A stretch of 64,000 bases of DNA, taken from Candidatus Gemmiger stercoravium. Lineage in GTDB: Bacteria > Bacillota > Clostridia > Oscillospirales > Ruminococcaceae. The translations under genes and the position numbers were made by a program. The notes below the pieces were generated by a model that saw only the letters and a list, made by a program, of their open reading frames with translations, did no database searches and was not told the origin of the DNA. Shown here in pieces: positions 1-64,000 of this stretch; within the stretch, counting starts at the first letter, position 1; each line of letters starts with the position of its first letter. The DNA lies in assembly GCA_019119835.1 (NCBI GenBank), contig DWWE01000052.1:1-64000 (forward strand). The letters are read 5' to 3'.

Positions 1-202
1 GCCGTCGGCGGACATGCGCCGACGACGGCGACACCGACAGGGAAATTTTACGGCAAATTGTGTGCGAGGAACGAAGTGACGAGTGCGCGATTTGACGTAA
101 AATTTTGTCGAAGGGGATACACAAGGGGAAACAGACGCGTTAGGCAATCGCCGTACGCGGCTGTTGCCCCTTGTGCAGCGTGTCGAGTTTCTCGACACGC
201 TG
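1..202 (+). repeat. Copy 1 of a ~200-bp multi-hairpin intergenic repeat (left edge may lie outside the window)
   Basis: Near-identical to 11672-11872 and 35156-35470 (minus an insertion); ends in the perfect hairpin agcgtgtcgag-ttt-ctcgacacgct. Confidence 0.9.
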
Positions 203-256
203 AGGCCCCGCCGGGCAGGCAGGGCCTTGCAAAGCCGGAACAGCGTGTGTCCGGGG

Positions 257-1939
257 TCAGACGGTCTTGTGGATGGTGAAGGTCTCGTCGATGGGCTCCA
301 CCTGGCCGTCGTCGGTGATCTGGTAGGTGTCGATGGAGAAGGTGTCGGCGGTGATGTGCAGCACGCTGTAGCTGGGCAGCCAGTTCTGGCTGCGCACCGC
401 GATGTAGTCCTGCTGGGTGGCCAGCAGCTCATAGAACTTGGAGCCGGAGGCCGAGTTGGCGGTCATGTACAGCACGCCTTCCGGGTCGGTGAGCTCGTTG
501 CCCTGGGTGTCCTCGATGGTGTAGCACTTGTTGCCGTCCACAAACGCCTGCTTGGAAGCCTCGCCCTCGGCGTCGCCTTCCTCCGGCCACAGGGTATACA
601 GTTCGCCGGTGGCCACGTTCATCGCATGGTCCCAGTCATAGTCGGTGCCGTCCTCATTCATCGGCATCGAGTAGGCGTCGTGTTCGCCGCCGTCGCCGGA
701 CAGCATCTTGGACCGGCTGTAGGTGTGGTCGTGGCCCTGCAGCACCACGTCAATGTCGTTGGCGTCAAAGATCGGGGTCAGCTGGGTGCGCAGGATCATG
801 CCGTCGGTGTCGGAGTGGTCATAGCCGGACCCGTAGATGTCCTGGTGCAGCGTCACGATCCGCCAGGTGGCGTCGGGGTAGGCGGCCACGGCCTCCTCCA
901 CCGTCTTCTGGTGTTCGGCGGCGTTGTAGTTGTTGGTGTTCAGCACAATGAACACGGCGGGGCCGTAGCTGTAGTAGTAGTCGCCGCCGGCTTCGGTCAG
1001 GCCGTTCTCGGTCTCGTTGGGGTTGTAGAAGTGGTAGCCGTAGTCGGGGTTCAGCGAGTCATGGTTGCCGATGGTGGTGGCCACGGGCAGCCCGGCCAGA
1101 ACCGACGGGTTCAGGTAGGCGGCGTACTCCTCCTCCTTGGGCTTGCCGGTCTTGTTCACCTGGTCGCCGGCCGAAATCACAAAGTTCAGCTCGGGGTTCT
1201 GCTCGGCGGCGATCTCCAGCGTGCGGTTCCAGCCGTAGCCGTCGTTGCGGGCCGCGGTGTTGGCCACGCCGTCGTCGCCCACCAGCTCCTCGCCGCCCTG
1301 CGGCTTGCCGGAGGAAGCGCCCACCTGCGGGTCGCCCACATACAGCAGGTTCAGTTCGCTGAAGCTGCCGGTCTTGTATTCCGCCGGTTCGGTCTGCACA
1401 CCGCTCTTTTCCACGGTGTAGTAGTAGGTGGTGTTCTCCTGCAGGCCGGTCACGGTCACATGGTTGTACTCATAGGCTTCGCCGCCGGTCAGCTCGGTGT
1501 CCACCGCGCCGCTCTCGCCGGTGTAGGCGGTCAGGTTGTCCTTGTCGGTGCCGAAATGGACCACCGGGGTGGCGGCGCCGTCCGCCGTTTTGGAGTACCA
1601 GGCAAAGTTCAGCTGGGTCTCATCGGCGCCCGGCGTCAGCGAGACCTTGGTATAGTCGGTGGCCACGCTCTCCCACTGGGCAACCCAGGCGTCCCAGTCG
1701 GTGCCGGTCACGCTGGAGTCGTTGTAGTGGTCGGGCAGGGCCGAAACCGACATGCCGGCGCTCTCGGCGGTGGCTTCCTCCGCCGGGGCGGCGGTGGGCT
1801 CGGCGGCCGCTTCGCTGGCGGCGGCCGGCTCGCTGGAGGCGGCCTCGCTGCTGGCGCTGCCAGTGCTGCAGCCGGCCAGCATGCCGGCCGCCATCGCGCA
1901 GCTGAGCAGCAAAGAGATCATCTTCGCGTTTTTCATCAT
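257..1939 (-). CDS. Metallophosphoesterase / purple acid phosphatase-like lipoprotein
   Basis: Lipobox signal (LLSCAMAAGMLAGCS), Ser/Ala/Glu linker, Fn3-like N-terminus, then phosphatase motifs YVGDPQVG, SAGDQVN, GNHDS, LQGHDHTYSR. Confidence 0.88.
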   Translation of the reverse strand: MMKNAKMISLLLSCAMAAGMLAGCSTGSASSEAASSEPAAASEAAAEPTAAPAEEATAESAGMSVSALPDHYNDSSVTGTDWDAWVAQWESVATDYTKVSLTPGADETQLNFAWYSKTADGAATPVVHFGTDKDNLTAYTGESGAVDTELTGGEAYEYNHVTVTGLQENTTYYYTVEKSGVQTEPAEYKTGSFSELNLLYVGDPQVGASSGKPQGGEELVGDDGVANTAARNDGYGWNRTLEIAAEQNPELNFVISAGDQVNKTGKPKEEEYAAYLNPSVLAGLPVATTIGNHDSLNPDYGYHFYNPNETENGLTEAGGDYYYSYGPAVFIVLNTNNYNAAEHQKTVEEAVAAYPDATWRIVTLHQDIYGSGYDHSDTDGMILRTQLTPIFDANDIDVVLQGHDHTYSRSKMLSGDGGEHDAYSMPMNEDGTDYDWDHAMNVATGELYTLWPEEGDAEGEASKQAFVDGNKCYTIEDTQGNELTDPEGVLYMTANSASGSKFYELLATQQDYIAVRSQNWLPSYSVLHITADTFSIDTYQITDDGQVEPIDETFTIHKTV

Positions 1940-2117
1940 TACTCTCCCATTTCACGTTTCACGAGCGAAATCCGCTCATCCATAACAGAATGCCGAACGG
2001 TCCGCAGACCGTCGCCATCGGTGGAGAATCTCCGTCCCAACCGCCGCCTGTGCGGCGGGTGCCTTTTCAGCGGCGCGCCGGGGACCCCGGCATGCCAAGG
2101 CGGGGAATCGCTCCGCC

Positions 2118-2147
2118 GGGATCCGCAGCTTGCCGGATCCCTTTTTT
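2118..2147 (+). terminator. Rho-independent terminator-like hairpin on + strand
   Basis: gggatccg-cagcttgc-cggatccc followed by tttttt. Confidence 0.6.
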
Positions 2148-2160
2148 CGGGCCCAGCAGA

Positions 2161-2189
2161 ACTATAGCACCGGCCGCGGCCCAATGCAA
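2161..2189 (-). promoter_or_regulatory. Sigma70-type promoter for the metallophosphoesterase gene
   Basis: Minus strand TTGCAT-N17-TATAGT. Confidence 0.55.
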
Positions 2190-2298
2190 TCAGACTGCGC
2201 AAAGCTTTTCGCCGATTTTACAAGACGGATGCAAACCTGCCGATTGTGTAAAAAATCAGGAAATCTGCCCGCACGGCGCCCCCGGGGGCCCCGCGCCC

Positions 2299-2327
2299 TT
2301 GCATTGCGGCGCAAAACACGGTATAAT
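2299..2327 (+). promoter_or_regulatory. Sigma70-type promoter for the 2379 lipoprotein gene
   Basis: TTGCAT-N17-TATAAT, then ttaaggag RBS. Confidence 0.65.
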
Positions 2328-2378
2328 ACGTTCATATATGCGCTCAGCGCATCACAAAGTTTTAAGGAGCGTTTTTTG

Positions 2379-3512
2379 ATGAAGTCCTTGCGTGCGAAAT
2401 TCCTCAGCCTGGGCATGGCGCTGGTGCTGGCGCTCAGCGCCTCGGGCTGTGCCATTACCACCCCGGCTGTGGTGGGGTCCATCGGCGGGGTGGAGATCCC
2501 CGCCGGCATCTACCTGCTGGCCCAGTACAACGCCTACAGTTCGGCGGCTTCGGCGGCCGACCTGGCCACCGGCGAAACGGCCGACGACGTGAAGGCGGTG
2601 CTGAACGCCCAGTGTACCGGCACGATCGGGGATGAGGAGGTGACCACCGACGGCGCCGACTATGTGGCCCGGCTGACCCTGCGCAGCCTGCAGCACTACG
2701 CCGCGGTGGAGACCCTGTTCGACGAGCTGGGCGGCACGCTGTCCGACGCCGCCACCTCCGAGGCGGCCGACCAGGCCGAGAGCGTCTGGTCCTCCAGCGG
2801 CGACCTGTACGCCGCCAACGGCATCGGGAAGGACTCGCTGGAAGCCTACCTGCTCAACGCCGCCAAGGCGACCGAGCTTCTGCAGCTGTTCTACGGCGAA
2901 AACGGCCAGACCCCCGTCACCGATGAGGAATACATCGACTATCTGGAAAACGAATGCCTCTACCTGGACATGGTCCAGCTGCCGCTGTTCGACTCCTCCA
3001 CCTACGCCTTCGCCGATGAGGAGCAGAGCCGGACCATCGAGAGCCTGGCCGAAGAATGCGCCGCCACCCTCAACGAATGGGCCACTGCCGAGCAGGGCCG
3101 CAGCGAGCGGTTCACCTCCCTGTATGAAGCGGCGATGGAGTATGTGCCCCGGGCCGTCGAGGCGCTGGGCTCCACGATGGAGTCGGCCCAGGCGCTGAAC
3201 TATGCGGGCACCCAGCTCATGACCCCCGACGACCTGGTCACCTACGGCGACGCCCTCACCGATGCGGTGGCCGAAAACGGCCGGAACGTCTGGTTCACCT
3301 ACAACATGGGCACCGCCATCGGCGTGCTCTGCGCCGTGGACCCGCTGGACGCCGCCGACCTGGACAGCTACAAGCAGAGCGACCTGCTGACCACCATGAA
3401 GCAGGACGAGCTGGACCAGACGCTTTATGAGGAAGGCGCCGCCCTGGAACAGAACCTGGACGAAAGCGCCATGCAGGTGTACAAGGCCGCCAACATCAAG
3501 CGCACGGTCTGA
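2379..3512 (+). CDS. Lipoprotein of unknown function, possibly SurA/PrsA N-domain-like
   Basis: ATG after RBS; signal MKSLRAKFLSLGMALVLALSASGC lipobox; alpha-helical body. Confidence 0.75.
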   Translation: MKSLRAKFLSLGMALVLALSASGCAITTPAVVGSIGGVEIPAGIYLLAQYNAYSSAASAADLATGETADDVKAVLNAQCTGTIGDEEVTTDGADYVARLTLRSLQHYAAVETLFDELGGTLSDAATSEAADQAESVWSSSGDLYAANGIGKDSLEAYLLNAAKATELLQLFYGENGQTPVTDEEYIDYLENECLYLDMVQLPLFDSSTYAFADEEQSRTIESLAEECAATLNEWATAEQGRSERFTSLYEAAMEYVPRAVEALGSTMESAQALNYAGTQLMTPDDLVTYGDALTDAVAENGRNVWFTYNMGTAIGVLCAVDPLDAADLDSYKQSDLLTTMKQDELDQTLYEEGAALEQNLDESAMQVYKAANIKRTV

Positions 3513-3640
3513 CCCCCCTTTTTCCACAACATTGCAAACATGCGGGCACGCTGCAGCCGGCTGGCTGGGTCGGCGGCCCGCATTTTGCGGCTTCGGGGGC
3601 AGGAATGTCAACCCCTCACGACCGATCAGGAGGCAACAGC

Positions 3641-5482
3641 ATGAAGGACTGGAAACTGCGGATGGCCAGCGGCCTGCTGGCGCTGGGGCTGGTTTGCGCC
3701 GCCCCGGCCCCGGCCATGGCCCGTACCCCGGAACACCCCGCCGGCGGGTGGGTCTCCGGGCTGATGGACCTGCCGGTGGTGGGGGATCTGCTCCGCCTGC
3801 TCACCGGCGGCGGGGAGGAAGCGGCCGCCGGCGAGGGGGCGTCCACCGCCGAGACCGCCGCCACCGCCGAGACCGCCACCGCCGAGTCTGCCGAGACCGC
3901 CAAGGCCGCGCCGGCCGAAGCAGCGGCGCCGCAGCCCTGGCCCCAGGGCTGGATGCAGGGCGCGGTGCAGCCGGGGGTGGAACTGCCCCGGGCCGACGCC
4001 GACGACCCCACCCTGCCCGATGCCCTCACCGCGACCCAGTGGGCCGCCCTCCCGGTGGGGCAGGACACCCTTTCGCTGACCAGCCGGGAGGAGACCAACT
4101 TCGGTGACCTGACCGCGGACGCGGCCGCCCAGGCGGCGGCCGCCTGGCTGTGGCAGCAGGGGGAGGCGACCGCCGACCTGCGCAGCCTGCCGGTGGCGGC
4201 GGCCATCCCCGGCGAACTGCTGACCCGCAGCGCCGCCGCCGGTACCGCCCTGGCCGATCTGGGCGGCTGCCTGGCGGAAGGGGACCTCTCGCTGGCCATG
4301 GTGCAGATCACCCCCGCCCGGCTGGTGTCGGTGCTGGAGACCGGCCTGGCCGACAGGGAGGACCCGACCGGGGAGGGCTACGGCCTGTTTTTGCAGCTCA
4401 GCGGGCTGCGCATGACCTACACCGAGACGGAGGGCGCGGCCCGGGTGGCCGAGCTCGCGCTGGCAGACCCGGAGGAGGAAGCGGGCCGCGCCCTGGCCCT
4501 TGACGATGAACAGACCCCGCTGCTGCTGGTGCTGCCCCGGGCCTACCTGGAGGCCTTCGGCCTCACCGAGGCGGAGGGCTGCCCCGACCTGCTGGCCGAC
4601 GCCGGGCTGACCCTGCCCGACGCGCTGGCGGCCCTGCCCGCCAACCTGGGCGCGGCGGACACCGCCGCCCTGCTGGACCGGACCGCCCCGGCCGGGCGAG
4701 TGCTGCCGGCCGACACTGCGGACGCCACCTTCACCGGCGTGGTGGAACTGGGCGCCGACTATGCCGGGCTGCAGATCCGGCTGCTGGTGGACGGCAGGGA
4801 AGTCACCGCCGTCACCGACGCCCAGGGCCGGCTGACCCTGCCCGGCCTGGCCGGCGGCGGCCACACCCTGCAGATGGCCGCCGGCGAGCCGGCCTACTAC
4901 CTGAGCGACCGCACCGGCGTCGGCACCGGCGCCGAGGGCAGCGTGCCGGTGACGGTGACCGCGGTGCCGGCGGACTGCGTGCTGGGCCCGGCCCCCACCG
5001 CCGCCCCGGCGCCCACGGCCGCCCCCACCGCCACCCCGGCACCCACCGCCACCCCGGCTGCCAGCGCCAGCCCGGCGCCCACCGCGGCGCCCACCGCAGC
5101 CCCGGCCACCGTCACCGTGACCTCGCCGGAGGAGGAGCCGGCCACCCCGGCGCCCACCGCAGCCCCCACCCCGGTGCCGGCTGCCACCGCCGCGCCCACC
5201 GCCCGCCCCACCGCGGCCCCGATCTTTGACCCCACCGCCGAGATGCTGCAGGCCACCCCCGACCCCACGCTGGCCCCCACCGCCACCCCGGCCCCCACGG
5301 CGGAGCCCACCCCCGACCCGGCCCGGCTGGAAGAGCAGGAGGCCGCCCGCAAGACCTCCAGCCAACTGCCGCTGTACATCGGCCTGGGGCTGGCTGCGGT
5401 GGGCGCCGCGGCGGTGGCCGTGGTGCTGGTGCGCCGCAAACTCACGGCCCGCAGCGGCCATACCTACCGCCGCAAGCCCTGA
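3641..5482 (+). CDS. Membrane-anchored surface protein with 5'-nucleotidase C-terminal-like domain
   Basis: Signal peptide, ETNFGDLTADA and FLQLSGLRMTY motifs, Ig/carboxypeptidase-regulatory-like segment, Pro/Thr/Ala-rich linker, C-terminal TM helix with RRK. Confidence 0.72.
   Translation: MKDWKLRMASGLLALGLVCAAPAPAMARTPEHPAGGWVSGLMDLPVVGDLLRLLTGGGEEAAAGEGASTAETAATAETATAESAETAKAAPAEAAAPQPWPQGWMQGAVQPGVELPRADADDPTLPDALTATQWAALPVGQDTLSLTSREETNFGDLTADAAAQAAAAWLWQQGEATADLRSLPVAAAIPGELLTRSAAAGTALADLGGCLAEGDLSLAMVQITPARLVSVLETGLADREDPTGEGYGLFLQLSGLRMTYTETEGAARVAELALADPEEEAGRALALDDEQTPLLLVLPRAYLEAFGLTEAEGCPDLLADAGLTLPDALAALPANLGAADTAALLDRTAPAGRVLPADTADATFTGVVELGADYAGLQIRLLVDGREVTAVTDAQGRLTLPGLAGGGHTLQMAAGEPAYYLSDRTGVGTGAEGSVPVTVTAVPADCVLGPAPTAAPAPTAAPTATPAPTATPAASASPAPTAAPTAAPATVTVTSPEEEPATPAPTAAPTPVPAATAAPTARPTAAPIFDPTAEMLQATPDPTLAPTATPAPTAEPTPDPARLEEQEAARKTSSQLPLYIGLGLAAVGAAAVAVVLVRRKLTARSGHTYRRKP
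4985..5335 (+). repeat. Degenerate P-T-A coding repeat (low complexity)
   Basis: Recurrent gcccccaccgcc / ccggcgcccacc units encoding APTAAPTATPAPT. Confidence 0.75.
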
Positions 5483-5524
5483 CGCTGCGGTACCCGACCT
5501 TCCCCCGCCAAGAACAGGAGTGTT

Positions 5525-6394
5525 ATGACTGAAAATCGCTTGAAAAACCTTGCCCTGGAAGTGCTGGGCTGCTTTGTCTCGGCCCTGGGCGTCTACAGCT
5601 TCGCCGTGGCGGCCGAGGTGCCGGTCACCGGCATCGCCGGCATCGGCGCGATCCTGTACCATCTGTTCGGGCTGCCCATCGGCCTGTCCAACATCCTTCT
5701 CAACGTTCCCATCGTGCTGTTCTGCTTCCGCCTGCTGGGGCGGGACTTCTTCCTGCGCAGCGTGCGCTGCATGGTGCTCTTCGCCTTCTTCACCGACTTT
5801 GTGCTGCCGGCGCTGCCGGTCTACAGCGGCGACCGCTTCCTGGCCGCCCTTTGCGGCGGCGTGGTCATGGGCATCGGCGACGCGCTGATCTATATGCAGA
5901 ACTCCAGCACCGGCGGGGTGGACTTCATCACCATGGCCATCAAGGTCAAGCACCCCCACCTGCCCTTCGGCAACCTGACCTTCGGCGCGGCGCTGGCGGT
6001 CATCCTGGCCAACGGGCTGGTGTTCCGGGATGTGGACGCCATCATCTACGGCCTGATCCTCAACTTCCTGGCCTCCTACATCATCAACCGGATGATGTTC
6101 GGCTTCAATTCCTGCATGCTGGCCCTGATCGTCACCGACGACGGCCCCGCCGTCTGCGAGGCCATCGACCGGGCGGTGGACCGGGGGTCCACCATCCTCA
6201 AGGCATACGGCGGCTACAAGCAGGACCGGCGGGACGTGGTGCTCTGCGCCTGCAGCAGCAAACAGCTGTATGAGGTGGAAAAGCTCATGCGCCGGCTGGA
6301 CCCCAACAGCTTCATGATCATGCTGCAGGCCAACGAGGTCCAGGGCGAAGGCTTCCGCCGGCTGGTGCTCGGCAAGGAGCAAAAACACCGCTGA
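5525..6394 (+). CDS. YitT family membrane protein (DUF2179 C-terminus)
   Basis: EVPVTGIAGIGAILYHLFGLPIG, GGVDFITMAIK, C-terminal GGYKQDRRDVVLCACSSKQ. Confidence 0.92.
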   Translation: MTENRLKNLALEVLGCFVSALGVYSFAVAAEVPVTGIAGIGAILYHLFGLPIGLSNILLNVPIVLFCFRLLGRDFFLRSVRCMVLFAFFTDFVLPALPVYSGDRFLAALCGGVVMGIGDALIYMQNSSTGGVDFITMAIKVKHPHLPFGNLTFGAALAVILANGLVFRDVDAIIYGLILNFLASYIINRMMFGFNSCMLALIVTDDGPAVCEAIDRAVDRGSTILKAYGGYKQDRRDVVLCACSSKQLYEVEKLMRRLDPNSFMIMLQANEVQGEGFRRLVLGKEQKHR

Positions 6395-6410
6395 CCCCCG
6401 ACAACCGAAA

Positions 6411-6462
6411 ACCGCCCCGCGGCGACCCGGATCCGGGTTGCGCCGCGGGGCGGTTCTGTTTT
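6411..6462. terminator. Bidirectional terminator between convergent genes
   Basis: accgccccgcggcg ... cgccgcggggcggt, T-rich flank. Confidence 0.8.
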
Positions 6463-6466
6463 GGTT

Positions 6467-7456
6467 TCAGGTGATCTTCAGCGCCCGCTGCACCCGGTAG
6501 ACGGCGTAGCGGAACAGCCCGACGATCAGGCTGCCTTCCACCCAGACATAGTGGGGCAGATTGCGCCAGTAAAACTTTGGCTTGTCCAGCCGGCGCAGGG
6601 CGGTCCTGGCTTCGGCAAAGCCCTTGGCGTAGTCGCCGCCAAAGCCCCGCAGCCGGAACATCACGACCTTGAGCAGATACCCCAGCACCAGCGGGATCAG
6701 GTTGAGCAGCAGCATCGCCGCCGGCATGTTCTTGTAGGGCAAAAGAATGCTGTTGCGCCCGCTCTGGATGCTCTTGAAGGGGTTGTAGCGCACCGCGCCG
6801 GTGGTGGCCCCGCAGATGTGCCGGCACCGGGCGGTGGGGCAGTAGACGTTTTTGTAGCCGAAGTTGTTGGCCCGCCAGCTCAGGTCCACGTCCTCATAAT
6901 AGGCGAAGAACAGCTCGTCAAACACGCCGATCTTGTCCAGGATGGCGCGGCGGTACAGCGCCGCGCCGCCGCAGGCCGAAAAGATCCGCCCGGGCTTCTG
7001 GTAGCGGCTGGCCTTCAGCCCGTCGCCCCGCTTGCAGGCAAAGCCCAGCAGGGTCACATAGTCGCCGGCGTCGTCGGCCAGCTCGGGCTCGTAGTACCGC
7101 AGCATCAGGCTGGACACCGCAAAGATCCGCTCGTCGGCCTCGGCGGTGCGGATCAGCTCGGCCAGCCACCGGGGCTCGGCAAAGGCATCGTTGTTGAACA
7201 GGGCGATGTACTCGCCCTTTGCCACCGCGATGCCCTGGTTCACCGCATGGGAAAAGCCGGTGTTCTCGCTGTTCTCGATCAGGGTGTAGCCCGGCCGGCC
7301 CCGGTAGCTGCGGGCGATGGCCAGGCTCTCGTCGGTGGAGCCGTTGTCCACCACGATCAGTTCAAAATCCGTCTCGGTCTGGGCCCAGATGGATTCGATG
7401 GAATCCCGCAGCCAGCCCGCCCCGTTCAGATTGGGGATGATGACGCTCGCTTTCAT
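6467..7456 (-). CDS. Glycosyltransferase family 2
   Basis: ASVIIPNLNGAGWLRDSIESIWAQT, VVDNGSTDES, EDVDLSWR. Confidence 0.92.
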   Translation of the reverse strand: MKASVIIPNLNGAGWLRDSIESIWAQTETDFELIVVDNGSTDESLAIARSYRGRPGYTLIENSENTGFSHAVNQGIAVAKGEYIALFNNDAFAEPRWLAELIRTAEADERIFAVSSLMLRYYEPELADDAGDYVTLLGFACKRGDGLKASRYQKPGRIFSACGGAALYRRAILDKIGVFDELFFAYYEDVDLSWRANNFGYKNVYCPTARCRHICGATTGAVRYNPFKSIQSGRNSILLPYKNMPAAMLLLNLIPLVLGYLLKVVMFRLRGFGGDYAKGFAEARTALRRLDKPKFYWRNLPHYVWVEGSLIVGLFRYAVYRVQRALKIT

Positions 7457-7471
7457 TCAAAACCGCTCCCT

Positions 7472-7870
7472 TCACAACAGGCGGTGCCGCCCCAGCAGCA
7501 TCAGCAGCAGCGGCAGGTTGGGCCCCAGCACAAACAGCACCGCCAGCACCAGCGCCGCCGCCGACAGGATCACCTGCCGGATCAGGTACGCCTGGGCCAG
7601 CCGCTGCAGGTCCTGGCTGCGGGTGCCGCCGGCGGCAAAGATCAGCAGCGGGATCAGCCCCACCAGCGGCAGCCAGAACAGGCACAGCGCCCCCAGGTAC
7701 CGGGCGGTGGTCAGGCGGTCGTCCCGGGGCGGGTCGGGGTAGCAGGGCCCCGGGGGCGGGGGCGGGGGTGTCGGGGCCGAAGTCTGGGCCGAGACCTGCC
7801 CGCACCGCGGGCAGCGGTACTGCCCCGGGGGCAGCAGCAGGCCGCATTGGCGGCAGAATACCAGCTTCAT
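7472..7870 (-). CDS. Zinc-ribbon membrane protein of unknown function
   Basis: FCRQCGLLLPPGQYRCPRCG zinc ribbon plus two TM helices. Confidence 0.7.
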   Translation of the reverse strand: MKLVFCRQCGLLLPPGQYRCPRCGQVSAQTSAPTPPPPPPGPCYPDPPRDDRLTTARYLGALCLFWLPLVGLIPLLIFAAGGTRSQDLQRLAQAYLIRQVILSAAALVLAVLFVLGPNLPLLLMLLGRHRLL

Positions 7871-7908
7871 CGCAGCGCGAAGCTCCTTTCACAAAGTAAG
7901 ATGAGCGC

Positions 7909-8337
7909 TTACAGCGCCAGCGGCCGGTCCAGGTGGGTGGCCAGGATGATCTGGGTGTTGGTGGTGCCCAGCGTCTGGATGCGGGTCAGCAGATGTTCCA
8001 GCTCGTCGATGCCGCTGCAGCTCACCTTCACGGTGAAGTTGTAGGTGCCGGTCACCCGGTAGCACTGCAGCACGTCGGGTTCCCCCTGCACCAGCTGGAG
8101 AAACTCCTCCCGTTTGTCCGGGTTGGTCTGCACCGAGATCAGCCCCTGCACCCGGTTGGGCTCGTCGGGGCGGTGCAGCAGCACCGTGTACCCGCCGATG
8201 ATCCCCTCCTGCTCCAGCCGATGGATGCGGCTGGACACCGCCGGGCTGGTCAGGTTGATCTTCTGCGCGATCTCCTTGACCGGCATCCGGGCGTTCTGCA
8301 CCATCAGCTGGATGATTTTTCGGTCTAGATCGTCCAC
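7909..8337 (-). CDS. Lrp/AsnC family transcriptional regulator
   Basis: DDLDRKIIQLMVQNARMPVKEIAQKINLTSPAVSSRIHRLEQEGIIGGY; GTG start after GGAGGG. Confidence 0.92.
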   Translation of the reverse strand: MDDLDRKIIQLMVQNARMPVKEIAQKINLTSPAVSSRIHRLEQEGIIGGYTVLLHRPDEPNRVQGLISVQTNPDKREEFLQLVQGEPDVLQCYRVTGTYNFTVKVSCSGIDELEHLLTRIQTLGTTNTQIILATHLDRPLAL

Positions 8338-8480
8338 AAGGCTCCCTCCGTTTCTGCGGGGTTTATGCAACCCACACAAAAAAATAAAATGAAGAAAATA
8401 TTCTTTGTGCGGAACATCGAAAGGCCGTTTCCGGCCTTTTTCGGTGTCTTTGCTGAATATAATAAAGCATTTCCTGGCTA

Positions 8481-8509
8481 ATTATAATAAAATGAAAACA
8501 AAAATACAA
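8481..8509 (-). promoter_or_regulatory. Promoter for the Lrp-family gene
   Basis: Minus strand TTGTAT-N17-TATAAT in an AT-rich island. Confidence 0.55.
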
Positions 8510-8518
8510 GGCTTTGGT

Positions 8519-8546
8519 TTGACATTTTCTGGAAAGAGACTATAAT
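8519..8546 (+). promoter_or_regulatory. Consensus sigma70 promoter
   Basis: TTGACA-N16-TATAAT, bracketed by CTTTGGT / ACCAAAG inverted repeat. Confidence 0.75.
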
Positions 8547-8552
8547 ACTAAC

Positions 8553-8634
8553 TATACCAAAGACATTCACTGACCTTTATATACTTTCCCACCCCTCTAT
8601 GCACAAAAGCCCGCCGCAAAGCGGGCTTTTGTGC
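8553..8634 (+). ncRNA. Candidate small RNA (~80 nt)
   Basis: Starts ~7 nt after a consensus -10; C-rich single-stranded segment; ends in a perfect 14-bp terminator-like hairpin (8601-8634); no good ORF. Confidence 0.5.
8601..8634. terminator. Terminator-like perfect 14-bp hairpin
   Basis: gcacaaaagcccgc-cgcaaa-gcgggcttttgtgc. Confidence 0.7.
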
Positions 8635-8752
8635 TGTTCGTCTGTTGCGGGGTGTGGTATAATAAAACCAAAGGGAACCATCGGATAGGCGGCGCGGCGG
8701 CAGAACCGACGCGATGCACCCTGCGCCGCCGGACAGAAAAGAGGGAAACGGC

Positions 8753-9319
8753 ATGACAACATCGCCAACTTTTGATCGGCAGGCCGTCACCGCCCAGGCC
8801 CGCCAGGCCGTGCAGGAGCTGCTGCAGGCCGCCGGGCTGCGGGCGGGGGACATCTTGGTCATCGGCTGTTCCAGCAGCGAGATCGTGGGCGGCCGGATCG
8901 GCAAGGACAGCAGCATGGAGGCCGCTGGCGCCGTGCTGGACGGAGTCGCCCCGGTGCTGAGCGAGCGGGGGATCTACCTGGCCGCCCAGTGCTGCGAGCA
9001 CCTGAACCGGGCCATCGTGCTGGAGCGGGAAGCCGCCGAGCGGTACGGCTGCGAGATCGTCAACGCCCTGCCCCAGCCCCACGCCGGCGGCAGCTGGGCC
9101 ACCAGCTGCTGGCAGCGCTTCCGGGACCCGGTGCTGGTGGCGGAGGTCCGGGCCGCGGCGGGCATCGACATCGGCGGCACCCTGATCGGCATGCACCTGC
9201 GCCGGGTGGCGGTGCCGGTCCGGCTGAGCCTTGCCCGCATCGGCTGTGCCAACATTCTGTGCGCCCGCACCCGCCCGCCCTACATCGGCGGAGCCCGCGC
9301 CGTATATCAGGAGATGTGA
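8753..9319 (+). CDS. UPF0340 / YwlG family (TIGR01440) protein
   Basis: GCSSSEIVGGRIGK, AQCCEHLNRAIV, DIGGTLIGMHLRRVAVPVR. Confidence 0.9.
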   Translation: MTTSPTFDRQAVTAQARQAVQELLQAAGLRAGDILVIGCSSSEIVGGRIGKDSSMEAAGAVLDGVAPVLSERGIYLAAQCCEHLNRAIVLEREAAERYGCEIVNALPQPHAGGSWATSCWQRFRDPVLVAEVRAAAGIDIGGTLIGMHLRRVAVPVRLSLARIGCANILCARTRPPYIGGARAVYQEM

Positions 9320-9322
9320 AGG

Positions 9323-10048
<726 letters not shown>

Positions 10049-10070
10049 ACCCCAAAGTTAGGACAAACGA

Positions 10071-10106
10071 ACCCGCCGCCCGGCCTCTCGGCCCGGCGGC
10101 GGGTTT
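10071..10106. terminator. Terminator between convergent genes
   Basis: acccgccgcc ... ggcggcgggt ttttt. Confidence 0.75.
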
Positions 10107-10114
10107 TTGCAGGT

Positions 10115-10702
10115 TCATTCAATCCGGATCCCGGTGCCTTCCAGCAGGTTCACCACCTCGGGGAAGCTGAACCGGGCGTCCTTGAGCTGGTTGTCGGCCA
10201 GGGTGATGGCGTAGCCTTCGGCGCCGCGGAAGTCGGCTTTGCGCAGGTCGCAGCGGGTAAAGCCGGAGCGCCCCAGGCTCACCCCGCGGAAGCTGGCGCC
10301 GCCCAGCTTGCACTGGTCAAACACGCATTCCCGGAACTGGCAGCGGGAAAAATCAAACCCCGCCAGCGCCAGGCCGGAAAAATCGCTGTACAGGAAGTTG
10401 CACCCTTCCAGCGAAGCGAAGGGCTGGGCCACGGCGCTGCGGCCGGTCAGCCCGCCCCAGGCAATGTTGCGGAATTCGCACCGGTCCATCCGGGCGTCCC
10501 GCATCAGGCAGAAGCTGAAGGTCACGGCGGACAGCTGGCAGCGGGTGAACCGGCAGTCCAGAAAGCTGCAGTTCTGCACCCGCAGCGCCACCCACCGGCA
10601 GCCCTGGAAGGTGCAGTCCTGAAATTCGGCGTCGCGCAGCAGGTCGGCGGGGGCGGAACTGTCAAAGGTCCGCCCCTGGTACAGGGTCTTGGCGGCAGGC
10701 AT
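10115..10702 (-). CDS. Pentapeptide-repeat protein
   Basis: AEFQDCTFQGCRW, CSFLDCRFTRCQLSAVTF, CQFRECVFDQCKLGGASF. Confidence 0.85.
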   Translation of the reverse strand: MPAAKTLYQGRTFDSSAPADLLRDAEFQDCTFQGCRWVALRVQNCSFLDCRFTRCQLSAVTFSFCLMRDARMDRCEFRNIAWGGLTGRSAVAQPFASLEGCNFLYSDFSGLALAGFDFSRCQFRECVFDQCKLGGASFRGVSLGRSGFTRCDLRKADFRGAEGYAITLADNQLKDARFSFPEVVNLLEGTGIRIE

Positions 10703-10721
10703 GGCGGGGCCCTCCTTGGCA

Positions 10722-11582
10722 TCAGGGTTCAAAAGCGGCCGCGTGGTCGCGGAAAAACTCGTAGTAGGCCCGCACGCTGGGCAGCTCGGTCCAGCGGCGG
10801 GGGCGCACCGGCCGGCTGTCCAGGTCATAGACCCGGGCCCCCGGCATCGCCAGCAGGAAAGGCGAGTGGGTGGCGATCAGGAACTGGCAGTCGTAAAACC
10901 GGGCCGAATCCACCAGGTAGCGGGCCAGTTCCTGCTGGCGGTCGGGCGCCAGGCTGTTTTCCGGCTCGTCCAGCAGGTAGAGCGCCCCGGGGCGGATGCG
11001 CTGGGTGAAGAACAGGAAGGCGCTTTCGCCGTTGGAGTGGGTGCGCACGTTGTGCATCAGCCGGGCCCGGGCGTACTGGCTGTCGCTGTGCCGGCGCGCT
11101 TCCACCGTCAGCTTGAGCCGGTCGTAATCCGCCAGGCTGTTCATCCGCACCCGGGCATAGCGGGCGTCCTGCACCTCTTCCATCAGGCCGTCGCGCCGGC
11201 GGTCGATCCCGTCGTTGATGGCCCGCAGGTCCATCATGAAGTCGAACACGTCGTCGCTGGTCAGGATCCAGCTGTCCGGCGGCAGGGGACGGAGCAGATG
11301 GGCGCTGCACAGGCGGCAGTAATCGGGGAAAAAGCTGGTTGTGTTGAAGGGGGCGCCCCGCCGCAGCCCCAGGGTCTGGGCCACCACATTGAGGGCCGTG
11401 GTCTTGCCCGAGCCGTTGCCGCCGTACAGGATGGTCACATCCGCCAGTTCCAGCTGCTGCAGCTCCCGCTCGGGAAAAAGCTGGAACGGAAAGTAGGAAT
11501 CATAGCAGGTGCGCCTTTGGCGGCAGAAGAACTGCCACTCGGCATTTTCCGAAGCAAAGTGGAATTCGCTGAGATAGATCAT
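10722..11582 (-). CDS. AAA family ATPase (SMC/ABC-type AAA_21-like)
   Basis: Walker A YGGNGSGKTT, Walker B ALYLLDEPENSL, ATHSPFLL. Confidence 0.88.
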   Translation of the reverse strand: MIYLSEFHFASENAEWQFFCRQRRTCYDSYFPFQLFPERELQQLELADVTILYGGNGSGKTTALNVVAQTLGLRRGAPFNTTSFFPDYCRLCSAHLLRPLPPDSWILTSDDVFDFMMDLRAINDGIDRRRDGLMEEVQDARYARVRMNSLADYDRLKLTVEARRHSDSQYARARLMHNVRTHSNGESAFLFFTQRIRPGALYLLDEPENSLAPDRQQELARYLVDSARFYDCQFLIATHSPFLLAMPGARVYDLDSRPVRPRRWTELPSVRAYYEFFRDHAAAFEP

Positions 11583-11671
11583 GACCTCGACCCTCCCGGT
11601 GAAAAACACCGCCGCCCGCCGGAAGGCGGCGGGCGGCGACTGCAGACTGTTGAAAAAGTATAAAATCCGTC

Positions 11672-11872
11672 GCCGTCGGCGGACATGCGCCGACGACGGC
11701 GACACCGACAGGGAAATTTTGCGGCAAATTGTGTGCGAGGAGCATAGCGACGAGTGCGCGATTTGCCGTAAAATTTTGTCGAAGGGGATACACAAGGGGA
11801 AACAGACGCGTTAGGCAATTGCCGTGCGCGGCTGTTGCCTCTTGTGCAGCGTGTCGAGTTTCTCGACACGCT
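11672..11872 (+). repeat. Copy 2 of the multi-hairpin intergenic repeat
   Basis: See copy 1; preceded by gaaaaagtataaaatccgtc, similar to the flank of copy 3. Confidence 0.92.
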
Positions 11873-11936
11873 CAGCCGGCCCTGCGGCGGGCCGACTTGG
11901 CGTATCAGGAAAGTTCAGAATGTTTTGCCGCCGGCA

Positions 11937-13514
11937 TCAGGATTCCTCCTGCCAGAGCCAGTTCTGGCGGGCCCATTCGTCCTGCGAATCCTCGGCGGGC
12001 AGGTCCAGGGTGCGCAGCCGGTCCCGGACCCGGGCGGTCAGTTCCTGCCGCCCGCCCCAGTCACAGCAGCCGCCCAGCAGCAGCCAGTCCACCGTCTGGG
12101 TCTGGCCGGCGGCCAGCCGGTCCAGGTGGACGCTCACGCACAGCCCCTCCAGGTCGGCACAGCAGAGCAGGCTGAAGCTGAGCGCCAGCACCGCCACCGT
12201 GATGCGCACCGCCTGGATGCGCCGGAACAGCCGCACCAGCGCCAGCACGCAGCCCAGCCCCAGCACCAGCAGCAGCCAGGCGGACAGGATGCGCCGGGGG
12301 GTGGGGCCGTACAGCGCGATGTACAGCCCCAGCTTGGCGGCGGCCAGCGCCGCAAAGGCCAGCCCGAAGCCGGCGAACACCGCAAGCCCGGCCCGGTCCC
12401 GGCCCGGGGCGTCGGCCGGGCAGGGGCAGAGGAAGTGGACCGCCGCCAGCACCGCAAAGTTCAGCAGCAGGATGCGGCAGAGCTGCCAGAACCCTTCCAC
12501 CGCAAAGGTGGAGACTTCCAGCGGGGTCAGCGGCACCGGCGCACCCAGCGCGGCGGCGAACTCGGCCGCCTGCACGGCGAAGAAGAGCGCATAGACCAGG
12601 CACAGCCCGCCCACCGCCAGCCGGGCGGTGAGCCGCGGCAGCCGGGGGCACCGTCCCAGCCAGGCGTAGACCTGCGCTTCGGCCACCGGCGGGGCCTTGC
12701 GGCGCAGCCCGCCGCCCGCCAAACCGAAGAGCCAGGCCCCCACCGGCAGCGACAGGGCCAGGTAAAAAGCCTGCTCAAACAGGCGCACCAGGGTCCAGTC
12801 GTCCAGCCGGGGCCAGCGCAGCCACCGGTCCACCAGGGCGCCGAAGCCGGCGTCGGCGGCCGAGAGCTCCCCCAGGGCGTAGCCGCCCAGGAGCAGCGCC
12901 AGCACAAGGCCGGCGGCCAGTTCCCACCGGCGGCGCCGCCGGTCCGGGCCCATCCGGCCGGCGCGGCGGCGGTACGCCCCCTTGAGCCCCCGCCACAGCA
13001 GCTGCAGCCGCAGCAGGAAGTTGCCGAAGGGCAGCGTGAACAGCCCGGCGACGCCGTCCAGCAGCACCATCGCGTTGGCCCGGCCCGCAGCCTGCATCCC
13101 GGTGGCGGCCAGGGTCCAGTAGATGGCGGTCAGGTGCCAGGCCAGCCCCTGGCAGATCCCCAGCGGCCCGGCGTGGGCGCCCCACAGCGCGGCGGCCAGC
13201 CCCTGCAGCACCCAGCACGCCCCCCAGAAAGGCGCGTTGCCGCCGGCCTTGCGCCCCAGCGCCCGGGCCATGGCCAGGACCGCCGCCATGTACAAAAGCG
13301 GAAAGACCGCCCAGGGCCAGGTGCCGCGGCCGAAGACAAGGACCCGGGTGTAAAACCAGGCCAGCGGATAACTGAGGACCGCGGCCCACCCCCAGACCCG
13401 CCGGGGCCCCGGCAGGGCGGCGAGGGGATCGGGCGCGGCGGCGTTGGCCGGTGAAACGGGCGCAGGGGAAGAAAGGGGACGCCCGGCGCCCTCTTTGGCT
13501 GTAGGTTCCATCAT
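11937..13514 (-). CDS. Polytopic membrane protein (DUF4153/DUF4173-like)
   Basis: Many TM helices; RLFRRIQAVRITVAVLALSFSLLCCADLEGL. Confidence 0.65.
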   Translation of the reverse strand: MMEPTAKEGAGRPLSSPAPVSPANAAAPDPLAALPGPRRVWGWAAVLSYPLAWFYTRVLVFGRGTWPWAVFPLLYMAAVLAMARALGRKAGGNAPFWGACWVLQGLAAALWGAHAGPLGICQGLAWHLTAIYWTLAATGMQAAGRANAMVLLDGVAGLFTLPFGNFLLRLQLLWRGLKGAYRRRAGRMGPDRRRRRWELAAGLVLALLLGGYALGELSAADAGFGALVDRWLRWPRLDDWTLVRLFEQAFYLALSLPVGAWLFGLAGGGLRRKAPPVAEAQVYAWLGRCPRLPRLTARLAVGGLCLVYALFFAVQAAEFAAALGAPVPLTPLEVSTFAVEGFWQLCRILLLNFAVLAAVHFLCPCPADAPGRDRAGLAVFAGFGLAFAALAAAKLGLYIALYGPTPRRILSAWLLLVLGLGCVLALVRLFRRIQAVRITVAVLALSFSLLCCADLEGLCVSVHLDRLAAGQTQTVDWLLLGGCCDWGGRQELTARVRDRLRTLDLPAEDSQDEWARQNWLWQEES

Positions 13515-13526
13515 GGATCCTCCTTT

Positions 13527-13742
13527 TTATGTAGCGTCATCCGGGGTGTATTCCAGAATGTCCCCGGGCTGGCAGTCAAGGGCCCTGCACAGTGCTTCCA
13601 GCGTGGTGAAGCGCACGGCCTTGGCCTTGTTGTTTTTCAGGATGGACAGGTTGGCCGGGGTGATGCCGACCATTTCGGCCAGCTCCCCGGCGCCGATGCG
13701 GCGCTTGGCCATCATCACGTCCAGGTTGACACGGATGGGCAC
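13527..13742 (-). CDS. Small HTH (Cro/CI-type) regulator
   Basis: LDVMMAKRRIGAGELAEMVGITPANLSILKNNKAKAVRFTTLEALCRALDCQPGDILEY; GTG start. Confidence 0.92.
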   Translation of the reverse strand: MPIRVNLDVMMAKRRIGAGELAEMVGITPANLSILKNNKAKAVRFTTLEALCRALDCQPGDILEYTPDDAT

Positions 13743-13754
13743 GGCACGCCTCCT

Positions 13755-14243
13755 TTACACCGTCAGGTCCAGTTCGTCCTTCATCCGGACGGCCTGGGCA
13801 AAGGTATTTTTCAGCACCTGGACGATGAGCGCCATGAACCCCGCCGCAATGCCCATACAGGCGAAGGGGAAATAGAGCACCGCCCCGGCCGGGATGCAGA
13901 TGAGTGCCGCCAGCGCGCAGCACAGCGCGATGTGCCGCAGCGAACGGACGTTTTCGGCGACGAAGACCGCCCCCTTCTCCACCCGGCCCAGCAGCCGGAA
14001 CAGGTTGAAGAGCATCCACAAAGCCAGCGCGGCCAGCAGATACCCCAGCCCCAGCATGACCCAGCGCACGGCAGGCCCGCTGACGGCCACCCGCCCCCGG
14101 GCGATGAGCCAGTCCACAATGGCCGGGCCGCCCAGCGCGACGGCCACGCAGACCGCGAACACCCCCACCGTGACCAGGCGGGTGAGCACGATGCTCCTGT
14201 GTTCGTCCCAGAGCGGGCGGCGGGGTGCAGACGAATTTGGCAT
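13755..14243 (-). CDS. DUF2975-like membrane protein
   Basis: Four TM helices; directly upstream of a small Cro/CI regulator; EKGAVFVAENVRSLRHIA. Confidence 0.75.
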   Translation of the reverse strand: MPNSSAPRRPLWDEHRSIVLTRLVTVGVFAVCVAVALGGPAIVDWLIARGRVAVSGPAVRWVMLGLGYLLAALALWMLFNLFRLLGRVEKGAVFVAENVRSLRHIALCCALAALICIPAGAVLYFPFACMGIAAGFMALIVQVLKNTFAQAVRMKDELDLTV

Positions 14244-14275
14244 ACACAACTCCTCCCTTTTGCTTCCATGGCAGC

Positions 14276-14304
14276 AGTATAACACAGCGGATATTGTTTT
14301 GCAA
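14276..14304 (-). promoter_or_regulatory. Promoter for the DUF2975/HTH/DUF4153-like operon
   Basis: Minus strand TTGCAA-N17-TATACT. Confidence 0.6.
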
Positions 14305-14361
14305 GATGTTTTTATTGCTTTTCGATATATTTTTTCCGTTCTGCGATATTCTGCCTGCCGG

Positions 14362-15231
14362 TCACAGCATCTTGTTGCGGCGGCAGTACCACAGCCCGCC
14401 CAGCGCCAGCAGCGCACAGGCGCAGCCCACCGCCGGATACCCCCAGGGCACCGAGGGGGCCAGCATCCCGGGGAAGTTCATGCCGTACCAGCCGGTGACC
14501 AGGCTCAGGGGCAGGAACACCGTGGTGAGCACGGTGAGCCAGGTGGCCACCTGGGTCTGGCGCAGTTCCAGCCGGGCGTGGTAGAGCTGCCACAACTGCA
14601 GGATGGTGGCCCGCAGTGCCTCGGCTTCGTCCCGCAGCTGGGCGGCCCGGGCCGCAAACCGCCCCCAGCCGGCCCGCTGCCCCCGGGTGAGCAGCCCGGC
14701 CGGGTCGGCCTGCAGGTCCTGGGCCAGATGGGCCAGCCCCGCCCAGCCCACATGCAGCGCGGCCAGGGCCCGGCGCTCGGCCAGGGCGGCGGACTCGAAC
14801 CCCCGCAGACTGCCCCGCTCCAGCGTTTCCTCCAGCCTGTCCAGCCGCTGTTCCAGCGCCTGCAGCGCCGGGGCGGCGGTCTCGGCCCGGCGGGCCAGCA
14901 GGGCCAGCAGCACCCCGGCCGGGCCGGCGGGGGCGGCGTCCAGCGGCAGGTCGGTCAGGGCGGGCGGGGTCTCGGCCGCCAGCCACAGGGCCCGGTCATC
15001 CAGCCAGAAGGCCAGTTTCTCCCCGCCCGGCCCGGGCAGGCAGGCCAGTCCCAGCAGGCAGTCCGGGTACTGGACCACCCGGCTGCCGCCCTCCTGCAGC
15101 AGCCGGACCAGCGCCCCGCACAGCGCCGGTGCGCCGGGACCGGTCAGCTCCGCCGGGTTCAGCACCCGCACCGCGCCTTCCGGCCTCGGGTGCAGGCGGC
15201 CGGTCTTCGGGTCGATGGCATATCGCCGCAT
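14362..15231 (-). CDS. CorA-like Mg2+/divalent cation transporter
   Basis: C-terminal two-TM region with GWYGMNFPGM signature; coiled N-terminal domain. Confidence 0.82.
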   Translation of the reverse strand: MRRYAIDPKTGRLHPRPEGAVRVLNPAELTGPGAPALCGALVRLLQEGGSRVVQYPDCLLGLACLPGPGGEKLAFWLDDRALWLAAETPPALTDLPLDAAPAGPAGVLLALLARRAETAAPALQALEQRLDRLEETLERGSLRGFESAALAERRALAALHVGWAGLAHLAQDLQADPAGLLTRGQRAGWGRFAARAAQLRDEAEALRATILQLWQLYHARLELRQTQVATWLTVLTTVFLPLSLVTGWYGMNFPGMLAPSVPWGYPAVGCACALLALGGLWYCRRNKML

Positions 15232-15295
15232 CCAAACTCCCCCTTTCCTCTGGTTTCCAGTATGGCCCGCGGCGCCCGCCGGCAGACAGCAAACA

Positions 15296-15342
15296 TCCCC
15301 CGCCCGGGCGTGTCGGACGTTTCGGCACGCACAGGCGGGGGA
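15296..15342 (-). terminator. Terminator downstream of the rlmD-like gene
   Basis: tcccccgcccgggcgtgtcg ... cggcacgcacaggcggggga. Confidence 0.55.
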
Positions 15343-15370
15343 CGCTTTGTTTTGATGCGGCGGGCCGCCC

Positions 15371-16528
15371 TCACCCTTCCCGGGTGAAAAGGGCGACCAC
15401 CTCCAAATGGTCGGTGTGGGGGAAAAGGTCCACCGGCTGGAAGGCCCGGGCCCGGTACCCATGCCCGGCCAGCAGGGCTGCATCCCGGGCCAGGGTGTCC
15501 GGGCCGCAGCTCACATACACCACCCGCCGGGGGCCCATGGCCGCCACGGCGGCCAGACAGTCCGGCGTGCTGCCGGCCCGGGGCGGGTCCAGGAACACCA
15601 CGTCGGGGCGCAGGCCCTCGGCGGCGGCCTGGCGCATCCAGGGGGTGGCGTCGGCACAGGCGAAGCGGGCATTTTTCAGCCGGTTGCGGGCCGCGTTGGC
15701 CCGGGCGTCCCGCACCGCGGCGGGGGTCTGCTCCACCCCAAAGACCTGCCCGGCCCCGGCCGCCGCCGCGCACAGCCCGATGGTGCCGATGCCGCAGTAG
15801 GCGTCCAGGACGGTGGGGCGGCCGCTCAGCTCCGCATACGCCAGCGCCCGGTCGTACAGCCGTTCGGTCTGGGCCGGGTTGACCTGGTAAAAGCTGCCGG
15901 CCGACAGCGCGAAGGTCAGCCCGCAGAGGGTGTCCTCGATCTGGCCGGGGCCGTAGAGCACCCGCACCTGCCGCCCCAGCACGGCGCTGGTGCGGCGGGG
16001 GTTGCAGTTGTGGACAACGGTGGTCACCCAGGGGGCCGCCCGGCGCAGCGCCGCCACAAACTGGCGGCTGCCGGGCAGCCGGTCGGCCGCCGTGACCAGC
16101 ACCACCAGCACCTGGTTGGTGGCGTGGCCCCAGCGCACCAGCACATGGCGCAGCAGGCCGGTGCCCTGGTCCTCCCGGTAGGCGGGCCAGCGCAGAGCGC
16201 GGGCGGTCTGCACCACCGCCGCGATGGTCCTGTCCAGGATCGGCGCCTGGAGCAGACAGCCGGACTCGGGCAGCGGCAGCACCCGGTGGGTGCCGGCGGC
16301 ATAGATGCCGGCCGTCAGCCGGCCGCGCTGCTCGGCAAAGCTGGCGATGGCCTTGTTGCGGTAATGCCAGGGGTCGGCGGCGCCCAGGATCGGCGCCACC
16401 GGGGCCAGCGGGGCGAACAGTGCTTCGGCCCGGCGCTGTTTGGCGGCCAGCTGCCCGGCGTAGGGCACCGAAAGCTGGGGGCAGCCGCCGCAGCGCTGCG
16501 CCTGCAGCGGACAGGAAGGTTTGGACAT
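15371..16528 (-). CDS. rlmD: 23S rRNA (uracil-C5)-methyltransferase family protein (RlmD/TrmA-like)
   Basis: CGGCPQL, FYQVNPAQTERLYD, DAYCGIGTIGL, VFLDPPRAG, VYVSCGPDTLARD. Confidence 0.88.
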   Translation of the reverse strand: MSKPSCPLQAQRCGGCPQLSVPYAGQLAAKQRRAEALFAPLAPVAPILGAADPWHYRNKAIASFAEQRGRLTAGIYAAGTHRVLPLPESGCLLQAPILDRTIAAVVQTARALRWPAYREDQGTGLLRHVLVRWGHATNQVLVVLVTAADRLPGSRQFVAALRRAAPWVTTVVHNCNPRRTSAVLGRQVRVLYGPGQIEDTLCGLTFALSAGSFYQVNPAQTERLYDRALAYAELSGRPTVLDAYCGIGTIGLCAAAAGAGQVFGVEQTPAAVRDARANAARNRLKNARFACADATPWMRQAAAEGLRPDVVFLDPPRAGSTPDCLAAVAAMGPRRVVYVSCGPDTLARDAALLAGHGYRARAFQPVDLFPHTDHLEVVALFTREG

Positions 16529-16650
16529 GGGCTCACGGCCTTTCGACAGGATGGTGGGAAACGGGGTTGCGGGGTGTGATATACTGGAATGGGGGCCGGG
16601 CCGGCAGCGGGCCGGCCGGCTCCGCCTTGTAGGAAACGGAGGTTTTGTTT

Positions 16651-17271
16651 ATGAATGTACTGCTCATCAACGGCAGCCCCCACGCCCACGGCTGCACCGA
16701 CGCCGCCCTGCGGGAGGTGGCCGCCGCCCTGAACGCCGACGGCATTGAAACCACGATCTACCACATCGGCGCCAGGCCGGTGGGGGGGTGCGTAGGCTGC
16801 GGCGGCTGCGCCAAGGCCGGGCGCTGCGTCTTCGGCGGCCCGCCGGCGGAGGTGCTGCCCCTGGCCGAAGCGGCCGACGGCTTTGTGTTCGGCGCGCCGG
16901 TCCACTATGCCACGGCGGCCGCCGGGATGCTGGGCTTTATGCACCGGCTGGCCTACAGCGCCGGCCGGGTGCTGCAGCAGAAGCCGGCGGCGGTGGTGAC
17001 CAGCGCCCGCCGGGCCGGCACCACCACCGCCCTGGAGGCGATGGAAAAGGTGGCCCAGATCTGCCAGATGCCGCTGGTCAGTTCCACCTACTGGCCGATG
17101 GTCCACGGCGGCACCGCCGAGCAGGCCGCCCTGGACGAGGAGGGTATGCAGATCATGCGCAACCTGGGCCACAACATGGCCTGGCTGCTGCGCTGCATCG
17201 AGGCCGGCCGCGCCGCGGGTATCACCCCGCCCCGGGCCGAGAACGCGGCGCGCACCAACTTCATCCGGTGA
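16651..17271 (+). CDS. Flavodoxin-fold NAD(P)H-dependent oxidoreductase
   Basis: MNVLLINGSPHAHGCTDAAL, CVGCGGCAKAGRCVF, FGAPVHYATAA. Confidence 0.88.
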   Translation: MNVLLINGSPHAHGCTDAALREVAAALNADGIETTIYHIGARPVGGCVGCGGCAKAGRCVFGGPPAEVLPLAEAADGFVFGAPVHYATAAAGMLGFMHRLAYSAGRVLQQKPAAVVTSARRAGTTTALEAMEKVAQICQMPLVSSTYWPMVHGGTAEQAALDEEGMQIMRNLGHNMAWLLRCIEAGRAAGITPPRAENAARTNFIR

Positions 17272-17377
17272 GCCCTGTGCGGCGCGGCCGGGGAAGGCGG
17301 ACCCCGCCATCCGGCAAAGGCGCCCCGGGCTGAGGGCCGCCGTCCGTGCGGCAGCCCGCCCGACCCGACACGCCGAG

Positions 17378-17416
17378 GGCCCCGGCAGACGCTTTCAGGC
17401 GTCTGCCGGGGCCTTT
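17378..17416. terminator. Terminator between convergent genes
   Basis: ggccccggcagacgc / gcgtctgccggggcc, T-rich flank. Confidence 0.8.
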
Positions 17417-17419
17417 GCC

Positions 17420-17926
17420 TTACAGCCAGAGCCCGACCAGCGCAAACCCCAGCCAGGCCGCGGCGCCGCCGAAGACCAGCCCGGCCAGCACGTCGGAAGG
17501 GTAGTGGGCGCCGGTGAGCACCCGGCTCACCGCGATGACAAGGGCCAGCGCCGCCAGCACCGCCGCCAGCGCCGGGGCAAAGTACCAGGCCGACACCGCA
17601 ATGCCGGCCGCCGAAAAGCAGTGCCGGCTGGGGAAGCTCTGGCCCCTGGTGTCCTTGGGGAAGAGGGGCGCAAAGCCCAGGGCCTCGTAGGGGCGGGGGC
17701 GGTTGATGCCGCGGCGCAGCAGGGTGCCCAGCCCGAACACCGCCGCCGGCACCCCGGCCATCGGCAGCAGCAGCGGCTGCCGGGTGAAGGCCAGCCAGGC
17801 CAGCAGCCCGATGTACAGCGCGTACACCCCCGCCACCGCCCCGCCGCTGACCGCACGCAGCGCCGCCCGGGCCGCCGGGCGGGCGTTGAACCAGCGAAAA
17901 ACGGCCTGATATGCGTTTGCCCCCAC
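17420..17926 (-). CDS. PAP2 family phosphatase
   Basis: RRGINRPRPYE, SFPSRHCFSA, SRVLTGAHYPSDVLAG; GTG start. Confidence 0.9.
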   Translation of the reverse strand: MGANAYQAVFRWFNARPAARAALRAVSGGAVAGVYALYIGLLAWLAFTRQPLLLPMAGVPAAVFGLGTLLRRGINRPRPYEALGFAPLFPKDTRGQSFPSRHCFSAAGIAVSAWYFAPALAAVLAALALVIAVSRVLTGAHYPSDVLAGLVFGGAAAWLGFALVGLWL

Positions 17927-18136
17927 GGTCCGTCCCCCCTTTGCAAGACCTGTGTTCCCGGTTCACGCCGGGCCGCCCCGGCGCCGCCCACCGTGTCCGC
18001 CGGCTACCCGGCATCGTCGCGGCAGCGGGCCGCTTTCGGCAGGCTCCCCGCCGGGTCGGCTGCGGCCATCTTCCCGGGTGCCTCCGAACGCTTCCCGGCA
18101 GTTTTGATGAATCCGATCCGGAATCTGCTCTATCCT

Positions 18137-18189
18137 AGCATACCATCCCCCCGCCGCGCTTGTCAAACCCCGGTCCGGGAAGGTATAAT
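18137..18189. promoter_or_regulatory. Back-to-back divergent promoters sharing one -35 (TTGTCAA)
   Basis: +: TTGTCA(18160)-N18-TATAAT(18184); -: TTGACA(18166-18161)-N18-TATGCT(18142-18137). Confidence 0.6.
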
Positions 18190-18246
18190 AAAGGGTATGC
18201 CGGCCGGAAGGGGCGGGCTGTTTTGAAAATTTGGGAGGACCTGTCC

Positions 18247-19563
18247 ATGTTTCTCTTTGCCAATCTCCTGCTGCTGGCCCTGTTTGCGGCGGCAGCCTGC
18301 GACCTCTGGCTGGGGGTGCGCCGCGCCGCGGCCGGCCCCGGCCGGCTGGGCCGTGCCCTGCAAAACCTCTGGCGGCAGGAGCATCTGCTCTTCGGCGGCT
18401 GGGGCAGCGGCTGGCGGACCCGGGCCGGCGCTGTATTGTTCTGCGTGGGGCTGGGCGCCTATGAACTCAGCGTGGCCTTCTGCAACAGCATGGCGCGGGA
18501 CGCCTGGCCCTGGGTGCAGGGGGTGCTCTCCCCGCTGCTGGATGGGGTGGCTTTCGGCTGTTTCGGGCTCAAGATCCTGCTGGGCACCCGTTACAACTGG
18601 CGGCAGCTGGGGCTGGCCGGGGCGCTGTATTTCATTGCCCGGTGGGTCCATTTCAACGCCCACAACATCTGGTGGATCGGGCTGGTGGTGGCGGTGCTGG
18701 CCGCCAAGGACCTGCCGCTGAAAAAGCCGCTGACCGTCTTTGTGGCCGTCGGCGCCGCCGCGATGCTGCTGGTGGCCGGGCTGAACGCAGCCGGCGTCCT
18801 GCCCCCGCCGCCGGACCTGGCCACCGAGCGGAATGTGTATGAATCCCGCAGCACCTACGGCTACGGCCACCCCAACACCTTCGGCGGGCTGCTGTTCGGG
18901 CTGCTGCTGGCCTGGACCATGCTCCGGTCCCGGCGGCCCCGCTGGGTGGACGCCGGGCTGGTAGCCGCCTTGTCGGTGTTTCTGCTGGTGGGGCCGGCCT
19001 CCCGGTCGGCGGGGCTGGCGGGGCTGGCGCTGGCCGCCGGGCTGGCGCTGTGCCGCCTTTGGGGCCGGCGGCCGCTGCCCCGCCCCCTGCCCTGGCTGGG
19101 CGCGGCGGTGGTGCCGGCCATGGCGGCGGTAAGTTATCTGCTGCCCCTGCTGTTCGTCAAGGTGGGGCCCTGGTGGTCGGACCTGTCCCCCGCCTGGCTG
19201 TCCCGGCTGGACAGTATGCTCAACGGCCGGCTCTCGATGATCTGGTGCGCCTACCATGTCTATCCTCTGCGGATTGCCGGGCAGCCGCTTTTGGACTGGC
19301 CGGCGCTGGACAACAGCTTTCTGTTCACCTTCTACCAGTTCGGCCCGGTGGTGGCGCTGCTGCTGGCGGTGGGGCTGATGATCGCGCTGTGGGGTTATGC
19401 CCGGCGCGGGGAGCCGGTGCTGCTGGTCTGCCTGGTGGTCATGCTGATCTACGCTTTCATGGAATGCCAGAGTTTCCACCTGACCACCAACCCGGCGGCG
19501 CTGCTGCTGGCCGGCGTGGTGTTCGCGCTGCCGCCGGCGCGCTGGCTTCCCGACCAGGACTGA
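18247..19563 (+). CDS. O-antigen polymerase/ligase-like polytopic membrane protein
   Basis: ~10 TM helices; STYGYGHPNTFGGLLFGLLLAW and RLSMIWCAYHVYPL. Confidence 0.65.
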   Translation: MFLFANLLLLALFAAAACDLWLGVRRAAAGPGRLGRALQNLWRQEHLLFGGWGSGWRTRAGAVLFCVGLGAYELSVAFCNSMARDAWPWVQGVLSPLLDGVAFGCFGLKILLGTRYNWRQLGLAGALYFIARWVHFNAHNIWWIGLVVAVLAAKDLPLKKPLTVFVAVGAAAMLLVAGLNAAGVLPPPPDLATERNVYESRSTYGYGHPNTFGGLLFGLLLAWTMLRSRRPRWVDAGLVAALSVFLLVGPASRSAGLAGLALAAGLALCRLWGRRPLPRPLPWLGAAVVPAMAAVSYLLPLLFVKVGPWWSDLSPAWLSRLDSMLNGRLSMIWCAYHVYPLRIAGQPLLDWPALDNSFLFTFYQFGPVVALLLAVGLMIALWGYARRGEPVLLVCLVVMLIYAFMECQSFHLTTNPAALLLAGVVFALPPARWLPDQD

Positions 19564-19629
19564 CCCGACCGTGAAAAGACGGCCGCTTCCCATGGTTTTC
19601 TTCGTTCACCGACACGGAGGATTTCTCCC

Positions 19630-20697
19630 ATGACGTTTGCTTCAATCACCAGCCCTCCCTCCACACGGATTGCAGCGCTGGACACCGCCCGCGGTTTTGC
19701 CATCCTTTCGGTGGTCGCCTCCCACGCCCTTCTGATGCCCGAACAGATCGGCAGCTGGATCTATGAATTTTATGTTCCGCTGTTTTTCATCCTGGCCGGC
19801 TACCTGGCCCGTCCCGGGCATGTCCGCAGCCGCCTGACCGGGATGGTCCGCTCCTATTTTGTGACCTGCGGTGCCCTGTTAGCGATCTGGGCCGTGCTCT
19901 ATCCGCTGCGCGGCGAACAACTCTCCCTGCTGCCCCGTGCAGTCCTCAGCATTCTGTACGGCCGCTTTTATGATCCAGCGCTCCCCTTTCTGACCACCTG
20001 CTGCTGGACCGGTCAGCTCTGGTTCCTGACCCTTCTGTGTACTGCCACCCTTCTGTTCTATCTTCTCCGCCGGCTGACCGACGCCCATCCGGCCTGTCTG
20101 GCGGGCGTCCTGATCATGCTGCTGGCAGCCGCTCAGCTGCTCCGGCAGCTGCCCTTTCTGCTGCCGTGGTGTGTGGATACCGCGCCTTTGGGCGCCGCCT
20201 ACCTGCTGGCAGGGCAATGGCTGGCCCGTCAGGATTTTGCGCGGCGGCCCCTGCATGGCAAAATGCCGCTGTTGCTGGCGTTTTGCCTACTCATCTATCT
20301 GGCCCTGCACGATACTTACGACCTGAATCTGCGCCTGTACGGCCGTTTTGAAGACCTGCGCGGCCCGGCCGCCTTCTTCCTGGCCGGCACAGCCGGCAGC
20401 ATCCTCTGCCTAGCGCTCTGCGTGGCCGTCGCGCAGCTGCCGGTGCTCGGCAGCATCCTGCGCCGGGCCGGGCAGCACAGCATGCCGATCTTCTGCTGGC
20501 ACATTTTCTGGCTGTGGTTCATGGATTCTGTGCGCATCCGTCTGCCGGCGATTTTCTCCGGAAGTCCTGCCGGGCAGCTGCTCTACGCGGTCCTGGCCCT
20601 GGTGGCGGTCCCACTGCTCTGTGTCGGCACTGTGGCGCTGGGACAGTGGTCCTGTCGTCAGGTCAGGCAGTTTCTTCTTTCTCGATCAGCCGGGTAA
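19630..20697 (+). CDS. Acyltransferase family 3 membrane protein
   Basis: RIAALDTARGFAILSVVASHALLMP ... FYVPLFFILAGYLARPG. Confidence 0.87.
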   Translation: MTFASITSPPSTRIAALDTARGFAILSVVASHALLMPEQIGSWIYEFYVPLFFILAGYLARPGHVRSRLTGMVRSYFVTCGALLAIWAVLYPLRGEQLSLLPRAVLSILYGRFYDPALPFLTTCCWTGQLWFLTLLCTATLLFYLLRRLTDAHPACLAGVLIMLLAAAQLLRQLPFLLPWCVDTAPLGAAYLLAGQWLARQDFARRPLHGKMPLLLAFCLLIYLALHDTYDLNLRLYGRFEDLRGPAAFFLAGTAGSILCLALCVAVAQLPVLGSILRRAGQHSMPIFCWHIFWLWFMDSVRIRLPAIFSGSPAGQLLYAVLALVAVPLLCVGTVALGQWSCRQVRQFLLSRSAG

Positions 20698-20746
20698 ATG
20701 CCGCGGCACCGCCGTTTTTTGTTTTCCCCTGGCAAAAAAGTCAAAA

Positions 20747-20791
20747 AGAATCCCCTCTGACCGGGCATCTGCCCACCTCAGAGGGGATTCT
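20747..20791 (-). terminator. Terminator of the GGGtGRT operon (minus strand)
   Basis: agaatcccctctga ... tcagaggggattct, minus-strand T-run. Confidence 0.8.
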
Positions 20792-20929
20792 TCCGTCTCA
20801 TTTCCCCCGCGTTTTCGCGGCGGGGAAACGCATCCGCCCCCGGCCGGGCGGCGGGCGCCGGGGCGGGGGCGGACGGAAAGGTTTTCCTTGCTGCGCTGTC
20901 AGGGCGCAGTCAGGCGCGGCTTGCGGCGA

Positions 20930-21928
20930 TTATTCCGCAGCCTGGGCAGCGGCCACGGCGCAGGCGACGGTCATGCCGACCATCGGGTTGTTGCCGGCGC
21001 CGATCAGGCCCATCATCTCAACGTGGGCAGGCACGGAGGAGGAGCCGGCGAACTGGGCGTCGCCGTGCATACGGCCCATGGAGTCGGTCAGGCCATAGGA
21101 AGCCGGGCCGGCGGCCACGTTGTCCGGGTGCAGGGTACGGCCGGTGCCGCCGCCGGAAGCGACGGAGAAGTACTTCTTGCCATTTTCCAGCGCCCACTTC
21201 TTGTAGGTGCCGGCGACCAGATGCTGGAAGCGGGTGGGGTTGGTGGAGTTGCCGGTGATGGAGACTTCCACGCCTTCCTTCTTCATGATGGCAACGCCTT
21301 CCAGCACGTCGTTGGCGCCGTAGCACTTGACGGCCGCACGCTCGCCCTCCGAGTAGGGGGTCTCGCTGACGACGGTCAGTTCGCCGGTCTTGAAGTCGTA
21401 GTCGGTCTTGACATAGGTGAAGCCGTTGATGCGGGAGATGATCATGGCGGCGTCCTTGCCCAGGCCGTTCAGGATGACCCGCAGCGGGGTCTTGCGGACC
21501 TTGTTGGCGGTGCGGGCGATGCCGATGGCGCCCTCGGCGGCGGCGAAGGACTCGTGGCCGGCCAGGAAGGCGAAGCAATGGGTGTCCTCATGCAGCAGCA
21601 TGGCGCCCAGGTTGCCGTGGCCCAGGCCCACATGGCGCTGTTCGGCCACCGAGCCGGGAACGGTGAAGGCTTCCAGGCCCTCGCCGATGGCGGCGGCGCA
21701 CTCGGCCGCGCTCTTCAGGCCGCGCTTGACGGCAATGGCGGTGCCTAGGGTGTAGGCCCAGACGGCATTGTCAAAGCAGATGGGCTGCACGCCGCGGACG
21801 ATCTTGTCGCAGTCGATGCCTTTGGCAAGGAGCATTTCGTTGCAGGCGTCCAGAGATTCGAGGCCGTTCGCTTTCAGGCACTCGTTGATTTTGGGCATGC
21901 GGCGCTCCTGAGATTCAAAAGTAGCCAT
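20930..21928 (-). CDS. GGGtGRT protein (conserved, function unknown)
   Basis: Hallmark SVASGGGTGRTLHPDN; HVGLGHGNLGAMLLHEDTHCFAFLAGHESFAAAEGAIGIARTANKVR. Confidence 0.9.
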   Translation of the reverse strand: MATFESQERRMPKINECLKANGLESLDACNEMLLAKGIDCDKIVRGVQPICFDNAVWAYTLGTAIAVKRGLKSAAECAAAIGEGLEAFTVPGSVAEQRHVGLGHGNLGAMLLHEDTHCFAFLAGHESFAAAEGAIGIARTANKVRKTPLRVILNGLGKDAAMIISRINGFTYVKTDYDFKTGELTVVSETPYSEGERAAVKCYGANDVLEGVAIMKKEGVEVSITGNSTNPTRFQHLVAGTYKKWALENGKKYFSVASGGGTGRTLHPDNVAAGPASYGLTDSMGRMHGDAQFAGSSSVPAHVEMMGLIGAGNNPMVGMTVACAVAAAQAAE

Positions 21929-21947
21929 TCGTAAGTACCTCCCTCTC

Positions 21948-22649
21948 TTATTCTTCACGCGGGTCGATGTATTTGACCGCGCCCTGCTCGGCGGAGAACC
22001 GGCCATAGGTGCCGATGTTCTTCTCAAACGCGGTCTTGGGATCGACGCCGTGGCGGATGTTGTCCATCATCTTGCCCAGGTTGACGAACTGGTAGCCGAT
22101 GACCTGATCGTCCTTGTCCACGGCGGTCTTGAGGATGTAGCCCTCGGTCAGCTCCAGGTAACGGACGCCCTTGGCCTTGGTGGAGAAGATGGTGCCGGTC
22201 ATGCTGCGCAGACCCTTGCCCAGGTCGTCAAGACCCGCGCCGATGGGCAGGCCGTCCTCAGAGAAAGCGGTCTGGCTGCGGCCGTAAACGATCTGCAGGA
22301 ACAGCTCGCGCATGGCCACGTTGATGGCGTCGCACACCAGGTCGGTGTTGAGGGCTTCCAGAATGGTCTTGCCGGGCAGGATCTCGCCGGCCATGGCGGC
22401 GGAATGGGTCATGCCGGAGCAGCCGATGGTCTCGACCAGGGCTTCCTCAATGACACCGTTCTTGATGTTCAGGCTCAGCTTGCAGGTGCCCTGCTGCGGA
22501 GCGCACCAGCCCACGCCATGGGTATAGCCGCTGATGTCCGAAATTTGGTAGGCCTTTACCCATTCGCCCTCTTCCGGGATGGGCGCCGGGCCGTGCTTGG
22601 GGCCTTTGGCGATGGGGCACATGGCTTCGACTTGTGCAGAATACGTCAT
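21948..22649 (-). CDS. Iron-sulfur cluster assembly scaffold (NifU/IscU-like) protein
   Basis: VETIGCSGMTHSAAMAGEILPGKTILEAL; paired with GGGtGRT. Confidence 0.85.
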   Translation of the reverse strand: MTYSAQVEAMCPIAKGPKHGPAPIPEEGEWVKAYQISDISGYTHGVGWCAPQQGTCKLSLNIKNGVIEEALVETIGCSGMTHSAAMAGEILPGKTILEALNTDLVCDAINVAMRELFLQIVYGRSQTAFSEDGLPIGAGLDDLGKGLRSMTGTIFSTKAKGVRYLELTEGYILKTAVDKDDQVIGYQFVNLGKMMDNIRHGVDPKTAFEKNIGTYGRFSAEQGAVKYIDPREE

Positions 22650-22739
22650 AATTTTCTCTCCTTTGCCTTTAGTGGTGCGCCTGGGATGCGGGAGCTCAGG
22701 CGAACGCTTGCAGACCGCCGGGCAAAGCCGGCAATCCCT

Positions 22740-22755
22740 TGTGAACGGATTCACA
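22740..22755. promoter_or_regulatory. CRP/FNR-like palindromic operator
   Basis: tgtgaACGGATtcaca, matches TGTGA-N6-TCACA. Confidence 0.5.
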
Positions 22756-22764
22756 GCCAGTTTT

Positions 22765-22793
22765 ATTATAAGACCATCTTCGCCATTTTTCAA
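22765..22793 (-). promoter_or_regulatory. Promoter of the Fe-S scaffold/GGGtGRT operon
   Basis: Minus strand TTGAAA-N17-TATAAT. Confidence 0.6.
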
Positions 22794-22990
22794 GGTGTAT
22801 CCGGCAGGAGTTGCAGGAAGTTTTGCTTTTTTGCCTGCCTGCGTGCCGCATCCGCACCGTTTATTGCCGTGGCAACAGAATCCCGGCCGGATTTCCGGTA
22901 CACTGGGGTTGCAAGCAAAGCTCCGGGCGCCCGGCGCCCGGCCCAACCCAAAAAGCAACCAAGATTCAGATAGATACGGAGGGACCTGTT

Positions 22991-23365
22991 ATGAAGATTT
23001 ATCGCTGCACCCACTGCGGCAACATTGCCGTTCTGCTGCATGACGCCGGCGTGCCGCTGGTCTGCTGCGGCCAGAAGATGGAGGCGCTGATCCCCGGCAG
23101 CGTGGACGCCGCCCAGGAGAAGCATGTGCCGGCCGTGACCCGCACCGGCAGCACCGTGGAGGTGACTGTCGGCTCGGTGGAGCACCCGATGCTGGCCGAA
23201 CACTGGATCGAGTGGATCCTGCTGGAGACCGACCGGGGCTACGCCGTCCGCCGCCTGAGCCCCGGCGCCGCCCCCAGGGCTTCCTTCCTGCTGGGCGACG
23301 GCGAGACCCCCAAGACGGTCTACGCCTACTGCAACCTGCACGGGCTGTGGAAGACCGAGCTGTAA
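22991..23365 (+). CDS. Desulfoferrodoxin family protein (superoxide reductase)
   Basis: YRCTHCGNIAVLLHDAGVPLVCCGQKM; EHPMLAEHWIEWI; CNLHGLWK. Confidence 0.93.
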   Translation: MKIYRCTHCGNIAVLLHDAGVPLVCCGQKMEALIPGSVDAAQEKHVPAVTRTGSTVEVTVGSVEHPMLAEHWIEWILLETDRGYAVRRLSPGAAPRASFLLGDGETPKTVYAYCNLHGLWKTEL

Positions 23366-23420
23366 GGTTTCGGCCAGGCTGACAGACACTTTCTCAACTT
23401 TCTCTGAAAATACGCACCCA

Positions 23421-23458
23421 AAAAGGCGCGGGGACCCGCAAGGGTCCCCGCGCCTTTT
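23421..23458. terminator. Terminator
   Basis: aaaaggcgcggggaccc-gcaa-gggtccccgcgcctttt. Confidence 0.85.
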
Positions 23459-23490
23459 ACATGTATGGCCGGCAGCCCGGCGGCGACGCC

Positions 23491-23766
23491 TCACCACACC
23501 GCCCGGGTCAGCGGGCAGTGCATGTCAAGGCGGGCGGCGCGCATCTCCACATAGCAGCCGCAGGCCATGCAGGTGCCGTTGTCCAGGTTTTCGCAGCGGC
23601 GGCAGCCCTCCAGGCGGCGGGCGTACTCCCCGTCCGGCGTGCGCCGGGCCGGGGGCAGCGCGGCCCGGTAGCGCACCACGCTGGCGTAATAGTCGTTCTC
23701 CCCCGCCATGTCCTGCAAAAGACAGCGGCGGCAGATGCGCCGGGGCGCCGGGTCAGTGGGCCGCAT
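23491..23766 (-). CDS. Cys-rich DUF6171-like small protein
   Basis: CRRCLLQDM ... [24 protein letters not shown] ... HCPL; starts inside the 3' end of araD. Confidence 0.75.
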
Positions 23767-24466
23767 CGGTCTTCTGCCCGTAGTAGGCGTTGGGGCCGTG
23801 CTTGCGGGAATAGTGCTTGTCCTGCAGGTACTGGGGCGCCGGGGCGGCGGCCGGGTCCACCTGGCGGGTCAGCAGGGCCATCCGGGCCACCTCCTCCAGC
23901 ACAACGGCATGGTAGACCGCCTGGGCCGGGTCCTTGCCCCAGGTGAAGGGGCCGTGGCTGTGGCAGATCACGCCGGGCACCGCCGCCGGGTCCAGGCCGC
24001 GGCCGCGGAAGGTCTCGACGATGATCCGACCGGTGTTTTTCTCGTAGTCCTCCTCCAGTTCGGCCTGGCGCAGATGCCGCGCACAGGGGATCGGACCGTA
24101 GAAGTAGTCGGCGTGGGTGGTGCCGTAGCAGGGGATGTCCTGCCCGGCCTGGGCCCAGGCCACCGCATAGGCGCTGTGGGTGTGGACGATGCCCCCCACT
24201 TCGGGGAAAGCCCGGTAGAGTTCCAGGTGGGTCTTGGTGTCGGAGGAAGGGTTCAGCGCCCCTTCGACGGTGCGGCCGGTCTCCAGGTCCACCAGGACGA
24301 GATCCTCCGGGGTGAGGTCCTCATAGGCGACGCCGGAAGGCTTGATGACCACCAGGCCCCGTTCCCGGTCGATGCCCGAGACATTGCCCCAGGTGAAGGT
24401 GACGAGGCCGTGTTTCGGCAGGTCCAGATTGGCCTGCCAGACGAGTTTTCGCAGATGTTTGAGCAT
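23753..24466 (-). CDS. araD: L-ribulose-5-phosphate 4-epimerase
   Basis: [71 protein letters not shown]. Confidence 0.93.
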
Positions 24467-24622
24467 GGATGTACCCCCTTGCGGCAGAGATTCCGGCCGC
24501 CGCTGCGGCGGCCGGGGAACTTTGTCCTATATTGTACCCGATTTGCCGCGGCATTTCCACCGCCTGGTGCTGGAATATTGATTATTTCCGGGTACTTTTG
24601 TTCCAAAAAACGCGGCGCCCGC

Positions 24623-24651
24623 TTGTTTTCCGGCCGGGGCGCCCGTATAAT
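24623..24651 (+). promoter_or_regulatory. Promoter of the arabinofuranosidase gene
   Basis: TTGTTT-N17-TATAAT. Confidence 0.6.
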
Positions 24652-24696
24652 GGGGACAAAATCGGGCGCGCCGCCCGGTATGCAAGGAGGTTCTTT

Positions 24697-26151
24697 ATGG
24701 CACAAATCTTCATCAACGGCAACCGGTCCGCCGGCACCATCAACAAGAATATCTACGGGCAGTTTGCCGAGCACCTGGGCCGCTGCATCTACGGCGGGCT
24801 GGCCAACGCCGACGGCAGCCCCCGCGCCGACGCCGTGGCCGCCCTGCGGGAACTGGGCGTGCCGGTGCTGCGCTGGCCCGGCGGCTGCTTTGCCGACACC
24901 TACCACTGGAAGGACGGCATCGGCCCCAAAGAGACCCGCAAGGCCATCGTGAACACCAACTGGGGCGGCGTGACCGAGACCAACGCCTTCGGCACCCACG
25001 AATTCCTTGAAGTATGCCGCCAGATCGGCTGCGACGCCTACATTTCGGGCAATGTGGGCAGCGGCACCGTGCAGGAGTTTTCCGACTGGGTGGAGTACTG
25101 CAACATGCCCGGGCGGTCCCCGATGGCCGACCTGCGCCGGGAAAACGGCCGGGCAGAGCCTTTCGGGGTGCGGTACTGGGGCATCGGCAACGAAAACTGG
25201 GGCTGCGGGGGCAACATGCGGCCGGAATACTACGCCGACCTGTGCCGCCAGTACGCCACCTTCCTGCGCAGCTACGCGCCCGAACTGCAGCCGTACAAGA
25301 TCGCCACCGGCGCCAGCGTGGCCGACTACAACTGGACCCGCACGGTGGTGGAGATGGCCTGGCGGCAGATCGACGCCATCAGCCTGCACCACTATTCGAT
25401 GGCCGGGCCTTCGCCCTGCGGCAGCGCCACCGATTTTTCCCGCCGGGAACTGTACGACGTGCTGCGCAGCGCGATGCGGATGGAGGAACTGGTGGACAAC
25501 CACAGCCGCCTGATCAAGATGCACGGCCACGGCAAGCAGATCGGGCTGGTGGTGGATGAGTGGGGCACCTGGTTTGAGGTGGAGCCCGGCACCAACCCCG
25601 GCTTCCTGTACCAGCAGAACACGATGCGGGACGCGCTGGTGGCGGCGCTGACGCTGAACATCTTCAACAACCACTGCGACACGGTGGTGATGGCCAACAT
25701 CGCCCAGGTGGCCAACGTGCTGCAGGCGATGATCCTGACCGAAGGGGACCGGCTGCTGCTGACCCCCACCTACCATGTGTTCCGGATGTACAAGGCCCAC
25801 CAGAACGCCTGCCAGCTGGAAAGCTACGCCGAGACCCGCCTGCTGGAGGGCGAGGCCGAAGGTCTGCCCGACCTGCAGGTTTCGGCCAGCCGGCAGGCGG
25901 ACGGCCGGGTTCTGGTGACGGCGGCTCACCTGGACGACGCGGCCTCGCTGCCGGTGACGGTGCGGCTGGGCGGCGTGCGCCCCGCCGCCGTGCAGGGCCT
26001 GGTGCTGGCCGGCGCCCCCGGCGCCCACAACACCTTTGAGGCCCCCGCCGCCGTGGCCCCCCGGCCGCTGAACACCCTGCCGACCGACGACGGGTTTACC
26101 GCCCTGCTGCCCCCCTGCAGCGTGGCGGCCTTCACCCTGACCCCGGCCTGA
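24697..26151 (+). CDS. Alpha-N-arabinofuranosidase (GH51)
   Basis: IYGQFAEHLGRCIYGG, VLRWPGGCFADTYHWKDGIG, YWGIGNENWGCGGNM, VVDEWGTWFE. Confidence 0.95.
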   Translation: MAQIFINGNRSAGTINKNIYGQFAEHLGRCIYGGLANADGSPRADAVAALRELGVPVLRWPGGCFADTYHWKDGIGPKETRKAIVNTNWGGVTETNAFGTHEFLEVCRQIGCDAYISGNVGSGTVQEFSDWVEYCNMPGRSPMADLRRENGRAEPFGVRYWGIGNENWGCGGNMRPEYYADLCRQYATFLRSYAPELQPYKIATGASVADYNWTRTVVEMAWRQIDAISLHHYSMAGPSPCGSATDFSRRELYDVLRSAMRMEELVDNHSRLIKMHGHGKQIGLVVDEWGTWFEVEPGTNPGFLYQQNTMRDALVAALTLNIFNNHCDTVVMANIAQVANVLQAMILTEGDRLLLTPTYHVFRMYKAHQNACQLESYAETRLLEGEAEGLPDLQVSASRQADGRVLVTAAHLDDAASLPVTVRLGGVRPAAVQGLVLAGAPGAHNTFEAPAAVAPRPLNTLPTDDGFTALLPPCSVAAFTLTPA

Positions 26152-26243
26152 ACGCCGGCGGCAAAGCAGGTCCGGCCGCCGCGCAAACGGCTTTCAGGCC
26201 GCAGCGCCCCGGCAGACCGCTGCCTTTTCATTTTCAACAGAAG

Positions 26244-26290
26244 ACCGCCCCGCGGCGCCCGGTTCTCGGGGGCCGCGGGGCGGATTTTTT
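26244..26290. terminator. Terminator between convergent genes
   Basis: accgccccgcggc ... gccgcggggcgg tttttt. Confidence 0.8.
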
Positions 26291-26305
26291 GTGCCGGGCC
26301 GGCTG

Positions 26306-28324
26306 TCAGGGCCGGGGGCGGTCGGGCTCCCGCACCATCCGGCGGCAGGCCGACCAGGTGGCCAGGAAGTACCCGCCGTACACAAGGCCCAGCAGGACGA
26401 AGGCCAGCCAGAGGTCGGCGGTCAGGTGGAGATTCATGCTGCGCTCCACCGTGCGGGCGGCCTGGGTCCCCAGCACCAGCGTGTAGACCAGGGCCAGGGC
26501 CAGCGGCGCGCCGAAGTACAGGGCGATCTGCTGCCACAGCGCCCGCCCGACGGCCCGCGGGTCGGCCCCGAGTTTTTGCAGCAGCCGGTAGCGGGGCAGG
26601 CCGTCGGCCATGTCGGTGAGCTGCTTGATGGCCAGCAGCGCCGCGCAGATCAGCAGGAACAGCACCCCCAGGTAGCAGCAGAGCATCACCACCATGGCGT
26701 TGCTGCCGAAGTAGGCGTCCTCCATCATCCGGCGTTCGGCGTACCGCAGGCCGCTGTCCAGGTCGGCCCCCAGCGGCGCCAGCGCCCCCAGCGCCGCGTC
26801 CGGGTCGGTGTCGGGGCGGTACTGGGCCAGCAGCACGGTGATGCAGCTGCCGGTCAGCCGCTCGGCCACCGCGTCGGGTACGATGAGGCTGCCCCGGTCG
26901 TTGTTGCCGATCTGGGTCATATACCAGGTGATCCCCAGCGGCGCGTCGGAGGCGCTGTGCAGCTCGGTCCCCGCGATGGTCAGCACCGGGTCGGCCCGCA
27001 GCGCGGCCCGCAGGTAGGCGAGGGTGCCTTCGTAGTTGCCGCTGAGCAGGTACTGGTCCGCCCCCAGCGTGACGGCCGGGCGGCCCTGGATGGCCATGGC
27101 GGTGTTGTAGTCGGACACCGAGACCACCGTCACCGGGGTGTTCAGCAGGTCCATTTCGGCGTCCACCGGCCAGAGGTCCACCCGCTGGCCGGCGAACAGG
27201 TCACCGTAGGTCAGCTTGTCGGCGGCGCGGACGGTGATCTGGGCGCAGCGCTCGCAATAGTCCGCCACCGGGAAACCCTGCTCGGTCAGGTAGGCGGCCA
27301 GGTCGATCTGCGGGTCCAGCGTGGACTGGACGTTCAGATCGTAGGGGGTGGACTGGTCGGACAGCCGGTTCATGGCCAGGGCGGTGCTGGGGCCTACGGT
27401 GGCCATGACCAGCACCACCGTGAGCAGTGCGCAGACCACCGACAGGGTCAGGCAGTTGCCGCGCAGCCGGGCCGCCACCTGGCGCACCACAAAGCTGTTG
27501 AGCCCGCGGCGGTAAAACGGGCGGCGGGCCAGCCACTGCACCAGCGCCCCGGCCCCGGCGGCAAACAGCGCCACCGTGCCCACGGCCAGCAGCCCGACGC
27601 CCCACTGGAAGTGGGCGTCGGTGCGGCTGGGCAGGATGCCCCGCCGCCAGAAGAGGGCCAGCCCGGCGGCCGCGCACCCCAGCCCCAGCAGCCCCAGCAG
27701 GGCGGTGCGCAGCGGCGGCTGGCGGCGCACCGGCTCGTTGCGGCGGGCGGCGGCCAGCAGTTCGGCCAGCCGCAGCCGGGTCAGGCTGGTCAGGTTGGCC
27801 GCCAGGGTGACCAGGTAGATCAGCCCGAAGCACCGGGCCGTGAGGGCCAGCGAACCGGGGGAAAAGATTGCCCGGAACCGGCTGAGATCCACCGCGAACA
27901 GCCGGATCGAGGCCAGGGCCAGCACCTGGGCCAGCCCCAGGCCCAGCGCCAGGCCGGCGGCGAAGGCCAGCGCCCCCACCAGAAGGGTCTCGGCGGTGAA
28001 GAGCAGGGCCAGCCGCCCCTTGCCCATCCCCAGCAGCAGGCAGAGGCCGAATTCTTTCTGGCGGCGGCGCAGCAGGAACTGGTTGGCGTAAAGCACCAGG
28101 AAGCCCAGCACCAGCGCAATGAGCACCGAGAGCACCCGGATCAAGGCGGTCATCTGTTCAAACAACAGGGCCTTGGTCATGCTGAGTTCCAGAAAAGCCT
28201 GCTGCTCCCCCACCGCGTTGAAGGCGTAGAACAGCGCCACCGCGAGGGTCAGGGTCAGGAAATAGACCCCGTAGTCCCGCAGATGGCGGCGCACGTTGCC
28301 TGCCACCAGCTTACAGAAGGTCAT
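26306..28324 (-). CDS. FtsX-like ABC transporter permease (BceB-type)
   Basis: VRRHLRDYGVYFLTLTLAVALFYAFNAV, RRRQKEFGLCLLLGMGKGRL; multiple TMs; next to BceA/RS-like genes. Confidence 0.87.
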   Translation of the reverse strand: MTFCKLVAGNVRRHLRDYGVYFLTLTLAVALFYAFNAVGEQQAFLELSMTKALLFEQMTALIRVLSVLIALVLGFLVLYANQFLLRRRQKEFGLCLLLGMGKGRLALLFTAETLLVGALAFAAGLALGLGLAQVLALASIRLFAVDLSRFRAIFSPGSLALTARCFGLIYLVTLAANLTSLTRLRLAELLAAARRNEPVRRQPPLRTALLGLLGLGCAAAGLALFWRRGILPSRTDAHFQWGVGLLAVGTVALFAAGAGALVQWLARRPFYRRGLNSFVVRQVAARLRGNCLTLSVVCALLTVVLVMATVGPSTALAMNRLSDQSTPYDLNVQSTLDPQIDLAAYLTEQGFPVADYCERCAQITVRAADKLTYGDLFAGQRVDLWPVDAEMDLLNTPVTVVSVSDYNTAMAIQGRPAVTLGADQYLLSGNYEGTLAYLRAALRADPVLTIAGTELHSASDAPLGITWYMTQIGNNDRGSLIVPDAVAERLTGSCITVLLAQYRPDTDPDAALGALAPLGADLDSGLRYAERRMMEDAYFGSNAMVVMLCCYLGVLFLLICAALLAIKQLTDMADGLPRYRLLQKLGADPRAVGRALWQQIALYFGAPLALALVYTLVLGTQAARTVERSMNLHLTADLWLAFVLLGLVYGGYFLATWSACRRMVREPDRPRP

Positions 28325-29102
28325 CCGGGTCACCTCCCAACGCGGCCACCACATCCATGATCTGCTCGAAGAAGGTCCGCCGGTCGGCGTCGCCGCGGCG
28401 CAGTTCGCTGAACAGCCGGCCGTCCCGGATGAAGAGGATCCGCCGGCAGTAGCTGGCCGAGACCGCGTCGTGGGTGACCATCAGGATGGTGGCGGCAAAC
28501 CGGTTGTTCATCTCCCCCAGCAGCCGCAGCAGCATCCGGGCGGCGTGGCTGTCCAGCGAGCCGGTGGGCTCGTCCGCCAGCACCAGCGCCGGGTCGGTGA
28601 CCAGGGCCCGGGCTGCCGCCACCCGCTGCTGCTGCCCGCCGGACAGCTCGTAGGGGTAGCGGTCCAGCGTTTCGGCAATGCCCAGCGCCGCCGCCACCCG
28701 GGCCAGCCGGGGCTCGATGCGGGCGGGCGGCGTGCCGCACACCGACAGGGCCAGGGCGATGTTGTCCCGGGCGGTGAGGGTGTCCAGCAGGTTGAAGTCC
28801 TGGAAGATGAAGCCCAGCCGCTCCCGCCGGAAGGCGGCCAGCTGCCGCCCGCGCAGCGCGGTGATGTCCTGCCCGGCCACCAGCACCCGGCCGGCGGTGG
28901 CGGTGTCGATGGTGGAGATGCAGTTGAGCAGGGTGGTCTTGCCCGACCCCGATGCCCCCATGATGCCGACAAACTCGCCGGGTTCCACCGTGAAGCTCAC
29001 GTGGTCCAGCGCCCGGGTCACGGTGCCGCGGGCGCCATACACTTTCTGGAGGTCCTGCACCTCCAGGATCGGCCCCTGCGGGCCTGTTTTTGCAGTTTCC
29101 AT
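28311..29102 (-). CDS. ABC transporter ATP-binding protein (BceA-type)
   Basis: GASGSGKTTLLN, ELSGGQQQRVAAARAL, LADEPTGSLD. Confidence 0.94.
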   Translation of the reverse strand: METAKTGPQGPILEVQDLQKVYGARGTVTRALDHVSFTVEPGEFVGIMGASGSGKTTLLNCISTIDTATAGRVLVAGQDITALRGRQLAAFRRERLGFIFQDFNLLDTLTARDNIALALSVCGTPPARIEPRLARVAAALGIAETLDRYPYELSGGQQQRVAAARALVTDPALVLADEPTGSLDSHAARMLLRLLGEMNNRFAATILMVTHDAVSASYCRRILFIRDGRLFSELRRGDADRRTFFEQIMDVVAALGGDPDDLL

Positions 29103-29177
29103 CGCAGTTTCGCTCCTTTCGACGCCATTGTACCGCCGCCGGGCCGAAGAAGCTATGGGCTTTGCCTTACCGCCGCC

Positions 29178-30212
29178 TTACACTTTTGTAAGCGGGGACC
29201 CGGCGGGCGCCGGGCGGTGGGGCTCGGCGGGGAAATACAGCGTGAAGGCCGCGCCGCCCCCGGCGGGGCTTTCGGCCCGCAGGGTCAGGTTCATCTGGCT
29301 GCACAGTTCCCGGCACAGGTACAGCCCGATGCCGGTGGCGTGGGGGTAGCGCCGGCCGTTTTCGCCGGTAAAACCCTTGTCGAACACCCGGGGCAGGTCG
29401 GCGGCCGGGATGCCGGGGCCGTCGTCCGCCACCGTCAGCAGGGCGCCGGCAGCCCCCGCCCTGCCCTGCAACCGCAGCGTAAAGCCGGCGGGGCAGTATT
29501 TCACCGCGTTCAGGATCAGCTGTTCCAGCACAAAGCCGCACCACTTGGGGTCGGCGCTCACCGGCAGGTCCAGCCCCTGCCGGTCCAGCCGGGCGCCGGC
29601 GCGCACCAGCGGCCCGGCGCACCGGGCCAGCGCCGCGTCCGCCATGGCCCCCAGCGTCGTGCGCTCGGCGCGGAAGTCCTTCTCCACCGAGGCCGCCCGG
29701 GCATAGTACAGCGCCTGCTCCACCAGCCGGTCGATCCGCCCCAGCTCCTCCCCGATGGCCCGGGTCACCGGCGTGGGGTCCCGCCGCACCATCAGCTGGG
29801 CCGCCGCGATGGGGGTCTTGATCTCGTGGACCCACAGCTCCACATACTCCCGGTGGTCCCGGGCGCGGCGGTCGGCGGCGGCCAGCCGGTCGTTCATGTC
29901 CTTGTCGCCGGCGGCCAGCAGCCCGGCCAGCAGTTCGGCTTCGGCAAAGGGCGGGGGCGCGGCCACCGCCGCCAGCAGGGTCTTTTCGTCCAGGGCATCC
30001 AACGTGGCCCGCAGCGCCCGGTACCAGGCCCGGCGGCGGGCAAAGTCCCGCCCCAGCCCCGCCGCCAGCGCCGCCGCCTGCATGGCCGCCGCCAGCCCGA
30101 TGAAGAGCCACCGCACCCCCGCCAGCCACAGCAGCGCCGCCGTGCCTGCCTGGGCCAGCACCAGCAGCCCGATGAGCAGCCCGTGGTCGGCCAGATACCG
30201 GCGCGCCGTCAT
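29178..30212 (-). CDS. Two-TM intramembrane-sensing histidine kinase (BceS-like)
   Basis: VELWVHEIKTPIAA H-box, DDGPGIPAADLPRVFDKGFTGENGR, GIGLYLCREL. Confidence 0.92.
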   Translation of the reverse strand: MTARRYLADHGLLIGLLVLAQAGTAALLWLAGVRWLFIGLAAAMQAAALAAGLGRDFARRRAWYRALRATLDALDEKTLLAAVAAPPPFAEAELLAGLLAAGDKDMNDRLAAADRRARDHREYVELWVHEIKTPIAAAQLMVRRDPTPVTRAIGEELGRIDRLVEQALYYARAASVEKDFRAERTTLGAMADAALARCAGPLVRAGARLDRQGLDLPVSADPKWCGFVLEQLILNAVKYCPAGFTLRLQGRAGAAGALLTVADDGPGIPAADLPRVFDKGFTGENGRRYPHATGIGLYLCRELCSQMNLTLRAESPAGGGAAFTLYFPAEPHRPAPAGSPLTKV

Positions 30213-30889
30213 GGGGCGGCCTCCCCGGGGGCTTCCACCAGGTAGCCCAGCCCCCGCCGGGTGCGCAGCAGGTCGGGCAGGCCGATGCCCGCCAGCTTTT
30301 TGCGCAGCCGCACCATGTTGACGTTGAGGGTGTTCTCATCCACAAAGGATTCGCTCTGCCAGAGTTCCTCCATCATCGTCTCCCGCGGGATGATCCGCCC
30401 GGGGCTTTCCATCAGCAGCCGCAGCAGGCAGAGCTCGTTGCGGGTGAGCTCGACGGCGCCCCCCGGCCCGCTGAGCCGGGCCCGGGCCAGGTCCAGCACG
30501 GCAGGCCCCACCCGCAGCGCCGCCCCGCCGCCGGCCCGGCGCAGCGCCTTTTGCAGCCGGGCCAGCAGCACCCCGGGGTGGCAGGGCTTGGTGATGAAAT
30601 CCTCCGCCCCCAGTTCCAGGCCCAACAGCTCGTCAAAGTCGGAGGTGCGGCTGGTGAGCAGGATCACCGGCAGGTCGGGGGCCGCCGCCCGCAGCTGCCG
30701 GCAGACCGCGAACCCGTCGGCGCAGGGCAGGTTGACATCCAGCAGGACCAGGTCGGGGGCGGCGGCCAGGGCCTGCCCGGCGGCGTCCTCAAAACCGCAG
30801 GGGCGGGCGGTCTCGTAGCCGTATCGGCGCAGCAGCGCCTCCAGCTCGGCGGCCAGCGCCGCGTCATCCTCAATCAGAAAGATCTTCAT
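30209..30889 (-). CDS. OmpR-family response regulator (BceR-like)
   Basis: MKIFLIEDDAALAAEL, VLLDVNLP, ILLTSRTSD; winged-helix ELTRNELCLLRLLMESPGRII. Confidence 0.95.
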   Translation of the reverse strand: MKIFLIEDDAALAAELEALLRRYGYETARPCGFEDAAGQALAAAPDLVLLDVNLPCADGFAVCRQLRAAAPDLPVILLTSRTSDFDELLGLELGAEDFITKPCHPGVLLARLQKALRRAGGGAALRVGPAVLDLARARLSGPGGAVELTRNELCLLRLLMESPGRIIPRETMMEELWQSESFVDENTLNVNMVRLRKKLAGIGLPDLLRTRRGLGYLVEAPGEAAP

Positions 30890-30928
30890 GGTTTCCTATC
30901 CGTATAATTTTTACAAAATATACAAAAC

Positions 30929-30966
30929 CAGCCTTCCGCCGCCTGCGGGGGCGGCGGAAGGCTGTG
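30929..30966 (-). terminator. Terminator downstream of the DJ-1 family gene
   Basis: ccagccttccgccgcc ... ggcggcggaaggctgtgg; minus-strand T-rich tail. Confidence 0.7.
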
Positions 30967-30969
30967 GGA

Positions 30970-31527
30970 TCAATAGCGGTAGACGATGCCCTTCCGGACG
31001 CTGTCGGCGGCGTCCTGGCCGGCCAGGCGGCCCGCCAGCGCCAGCGCAAAGGGGATGGCCGCGCCCAGGGCTTCCCCGGTGACGATGTTGCCGTCCACGC
31101 TCAGCGGCAGGCCGGTATACTCGGCCCCGGCGGCGGCCAGGGGGGCGTCCATGCCCGGGTAGACGGTGGCCCGCCGGCCGGCCAGCACGCCGAAGTCGGC
31201 CAGCACGGTGGGGGCGGCGCAGATGGCCGCCACGATCTTGCCGGCGGCGGCAAACTCGGTGCAGACGCGGCGGACGGTGGCGTCGGCCTTCAGGTTGTCC
31301 ACCCCGGGGATGCCGCCGGGCAGGATGACGGCGTCAAAGACGCTGTAGTCCAGCTCTTCGGCCAAAGCATCGGCCAGCACGTTCACCTGCCGGGCCGAGC
31401 GCACCACCCGGTCGCCGCCCACCGCGGCGATGGTCACCTCCACGCCGGCGCGGCGCAGAATGTCCACACACAGAAGACCCTCGCACTCTTCGAGCCCGGG
31501 GGCGAAAAAGATCACAGCTTTGCTCAT
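30970..31527 (-). CDS. DJ-1/PfpI family protein
   Basis: FFAPGLEECEGLLCVDILRRAGVEVTIAAVGG, LPGGIPGVDNL, VAAICAAPTVLA. Confidence 0.93.
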   Translation of the reverse strand: MSKAVIFFAPGLEECEGLLCVDILRRAGVEVTIAAVGGDRVVRSARQVNVLADALAEELDYSVFDAVILPGGIPGVDNLKADATVRRVCTEFAAAGKIVAAICAAPTVLADFGVLAGRRATVYPGMDAPLAAAGAEYTGLPLSVDGNIVTGEALGAAIPFALALAGRLAGQDAADSVRKGIVYRY

Positions 31528-31678
31528 GGGGTTCACTCCTTTTTGTCAGCACTCTGGGGCGGGCGCCCGCGGCGGGCCCCGCCGGTTTTATTGTAGCCTA
31601 TTTTGCCCCGGGGCGCAAGGCGGCGGATTCACCTTTGCCGGCGCGGCGGCGTAGAATACCCCAAAGGAGGGAAAGGGC

Positions 31679-32425
31679 ATGAGACTTTCCGACGGGACCG
31701 TCCTGCTGGACTGGCCGCTGGCCCAGCATGTGCTGACAGGCGGCTACCTGTACAACGACGGCAGCCCCCACAACGCCATCGACCTGCGGGCGCCGGTGGG
31801 AACGCCGGTCTACGCGGCGGAGGACGGCACCGTGGACTGGGTGCAGAACTGGGACGGCCGGACCACCACCGGCACCCAGAGCTACGGCAACGCCCTGCGC
31901 ATCCGCCATGCCGGCACCGGCGGCCGCAGCCTGCAGACCCGGTACGCCCATCTGAGCCAGGTGCTGGTGCAGCCGGGCGACCGGGTAAGGGCCGGGCAGC
32001 TGATCGGCTACAGCGGGGACAGCGGCAACGTGAGCGGGCCGCACCTGCATTTTGAGGTGATCCTGGACGGGGTGCGCCGCAACCCGCTGGTGTGGCTGGA
32101 CGACGATTTCACCACCGCCTCGCCCCGGGTGTACACCTACGCGGCCGGCGAAGGGCCGGTCCGGCGCCCCGCCGCCCCCGCCGCCGCCCAGCAGACGGTG
32201 GTGCTGGGGCCGCTGACCGACGGGGACGCGCAGATCTTTGAAAAGTTTGCCCGGTGGCTGGGGCTGACCGACCGGGGACTGTACCGGGCCGAGGCCGCCG
32301 GCAGCGGCGGCACCCGGGTGGTGCTGGGGCCGGTGAGCGCCGGCGACGCCGGGATGGCCCGCCAGCTGGCCGACTACCTGGGCCTGAATGACCGGGGGCT
32401 CCTGAAGATTGAACCGGCTGTATAA
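31679..32425 (+). CDS. M23 family metallopeptidase with duplicated C-terminal module, no obvious signal peptide
   Basis: HNAIDLRAPVGTPVYAAEDGTV, SGDSGNVSGPHLHFEV; two 33-aa VVLGP repeats. Confidence 0.85.
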   Translation: MRLSDGTVLLDWPLAQHVLTGGYLYNDGSPHNAIDLRAPVGTPVYAAEDGTVDWVQNWDGRTTTGTQSYGNALRIRHAGTGGRSLQTRYAHLSQVLVQPGDRVRAGQLIGYSGDSGNVSGPHLHFEVILDGVRRNPLVWLDDDFTTASPRVYTYAAGEGPVRRPAAPAAAQQTVVLGPLTDGDAQIFEKFARWLGLTDRGLYRAEAAGSGGTRVVLGPVSAGDAGMARQLADYLGLNDRGLLKIEPAV

Positions 32426-32430
32426 GGCCG

Positions 32431-32461
32431 AACCCCCGCACGGCAAAAGCCGGGCGGGGGT
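32431..32461. terminator. Terminator between convergent genes
   Basis: gacccccgcccgg / ccccgc inverted repeat. Confidence 0.5.
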
Positions 32462-32465
32462 CCGC

Positions 32466-33182
32466 TTACAGCACCTTGGACAGGAAGGTCCTCAGGCGCT
32501 CGTTTTCGATGTTCGAGAAGAATTCTTTGGGGGGCTTGTCCACCTTGACCACCCCTTCGTCGATGAAGATGACCCGGTTGGCCACCTCCCGGGCAAAGCC
32601 CATCTCGTGGGTGACCACCACCATCGTCATGCCGCCGTGGGCCAGTTCCTTCATCAGTTCCAGCACCTCGCCCACCATCTCGGGGTCCAGGGCGGAGGTG
32701 GGCTCGTCAAACAGCAGCACCTCGGGGTTCATGGCCAGCGCCCGCACAATGGCGATGCGCTGCTTCTGCCCGCCGGACAGCATGTTCGGGTAGGCGTCGG
32801 CCTTGTCGGCCAGGCCGATGCGCTCCAGCAGTTCCATGGCCTTGGCGTCGGCTTCGGCCTGGGTCATCCGCTTGAGATGGACCGGGGCCAGGGTGATGTT
32901 GCGCCGCACCGTCAGGTGGGGGAACAGGTTGAAGTGCTGGAACACCATCCCCATCCTGGCGCGCATGGCGTCGATGTCCCGGTCGGTGATCTCCTGTCCT
33001 TCCAGGGTGACGGTGCCGGCGTCCGGCTCCTCCAGCCGGTTCAGGCAGCGCAGGAAGGTGGATTTGCCGCAGCCGGAAGGCCCTACCAGGCAGACCACAT
33101 CCCCCTTGTGGATGGTCAGGTCCACGCCCTTGAGTACCTCCACGCCATCGTAGCTTTTACGCAGTCCCTTAACGTCGATCAC
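32466..33182 (-). CDS. Polar amino-acid ABC transporter ATP-binding protein (GlnQ-like)
   Basis: [63 protein letters not shown] start. Confidence 0.94.
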
Positions 33183-33939
33183 TCTGCGCCAGCCTCCTTT
33201 CCAGTTTGCCCAGCAGCCAGGTGAAGATCATGACCAGCACCAGGTAGATGGCCGCGGTGCCCAGCAGCGGGAACATGGCCTCGTAGGTGCGGTTCATGAC
33301 GCCCTGGGCCGCGTACAGCAGCTCCTTGCCGCCGATGGTGGTGATGAGCGAGGTGTCCTTGAGCAGGATGATGAACTCGTTGCCCAGGCTGGGCAGAATG
33401 GACCGGATGGCCTGGGGGATCACAATGCGGACCATCGTGGTCAGGTAGTCAAGGCCCAGGCTGCGGCCGGCTTCCATCTGGCCGGGGTCCACCGCCATCA
33501 GGCCGCCGCGGATGATCTCGGACACATAGGCGCCGGAGTTGATGCCCAGGGTCAGCGCGCCCACCATCGTGTAGTTGCGGCTGGAGGCGAAGATGACCAT
33601 GCTCATGATGAGCAGCTGCACCATCATGGGGGTGCCGCGGATGACCGTGACATAGACCTTGAGCACCGCGTTCACCACCCCCAGCACCGGGTTGCGGCGG
33701 CGGCGCTGCTGGTCGTGGGTGACCCGCACCAGCGCCACCACCGACCCCAGGATCACGCCGATGGCCAGCGCCATGGCGGTGACCAGCAGGGTGGTGCCCA
33801 CGCCCTGGATGTACTGGGTCCAGCGGTCCTCATAGAGGAACGCCTGGTAGAATTTGACAAAGACATCCTGCCAGAACGGGAGGACCTCGCCGTTGCGGGC
33901 CAGCTCGGACAGGGTCTCAAACTGTTGGGCCAGGTTCAT
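33169..33939 (-). CDS. Polar amino-acid ABC transporter permease
   Basis: [62 protein letters not shown]. Confidence 0.94.
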
Positions 33940-34041
33940 GCGCCCTTCCCCTTTCTTTTGCAAAATCCGCGCCGACCCGGCAAAAGGAGCGGCCCGGCAG
34001 AGGGCCGCCCCTTGGGGTTCGGCAATGATTGGAACCGGCGC

Positions 34042-34902
34042 TTATTCGGCGCTGATGTACTTGTCCAGAATGGACTGGATGGTGCCGTCGGCCTTCAGCT
34101 CGGCGATGGCGGTGTTGATGGCGTCCAGCAGCTGGGTGTTGCCCTTGGCCACGCCGATGGCGTATTCCTCATTGGCATACTCGGTGTCCAGGATCTTCAG
34201 GCCGGGGTTGGCGGCGACGAACTCCTGGGCGGGGGCGTTGTCGATGACGACGCAGTCCACCTGGCTGTTGTTCAGCGCCTGCACGGCGGTCAGGCCGTTG
34301 TCATAGCGGGTGACGTTCTCTTCCCCGAAGCCGCCGTCCTCCACGCTGGCAGAGCAGTACTGGTCGCCGGTGGTGCCGCGCTGCACGCCGATCATCTTGC
34401 CGGTCATGTCGTCGATGGAGGCGATGTCGGAATCCTCCGGCACGATGACCACCTGGATGCCGGTGGCGTAGGAGTCGGAGAAGTCCATGACGGTCTGGCG
34501 GTCCTCGGTGACGGTGACGCCGGCCATGACCATGTCGCTCTTGCCGGTCTGGGCGGCCAGCAGGGCGGCGTCAAAGTCCATGTCGTCGATCTGCAGCTCC
34601 AGGCCCAGCTTTTCGGCGATGGCGCCGGCGATCTCCACATCGATGCCCTCAAAGCTGCCGTCGTCGGCGGTCATCTCATAGGGGGGGAAGGCCGCGTTGG
34701 TGGACATGATGAGCTTGCCCGGCTCGACGGTGGTGACTTCGGCCGAAGCGGTGTCGGAGGTGGCGTCGGAGGCGGCCTCGCTGGAGGCGGTGCTCTCGGA
34801 AGCAGCCGGCTCGGAGGCGGCTTCGGAGGAGGCGGTGGAACCGCAGGCGGTCATGCCCAGCGCCAGGCTGGCGGCCAGCAGAACAGACAAAACCTTTTTC
34901 AT
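34042..34902 (-). CDS. Polar amino-acid ABC transporter substrate-binding lipoprotein
   Basis: Lipobox LGMTACGS; FPPYEMTADDGSFEGIDVEIAGAIAEKLG; FSDSYATGIQVV. Confidence 0.95.
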   Translation of the reverse strand: MKKVLSVLLAASLALGMTACGSTASSEAASEPAASESTASSEAASDATSDTASAEVTTVEPGKLIMSTNAAFPPYEMTADDGSFEGIDVEIAGAIAEKLGLELQIDDMDFDAALLAAQTGKSDMVMAGVTVTEDRQTVMDFSDSYATGIQVVIVPEDSDIASIDDMTGKMIGVQRGTTGDQYCSASVEDGGFGEENVTRYDNGLTAVQALNNSQVDCVVIDNAPAQEFVAANPGLKILDTEYANEEYAIGVAKGNTQLLDAINTAIAELKADGTIQSILDKYISAE

Positions 34903-34995
34903 AGTGATTACCCTCTTTTTTGCTGATGTTTGCACAGTGTTCATTCTCCCTCCCCATCGGCGCGGGCCGCGGGGTTCCTCAACGGGATATGACCC

Positions 34996-35024
34996 AGTAT
35001 AATGTTGTATTTATGCATTGTCAA
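34996..35024 (-). promoter_or_regulatory. Sigma70 promoter of the amino-acid ABC transporter
   Basis: Minus strand TTGACA-N17-TATACT; -35 inside CATTG-T-CAATG palindrome. Confidence 0.75.
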
Positions 35025-35155
35025 TGTATATTTATAAATTGTCGCCAAATTTGTGAGCCTCGTCAGCCTGCCGGCCCGGGGGCGGAAGTTTTTTGTGCAG
35101 TTTTTCCGCCCGCCGCAGGGCGGGCTTCCGCCTGTCGAAAAAATCTAAAACCGTC

Positions 35156-35470
35156 GCCGTCGGCGGACATGCGCCGACGACGGCGACACCGACAGGGAAA
35201 TTTTGCGGCAAATTGTGTGCGAGGAGCATAGCGACGAGTGCGCGGTTTGCCGTAAAATTTTGTCGAAGGGCTGCGGAGCCGAGCGCCGCCTGCGGCGGAT
35301 GCAGCGAGGCGGAGCAGGGGCAGCGGTCGCAGAGCACAAGTACGCTTTCGCGTACGCCGTGCGATGCGGGCACCGCAACCCGGACATACACAAGGGGAAA
35401 CAGCCGCGTTAGGCGATTGCCGTGCGCGGCTGTTGCCTCTTGTGCAGCGTGTCGAGTTTCTCGACACGCT
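35156..35470 (+). repeat. Copy 3 of the intergenic repeat, interrupted by a ~115-bp insertion (about 35271-35385)
   Basis: Matches copies 1/2 on both sides of the insertion; flanked by 16-bp direct repeat gccgcagggcgggctt (35112-35127, 35471-35486). Confidence 0.88.
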
Positions 35471-35611
35471 GCCGCAGGGCGGGCTTTTCTTTTTGCGTGA
35501 AGTGTGGTATATTGGGGGGCAAAGGAATGCGGCCCCGCCCGGGGTACCGGGCGGCCGCGTTTCCCCGATCCGTCCACCCTGACCCGAACCCCTGAAAGGA
35601 GGGCGCCGCCC

Positions 35612-35794
35612 ATGACCCTTGGCAGCTTTCTGGTCCTGCTGGCGGTCTTCGTCGCGCTGGCCATCGCCATCGTGTTCATCTGCAACAACGGCGGCTGGCA
35701 GGGCGGCTGCGGCGGCAACTGCGCCGCCTGCCGCCACCGCTGCGCCGATGCCGCCCGCAAAGACCCGAACGACCCCGACGCCGGCCGGCACTGA
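35612..35794 (+). CDS. FeoB-associated Cys-rich membrane protein-like small protein
   Basis: One TM helix then GGCGGNCAACRHRC; RBS aaaggaggg. Confidence 0.75.
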   Translation: MTLGSFLVLLAVFVALAIAIVFICNNGGWQGGCGGNCAACRHRCADAARKDPNDPDAGRH

Positions 35795-35807
35795 CCGGCC
35801 CGGAAAA

Positions 35808-35855
35808 AGCCCCCGCCCGGCGAACCGCAGCTGCGGAACGCCGGGCGGGGTTTTT
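35808..35855. terminator. Terminator
   Basis: cccccgcccggcg ... cgccgggcgggg ttttt. Confidence 0.8.
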
Positions 35856-35861
35856 GTGTCT

Positions 35862-36677
35862 TCAGCCGCGGGCGTCGGCCGTCACTTCGGCCAGGATGGC
35901 GCGGATCTTGTCCGGGTCGGTGCCGGTGAGCTGCCAGGTGTAGGTGATCTCGCTGGTGACCATCTGCTGCGCCTCGATGCCGGCGGCGTCCAGCCCGGCC
36001 ACGCTGGGCTGGACGACCTTGGAGTAGGTGGTGCAGTTGACCGCCCTGTCCCCTTCCACCTGGATGGTGTAGCGCAGCGCCTTGTACTCGGCCCGGGCGG
36101 CGCTGTCCCGCTGTGCCTCCCGGGCGGCGGCTTCCTCCGGGAAGCCCTGGCGGCGCAGCGCGTCGGCCTCGGCGCTCAGGGCGTCCACCTGGGCCTGGAT
36201 CAGCGAGGGGAAGGCGCTGGGCCGGAAGGTGACGGTGTAGGTGTCCCCCTTCTGCTGCAGGGTAAAGCCGCCGGTGCTCTCGGGCCAGGTGACCTTGGGC
36301 ACCCAGTTCAGGTTGGCGGCCGCGGCCATGCCGGTGGTGTCGAGGGTCCAGGTCTTGCCGTCGTACCAATAATAGACCCCGTCCAGCAGCGCGGCGCCGT
36401 TTTCAAACAGGGCGGCGCCGGCGGCGTCGCAGGCGGTCATCTTCTGCATGGCGTCCTCGCCGGTGCGCCAGAACCGCTGGGTAACGCTCAGCCCGTCGCC
36501 GTCCTGCCCGTTGCCCACCTCCATGACGGTGTGGCTGACCACCGCGTAGTCGGTCAGGGCGGCGGTGTTCTGCAGCGCGTTCAGCAGCGCCCCCGTCTTG
36601 CCCGGGTCGGGCCGGGCGGCGCAGCCGGCCAGCACCGCCGCCGCCAGCGCCGCCGTAAAGATCCGCAGCCTTGCCAT
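35862..36677 (-). CDS. Lipoprotein of unknown function
   Basis: MARLRIFTAALAAAVLAGC lipobox; beta-rich body. Confidence 0.7.
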   Translation of the reverse strand: MARLRIFTAALAAAVLAGCAARPDPGKTGALLNALQNTAALTDYAVVSHTVMEVGNGQDGDGLSVTQRFWRTGEDAMQKMTACDAAGAALFENGAALLDGVYYWYDGKTWTLDTTGMAAAANLNWVPKVTWPESTGGFTLQQKGDTYTVTFRPSAFPSLIQAQVDALSAEADALRRQGFPEEAAAREAQRDSAARAEYKALRYTIQVEGDRAVNCTTYSKVVQPSVAGLDAAGIEAQQMVTSEITYTWQLTGTDPDKIRAILAEVTADARG

Positions 36678-36850
36678 TCGGCATCCCTCTTCCCTGCCCC
36701 GGCAGGGGCACTTCCTGTTATCACCAGTATACCCCGGCCGGCCGGGTGCAGCAATGGGCAAGCTGACCAAAAACCGTCCCCCCGGTTGGAGCAGTGTGCG
36801 CAACCCGGCGCCCTGCCGGCGGGCCGGGGCGGGAAATCTGCCCCGCCGCC

Positions 36851-36879
36851 TTGCACAAACCCCGCAAACCGTTTATACT
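36851..36879 (+). promoter_or_regulatory. Promoter upstream of PPK2
   Basis: TTGCAC-N17-TATACT. Confidence 0.6.
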
Positions 36880-36923
36880 ATGCCTATATATGCGCATCGT
36901 TTGTGAAGGGAGGCAGACGCACC

Positions 36924-37805
36924 ATGAAGGCAGAAGGTTTCCGGTTCGACGGCAGCGAGCCCTGCCGGCTGCGGGACCTGCCCTGCGGCGCCGGCAGCCG
37001 GGAGAAGGAGCAGAAAGACCGGCTGATCCGCAAGACCGCCGACAACCTGCAGCGGATGGCCGAACTGCAGGACGCCTTTTACGCCGACGGGCGGGAGGGG
37101 CTTGTGGTGGTGCTGCAGGCGCTGGACGCCGCCGGCAAGGACAGCATGGTCAAGCATGTGATGGGCGGGCTGAACCCCCAGGGGGTGACGGTCCACAGCT
37201 TCAAGCAGCCCGGCAAGGAGGAGCTGGCCCACGATTATCTGTGGCGGGTGAACCGGGCGCTGCCCGCCCGGGGCAGCATTGCCATCTTCAACCGCAGCTA
37301 CTACGAGGATGTGCTGGTGGTGCAGGTCCACGACCTGCAGAAGACCTACCGCATGGCCCCCCGGGTGCTGGAGGAGGAGAAGCGGGAGTTTTTCCGCAAG
37401 CGCTACCGGCAGATCCGCCAGTATGAGGAATACCTGTACGAGAACAGCTACCGGGTCGTGAAGATCCTGCTGCATGTGTCCAAGGACAAGCAGAAGGAGC
37501 GGTTTCTTGAGCGGATCGAGACGCCGGCCAAGAACTGGAAGTTTTCGGCCGAGGACCTGAAGGAGCGGGCGCTGTTCGACACCTACACCCGGGTGTTTGA
37601 CGAGGTGGTCACCGAGACCGCCTCCGCCCACAGCCCCTGGTATGTGATCCCGGCCGACCAGAAGTGGTACGCCCGGTACCTGGTGAGCGAGATCGTGACC
37701 GACGCGCTGGACCGCTGCTGCCACGAGTACCCGCAGCTTTCGCCCGAGGCCCGCGCCCGGCTGGACGACTACCGCCGGGCCCTTGAGCAGGGCGAACAAC
37801 CGTAA
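36924..37805 (+). CDS. Polyphosphate kinase 2 family protein
   Basis: QALDAAGKDSMVKHVMGGLNPQGVTVHSFKQP, IAIFNRSYYEDVLVV, WYVIPADQKWYAR. Confidence 0.93.
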   Translation: MKAEGFRFDGSEPCRLRDLPCGAGSREKEQKDRLIRKTADNLQRMAELQDAFYADGREGLVVVLQALDAAGKDSMVKHVMGGLNPQGVTVHSFKQPGKEELAHDYLWRVNRALPARGSIAIFNRSYYEDVLVVQVHDLQKTYRMAPRVLEEEKREFFRKRYRQIRQYEEYLYENSYRVVKILLHVSKDKQKERFLERIETPAKNWKFSAEDLKERALFDTYTRVFDEVVTETASAHSPWYVIPADQKWYARYLVSEIVTDALDRCCHEYPQLSPEARARLDDYRRALEQGEQP

Positions 37806-37829
37806 CGACAGGAAGGGGAGGGACCGCCG

Positions 37830-38939
37830 ATGGCGCCGATCCGAGTTTTGCAGATCATGCCGGCGATGGATGCCGGCGGCATGGAGACCTTTGTGATGAA
37901 CGTCTACCGTGCCATTGACCGGGAGCGGGTGCAGTTTGACTTTTTGTACCATTACGACAAGCCCTGCTTTTATGACTATGAGATCCAGGCCCTGGGCGGG
38001 CGGATCACCAAGCTGACCGTGCGCCAGGACAACAACCTGCCCCGCTACCTGCACCAGCTGGACCGGCTGTTCGCCCGGCATACCGAATACCGGATCGTCC
38101 ACGGCCATTACAGCGGCTTCGGCATGTTTTACAACGCGGCGGCCCGCCGCCGGGGCGTGCCGGTGCGGGTCGGCCACAGCCACAACACCGCCTACGAGCC
38201 GAACCTGATCGGCCGGCTGGACAAGGTGATGAGCGCCCGGTTCAACCGGGACCTGACCGACCGGTTCGCCTGCAGCCGCAAGGCCGGGGAGATGCTGTTC
38301 GGGGCCTCGCCTTTCACGGTGCTGCCCAACGGCGTGGATACCGACGCCTTTGCCCGCCATGACCCCGAGGCCCGCGCCCGGCTGCGCGAGCACCTGGGCG
38401 TGGCGCCCGGGGAGCTGCTGCTGGGGCATGTGGGGCGGTTTTCGGCCCAGAAGAACCACGCCGGGCTGCTGCGCATCTTCGCCGCGGTGCGCCGGCGCCG
38501 CCCCGACGCCCGGCTGCTGCTGCTGGGCACCGGCCCGCTGGAGCAGGAGACCCGCGCCCTGGCCGACCGGCTGGGGGTGGCGGACCGGGTGATCTTTGCC
38601 GGGGTGCGCACCAATGTGCAGGCCTTCTACCATGCGATGGACGCCTTTTTGCTGCCCAGCCTGTTCGAAGGGCTGCCGGTGGTGCTGGTGGAGGCCCAGG
38701 CTGCCGGGCTGCCCTGCTTTGTGGCGGACACCATCGACCGGGGCGCGGCCTTTGCCAGCGGGGTCGAGTTTCTGCCGCTGGAGGACCCCGAAGCCTGGGC
38801 CGACGCCCTGGCCGGGGCCAGCCTGGCCCGCAACCCGCTGGCCCAGACCCAGGCGCTGGCCGCCGGGTTCGATGTGCGCACCAGCGCCGAGATCCTGCAG
38901 GCGTTCTACCTGCGCCGCTATGCGGAGGTGACCCGATGA
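37830..38939 (+). CDS. Glycosyltransferase family 4 (GT-B)
   Basis: MPAMDAGGMETFVMNVYR, HVGRFSAQKNHAGLLRIF, LPSLFEGLPVVLVEAQAAGLP. Confidence 0.94.
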   Translation: MAPIRVLQIMPAMDAGGMETFVMNVYRAIDRERVQFDFLYHYDKPCFYDYEIQALGGRITKLTVRQDNNLPRYLHQLDRLFARHTEYRIVHGHYSGFGMFYNAAARRRGVPVRVGHSHNTAYEPNLIGRLDKVMSARFNRDLTDRFACSRKAGEMLFGASPFTVLPNGVDTDAFARHDPEARARLREHLGVAPGELLLGHVGRFSAQKNHAGLLRIFAAVRRRRPDARLLLLGTGPLEQETRALADRLGVADRVIFAGVRTNVQAFYHAMDAFLLPSLFEGLPVVLVEAQAAGLPCFVADTIDRGAAFASGVEFLPLEDPEAWADALAGASLARNPLAQTQALAAGFDVRTSAEILQAFYLRRYAEVTR

Positions 38940-39934
38940 GACCAGCCGCCCCCCTGGCCGCCGTGGTGGTGCCGGTGTACAATGCCGGGGCCTTTCTGCC
39001 CGCCTGCCTGCGCAGCATCGCCGCCCAGACGCTGCAGGATTTCCGCTGCTACCTGGTGGACGACGGCTCCAGCGACGGGTCGGGTGAGCTGTGCGAAGCC
39101 GCCGGGCGGGAGGATATGCGCTTTGTCGCGCTGCACCAGGCCCAGTGCGGGGTCTCGGCCGCCAGGGCCGCCGGGCTGCGGGCCGCCCTGGCCGACGGCG
39201 CCCGGTGGATCGCCTTCTGCGACGCCGACGACCTGTTCCACCCCGATCTGCTGCGGGTGCTGATCGGGGCGGCGCGCTCGGCCAAAATGCCGGTGGCCTG
39301 CTGCCTGTACGACAGCTTTTCCGGCGACGCCCCCGCCGACCTGCCCGCCCGGCCCGCCGGCGCCCGGGTGCTGGCCGCCCCCGCCCATCTGGAAGCGCTG
39401 CTCCACGACCATGCGGTGGATTTCAGCCTGTGCAACAAGCTGTACAGCGCCGAGGCGCTGACCCCCGCCGACCTGGACAACGGCTATGCCTACAACGAGG
39501 ACCTGCTGGCCAACTGGCAGGTGTTCAGCCGGCTGCCGGGCTGCGCCTTTGTGGACTTTGTCGGTTACCATTACCGCCAGCACCCGGATTCGGCCAGCCA
39601 CCGGCCGCTGAACCCCGCCAGCCTGGACGACCAGCGCCGGGCGGCCATCTACATCCGGGAACATGCCGGGCCCGAGATGCAGCAGTCCGCCGACGCCTTC
39701 TACTATGAAAAGCTGGTCTACCTGGCCAGCATGATCCTGCGCCGGGCCGACGCGGCCGACTACCGGGTGCAGTTCAACGAGCTGGGGGTGGGCATCCGCG
39801 CCGGGCTGCGGGACCCGCGGCTGGGCAAAAACCCCCGGCTGGCCCTTTCCATCAAGGCGGCCGCCTGGGCTACCGTCCACTGCACCCGGCTGTGGGCCGC
39901 GGTCTGCCGCCGCCTGCTGCGGGACAGGCAGTGA
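38936..39934 (+). CDS. Glycosyltransferase family 2
   Basis: AAVVVPVYNAGAFLPACLRSIAAQT, VDDGSSDGSGELC, CDADD; ATGA overlap with previous gene. Confidence 0.93.
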   Translation: MRPAAPLAAVVVPVYNAGAFLPACLRSIAAQTLQDFRCYLVDDGSSDGSGELCEAAGREDMRFVALHQAQCGVSAARAAGLRAALADGARWIAFCDADDLFHPDLLRVLIGAARSAKMPVACCLYDSFSGDAPADLPARPAGARVLAAPAHLEALLHDHAVDFSLCNKLYSAEALTPADLDNGYAYNEDLLANWQVFSRLPGCAFVDFVGYHYRQHPDSASHRPLNPASLDDQRRAAIYIREHAGPEMQQSADAFYYEKLVYLASMILRRADAADYRVQFNELGVGIRAGLRDPRLGKNPRLALSIKAAAWATVHCTRLWAAVCRRLLRDRQ

Positions 39935-39973
39935 GTTTCCCGGCGGCCGCGGCCGCCAGATGTGGGTGAGAGA

Positions 39974-41206
39974 ATGCGATTTTTGTTTGTGCTGGACAGT
40001 GTGGAGGCCCCGGCGGCCGCCAACCCGCGGCTGGGCCGGCGGCTGGCGGCGGCGCTGGCCGGGGCCGGCCATGCGGTGACCCTGCTGGAACTGTGGGACG
40101 GGCAGACCCCGCCCCCGGCGGTGCCCGGCTGCCGCACCGAGGCCCTGGCCTTTGCCGACGAGGCCGCGATGGAGCGGGCGCTGGAAGGCGGCGCGGCCGG
40201 GCACAGCCCGGTGCCGCTGCGGCTGGCCCGGCTGGTCCTTCACCCGCAGGCCGCGGGGGCCGCGGTGCGGCAGTTTCTGCTCAAGGCGCCCCGGCGGGTG
40301 ACCGACACCCGCCGGGCCATCCAGCGGCTGGACGCCCGGACCCCCTTCGACGCGGTCTGCGCGGTGGCGGCCCCCTACCGGGCGGCCTTTGCGCTGGAAA
40401 GCGCCCGGCTGCGGGGCAAAAAACTGCTGTGGCAGATGGACCCCTACGCCGCCAACCAGAGCTACCGCGCCCCCGGCGGCTATGACCGGGAACGCCGGCT
40501 GCTGGCCGCGATGGACCATGTCTTCATCACCGACCAGGCCCTGCCCGACTTTGCCCCCGGCGGCCCGCTGGCCCCGCTGGCCGGGCGGGTGTCCCGGCTG
40601 GGCTTTCCCAGCCTGGTGCCCCCCGAAGGCCCCGCCCCGGCGGTGGACCGGCAGAGCTGCGTGTTCTGCGGCACCCTGTACCCGGGCCTGCGGGAGCCCG
40701 GGGCGCTGCTGGCGCTGTTCGGGGCGCTGGGCGGCGGCTGGACGCTGACGATGGCCGGCGGCGGCTGGGACGCCTTTGCGGCCGACCGGGCCCGCGCCGA
40801 AGCCGCGCTGGGGGACCGGCTGCGGCTGCCGGGGCCGGTCCCGCCCGACCGGGCCCGCGCCCTGGAGCGGTCCGCCGGGGTGCTGGTGAGCATCGGCAAC
40901 ACGGCGGCCAACCAGCTGCCCAGCAAACTGTTCGAGTATGTGGCCGCGGGCAAGCCGGTGCTGCACCTGGCCGCCGGCGACCGGGACGCCGCCCTGCCCT
41001 ACCTGCGCCGCTGGCCGCTGGCGCTCTGCCTGGCCCCCGGCGACCCGCAGGCCCAGGCCGCCGCGCTGCGCCCCTGGCTGGAGGCGAACGCCGGCCGGCA
41101 GCTGCCCTTTGCGGAGGCAGCCCGCCTGTACCCGGACTTTACCCCCGGGGCGGTGGCGGCCCGTTTTTTGCAGGCGCTGGCAGACCCCGCGCCCGAGACT
41201 TTGTGA
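39974..41206 (+). CDS. GT-B fold glycosyltransferase-like protein
   Basis: N-terminal Rossmann-like MRFLFVLDSVE; C-terminal VLVSIGNTAANQLPSKLFEYVAAGKPVLHLAAGD. Confidence 0.75.
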   Translation: MRFLFVLDSVEAPAAANPRLGRRLAAALAGAGHAVTLLELWDGQTPPPAVPGCRTEALAFADEAAMERALEGGAAGHSPVPLRLARLVLHPQAAGAAVRQFLLKAPRRVTDTRRAIQRLDARTPFDAVCAVAAPYRAAFALESARLRGKKLLWQMDPYAANQSYRAPGGYDRERRLLAAMDHVFITDQALPDFAPGGPLAPLAGRVSRLGFPSLVPPEGPAPAVDRQSCVFCGTLYPGLREPGALLALFGALGGGWTLTMAGGGWDAFAADRARAEAALGDRLRLPGPVPPDRARALERSAGVLVSIGNTAANQLPSKLFEYVAAGKPVLHLAAGDRDAALPYLRRWPLALCLAPGDPQAQAAALRPWLEANAGRQLPFAEAARLYPDFTPGAVAARFLQALADPAPETL

Positions 41207-41222
41207 GGACAAGGAGGCAGCC

Positions 41223-42515
41223 ATGCAGGTCCTTTGGCTGGTGAGCATTACGATCCCGGCGGCGGCCGCGGCCTGCGGCCTGCCCGCCAAAGAGGTGGGC
41301 GGCGGCTGGCTGACCGGCCAGCTGGAAGCTCTGCGCGCCCTGCCCGACGCCCCGGCGCTGACCGTGTGCAGCGTGGACAGCCGGGTCGGCGCCCTGACCC
41401 GGGGCGAGGGGGGCGGGGTGCGCTATGCGCTGCTGCCCGGCGGCGGTGAGTCGGACTTTGCCGCCCTGCTGCGGGGCGGGCAGTTCGACCTTGTCCACAT
41501 CTGGGGCACCGAGTATCCGGCCGCCCGGGCCATGCAGGCGGCGGCCGGGGCGGCCGGGCTGCCGGTGCTGGTGGGCATCCAGGGGGTCATGCGGGACTGC
41601 GCGGCCCACCTGTGCGACGGCGTGCCCAAGCGGCTGCGCCGCTCGGGTCCGGTACAGCGGGCCATCGACCGGGTGGTGCCCGGGGCGCTGCTGGACCGCC
41701 AGCAGGCGCTGTACGACCACCTGGCCGCCGGCGAGGCCGCGCTGTTGGCCAACGCCCGGTTCGTGACCGGCCGCACCACCTTTGACCGGGCGCTGGCCGC
41801 CGACTGCGCCCCGAAGGCCCGGTATTTTGCCTGCAACGAGACGCTGCGCCCCGGCTTTTATACCGGCGCCGGCTGGCGGCCCCGGACCTTCGGCACCGCG
41901 CCCAAACTGCTGATGAGCCAGGGCAACTACCCGCTGAAAAACCTGCACACCGCCCTGCAGGCCCTGCCCCGCCTGCGGGAGCGCTGGCCCGGGCTGACCC
42001 TGACGGTGGCCGGCTGGCCGCCGCTGGACAAGGGCCCGCTGCTGCGGCCGGTGATCCGCCGGATGTTCCCCTACCAGACCTGGTGCGCCCGGCTGATCCG
42101 CCAGCTGGGGCTGCAGGACGCCGTGCGCTACACCGGCCCGCTGGACGAGCCGGCCATGCGCCAGGCCTATCTGGATGCCGACCTGTATCTGCTGCCCTCC
42201 TATAGCGAGAACAGCCCCAACAGCCTGGGCGAAGCGATGCTGCTGGGCCTGCCCTGCGTGGCCGCCCGGGTGGGGGGCATTCCCGACCTGCTGGAAGACG
42301 GCCGGCAGGGGGTGCTGTACGCCCCGGCCGGGGACCCCGGCGCCCTGGCCGAAGCGGCGGCCCGGGTGCTGAGCGCCCCCGACCAGGGCACCGCGCTGGG
42401 CGCTGCGGCCCGGCAGCGGGCGCTGCAGACCCATGACCCCCGGCAGAACGCCGGGGCGCTGACCGGCATCTACCGGCAGATCCTGGCCCAGCTCGGGCGG
42501 GAGGCAGCCCTGTGA
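41223..42515 (+). CDS. Glycosyltransferase family 4
   Basis: LPSYSENSPNSLGEAMLLGLPCVAARVGGIPDLLEDGRQGVLY. Confidence 0.93.
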   Translation: MQVLWLVSITIPAAAAACGLPAKEVGGGWLTGQLEALRALPDAPALTVCSVDSRVGALTRGEGGGVRYALLPGGGESDFAALLRGGQFDLVHIWGTEYPAARAMQAAAGAAGLPVLVGIQGVMRDCAAHLCDGVPKRLRRSGPVQRAIDRVVPGALLDRQQALYDHLAAGEAALLANARFVTGRTTFDRALAADCAPKARYFACNETLRPGFYTGAGWRPRTFGTAPKLLMSQGNYPLKNLHTALQALPRLRERWPGLTLTVAGWPPLDKGPLLRPVIRRMFPYQTWCARLIRQLGLQDAVRYTGPLDEPAMRQAYLDADLYLLPSYSENSPNSLGEAMLLGLPCVAARVGGIPDLLEDGRQGVLYAPAGDPGALAEAAARVLSAPDQGTALGAAARQRALQTHDPRQNAGALTGIYRQILAQLGREAAL

Positions 42516-43534
42516 CGCCGCGGGTCTCGGTCATCATCCCCTGTTACCGGGCGGCGGACACGCTGCGCCGGGCGGCCGCCAGTGCGCTGGCCGGCGCCCC
42601 CGGTGATCTGGAACTGCTGCTGGTGGATGACGGCAGCCCCGACGACACCCCGGCGCTGTGCGACGCGCTGGCCGGCGGCGACCCGCGCATCCGGGCGCTG
42701 CACCGGGAAAACGGCGGCGCCGGGGCCGCCCGCAACACCGGGCTGGCGGCCGCCCGGGGGGACTGGGTGCTCTTTCTGGATGCCGACGATGAGCTGCTGC
42801 CCGGGCTGTGGCAGGCCCTGCCCCCGGCGCTGCAGGCCCGCCCCGGGCTGGTGCTGTTCGGCATGGAGCGGGCCAGCGGCCCCGCCCCCTGCCCGCTGGC
42901 GCCGGGGCGCTGGGACACCCTGGCGGACCTGGGCGCCGCGCTGGACCCGCTTTTGTTCGAGAGCGGCTACCTGGCCGCCCCCTACCCCAAACTTTTCCGG
43001 GCGGATGTGATCCGCCAGGCCGGGCTGCGCTTCAACGAGGCGCTGGCCGTGAACGAGGACGTGCTGTTCAACCTGGAGTACCTGGCCGCCTGCGACGCCC
43101 GGCCGCTGATCTGCTGCCTGGGCGGCCGATACTACCGCCAGAACGACCTGGCGGGGGGCAGTTTGTCCCGCCGGCTGCGGGGGGACCTGCTGGACGCCGA
43201 GGCCGTGACCCGCCCGGCGCTGGACCGGCTGCTGCGGGGCGCCGGCTGGGACGATGCGGAGCGGACCGCCCTGCTGACCAAAAGCCGGGTGCGGGCGGCG
43301 CTGAACCAGTACGGCCTGCTGACCGGGCGGGGCGGGGCGATGCCCTTTGCCCGGCGGCGGGCGCTGTTTGCCCGCATCCTGGCCGACGGCGAGGCCCGCG
43401 CCGCCCTGCGCGCCCGGCTGCGGCAGGACCCCAACCGGCTGGCCGCCCTGCCCTACCGCCTGGGCGCGGCGCTGCGGGCCCCCGGGATGCTGGCCGCCTA
43501 CACGATGGTCAAAAACCGTCTGCTGGGATTGTGA
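42512..43534 (+). CDS. Glycosyltransferase family 2
   Basis: VSVIIPCYRAADTLRRAAASAL, LLVDDGSPDDTPALCD, LDADDE. Confidence 0.93.
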   Translation: MTPRVSVIIPCYRAADTLRRAAASALAGAPGDLELLLVDDGSPDDTPALCDALAGGDPRIRALHRENGGAGAARNTGLAAARGDWVLFLDADDELLPGLWQALPPALQARPGLVLFGMERASGPAPCPLAPGRWDTLADLGAALDPLLFESGYLAAPYPKLFRADVIRQAGLRFNEALAVNEDVLFNLEYLAACDARPLICCLGGRYYRQNDLAGGSLSRRLRGDLLDAEAVTRPALDRLLRGAGWDDAERTALLTKSRVRAALNQYGLLTGRGGAMPFARRRALFARILADGEARAALRARLRQDPNRLAALPYRLGAALRAPGMLAAYTMVKNRLLGL

Positions 43535-43554
43535 GAGCGATTTTCCGGCAAACA

Positions 43555-43583
43555 TTGCAAAAGCGGGCAAAAACTGCTACACT
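43555..43583 (+). promoter_or_regulatory. Internal promoter in the GT cluster
   Basis: TTGCAA-N17-TACACT. Confidence 0.5.
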
Positions 43584-43630
43584 GAAACTGTAGTTTTCCT
43601 GATTCTGGCCTATAGAGAGGAGCCGGCCCC

Positions 43631-44653
43631 ATGCCGCAGACCCCCACCATCAGCATTGTGACAACCGTATACGATGCCAGGGACTATCTGCCCCGCACGG
43701 TGCAGAGCATCCTGGCCCAGACCTTCACCGACTTTGAGCTGCTGCTGGTGGAGGATGGCAGCCCCAACGGCTGCGGCGCGCTCTGCGACGAGCTGGCCCG
43801 CACCGACCCGCGCATCCGGGTGTTCCACAAACCCAACGGCGGGCCGGCCTCGGCGGCCAATGTGGGGCTGGACAATGCCCGGGGGGCCTACATCGGGTTT
43901 GTGGATTCCGACGACCTGATCGAGCCGGATATGTACGAGCGGCTGTACAACGCCATCCAGGCCACCGGGGCGCGGATCGCCGCCTGCACCGGCGACGCCA
44001 TCGACGAAGCGGACGCCCCGCTGCCCGGGCGGATGGTGTCCATCCGCACCCACGGGGTGCGGGACGCCGAGGAACTGCTGCTGGAGACCTTCCAGACCGG
44101 CAGCTTTTACGGGCCGCTGAGCTGGAACAAACTGTTCGACATCCGCACCTTCCGGGACAAGGGGGTGCGGTACGACGAATCAATGTTTTTCGGTGACGAC
44201 GCCAGCGTGCTGCACCTGGTGTTCGAGGGGGAGCGGGCGGTCTGCCTGCCCGACGTGCTGTACCACTACCGCACCCGCCGCGGCCAGATGACCGACGCCG
44301 CCACCTTTCCGCCCCGCAAGCTGGACGATCTGCGCATGTACTGGGAGTGGCTGCAGTATTTTGCGGCCCGGCCGGGCTCGGCGCTGTACTACCGCTGGGC
44401 GGTGGCCTGGTACTGGAAGGCGCTGTACCTTTTCTGGTGCCTGGCCGGGGCCGCCGGCAACCAGGCCGAACTGCGGGATGGGTTTGAGGTCCACCGCAAG
44501 CACCTGGCCGGCATCCTGCCCGACCTGGTGCGGGACCGGTATGTGCCCTACGGCGAGCGGCTGCGGGCCTGCCTGTTCTGCCGCAGCCCGGAACTGGCCT
44601 ACCGCCTGGCCCGCGCCTGGGGCCGCCTGGCCGGCCCCCGCCGCCCCGCCTGA
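43631..44653 (+). CDS. Glycosyltransferase family 2
   Basis: ISIVTTVYDARDYLPRTVQSILAQT, VEDGSPNGCGALCDE, VDSDD. Confidence 0.93.
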   Translation: MPQTPTISIVTTVYDARDYLPRTVQSILAQTFTDFELLLVEDGSPNGCGALCDELARTDPRIRVFHKPNGGPASAANVGLDNARGAYIGFVDSDDLIEPDMYERLYNAIQATGARIAACTGDAIDEADAPLPGRMVSIRTHGVRDAEELLLETFQTGSFYGPLSWNKLFDIRTFRDKGVRYDESMFFGDDASVLHLVFEGERAVCLPDVLYHYRTRRGQMTDAATFPPRKLDDLRMYWEWLQYFAARPGSALYYRWAVAWYWKALYLFWCLAGAAGNQAELRDGFEVHRKHLAGILPDLVRDRYVPYGERLRACLFCRSPELAYRLARAWGRLAGPRRPA

Positions 44654-44701
44654 GCCGCCCCGCCCGGGGCATAGAGTTTCAAACTGGATCGAGGGAGTAA
44701 C

Positions 44702-45688
44702 ATGGAACATATTGCCGTCAGCGTCATCGTACCCATCTACAACACCAAGCCCTGGCTGCGGGAGTGCGTGCAGAGCATCCGGGACCAGAGCCAGACCTTT
44801 GCCGAGCCCTACGAGATCCTGCTGGTGGACGACGGCGCCACCGACGGCTGCGGGGAACTGTGCGATGAGCTGGCCGCCGAGGACAGCCGCATCCGGGTGA
44901 TCCACCAGGAAAACCAGGGCCTGTCGGCCGCCCGCAACACCGGCATCGACGCGGCGGCGGGGCGGTATTACGCCTTTGTGGACTCGGATGACATCCTGCG
45001 GCCGGGCTACCTGAAAAAACTGTACGACGCCTGCGAGGCCCACGACGCCTACATGGCGGTGTGCGCGGTGGAGGACGTGGCCGAAAACGGCGACAGCCTG
45101 GACCCGCCCAGCTACACCGACCCCACCGCCACCGGCGTGTTTGTGGGCAAGGAGCTGCTCAACAACTTCTATTCCCCCAACGGCACCTACTACACGGTGG
45201 CCTGGAACAAGCTGTACCGCGCCGAGGTGTGGAAGCTGCTGCACTACCCCGAAGGCCGCCTGCATGAAGACGACTTTGTGGCCCACCGGCTGTTCTGGCG
45301 GTGTGACCGGGTGGTCTGCCTGGCCGACCACCTGTACTGCTACCGGCTGCGGGGGGGCAGCATCTGCCGCACCGAAATGAAGGCCGAAGCCTTTGACGCG
45401 GTGGACGGCCTGGCCGACCGGTACCGCTTTTTTGTGGAGAACGGCGCCAACCGCACCGTGATCGACTGCGCCTACGCGGCCTGCTGGCGGCGGTACCTGT
45501 TCCTGTGCGCCAAGGTGCGCCAGAACCCCACCCCCCGGCTGATCAAGGCCATCTCCAAGGAGCAGTTCCTGATGCAGGGGCTCATCAGCTACCTGCCCAA
45601 CTGCAAGCAGCTGAAGATGACCGAAAAGCTCTCGGCCGCCCGCTGGGCCATGATGCCGGCCGAGATGCTCTGCCCGATGAAGAGCTGA
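44702..45688 (+). CDS. Glycosyltransferase family 2
   Basis: VSVIVPIYNTKPWLRECVQSIRDQ, VDDGATDGCGELCDE, VDSDD. Confidence 0.94.
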   Translation: MEHIAVSVIVPIYNTKPWLRECVQSIRDQSQTFAEPYEILLVDDGATDGCGELCDELAAEDSRIRVIHQENQGLSAARNTGIDAAAGRYYAFVDSDDILRPGYLKKLYDACEAHDAYMAVCAVEDVAENGDSLDPPSYTDPTATGVFVGKELLNNFYSPNGTYYTVAWNKLYRAEVWKLLHYPEGRLHEDDFVAHRLFWRCDRVVCLADHLYCYRLRGGSICRTEMKAEAFDAVDGLADRYRFFVENGANRTVIDCAYAACWRRYLFLCAKVRQNPTPRLIKAISKEQFLMQGLISYLPNCKQLKMTEKLSAARWAMMPAEMLCPMKS

Positions 45689-45731
45689 ACCGCCCGACCG
45701 TTTTCCCCTTCCCATAAAGAAAGGAGCCGCC

Positions 45732-47297
45732 ATGTCTGTTCCCCACCCCATCGACCCCAGCGCCTGGAAGGCCGAACTGGCCGATTTCCGCCAGGCCACC
45801 GACACCTTCCACGCCGGCGGGCTGGCCAAGGCCGCCTACAAGGGGTTTTCCGGCTATTACGGCAGCTACGCCCAGCGGGACGACGCGGTGAGCATGCTGC
45901 GCCTGCGGATGCCCGCCGGCCGGGTGAACGCCCGGCGGATGGCCTTTGTGGCCGGGGCGCTGCGCCGCCATGACATCCGGCGGCTGCACTTCACCACCTG
46001 CCAGACCATCCAGCTGCACGACCTGCCGCCCCAGGCCCTCTATGAAGTGATGGAGGGCGCGCTGGACGCCGGCATTGCGATCCTGGGCGGCGGCGGGGAC
46101 TACCCCCGCAACGTGATGTGCTCGCCGCTGGCCGGCGCCGACCCGGAGGAATACTTTGACGTGACCCCCTGGGCCGAGGCCGCCGGGGCCTACCTGCTCC
46201 ACTTCGTCCATGCCGAAAAGATGCCCCGCAAGCTGAAGGTGGCCTTCTCCTCCTCCCCGAAGAACCTGCCCCACGCCACCTACCGGGACCTGGGCTTTGC
46301 GGCCCGGCCGGACGGCGCCTTTGACGTGTACAGCGCCGGCGGGCTGGGCGGCAACCCCCGCCTGGGGGTGAAGGTGGCCGAGGCCGTGGCCCCCGACCAG
46401 ATCCTTTACTATATCAAGGCGATGTGGCTGACCTTCCGCACCTGGGGCAACTACGAAAACCGGGCCAAGGCCCGCACCCGCTATATGCAGGACGCCCTGG
46501 GCGGCCCCGAAGCCTACGCCGCCGCCTACCGGGACAAGCTGCGCCAGGTCTATGAGACCGAGGACCTGACCCTGACCGGCGTGACGGCGCCGGCCCTGAC
46601 CAAAACCGGCGCCCCCGACCCGGAGCTGGCCGCCGACCGCCGGGTGCTGGCCCAGAAGCAGAACGGGCTGTACGCCGTGGCCTGGCACCCGCTGGGCGGG
46701 ATGCCCGACCCGGCGGTGTTCTGCGCGGTGAGCGACGCGCTGCAGCAGATGGAGGGGGCCGAGCTGCGCCTGACCCCCGACGAGGGCGCCTGGCTGGTCA
46801 ACCTGACCGCCGAGGAGGCCCGCCGGATGCTGGAACTGACCGCCGGCAACACCGCCGCCAGCCTGTTCGAGACCTCGGTGGCCTGCATCGGCGCCGCCAC
46901 CTGCCAGGTGGGGCTGCGGGATTCCCAGGCGCTGCTGGCCGACTGCGTGGCCGCGGTGCGCCGGGCCGGCCTGCCCGACGGCGCGCTGCCCCAGATCCAC
47001 ATTTCGGGCTGCCCGTCCAGCTGCGGCACCCACCAGACCGGGGCCATCGGCTTCCGGGGGGCGGCCAAGGTCATCGACGGCAAGCCCCTGCCGGCCTTCA
47101 CCCTCTTTGTGGGCGGCTGCGAAGGCCAGGGCCGCGAGGCCATGGGCCGGGAGCTGGGCATCCTGCGGTGGGAGAAGATCCCCGAATTCCTCGTGGCGCT
47201 GGGCCGCGCCGTGGCCGACGCCGGGCAGGACTATGCCGCCTGGTACGCCGCCGACCCCGCCGCCATCGAGGCGATCGCCGCCGAATATCTGGCCTGA
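45732..47297 (+). CDS. Ferredoxin-dependent-type nitrite/sulfite reductase
   Basis: Siroheme/4Fe-4S ligands CIGAATC and GCPSSCG; LHFTTCQTIQLHDL. Confidence 0.9.
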   Translation: MSVPHPIDPSAWKAELADFRQATDTFHAGGLAKAAYKGFSGYYGSYAQRDDAVSMLRLRMPAGRVNARRMAFVAGALRRHDIRRLHFTTCQTIQLHDLPPQALYEVMEGALDAGIAILGGGGDYPRNVMCSPLAGADPEEYFDVTPWAEAAGAYLLHFVHAEKMPRKLKVAFSSSPKNLPHATYRDLGFAARPDGAFDVYSAGGLGGNPRLGVKVAEAVAPDQILYYIKAMWLTFRTWGNYENRAKARTRYMQDALGGPEAYAAAYRDKLRQVYETEDLTLTGVTAPALTKTGAPDPELAADRRVLAQKQNGLYAVAWHPLGGMPDPAVFCAVSDALQQMEGAELRLTPDEGAWLVNLTAEEARRMLELTAGNTAASLFETSVACIGAATCQVGLRDSQALLADCVAAVRRAGLPDGALPQIHISGCPSSCGTHQTGAIGFRGAAKVIDGKPLPAFTLFVGGCEGQGREAMGRELGILRWEKIPEFLVALGRAVADAGQDYAAWYAADPAAIEAIAAEYLA

Positions 47298-47449
47298 GAG
47301 CCCGTTTTCCGGGGCGGCGCAGGCCGACCCCATCACCCATACCGGGGAGGGATGCGCAAGCCCACCGGGCCTGCCGGGCCGCGGGCCCGGGCGCCGGTTC
47401 TGCCTGCCGCCCCTCCCCTTCGTTTGTCCATGCAAAGGAGGTTTCTGCC

Positions 47450-48703
47450 TTGCCACTGCTTCCCAGCGCGGCCGGCCGGCCGCACCGCCCGCGCATCCTG
47501 CTGGTGCCGCCGCCCGAACTGCCGGTGCCGGCGGTCCAGGGTGGCGCGGTGGAAACGCTGCTGACCCATCTGATCGAAGAAAACGAGCGCCAGGGCCGGC
47601 TGGACCTGCTCTGCGCCAGCGTGCCCGACCCGGACGCCGCCGAGCGGGCCCGGGCGCTGCGCCACACCAAGATGCTGTATGTGGCCCGCCCCAAGGGGGC
47701 CCGGCGGTACTGGCCGCTGGTCTTCATCGAGCGTTGCTTCGGCATCGCCGCCCCCTACGACCCCTGGTACCAGAAGGTCCAGCTTTCGCTGGCGCTGGAA
47801 CTGCCCCCGCCCGACCTGATCGTGGCCGAGGGCGGTACCCTGACCCAGTGCAGCGCCATCAGCCGGATGTTCGGCCGCCAGCGCTGCCTGGCCCACCTGC
47901 ACGGCCTGACCAGCTGCAGCCACACGATGGACCAGATCTACGGGGGCATCCTGGCGCTGAGCGAGTTTATCCGGGACGAGTACCTCAAGACCAGCAGCCT
48001 GGACCGCCACCACGCCTACATCCTGCACAACTGCATCGACACCGGCCGGTTCACCCCCGGCCCCGCCGACGAGGGGCTGCGGGCCTCGCTGGGCTTTGCG
48101 CCGGAGGATTTCGTCGTGCTGTTCTGCGGCCGGCTGGAGCCGGACAAGGGCATCCACAAACTGCTGGAGGCGCTGGCCGCCCTGGAGGACAGCCGCTGCA
48201 AGCTGTTGATCGTGGGCAGCCCGTTTTTCGGGCGGACCCAACAGAGCCCCTTCCTGCACAAGCTGGAACAGCAGGCCCACGCGCTGGGCGACCGGGTCCG
48301 GTTCACCGGCTATGTCCCCAACGACCGCCTGCCCGACTACTACCGCCTGGCCGACCTGGTCTGCGTGCCCACCCTGGTGGAGGAAGCCGCCGGCCTGGTG
48401 GCCATGGAGGCCATGGGCTGCGGCCGCCCGGTACTGGCCACCCGCAGCGGCGGGATGCCCGAATACCTGGAGGGCAGCCAGGCCGTGCTGGTGGACCGGG
48501 GACCGGAACTTTCCGCCCAGCTGAGCTGGGCCATCCGGATGCTGCGGGAGCACCCCGACCTCTGCGCCCAGATGGGCGCCGCCGGGGCCAAAGCCGCCCA
48601 GCGGTTCTCGGTTGCCCGCTTTTATGAGGAGTTTGTGCGCATCACCTACGATTTTCTTGACTTCGGCCCCGAGCCGGAGCCCCCTGCAGGAGGCCGCCCA
48701 TGA
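47450..48703 (+). CDS. Glycosyltransferase family 4
   Basis: TTG start after AAAGGAGG; FCGRLEPDKGIHKLLEAL, VPTLVEEAAGLVAMEAMGCGRPVLATRSGGMPEYL. Confidence 0.92.
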   Translation: MPLLPSAAGRPHRPRILLVPPPELPVPAVQGGAVETLLTHLIEENERQGRLDLLCASVPDPDAAERARALRHTKMLYVARPKGARRYWPLVFIERCFGIAAPYDPWYQKVQLSLALELPPPDLIVAEGGTLTQCSAISRMFGRQRCLAHLHGLTSCSHTMDQIYGGILALSEFIRDEYLKTSSLDRHHAYILHNCIDTGRFTPGPADEGLRASLGFAPEDFVVLFCGRLEPDKGIHKLLEALAALEDSRCKLLIVGSPFFGRTQQSPFLHKLEQQAHALGDRVRFTGYVPNDRLPDYYRLADLVCVPTLVEEAAGLVAMEAMGCGRPVLATRSGGMPEYLEGSQAVLVDRGPELSAQLSWAIRMLREHPDLCAQMGAAGAKAAQRFSVARFYEEFVRITYDFLDFGPEPEPPAGGRP

Positions 48704-49770
48704 CCCAACCTACCCCTGCCACCGTCTGCGTGGTGGTGCCGGTGTGGGGTGCCGAGCGCACGCTGGACCGGTGTGTGCAGAGCATCCTGACCCAGCGGCT
48801 GGCCGGCACGCTGGCCTGCGTACTGGTGGATGACGGCAGCCCCGACCGCTGCGGCGAGCTCTGCGACGGCTACGCCGCCCGCGACCCGCGGGTGACGGTC
48901 ATCCACAAGGAGGACGGGGGCGTTTCCTCCGCCCGCAACGCCGGGCTGGCCGCCTGCGACGCCGAGTATGTGGTCTTTCTGGACAGCGACGACGCGCTGC
49001 GCCCCGGCGCTTTGCAGGCCGCGCTGGACGCCCAGGCCGCCGACCCCGGCGCCTTTGTGCTGTGGCGGTATACCGACGACCCGGCCGACCCGGCCCCCGC
49101 CGGCCCCGCCGCCGCCCCCGCCCCGCCGGCCGCCCTGGCCCGGCTGTGGCTGGACTGCCTGATCGCCATGCCCTGGAACAAGCTGTACCGGGGCGAGCTG
49201 GCCCGGCAGCTTCGATTCAACGAAGCGTATACGCTTGGTGAAGATCTACAGTTCGTACTGGACTACATCGCCCTGCTGGGCCGCCGGCAGCCGGGTTTCC
49301 ACTACACGGTGGTGCAAAGCCCGCTGACCTTTTATGACTGCAGCCGGGAGGACGGCACCCTGTCCACCCGGTACCACCCCGAGACCTGCGAGATCTGGCC
49401 GGAACACTTTGCCAAGCTGAACGCCGCGGTTTTGGCCGCCGGTGCGCCCGAAGCCGACCTGCGGCCGCTGTACCGGGCCGAACTGCGGGTGTTTGCCGAA
49501 GGGGCGGCGGATATTCTGCGCCGGGACCCGGCCCCCGCCCCCGAACGCCGCCGCCGGGCCGCCGCCGCGCTGCGCCACCCCTGGCTGGCCGACCTGCTTA
49601 GCCGGATGCGCGCCGGGCGGTGTTACAGCCCCTACTACCTGCCGCTGCGCTGGCGCAGCCTGCGGCTGCTGTGGCGGCTGGCCGAGGCCGCCCGCACCGG
49701 CAGCCCCCTGTACGGCAAGCTGGACTGGGCGGGCTATTACCTGCTGGGCGGGCGCTGGCTCCGCAGCTGA
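48700..49770 (+). CDS. Glycosyltransferase family 2
   Basis: VCVVVPVWGAERTLDRCVQSILTQ, LVDDGSPDRCGELCDGYA, LDSDDALRPGAL. Confidence 0.94.
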   Translation: MTQPTPATVCVVVPVWGAERTLDRCVQSILTQRLAGTLACVLVDDGSPDRCGELCDGYAARDPRVTVIHKEDGGVSSARNAGLAACDAEYVVFLDSDDALRPGALQAALDAQAADPGAFVLWRYTDDPADPAPAGPAAAPAPPAALARLWLDCLIAMPWNKLYRGELARQLRFNEAYTLGEDLQFVLDYIALLGRRQPGFHYTVVQSPLTFYDCSREDGTLSTRYHPETCEIWPEHFAKLNAAVLAAGAPEADLRPLYRAELRVFAEGAADILRRDPAPAPERRRRAAAALRHPWLADLLSRMRAGRCYSPYYLPLRWRSLRLLWRLAEAARTGSPLYGKLDWAGYYLLGGRWLRS

Positions 49771-49852
49771 GTCGATTTTCCTCCGCGCTGCACCCTGGCA
49801 GCGGAACGGGCACCGGGACCCCCTGTGCCCGCCGCCCGGGGCGCGGCGCGGA

Positions 49853-49881
49853 TTGTTTTTTTGACCCAAACATGGTACAAT
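49853..49881 (+). promoter_or_regulatory. Promoter upstream of the ABC polysaccharide exporter
   Basis: TTGTTT-N17-TACAAT. Confidence 0.5.
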
Positions 49882-49954
49882 AGGCTGTATGCTTGGCGTT
49901 TTCTGCTCTTTTGCGGAAAAACGTCCAAAAACCAAGCGAGCAGAAAGGCAGACT

Positions 49955-50824
49955 ATGGCTGATAACAAGCGCCCCGCCGCCGGGGAATGGACCACCGTGA
50001 TCCGGCCGCGCACCGGCTGGTTCGATCTTGATTTGAGGGAGCTCTGGCAGTACCGCGACCTGATCGTGATGTTCGTCAAGCGCAACTTCACCGTTCTGTA
50101 CAAGCAGACGATCCTGGGCCCGGCCTGGATCATCCTGAACCCGCTGATCACCACCGTGCTGTTCAACGTGGTGTTCGGCGGGCTGGCCGGGCTTTCCACC
50201 GACGGCACCCCCTCCTTCCTGTTTTACATGGCGGGCAACACGGTGTGGACCTTCTTTTCCACCTGCATCAACAACACCGCCAACACCTTCGTGGCCAACA
50301 GCCAGGTGTTCGGCAAGGTATACTTTCCCCGCCTGACCACCCCGATCAGCCAGGTGCTGACCAGCCTGATCAATTTCCTGATCCAGTTCGTGATGTTCGC
50401 GCTGTTCTGGGCCGGGTTCGCCCTGTCCGGCGCGCCGCTGCGGCTGACGGCCTGGGTGGCCGCGCTGCCGCTGGTGGTGCTGGAAGTCATGCTGCTGGGC
50501 CTGGGGGTGGGGATCATCGTGTCCAGCCTGACCACCAAGTACCGGGACCTGGCCATCGCCGTGAGCTTCGGCGTGCAGCTGTGGATGTACATTTCCCCGG
50601 TGGTGTACCCGCTGTCCAGCCTGGGGGAAAGCCCCCGGCTGCGGGCGCTGATGCAGCTCAACCCCATGACCGCCCCCATCGAGGTGTTCCGCCTGGCCAC
50701 CCTGGGCAGCGGCACCGTCTCGGCGGGCGGCCTTGCCTACAGCCTGGTGTTCACGCTGGCGGCGCTGGCGGTGGGCGTGGTGCTGTTCAGCCGCATTGAA
50801 AAGACCTTTATGGATACCGTGTAA
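49955..50824 (+). CDS. Polysaccharide/polyol-phosphate ABC exporter permease (Wzm/TagG-like)
   Basis: LWQYRDLIVMFVKRNFTVLYKQTILGPAWIILNPL; NPMTAPIEVFR. Confidence 0.95.
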   Translation: MADNKRPAAGEWTTVIRPRTGWFDLDLRELWQYRDLIVMFVKRNFTVLYKQTILGPAWIILNPLITTVLFNVVFGGLAGLSTDGTPSFLFYMAGNTVWTFFSTCINNTANTFVANSQVFGKVYFPRLTTPISQVLTSLINFLIQFVMFALFWAGFALSGAPLRLTAWVAALPLVVLEVMLLGLGVGIIVSSLTTKYRDLAIAVSFGVQLWMYISPVVYPLSSLGESPRLRALMQLNPMTAPIEVFRLATLGSGTVSAGGLAYSLVFTLAALAVGVVLFSRIEKTFMDTV

Positions 50825-50838
50825 GGGGGGAGCTTTGT

Positions 50839-52131
50839 ATGCACAACGCAGAGGAGCGCCGCCCGGTCATTCAGGTGACCGGGCTGAAAAAGCAGTACAA
50901 GCTCGGCCAGATCGGCGGCGGCACCCTGACCCATGACCTGCAGAGCTGGTGGGCCCGGGTGCGCGGCAAAGAGGACCCCAACACCGTCATCGGCACCGAT
51001 GCGCGGCTGTTCGGCCAGACCTTCATGGCCCTCAACGGCGTGGACCTGACGGTGTACCAGGGCGAGGCGCTGGGCATCATCGGGCGCAACGGCGCCGGCA
51101 AGAGCACCCTGCTCAAGATCCTGTCCCGCATCACCGCCCCCACCGAAGGGGAGATCCGCCTGCGCGGGCGGGTGGCCAGCATGCTGGAGGTGGGCACCGG
51201 CTTCAACAACGAGATGACCGGGCGGGAAAACATCTATATGAACGGCGCGATCCTGGGCATGACCAAGGCCGAGGTAGACGCCAAGCTGGACCAGATCATC
51301 GAGTTTTCCGAATGCGGGGAGTTCATCGACACCCCGGTCAAGCGGTATTCCAGCGGCATGTTCGTCAAGCTGGCCTTCGCGGTGGCCGCCCATCTCGACT
51401 CCGAGATCATGGTCATGGACGAGGTGCTGGCGGTGGGCGACATGAAGTTCCAGCAGAAGTGCCTGGGGAAGATGAGCGACGTGGCCGGCCAGGAGGGCCG
51501 CACCGTCCTGTATGTCAGCCACAACATGAGCACGATCCGCCAGCTGTGTACCCGCTGCATCGTGCTGGACAAGGGCCGGGTGATCTTTGACGGGGATGTG
51601 GAAAAGGCCATCGCCGTGTATATGGAGACCACCGACGTGAACGTGGTCCACTACGACCTGACCAGCGTGTCCCGCATGACCGGCTCGGCCGGCAAACGGC
51701 TGCGGCTGGAAACGCTGGATTTTGTGGACAAGGAATCCAGCGTCTTTGCCGACGACGAGCCGATGCGGGTGCGCATCACCTGGCGGGTGTCCGAACCCTT
51801 TGCCGGGGTGAACATGAAGCTCAACCTGCATTACCGGGACTCCACGCCGGTGGGCATCACCCATCCGGTGGACCTGGGCCCCGCGGTGCCGGGGCGGCTT
51901 TATACCACCGAGTTTTCCTTCGACCCGTCCCTTCTGGGGGAGGGACAGTATTTCTTCTACCTGGACATCTTTGACGGGGCGCTGGCCCAGGCGGTCTGCC
52001 TGGACAAGCCGGTGACCGAGTTTGCCTTTGAGGTGACCAACAGCGACCTGTCCATGCCCGAATGGGCCGCCGGCTGGGGGCGGGTCCACTTCCCCGCCGT
52101 CAAGCTGCTGGCCGGCGGCGCGGAGGGCTGA
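50839..52131 (+). CDS. Polysaccharide ABC exporter ATPase with C-terminal Wzt-like domain
   Basis: GRNGAGKSTLLKILSRITAPTEG; VKRYSSGMFVKLAFAVAAHLDSEIMVMDEVLAVGD; ~180-aa beta-rich C-terminal extension. Confidence 0.93.
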   Translation: MHNAEERRPVIQVTGLKKQYKLGQIGGGTLTHDLQSWWARVRGKEDPNTVIGTDARLFGQTFMALNGVDLTVYQGEALGIIGRNGAGKSTLLKILSRITAPTEGEIRLRGRVASMLEVGTGFNNEMTGRENIYMNGAILGMTKAEVDAKLDQIIEFSECGEFIDTPVKRYSSGMFVKLAFAVAAHLDSEIMVMDEVLAVGDMKFQQKCLGKMSDVAGQEGRTVLYVSHNMSTIRQLCTRCIVLDKGRVIFDGDVEKAIAVYMETTDVNVVHYDLTSVSRMTGSAGKRLRLETLDFVDKESSVFADDEPMRVRITWRVSEPFAGVNMKLNLHYRDSTPVGITHPVDLGPAVPGRLYTTEFSFDPSLLGEGQYFFYLDIFDGALAQAVCLDKPVTEFAFEVTNSDLSMPEWAAGWGRVHFPAVKLLAGGAEG

Positions 52132-52134
52132 GGG

Positions 52135-53130
52135 ATGGACAGACCGGATCTTTACATCTGCCACACCGCCTACCACCTGCTGATCGCCCTGCTGCGGGCG
52201 CGGCGGGCCGGCGGCCCCCAGGAAGTCTGGCTGAGCGAGGAGATCCCCGACGCCGAGGCCCTGGCCGCCTGCCCCGGTGTGGCGGAGGTTTTCGCCTGCG
52301 CCCGGGTGCTGCATGAGTCCCGCTGGCCGGGCGTCGTGACCGGGCCCTTCGCCCACCGCCGCAACCGCCGCGCCTACGAGAAGGCCGGCGCCGGCCCGGC
52401 GCTGCGCCGGGGCGGCTACCGCAGCATCTACATCTGCAACGACTGGAGCGCCGCCGGGCGCTACCTGCAGGACTGCGGGGCGCCCTACATTCTCTGCGAG
52501 GATACGGTGGGCGGCACCCTGGACCCGGACCAGCACCTGCTGGAAGCCCAGCGCGCCGCGCCGGACTTTGCCGAGCGCCGCAAGGGCCGGGGCTACCTGT
52601 ACTGGGGCGACAGCCCCTGGTGCCGGGCGGTGGAAAGCGAGGACGCGGCCCGCTGCAGGATCTTCCCCCGGGAAAAGCTCGTGACCTTTTCCAAACAGGC
52701 GCTGCTGGAAAGCCTGACCCCGGCGGAGAAGGCGGCGGTGCGCCGGGTCTTTCTGACCCGGCCGCTGCCCGACGACCCCGCCGCCCTGGCCGACGCCACC
52801 CTGCTTTTGCCCCGCAGCTTTGTGGCCGACGGGCTGATGGACCAGCCCACCCAGGACCGGATGTTCCGGGCCGTGGCCCGGCGGTATGCCGACGGGCCGC
52901 TGTTCATCAAGACCCACCCACGGGACCCCACCGACTACGGGGCGCTGTTCCCCGGCGCCGTGGTGCTGCAGCGCACCATGCCCAGCGAGGTGCTGAACTT
53001 CTGCCTGCCGGGGAAATTCAAGCGGGCCGTGACGGTGCAGAGCTGGGTGCTGCGGGGCTTTACCGCCGCCGAGAGCTGCGTCTTCCTTTCGCTGGAGGAG
53101 GCCCTGGCCCTGGCGGAAGGCCGGCAGTGA
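52135..53130 (+). CDS. Candidate sialyltransferase/GT52-like glycosyltransferase (CMP-ulosonate user?)
   Basis: LYICHTAYHLLIALL start; LFIKTHPRDPTDYGALFPGAVVL; MPSEVLNFCLPGKFKRAVTVQS. Confidence 0.6.
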   Translation: MDRPDLYICHTAYHLLIALLRARRAGGPQEVWLSEEIPDAEALAACPGVAEVFACARVLHESRWPGVVTGPFAHRRNRRAYEKAGAGPALRRGGYRSIYICNDWSAAGRYLQDCGAPYILCEDTVGGTLDPDQHLLEAQRAAPDFAERRKGRGYLYWGDSPWCRAVESEDAARCRIFPREKLVTFSKQALLESLTPAEKAAVRRVFLTRPLPDDPAALADATLLLPRSFVADGLMDQPTQDRMFRAVARRYADGPLFIKTHPRDPTDYGALFPGAVVLQRTMPSEVLNFCLPGKFKRAVTVQSWVLRGFTAAESCVFLSLEEALALAEGRQ

Positions 53131-53184
53131 GCCGGCGCCCCGCCCTTTGCCCATCAACAACGAGCATACAATCGAGGTGTAGCC

Positions 53185-53916
53185 ATGAAAACCATCGCTG
53201 TGATCCCGGCGCGGTATCAGAGTTCCCGGATGCCGGGCAAGCCGCTGGCCGATATTCTGGGCCGGCCGATGATCTGGTGGGTGTATGAGGAGGCCAGAAA
53301 GTGCCCCGCACTGGACGGCGTGCTCATTGCCACCGACGACGAGCGGATCGCCGAAGTCTGCCGGCGCTACGGCATGGACTGGGAGATGACCAGCCCCGAC
53401 CACGACACCCCCACCGGCCGCATCTGGGAGGTGAGCACCCGGGTGGAGGCCGACCTCTACCTGCAGGTGATGGGGGACGAGCCGCTCATCGACGCCCGGG
53501 CCTTCGACCTGATCCTGCCGGCGCAGGCCCCCGCCGACCCGTACTATGTGGCGGTGCTCACCAACGTGATGACCCACCCGGCGGATGTGATCGACTTTTC
53601 CAACCAGAAGGTGGTGACCAATGCGGCGCGGGAGGTCCTGATGATCTCCCGCAGCCCCATCCCCTACCCCAAAGGCACGCTGGACTTTGAGTACGAGAAG
53701 GTCACCGGCATCCAGCTGTACAGCCGCCAGGCGCTGGCCTTCTACCACGACACCCCCAAGTCGCTGCTGGAAAAGGCCGAGGAAAACGACATGATGCGGT
53801 TTGTGGAGAACGGGCACACGGTCCATGCGATCCGGAGCCCGTACAAGACGGTCAGCGTGGACACCCCCAAGGACCTGGAGCTGGTGCGCGAGACCCTGCG
53901 CCAGCGCCGCGGCTGA
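53185..53916 (+). CDS. KdsB-like CMP-ulosonate (Kdo/acylneuraminate-type) cytidylyltransferase
   Basis: IPARYQSSRMPGKPLADILGRPMIWWVYE, IATDDERIAEV, VMGDEPLIDA, VSVDTPKDLELVRE. Confidence 0.88.
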   Translation: MKTIAVIPARYQSSRMPGKPLADILGRPMIWWVYEEARKCPALDGVLIATDDERIAEVCRRYGMDWEMTSPDHDTPTGRIWEVSTRVEADLYLQVMGDEPLIDARAFDLILPAQAPADPYYVAVLTNVMTHPADVIDFSNQKVVTNAAREVLMISRSPIPYPKGTLDFEYEKVTGIQLYSRQALAFYHDTPKSLLEKAEENDMMRFVENGHTVHAIRSPYKTVSVDTPKDLELVRETLRQRRG

Positions 53917-53947
53917 CCCTACACCTGACCCCGAAGGAGACAACACC

Positions 53948-55525
53948 ATGGGAAATGTAAAACTGTTGGACTGCACCCTGCGGGACGGCGGCTATGTGAA
54001 CGACTGGCGCTGGGGGTTCGGCGCGGCGCGGGACATCGTCGCCACCCTGACCCGCGCCGGCGCCGACATCGTGGAGGTGGGCTTTCTGCGCAATGTGGAA
54101 GGCTACGACCCCGACGTGACGGTCTGCCGCCGCATCGAGGAGCTCAACCGCCTGCTGCCCGCCGGCCGCGGGCGGACGATGTATGCCGGCATGGCCATGC
54201 GCTCCAACTACGACATCGCCCAGCTTTCCCCCTATGCGGGCGAGGGCATCGAGCTGATCCGCATCACCGCCCACGACTATGACATCCGGGAGGGGATGGA
54301 TTTCGCCCGGGAGGTCCAGGCCCGGGGGTACAAGCTGTCCATCAACCCCATCAACATCATGGGCTATGCCGACCGGGACATCCTGTGGATCCTTGACCAG
54401 GTCAACGCCATCCGCCCCTACCAGTTCTCCATCGTGGACACCTTCGGCAGCATGCGCCGCCGGGACCTGGAGCGCATCCTGAGCCTGGTGGACCACAACC
54501 TTGACCCGGCCATCCGGGTGGGGCTGCACCTGCACGAAAACATGGCGCTGAGCTTCTGCCTGGCCCAGGAGTTTGTGGACAAGCACCTGCGCAGGGACAT
54601 CACGGTGGACGCCAGCCTGCTGGGGATGGGGCGCATCCCCGGCAACCTGCCCATCGAGCTGATGGCCGACTACCTCAACGACACGCTGGGCGCCCGCTAT
54701 GACATCGACGAGCTGATGGACGCCATCCAGGACCACATCGCCCCCCTCAAGGGGGACACGGCCTGGGGGTATACGCCGGCCTACTTCCTGTCGGCCCGGT
54801 ACAACCTGCACCGCAACTATGCCGAGCATTACCTGGCCAAAGGGGACCTGACCAACCGGGACATCAACCACATCCTGGCCGGGCTGGACCGGGCCAAGGC
54901 CACCGCCTTCGACGCCGCCTACGCCGACCGCCTGTACCGGGACTACCAGAGCCGCCATGTGGACGACGAAGCCGCCATGCAGGCGCTGCGCACCGCCTTT
55001 GGCGGCAAGCGGGTGCTGGTGCTGGCCCCGGGCGCCAGCCTTGGCACCGAGGCCGGCCGGGCCGCCGTGGCCGGGGCCGGGGCGGATGTCTGCGTTTCGG
55101 CCAACTTCTGCCCGGATTTCTGCCGGCCGGACTACGCCTTTTTCTCCAGCAGCAAGCGGTTTGACAAGGTGGACCCGGCGGCTTTGCCCTGCCCGGCCAT
55201 CCTGACCAGCAACCTGCACGCCGCGCCGGACACCGCCCGGGTGGTCAACTACGACCGGCTGGCCGGCGACGACGCCCAGGCCGGCAACAGCGTGCTGATG
55301 CTGCTGCGGCTGCTGCGGCTGTGCGGCGCCCGCCAGGCGCTGCTGGCCGGCGCCGACGGCTACCGCCCCGGCGCCCGGGCCTATGCCGACAGCAGCCTGC
55401 ACACCCACACCGACCGGGGCGCCGCCTACAACGCCCAGGTGGGCGCGGCGATGCGCAGCATCGCCGGCGGGCTGCCGCTGCAGTTTGTGACCCCCAGCGA
55501 GTACGCCAAGGAGGCGGGGCTATGA
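53948..55525 (+). CDS. HMGL-like (DmpG-type TIM barrel) aldolase with ~180-aa C-terminal Rossmann-like domain
   Basis: LLDCTLRDGGYVNDWRWG, VEVGFLRN, VDTFGSM, GLHLHENMALS; C-term GKRVLVLAPGASLG...PDYAFFSSSKR. Confidence 0.85.
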   Translation: MGNVKLLDCTLRDGGYVNDWRWGFGAARDIVATLTRAGADIVEVGFLRNVEGYDPDVTVCRRIEELNRLLPAGRGRTMYAGMAMRSNYDIAQLSPYAGEGIELIRITAHDYDIREGMDFAREVQARGYKLSINPINIMGYADRDILWILDQVNAIRPYQFSIVDTFGSMRRRDLERILSLVDHNLDPAIRVGLHLHENMALSFCLAQEFVDKHLRRDITVDASLLGMGRIPGNLPIELMADYLNDTLGARYDIDELMDAIQDHIAPLKGDTAWGYTPAYFLSARYNLHRNYAEHYLAKGDLTNRDINHILAGLDRAKATAFDAAYADRLYRDYQSRHVDDEAAMQALRTAFGGKRVLVLAPGASLGTEAGRAAVAGAGADVCVSANFCPDFCRPDYAFFSSSKRFDKVDPAALPCPAILTSNLHAAPDTARVVNYDRLAGDDAQAGNSVLMLLRLLRLCGARQALLAGADGYRPGARAYADSSLHTHTDRGAAYNAQVGAAMRSIAGGLPLQFVTPSEYAKEAGL

Positions 55526-56028
55526 TCCGGCTGCTGGTGCTGGACGTGGACGGCACGATGACCGACGGCGGCGTGTACTACGACGGCGCCGGCAACGAGA
55601 TGAAGAAATTTGCCATCAAGGACGGCGCCGGGCTGGTGCTGGCCCGGGCGGCCGGGCTGCAGGTGATGATCTGCACCGGGCGGGCCAGCGAGGCGGTGCG
55701 CCGCCGGGCCGAAGAGCTCAAGGTGACCTACCTGTACCAGGGCGTGGCGGACAAAGCCGCGTTCCTGCGCGGGTTCCTGACCGAGCAGGGCCTGCGGCGG
55801 GAGGAGGTCGCCTACTGCGGCGACGACCTGAACGACCTGGCCGCCATGGCGCTGTGCGGGTTTGTGACCTGCCCGGCCGACGCGACCCCCGCCGTGGCCC
55901 GCCGGGCCGACTACCGCTGCCCCCGCCGGGGCGGCGAGGGCGCGGTGCGGGATGCGGTGGAGGAGATCCTGCGCCGCGACGGCCGCCTGGCCGATGCGGC
56001 GCGGAAGGCTTTTGACGCCGAGCTGTGA
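55522..56028 (+). CDS. KdsC-like HAD phosphatase (3-deoxy-ulosonate-8/9-phosphate phosphatase family)
   Basis: LDVDGTMTDGGVYYD, FAIKDGAGLVLARAAGLQVMICTGRAS, YCGDDLNDLAAM; ATGA overlap with aldolase. Confidence 0.92.
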   Translation: MIRLLVLDVDGTMTDGGVYYDGAGNEMKKFAIKDGAGLVLARAAGLQVMICTGRASEAVRRRAEELKVTYLYQGVADKAAFLRGFLTEQGLRREEVAYCGDDLNDLAAMALCGFVTCPADATPAVARRADYRCPRRGGEGAVRDAVEEILRRDGRLADAARKAFDAEL

Positions 56029-56073
56029 ACCCGGCCGCCCCCGGCGGACCGGCTGCTGAACGAGGGGACCCCC

Positions 56074-58695
56074 ATGACCAAACTGCACGAACTGTATACC
56101 CGCCACAGGGCCGGCGCGCTGGCGCTGCTGGCCGCAGGGCTCTGCCTGGCGGTCTCGCTGGCGCTGGCCCTGGCGCTGGTGCGCCCCGCCGCCGCCAAGA
56201 GCCTGGCGGTACACATCAGCGATGACTACACCGTGATGAGCGACCCGCTGGAACCCGGCGAGACCGTGACCCAGACCTTTTCCACCGACGAGGATCTGCT
56301 GGCGCTGGGGTTCGTCTTCGGCCTGTCGGGCGACCAGCCCGCCGGCCAGCTGGACCTGACCCTGGCGGACGCCGACACCGGCGAGGTGCTGGCCCGCTCC
56401 GCCGGTGAGATGGCCAACATCATCCCCGGACAATACACAACGCTGGGCCTGGACACGCCGGTGCCCGGTGAGGCGGGCCGGCGGTATCTGGTGACCCTGA
56501 GCCCCCGGTACACCGGCGACGGCCGGCTGTGCGTGGGGCATTCCGACGGCGCCGCCCTGTGGGAAGAGAGCCTGACCATCCGGGGCGAGACGGTGGACGG
56601 CACCCTGGCCCTGCTGGCCACGACCCGGCGCATCGGCGGGTTCCTGACCCGGTACTTCCTGATCGTGGCGGGGCTGGCGTCGGTGACGGTGTTTTTCGGG
56701 GTGCGGGCGGCGCTGCGCGGCGCCGTGCGGCTGCCGCGGCTGGTCTTCGGGCTGGTGGTGGCCTTCGGGCTTTTGTACAGCGTGGTGCTGCCCCCCTACG
56801 CCGCCCCGGATGAAAAATACCACATCAATCAGTCCTTCACCCTGGCCTGCCGCTGGGCCAACTGGTTCAGCGGCGACGAATGGCGGATGGGCAACGTGCC
56901 CATCGAGATGAGCTACCGCCGGGAGCATGACGCCAACGCGATGCTGCAGGACGAGAACACCACCGTCTTCACCTGGCAGGAGTGGGCCGACGAACTGCTG
57001 ACCCTGAGCCCCGATGAATTCGACAGCCATGTGGAGCTGGCCGAATACCAGACCGACCGCAACCCGATCCTCTACCTGGCCAGTGCGGCGGGCGTGTTTG
57101 CGGGCTTTGTGCTGCGGCTGGGCTTTGTGCCCACCCTGATGCTGGGGCGGCTGTGCAACCTGCTGGTGTTTGCGGCGCTGGCGGCGGCCGCGGTGCGCCG
57201 CGCCCCCTTCGGGCGGCGGGTGTTCGCGGCGGCGGCGCTGCTGCCCATGACGCTGCATCTGGCGGCCTCCTTCAGCCGGGATTCGATGCTGCTGGGGCTG
57301 GCTTTCCTGTTCACCGCCCTGTGCCTGGAAGCCGTCTTCGGCGGCGAGGGCCGCCCGCTGCGCCCGCGGGATCTGGCGGCGCTGGCGGTGTCCGGCATTC
57401 TGCTGGCGCCGGCCAAGGTGGTCTATCTGCCGCTGGCCGCCCTCTTCCTGCTGATCCCCAACCTGCGGCTGGGGGCCCGCCCGGTGCTGAAAAAGGCCGG
57501 CTATGCGGCGGCCTGCCTGCTGCTGGTGCTGGGCTTCAACGGCGCCATGCTGACCGACAGCCTGACCGCCGCCCCCGAGCCGGCTGCCGCCGAACAGACG
57601 GCCGGCGCCGAGCAGGCAGCCGATACCGAGCAGGCGGCCGAGGCCGCCGCCCGCCAGGCCCCCGCCCCTGCGGCGGCGGTGGAGGGGTATGACTACTACA
57701 CGGCCATCCCCGAGGAATACCTGGCCGCCACCACCGAAGCCTTTGTGCGCCGGCTGTACTACTGCACCGAGCCCGACGCCCAGGTGACCGACAGCGAGGT
57801 GGCCTTCTGGGTGCAGGCGCTGGAGGAGGGCGACGTGACCGCCGCCCGGCTGGGGCAGAGCTTTCTGTTCAGCCCCACCGCGATGGAACAAAACACGCTG
57901 AGCGACGACGGATTCATCCAGGCGGCCTCGCTGATCTACCTGGACCGCAATGTCATGGCGGAGGAGCAGGCCCGGGAGGTCTTCCGGCAGCAGCTGGCCG
58001 ACAAGGGCCGGACCGACATGTTCAAGGCATTCTATTCCAGCAGCGAGTGCCATGAGATCCTGGACCCCTGCGGCGTCACCGTCGGCACCGAGGACCCGTC
58101 CGCCTACCCGCTGGACCGGCAGACGCTGGCTGACCAGGTGGAACAGGCCCGCGCCGTGCGGGCCAGCCAGAGCACCGTGGCGGCGGAGGATACCGTCACC
58201 TACACCCCCGGCTATGTGCTGACCCACCTGCCCGCCACCCTGGCGCTGGTGGTGCGCAGCGCCGTGGCCGATACCGACGACGCCATCCGCGGGCTGGTGG
58301 GGGGCCTTTTGAGCTACAATTCGCTGGAACTGGCCTGGGGCTGGGTGCTGGCGCTCTACGCCCTGCTGGGGCTGGCGGCGCTGCCCGCCCGCGGCGCCGG
58401 GGACATCCAGCTGCCGGAAGGGCGCTACCGGGTCTGGTGCGCCCTGGCCGCGCTGGGCTGCGCCGCCCTGGCGGTGGCCGGCTGCATCGTGTGGACCCCG
58501 GTGCGGTACGATACGATCTACGGGTTCCAGGGGCGGTATCTGCTGCCGGCGCTGCCGCTGGCGGTGCTGGCCTTCGGGCCGCGGCGCATCCAGCTGGCCG
58601 ACGAGTCCCGCGCCACCGCCGCGCTGGTCACCGCCCTGTGCCTGACCCAGACCGGGGTGCTGCTGAACATCATGCTGGCCGTCATCGCCCGGTGA
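56074..58695 (+). CDS. DUF2142 family polytopic membrane protein
   Basis: VVLPPYAAPDEKYHINQSF signature; large polytopic protein. Confidence 0.87.
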   Translation: MTKLHELYTRHRAGALALLAAGLCLAVSLALALALVRPAAAKSLAVHISDDYTVMSDPLEPGETVTQTFSTDEDLLALGFVFGLSGDQPAGQLDLTLADADTGEVLARSAGEMANIIPGQYTTLGLDTPVPGEAGRRYLVTLSPRYTGDGRLCVGHSDGAALWEESLTIRGETVDGTLALLATTRRIGGFLTRYFLIVAGLASVTVFFGVRAALRGAVRLPRLVFGLVVAFGLLYSVVLPPYAAPDEKYHINQSFTLACRWANWFSGDEWRMGNVPIEMSYRREHDANAMLQDENTTVFTWQEWADELLTLSPDEFDSHVELAEYQTDRNPILYLASAAGVFAGFVLRLGFVPTLMLGRLCNLLVFAALAAAAVRRAPFGRRVFAAAALLPMTLHLAASFSRDSMLLGLAFLFTALCLEAVFGGEGRPLRPRDLAALAVSGILLAPAKVVYLPLAALFLLIPNLRLGARPVLKKAGYAAACLLLVLGFNGAMLTDSLTAAPEPAAAEQTAGAEQAADTEQAAEAAARQAPAPAAAVEGYDYYTAIPEEYLAATTEAFVRRLYYCTEPDAQVTDSEVAFWVQALEEGDVTAARLGQSFLFSPTAMEQNTLSDDGFIQAASLIYLDRNVMAEEQAREVFRQQLADKGRTDMFKAFYSSSECHEILDPCGVTVGTEDPSAYPLDRQTLADQVEQARAVRASQSTVAAEDTVTYTPGYVLTHLPATLALVVRSAVADTDDAIRGLVGGLLSYNSLELAWGWVLALYALLGLAALPARGAGDIQLPEGRYRVWCALAALGCAALAVAGCIVWTPVRYDTIYGFQGRYLLPALPLAVLAFGPRRIQLADESRATAALVTALCLTQTGVLLNIMLAVIAR

Positions 58696-58748
58696 CGCCC
58701 GGTTCAAGCCGCGGCGGGGCCGCCCGCCGCCAGGGAGGGAGCCCCGCC

Positions 58749-59885
58749 ATGACCATCTGCTTTTTTTCCGCCCAGTACCTGCCGACCCCCGGCGGGGTGG
58801 AGCGGTATACCTGGAACCTGGCCCGCCGCTGCGTGCAGGAGGGGGGCCGGGCCATCGTGGTGACCAGCGCGCTGCCCGGTCTGCCCGACCGGGAGCGGGA
58901 CCCCGACGGCATCGAGATCTACCGCCTGCCGGTCTTCCCGGTGATGAAGGGCCGGTTCCCGGTGCTGCGCCCCGGCCCGGCGCTGCGCCGGCTGACCCGG
59001 CAGCTGTGGCAGGAGCCCATCGACTTCTGCGTGATCCAGACCCGCATGTACACCGAAAGCCTCTGGGCCGCCCGGGCCGCCCGCCGGCGGGGGCTGCCGG
59101 CGCTGGTCATCGACCATTCCACCGGCTATATGCCGATGGGCGGCGGCCTGCCGGGGCTGGCCGGGCGGCTGTACGAGCAGCTGGCCTGCCGGGTGGTGCG
59201 CAGCGCCGGCTACCCGTTTTACGGGGTGTCCCGGGCGGTCTGCCGCTGGCTGGAACAGTTCGGCATCCGGACGGCCGGCTGCCTGCCCAACGCTGTGGAC
59301 CCGGACGCCCTGGCCGCCGAGCTGGCCCGGGACCCCATCGACTGGCGCCGGACCCTGGGGCTGCCCGCCGGGACCTTTCTGGTGGCCTTTGCCGGCCGGC
59401 TGATCCCCGAAAAAGGCGCCGGCGAGCTGGCCCGGGCGGTGGCCGGGCTGGAGGGCGCCGCCCTGGCCGTGGCCGGCGACGGGCCCGAAGCCCGGGCCCT
59501 GACCGACGCCGGCGCCCACCTGCTGGGGGCGCTGCCCCATCACCGGGTGGTGCAGCTGTTCGCCCAGGCAGACTGCTGCTGCCTGCCCACCCGCTATGCC
59601 GAGGGGTTCCCCACCACCCTGCTGGAAGCCGCCGCCTGCGGCTGCCCCATCGTGTGTACCCCCACCGCCGGCACCGAGGAGCTTTTGCCCGGGCCGGACT
59701 ATGGGATCCTTTTGCCCGACACCCGGCCCGAGACCATCCGCACGGCGCTGGCCGGGGTCCGGGACGACCCGGCCGCCGCCGCCAAGCGGGCCGAGCGGGT
59801 GCGCCGGCACCTGGGCGAACACTTTACATGGGACGCCGTGTTTGCTACAATAAAGGCAATCGCCGCCGGCCGGGCCGATGGCTGA
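58749..59885 (+). CDS. Glycosyltransferase family 4
   Basis: FFSAQYLPTPGGVERYTWNLARRC; FAGRLIPEKGAGELARAV; PTRYAEGFPTTLLEAAACGCPIV. Confidence 0.94.
   Translation: MTICFFSAQYLPTPGGVERYTWNLARRCVQEGGRAIVVTSALPGLPDRERDPDGIEIYRLPVFPVMKGRFPVLRPGPALRRLTRQLWQEPIDFCVIQTRMYTESLWAARAARRRGLPALVIDHSTGYMPMGGGLPGLAGRLYEQLACRVVRSAGYPFYGVSRAVCRWLEQFGIRTAGCLPNAVDPDALAAELARDPIDWRRTLGLPAGTFLVAFAGRLIPEKGAGELARAVAGLEGAALAVAGDGPEARALTDAGAHLLGALPHHRVVQLFAQADCCCLPTRYAEGFPTTLLEAAACGCPIVCTPTAGTEELLPGPDYGILLPDTRPETIRTALAGVRDDPAAAAKRAERVRRHLGEHFTWDAVFATIKAIAAGRADG
59822..59850 (+). promoter_or_regulatory. Intragenic promoter for the downstream GT2/DUF2304 pair
   Basis: TTTACA-N17-TACAAT. Confidence 0.45.
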
Positions 59886-59919
59886 CCCCCGGTGCGCCGA
59901 CTGTGCAAAAGGAGCTTGT

Positions 59920-60639
59920 ATGCCCAGACTGTTGATTGTGATTCCCGCCTTCAATGAGGAGGCGAACATCGTGCGGGTGGTGGAAGGGCTGACCCGGAAC
60001 TGCCCCCAATACGACTATGTGGTGGTCAACGACGGAAGCCGCGACAAGACCGCCGCCCTCTGCCGCGCCCACGGGTACCGGCTCATCGACCTGCCGGTGA
60101 ACCTGGGGCTGGCCGGGGCTTTCCAGACCGGGCTGCGCTATGCGGCCGACAACGGCTATGACTGCGCCATGCAGCTGGACGCCGACGGCCAGCACAGGCC
60201 CGAATACATCGCCGCCATGCTGGAAGAGCTGGAGGACGGGGCCGATATCGTGATCGGCAGCCGGTTCCTGACGGTGAAAAAGCCCAAGACGCTGCGGATG
60301 CTGGGCAGCTACATCATCAGCTGGTCCATCCGGCTGACCACCGGGCGGGCCATCTGCGACCCCACCAGCGGGATGCGGATGTTCAACCGTGCCATGGTGG
60401 AGGAGTTCGCCCAGAACCTCAACTACGGCCCCGAGCCGGACACCATCAGCTACCTGATCAAGAACGGCGCCATCGTCAAGGAGGTGCAGGTCCGGATGGG
60501 CGAGCGGCAGGCCGGCCACAGCTACCTGACCTTCTGGAAAAGCATCCAGTATATGATGAAGATGTCGGTCTCCATCCTGCTGATCCAGTGGTTCCGCAAG
60601 CGGGACACCGAGACCCCCTACCCCGAAAGGAGCCTGTGA
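59920..60639 (+). CDS. Dolichyl-phosphate-mannose-synthase-like GT2
   Basis: RLLIVIPAFNEEANIVRVVEGL, VVNDGSRDKTAALC, QLDADGQHRPEYI, DPTSGMRMFNR. Confidence 0.94.
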   Translation: MPRLLIVIPAFNEEANIVRVVEGLTRNCPQYDYVVVNDGSRDKTAALCRAHGYRLIDLPVNLGLAGAFQTGLRYAADNGYDCAMQLDADGQHRPEYIAAMLEELEDGADIVIGSRFLTVKKPKTLRMLGSYIISWSIRLTTGRAICDPTSGMRMFNRAMVEEFAQNLNYGPEPDTISYLIKNGAIVKEVQVRMGERQAGHSYLTFWKSIQYMMKMSVSILLIQWFRKRDTETPYPERSL

Positions 60640-60640
60640 G

Positions 60641-61000
60641 ATGTTTGACCAGATGCTGCTTCGGGTCTGCCTGATCGTGGGCAGCCTGATCACCGCCGTT
60701 TATGTGCTGCGCCGGGTGCGCCACGCCAAAATCCAGATTGAGGATACCATCTTCTGGCTGCTGTTCAGCGGGGTGCTGCTGGTGCTGGCCATCTTCCCCG
60801 GCATCGCCTACTGGGCGTCCCGGCTGCTGGGCTTCCAGAGCCCCATCAACTTTGTGTACATCGTCGTGATCTTTCTGCTGCTGGTCAAACAGTTCCTGCT
60901 GTCCATCCGCATCAGCCAGCTGGACTCCCGCCTGCGCATCCTCACCGAGCAGGTGGCGCTGAACCAGGAAAAGCAGGAGCGGGAAAAAATGGACCTGTGA
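60641..61000 (+). CDS. DUF2304 membrane protein
   Basis: Three TM helices, IQIEDTIFWLLFSGVLLVLAIFPGI; directly after polyprenyl-P GT2. Confidence 0.88.
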   Translation: MFDQMLLRVCLIVGSLITAVYVLRRVRHAKIQIEDTIFWLLFSGVLLVLAIFPGIAYWASRLLGFQSPINFVYIVVIFLLLVKQFLLSIRISQLDSRLRILTEQVALNQEKQEREKMDL

Positions 61001-61110
61001 CCCCTGGGAAAACCCGGCAGCGGCTTGCCTGGGGCGGCGGTTTGTGTTACAATATTCTATATCTCTAAATCGGCGTTTTTCACATCCGCCGCAGGAAAGA
61101 AGGTTTCACC

Positions 61111-61404
61111 ATGGCGTTTACCCCCAAACTGACCTATAAAGGCCGCCCCCTTGTGCGCTGCGGCAACGATATCTACTACGGCAGCATGACCGAGCCCTAC
61201 ATCGTCTACCTGCAGGTGCTGAACACCAAAAAGGAAAACGGCGTCGATGTGGCGGACAAGGTCCACATCATCCTGCTGTCCACCGACGATTCCAAGCCGC
61301 TGCCCGAGCGCATCGTCCGCCAGGCCAACAAGGTCGGGCTGTTCAATGCGCTGTCCTTCGGGGACATCATGCTGCGCGGCCAGCTGAAAGAGCAGAAAAA
61401 GTAA
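61111..61404 (+). CDS. Small conserved-type hypothetical protein
   Basis: 97-aa ORF with RBS, own promoter (TTGCCT-N17-TACAAT) and terminator. Confidence 0.75.
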   Translation: MAFTPKLTYKGRPLVRCGNDIYYGSMTEPYIVYLQVLNTKKENGVDVADKVHIILLSTDDSKPLPERIVRQANKVGLFNALSFGDIMLRGQLKEQKK

Positions 61405-61410
61405 GTTGGA

Positions 61411-61457
61411 AAAGGCCCGGCACCCGCGGCGTTGGCAGCGGTGTGTCGGGCTTTTTT
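61411..61457 (+). terminator. Terminator
   Basis: gcccggcacccgc ... gcggtgtgtcgggc tttttt. Confidence 0.75.
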
Positions 61458-61488
61458 GCATTCCGCCCCGATGGTAAGGAGGTGCCCT

Positions 61489-62727
61489 ATGCCCCGTTTC
61501 CTGCCCCGCCGCCACGGCGCGGCCCTGGCCGCCCTGCTGGGCTGCCTGGCGCTGGCGCTGCTGCTCTACCATGACCTGGCGGGCGGCACCCTGCTGCAGC
61601 ACAGCCCCTACGACAGTTACGCCCTGCAGGCGGAAAACTGGCTGGCCGGCCGCATCTGGATCAAAGACGGCGAAGCCTACCCCTGGCTGGAACTGGCCGT
61701 CTACCAGGGGCGGTACTACCAGTCCTTCCCGCCGGTGCCGGCGGCGGCGCTGCTGCCCTTTGTGGCGCTGGGCGGCGGGGCCCAGGCGGTACCCAGCAAC
61801 CTGATCTGCGGGGTATATGGTCTGCTGGCCGCGGCGGGGGTGTACGGGTGTTTCTGGCGGCGGGGCGCCCCGCCCGCCGCCGCTGCCTTCTTCGCGCTGT
61901 TCTGCGCGGGCGGGTCCAACCTGTTCTGGCTGTCCACCAGCGGCGGGGTGTGGTTTCTGGCCCAGGTGCTGGGGTTCTGCCTGGCCGTGTGGGGCATTTT
62001 CTGGGCGCTGGGGCACACGCTGCCCCAGCAGGCGCTGGCAGGGTTCTGCCTGGCCGCGGCGGTGGGCTGCCGGCCCTTCTATGTGCTGCTGCTGGGGCTG
62101 TGGGCGTTGCGGGGGCTGCGCCTGGCCCGGGGGCGCCGCGGCGCCCTGCCGAAGCTGGCCGCCGCCTGGGCGCCGGTGGCCGGGGTGGCCGCCCTGCTGA
62201 TGGGGTACAACTACGCCCGCTTCGGCTCGGTGGTGGAGTTCGGCCACAACTACCTGCCCGAGTTCCAGCGGGCGGAGCACGGCCAGTTCGGCCTGGCCTA
62301 CCTGCTGCCCAACCTGCTGAACCTGCTGCGGCCGGTGACGCTGACCGCCGACGGCAGCCTGCAGTTTGAACATTTCAACGGCTTTTTCTTTCTTGCGGCC
62401 GACCCGCTGTTCCTGCTCTGGCTGCTGGCGGCGGTGCGGGCGCTGCGCAGCCGGGCGGCGGCCGGCGGGCGGGACCTGCCCTTCCCCACCGGCGGGCGGG
62501 TGCTGGGGGCGGTCTTTCTGGCCGCGCTGGTACTGACCTGCCTGCACAAGACGCTGGGCGGCTGGCAGTTCGGGGCGCGGTATCTGGTGGACCTGCAGGT
62601 CTACCCGCTGCTGTGGTTCCTGGGCCGCACCGGCCCCGAGGACGCCCCCGGCCCGGCGGCCTGGGGGCTGTGCGGGGCGGCGGTGCTGTTCAACCTGTAC
62701 GGAGCGGTCTACATGCTGGGGGTGTGA
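61489..62727 (+). CDS. Polytopic membrane protein (GT-C-like)
   Basis: Multiple TMs; SPYDSYALQAENWLAGRIWIKDGEAYPWLELAVYQGRYYQSFPP. Confidence 0.7.
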   Translation: MPRFLPRRHGAALAALLGCLALALLLYHDLAGGTLLQHSPYDSYALQAENWLAGRIWIKDGEAYPWLELAVYQGRYYQSFPPVPAAALLPFVALGGGAQAVPSNLICGVYGLLAAAGVYGCFWRRGAPPAAAAFFALFCAGGSNLFWLSTSGGVWFLAQVLGFCLAVWGIFWALGHTLPQQALAGFCLAAAVGCRPFYVLLLGLWALRGLRLARGRRGALPKLAAAWAPVAGVAALLMGYNYARFGSVVEFGHNYLPEFQRAEHGQFGLAYLLPNLLNLLRPVTLTADGSLQFEHFNGFFFLAADPLFLLWLLAAVRALRSRAAAGGRDLPFPTGGRVLGAVFLAALVLTCLHKTLGGWQFGARYLVDLQVYPLLWFLGRTGPEDAPGPAAWGLCGAAVLFNLYGAVYMLGV

Positions 62728-62731
62728 TCCG

Positions 62732-63958
62732 ATGGAAACCTTGTTGTTCTGGGGCGGCAGCGCGGCCATTGTGGCGGCGGTGGGCTGGATGATCCTGTGC
62801 GGCGGGCGGGACCTGGGCCTGTGGCGCCTGCCCGCCCGGCCGGACACCCCGGCCCCGGCCGGCGCCCTTGGCCGGCGGGAAGCCCTGGCCTGGGCGGCCG
62901 GGGCGCTGGCCTGCCAGTGGGCCGTGGTGCTGGCGGCCTACTGCCTGGTACACGGCGGCCCGGCCGGATTCTGGGCGGGGCTGTGGCAGCGGTTCACCAC
63001 CGCCGGGGACAGCCCCCACTACCTGTTCCTGGCCGAAAACGGCTACCCGCGCACCGGCGAGCAGAGCAACCTGCTGGTCTTTTACCCGCTCTACCCGCTG
63101 CTGGTGCGGCTGCTGGGCATGGCCTGCGGCGGGCGGTACGCGCTGTGCGGCATGGTGCTGAGCCAGGCCAGCTTTGCCGGGGCGGCGGTGCTGTTCCGGG
63201 CGCTGGCCGGGCGGCGGCTGCCGGCGAGGGGCGCCCGCTGCGCCGCCGCCGCGCTGCTGCTCTACCCCTTCAGCTTTTTTGCCTTCGGCGTCTACACCGA
63301 GGGGCTGTTTCTTCTGCTGAGCATCGGCTGCCTGTATGCGCTGGACCGGCAGAGCTGGGGGGCGGCCGGGCTGGCCGGGCTGCTGGCGGCGCTGTGCCGC
63401 ACCCAGGGGCTGGCGCTGTTCTTTGCGGCGGTGTATGCGGTGTGGCAGGCCCCGCGGCCCCGGCGGCGCGGGGGCTGGGCGGCGCTGCTGGGTGCGCCGG
63501 CCGGGTACGGGCTGTACCTGAGCCTGAACTGGGCCGTGCAGGGGGAGTTTTTCCGCTACCTGGACCACCAGAGCGCCGCCCCCTGGTACCAGACGGCCCG
63601 GTGGTTCGGGGCCAACCTGGTGCAGCAATACGGCATGGCCCTGGACTACCCCGGCCTGGCCCGCTTCATCTATCTGCCCCAGCTGGTGCTCTACTTTGTG
63701 GGGCTGGCGGCGCTGGGGTATCTGTTCTGGCGGGGCACGGCGCCGGCCGCGGCGGTGTACGCGCTGGCCTACTTCGGCATGAGCTACCTGAGTTCCTGGC
63801 TGATCTCGGGCGGGCGGTATCTGTTCGGCTGCCTGGGGCTGTATCTGGCGCTGGGCAGTGTGCGCCGCCCCTGGGTGCGCGGCCTGCTGCTGGCCGCCGA
63901 GGGCGGGCTTCTTCTTTTATACGCCGTGTATTATATGCAGGGTCAGGCCATTATGTAA
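62732..63958 (+). CDS. PIG-V-like mannosyltransferase family membrane protein
   Basis: TTAGDSPHYLFLAENGY, NLLVFYPLYPLLVRLLG; polytopic. Confidence 0.82.
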   Translation: METLLFWGGSAAIVAAVGWMILCGGRDLGLWRLPARPDTPAPAGALGRREALAWAAGALACQWAVVLAAYCLVHGGPAGFWAGLWQRFTTAGDSPHYLFLAENGYPRTGEQSNLLVFYPLYPLLVRLLGMACGGRYALCGMVLSQASFAGAAVLFRALAGRRLPARGARCAAAALLLYPFSFFAFGVYTEGLFLLLSIGCLYALDRQSWGAAGLAGLLAALCRTQGLALFFAAVYAVWQAPRPRRRGGWAALLGAPAGYGLYLSLNWAVQGEFFRYLDHQSAAPWYQTARWFGANLVQQYGMALDYPGLARFIYLPQLVLYFVGLAALGYLFWRGTAPAAAVYALAYFGMSYLSSWLISGGRYLFGCLGLYLALGSVRRPWVRGLLLAAEGGLLLLYAVYYMQGQAIM

Positions 63959-64000
63959 TCAATCGGGAAGGCTGCCGAGCCGATCCCGCCCTGTGTTTTC

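Follow-up and report, generated by a model that had tools for sequence, protein, structure and literature searches.

A gut bacterium resembling Gemmiger, together with scattered relatives in several phyla, seems to make an activated Kdo- or sialic acid-like surface sugar by means of a pyruvate aldolase; there is no biochemistry on this point. We consider it likely that these genomes use their kdsB–aldolase–kdsC module to produce a CMP-activated 3-deoxy-2-ulosonate, no PEP-dependent synthase being involved; the chemistry is inferred in the absence of any assay. To our knowledge, every biosynthetic route so far described for CMP-activated Kdo, KDN, sialic, legionaminic and pseudaminic acids relies on a PEP-dependent KdsA- or NeuB-type synthase, and missing genes of this type are commonly taken to mean that the sugar class is missing as well. 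If our reading is true, there is a second, aldolase-based route to a class of sugars thought to depend on KdsA or NeuB, current genome surveys overlook acidic sugars, notably in common gut Firmicutes, and the route might lead to sugars that have yet to be described. We found no description of it in the open-licence literature, which is only weak evidence of novelty because the search was limited to such papers.

The four-gene module and its surroundings

The window (the whole stretch of DNA analysed, 64,000 nt) carries four intact open reading frames on the same strand at 52135–56028, with Wzm/Wzt exporter genes directly upstream. ORF and profile searches confirmed the co-directional set of a glycosyltransferase (GT), a KdsB-like enzyme, an HMGL aldolase and a KdsC-like phosphatase that an earlier note on this DNA had described. 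The features are as follows:

49889..50824, + strand: ABC-2 permease, Wzm-like polysaccharide exporter (PF01061, E = 7.5e-18)
50839..52131, + strand: ABC ATPase with Wzt-like C-terminal region, polysaccharide exporter (PF00005, E = 8.2e-23; Wzt_C weak, E = 8e-4)
52135..53130, + strand: sialyltransferase-like GT (GT52 Pfam below cut-off; HP motif)
53185..53916, + strand: KdsB-family CMP-ulosonate synthetase (PF02348, PRK05450.1-5, PDB 1gq9)
53948–55525, + strand: aldolase, whole ORF, two-domain fusion (N-terminal barrel plus C-terminal sialyltransferase-fold domain)
53948..54847, + strand: aldolase N-terminal HMGL/DRE-TIM pyruvate-aldolase domain, residues 1–300 (PF00682, PDB, Foldseek)
54965..55522, + strand: predicted aldolase C-terminal sialyltransferase-fold (Maf/GT29/GT42/MptE-like) domain, residues ∼ 340–525 (AlphaFold2, Foldseek)
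55522..56028, + strand: KdsC/YrbI-family C0 HAD phosphatase, its start overlapping the aldolase stop (ATGA) (TIGR01670; PDB 3e81)

The KdsB-like protein matches PF02348 (CTP_transf_3; E = 3.6e-38), scores 213 bits against PRK05450.1-5 (cut-off 193) and has E. coli KpsU as its best PDB match (1gq9, E = 5.6e-47). Against the kdsB equivalog model TIGR00466 it reaches 115.7 bits, under the cut-off of 155.2, as does the KdsB of a KdsA-linked relative (113.9 bits). An alignment of 65 proteins showed that the CTP loop (IPARxxSxRxxGKP), GDEP and the Asp of VDT are retained, and the protein meets the criteria of the KdsB superfamily, i.e. the CTP loop and two Mg-binding Asp residues (in GDEP and VDT); the Mg ligands of the A. 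aeolicus enzyme are D95 and D219 (PMC3149649). The departure from the E. coli motif mentioned in the earlier note proved real: the protein carries MTSPDHDTPTGRIWEV and VMGDEP, KpsU MTRNDHESGTDRLVEV and LQGDEP. In the same alignment, the sugar-side residues vary widely among KdsBs and are not those of KpsU.

The KdsC-like protein has the DxDG active-site motif (as LDVDGT) and scores 136.2 bits against TIGR01670, above the cut-off of 106.95. It remains under the cut-offs of both PRK09484, the Kdo-8-P phosphatase equivalog (143 bits, cut-off 208), and the KDN-9-P phosphatase model (149.9 bits, cut-off 180), and its PDB matches include KDN-9-P phosphatase (3e81, E = 1.4e-37) and KdsC structures.

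The GT52/sialyltransferase label of the first gene is weakly based, as it rests on homology below the GT52 cut-off (PF07922, 16.7 bits against 26.1) plus the HP motif. The HP and D/E-D/E-G motifs of GT52/GT38 sialyltransferases have been defined (PMC2169525); here the former (KTH261P262RD) is invariant among 11 homologues, whereas ED(T) stands at the position of the latter, EDT replacing the G-ending motif. No relative of known structure turned up in a profile search with the GT gene.

A two-domain aldolase

The barrel of the aldolase matches PF00682 (E = 1.9e-14), and its best PDB match is 3dxi (E = 5.5e-21), with the DmpG-type structures 8ih7 and 1nvm also found. It meets the criteria of DRE-TIM metallolyases (TIM barrel, Arg-Asp in RDG and HxH metal ligands), and R12, D13, H194 and H196 are invariant in 19 homologues. 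The protein scores only 62.5 bits against TIGR03217, the 4-hydroxy-2-oxovalerate aldolase equivalog (cut-off 286). What counts against the reading we prefer is that, in the alignment, Tyr16 stands where DmpG has its catalytic His. Two further points weigh against it: we found no assayed enzyme of this subfamily, and thermodynamics would also allow the reaction to run backwards as a cleavage, as it does for NanA.

The earlier note had not noticed that the aldolase is a fusion, with ∼ 185 extra residues. A Foldseek search with the whole protein returned 3dxi and 1nvm and was swamped by the barrel, and the C-terminal domain was therefore folded and searched alone. The AlphaFold2 model of this domain (pLDDT 95.6) matched 5bo9, 5mu5, 2wml, 8sd5 and 2p2v, the top matches 5bo9, 5mu5, 2wml and 2p2v having prob 0.98–1.0 and TM 0.49–0.57 on the query. 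On the strength of this model we assign the domain, with high confidence, a predicted sialyltransferase (GT29/GT42/Maf) fold; binding or transfer of a CMP-sugar is an inference. Among 80 homologous C-terminal domains, Pfam recognized MptE-like in 22 and CST-I in three; D-lyxose isomerase matches in seven of the 80 were put down to chance, the domain not having a cupin fold. A search for a split form, in which a short aldolase is accompanied by a separate MptE-like protein, found it in one genome (G293, locus L056) and not at L085 or L087; L020 has a GPSL-type ORF upstream. A C. botulinum Maf protein is able to use CMP-Kdo (PMC11339370).

In the pathway that we propose, the metal-dependent DRE-TIM barrel would turn pyruvate into its enolate and join this to an aldose, which is probably phosphorylated. 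Removal of the phosphate would fall to the KdsC-like enzyme (a HAD_2 phosphatase in other genomes). CMP-ulosonate would next be formed by the KdsB-like enzyme, for use by GT52/polysialyltransferase-like enzymes and perhaps by the sialyltransferase-fold domain of the aldolase itself, and Wzm/Wzt would export the ulosonate-bearing polysaccharide. The direction of the aldolase reaction, its aldehyde partner, its product, the transfer step and what the C-terminal domain does are all inferred.

Linkage, distribution and the source of the sugar

What the analysis shows directly is which genes are present, how their products are built from domains, that catalytic and metal residues are conserved, that the genes stay linked and that KdsA–KdsD is replaced. 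A PF02348 CMP-sugar cytidylyltransferase lies ≤ 200 bp from 76 of 100 homologous aldolase copies and within 3 kb of 83. A KdsC or HAD_2 phosphatase lies within 3 kb of 54; that about half have no phosphatase nearby counts against our reading. Full-length aldolase is present in 12 of the 17 KdsB-containing genomes of the order, against ∼ 1 expected (P = 5e-14), and the co-occurrence extends to the class (P = 4e-9), although these values are overstated because the set includes many MAGs and its loci are not phylogenetically independent. The 23 genomes of the class Clostridia with this KdsB comprise 16 with the aldolase, four with KdsA, three with neither and none with both. In three relatives (L155–L157) the order is kdsB–kdsA–kdsD–kdsC, KdsA–KdsD occupying exactly the slot of the aldolase, and their KdsBs are nested inside the tree of aldolase-linked KdsBs. 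Neither KdsA nor NeuB is encoded in 45 of 64 aldolase genomes. The view that the aldolase stands in for a PEP-dependent ulosonate synthase is thus supported by adjacency, exclusion of KdsA, slot replacement and the absence of KdsA and NeuB from most module genomes. KdsD is present in all seven KdsA genomes and in none of 41 aldolase genomes lacking KdsA, and since it is missing, the usual KdsD route via arabinose-5-phosphate is probably not how the product is made.

No KdsA or NeuB was seen inside the 64,000-nt window. The genome that holds it, a 93% complete draft, contains no KdsA (the best TIGR01362 match, which reaches 108 bits where the cut-off is 314, is a DAHP synthase, and so are both DAHP_synth_1 matches, which were ruled out as KdsA) and no KdsD (no TIGR00393 match at E ≤ 1e-20). 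The claim that the PEP-dependent synthase is missing therefore stands for the window and for KdsA, but the genome does encode a NeuB (TIGR03569, 457 bits) on a separate contig, C119, so that the suggested search for a kdsA/kdsD or neuB pathway elsewhere was negative only for the former. This NeuB and the incompleteness of the draft count against our reading. Judged by its genes, which specify a LegC-family aminotransferase, a sugar-1-phosphate nucleotidyltransferase, NeuB, a NeuC-like protein, oxidoreductases and its own cytidylyltransferase, C119 is a separate, self-sufficient legionaminate-type locus.

The KdsB-like enzyme and the GT might nonetheless draw on a nonulosonate from this NeuB, the aldolase being unrelated or supplying a precursor; NeuB is also present in every Gemmiger-group genome tested. 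We rejected C119 as a sufficient source because it has its own complete set and NeuB is lacking in most other module genomes, and regard this explanation as very improbable. Scarcely more credible is that the aldolase cleaves, or serves another branch of polysaccharide sugar modification, its link to the cytidylyltransferase being indirect. Ten of the aldolase loci lack a neighbouring cytidylyltransferase, and several of these have a TPP enzyme and DegT in its place, so that the role of the family is not confined to CMP sugars, and the nearest solved relatives of known function are catabolic DmpG-type aldolases; yet this explanation leaves the KdsB-like enzyme without a known substrate source in most genomes and has to accommodate the exact replacement of KdsA–KdsD by the aldolase.

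The product could also be ordinary Kdo, the aldolase joining pyruvate and D-arabinose(-5-P) to give Kdo(-8-P), in which case the enzyme would be new and the sugar not. The nesting of KdsA-linked KdsBs, the retained KdsC-like phosphatase and the shared slot all fit, but the absence of KdsD, the variable sugar-side residues of KdsB and the use of several phosphatase types, which suggests several different sugars, make this unlikely, if less so than the other two. Beyond our preferred reading, that of a PEP-independent module, we offer tentatively, as a possibility we rather doubt, that the fusion is bifunctional, both synthesizing the ulosonate and binding CMP-ulosonate, its barrel building an undescribed 3-deoxy-2-ulosonate and its sialyltransferase-fold domain transferring it or sensing the CMP-sugar, in a PEP-independent pathway family spanning Firmicutes, Gastranaerophilales, Akkermansia, spirochaetes and alphaproteobacteria.

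Comparison with known systems

The earlier suggestion of a new Gram-positive surface sugar route needs narrowing to the aldolase route, for which we found no description in the open-licence literature. That Gram-positive bacteria can carry Kdo genes is no novelty, as such genes have been reported in Bacillus coahuilensis (PMC4744853) and KdsA–KdsD–KdsC clusters occur in relatives of the window genome; nor is the module a Gram-positive speciality, as it is found on a plasmid of the Gram-negative alphaproteobacterium Leisingera.

With the canonical Kdo pathway (KdsD–KdsA–KdsC–KdsB) the module shares KdsB- and KdsC-family enzymes and, in close relatives, the gene order around the synthase, but an HMGL aldolase fused to a predicted sialyltransferase-fold domain replaces KdsA and KdsD. 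The NeuB/PseI/LegI plus NeuA pathways yield, as we propose for the module, a CMP-activated 3-deoxy-2-ulosonate on which sialyltransferase-like enzymes draw, whereas most aldolase-module genomes have no NeuB-type synthase and that of the window genome lies in a separate locus. The barrel has the TIM fold, Asp/His/His metal site and enolate-stabilizing Arg of the DRE-TIM metallolyases DmpG, BphI and MhpE, but has TLRDGGY in place of TLRDGMH, lacks a dehydrogenase partner and carries the C-terminal domain. The nearest solved structure, the putative Bacteroides vulgatus aldolase 3dxi from structural genomics, shares the LDCTLRDGGY motif; only its N-terminal domain was solved and no function is assigned. 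The C-terminal domain has the predicted fold of Maf flagellin glycosyltransferases, GT42 Cst, GT29 and MptE, from which it differs in being fused to an aldolase and in that conservation of the GT42 catalytic base has not been shown.

The four-gene module and its setting

All four genes that the earlier note read as a noncanonical CMP-ulosonate (Kdo/nonulosonate-like) pathway, with a pyruvate aldolase replacing the PEP-dependent synthase, are present in the window:

52135-53130, glycosyltransferase
53185-53916, KdsB-like cytidylyltransferase
53948-55525, aldolase
55522-56028, KdsC-like phosphatase

The module lies on contig C4 of a draft genome (2.36 Mb, 93% complete), within a long series of glycosyltransferase genes and preceded by genes for a Wzm/Wzt-type ABC exporter. 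A nitrite/sulfite-reductase-like ORF (45732-47297) amid the glycosyltransferase genes appears out of place, judged by eye only. The nearest loci elsewhere belong to Gemmiger species, G. formicilis ATCC 27749 among them (74-82% identity over the aldolase). The KdsB-like protein matches PF02348 (E=3.6e-38), the aldolase matches PF00682 (E=1.9e-14) and the KdsC-like protein scores above the TIGR01670 cut-off. The glycosyltransferase matches GT52 only below threshold, yet the HPRD motif invariant across its family (KTHPRD in the window protein) agrees with the HP motif that characterises GT38, GT52 and GT80 sialyltransferases (PMC2169525). The position of the D/E-D/E-G motif is occupied by EDT.

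Gene neighbourhoods and the exchange with KdsA and KdsD

Aldolase-based CMP-ulosonate synthesis is supported by independent comparative tests (neighbourhood, co-occurrence and KdsA/KdsD exchange); on these genomic grounds we consider it quite likely, and enzymology is needed. In 98 loci carrying 100 aldolase copies, a PF02348 cytidylyltransferase was found within 200 bp of 76 copies, 47 of KdsB type and 29 of a second, weakly PseF-like type (~224 aa) that replaces KdsB. This second type (L129, 7324-7995, and about 30 other loci) had no NCBIfam match at E<=1e-20; its pairing with the aldolase suggests a parallel set of CMP-sugars. Of the 100 copies, 54 have a phosphatase gene at a distance of 3 kb or less (KdsC, 36; HAD_2, 18), and exporters and polysialyltransferase- or GT52-like genes recur across the loci. 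The loci of ten copies lack a cytidylyltransferase, as is the case in L055, L099, L114, L117, L120 and L128. Several such aldolase genes instead adjoin those for a DegT aminotransferase and a TPP enzyme resembling acetolactate synthase, and may represent a different branched-sugar or amino-sugar pathway.

Among 295 genomes of the order, KdsB and the full-length aldolase are each encoded in 17 and both in 12 (p=5e-14, taking no account of phylogeny); the class sample gave 8/10 (p=4e-9). The 23 KdsB genomes of both samples comprise 16 with the aldolase, four with KdsA, three with neither and none with both. Three of the KdsA genomes (L155, L156 and L157, loci from members of the window's own order) have the operon kdsB-kdsA-kdsD-kdsC, probably a classical Kdo pathway as judged from gene content, with a true KdsA (397-422 bits) and a KpsF/GutQ-family KdsD; here kdsA-kdsD occupies exactly the slot of the aldolase. 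The KdsBs of these operons are nested within the tree of aldolase-linked KdsBs, so there has been an exchange of the synthase that partners KdsB. KdsD was found in 7/7 tested KdsA genomes and, above the family cut-off, in 0/41 aldolase genomes without KdsA. The aldolase thus takes the place of both synthase and isomerase, and the aldehyde that it uses is unlikely to be arabinose-5-phosphate made by KdsD.

A full kdsA/kdsD or neuB pathway elsewhere in the genome had been named as grounds for refutation, and this is half met. Genome-wide searches of the source genome found neither KdsA nor KdsD; two DAHP_synth_1 proteins were rejected as KdsA, both being DAHP synthases. NeuB, however, is encoded on contig C119, in an apparently complete, putative legionaminate-type locus (L037, 3596-10958) with a LegC-family aminotransferase, a CBS-containing sugar-1-phosphate nucleotidyltransferase, a NeuC-like epimerase, two Gfo/Idh-like oxidoreductases and its own cytidylyltransferase. 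Among 64 aldolase genomes, KdsA occurs in only five, NeuB in 16 and neither in 45; in these 45 the CMP-sugar synthetase of the module is without another known ulosonate source.

Product sugar and spread of the core

The CTP and Mg residues of KdsB are conserved and the sugar-side positions variable (xQGDEP, xNGDEP or xMGDEP); the M form, that of the window, occurs in this sample only in the Gemmiger group and in a few relatives. Taken with the differing types of phosphatase and with the KDG-kinase-like gene of a few aldolase loci, this variation suggests several different ulosonates rather than one, the product sugar being as yet unidentified. The kinase-like gene, of the pfkB family, directly follows kdsB-aldolase in the place of the phosphatase (L043, 10758-11783; L105, 9590-10615). 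The core of aldolase, kdsB and HAD hydrolase has probably travelled horizontally, because it is found on plasmid NZ_CP081095.1 of the alphaproteobacterium Leisingera caerulea (L165, 7001-10003; aldolase of 537 aa), as well as in genomes that carry the labels Akkermansia and Spirochaetaceae.

The aldolase fusion and known systems

The 525-residue aldolase has two domains, the second overlooked in the earlier note. Residues 1-300 form a DRE-TIM barrel, most similar to 3dxi, a putative aldolase of Bacteroides, and to DmpG-type 4-hydroxy-2-oxovalerate aldolases. R12, D13, H194 and H196 are invariant in 19 homologues; R12 is the counterpart of the enolate-binding Arg of DmpG and the other three are that of its Asp-His-His metal site. 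Where DmpG has its catalytic His, the window protein has Tyr. The predicted structure of the C-terminal ~185 residues (pLDDT 95.6) best matches ST8SiaIII, Maf, ST3Gal-I, MptE-type HPPK and Cst-I in the PDB, with moderate TM-scores (about 0.5 on query); Pfam agrees weakly in 80 homologues (MptE-like, 22/80; CST-I, 3/80). Because Maf enzymes are nonulosonate transferases and that of C. botulinum accepts CMP-Kdo (PMC11339370), a CMP-ulosonate ligand for this domain is, by analogy, plausible but unproven.

Kdo genes in Gram-positive bacteria had already been indicated (PMC4744853). For the aldolase route we found no published description in the open-licence literature and there is no enzymology; as inferred from the genomes, an unusual fused aldolase would here allow CMP-ulosonates to be made without PEP, which is a new variation on their biosynthesis.
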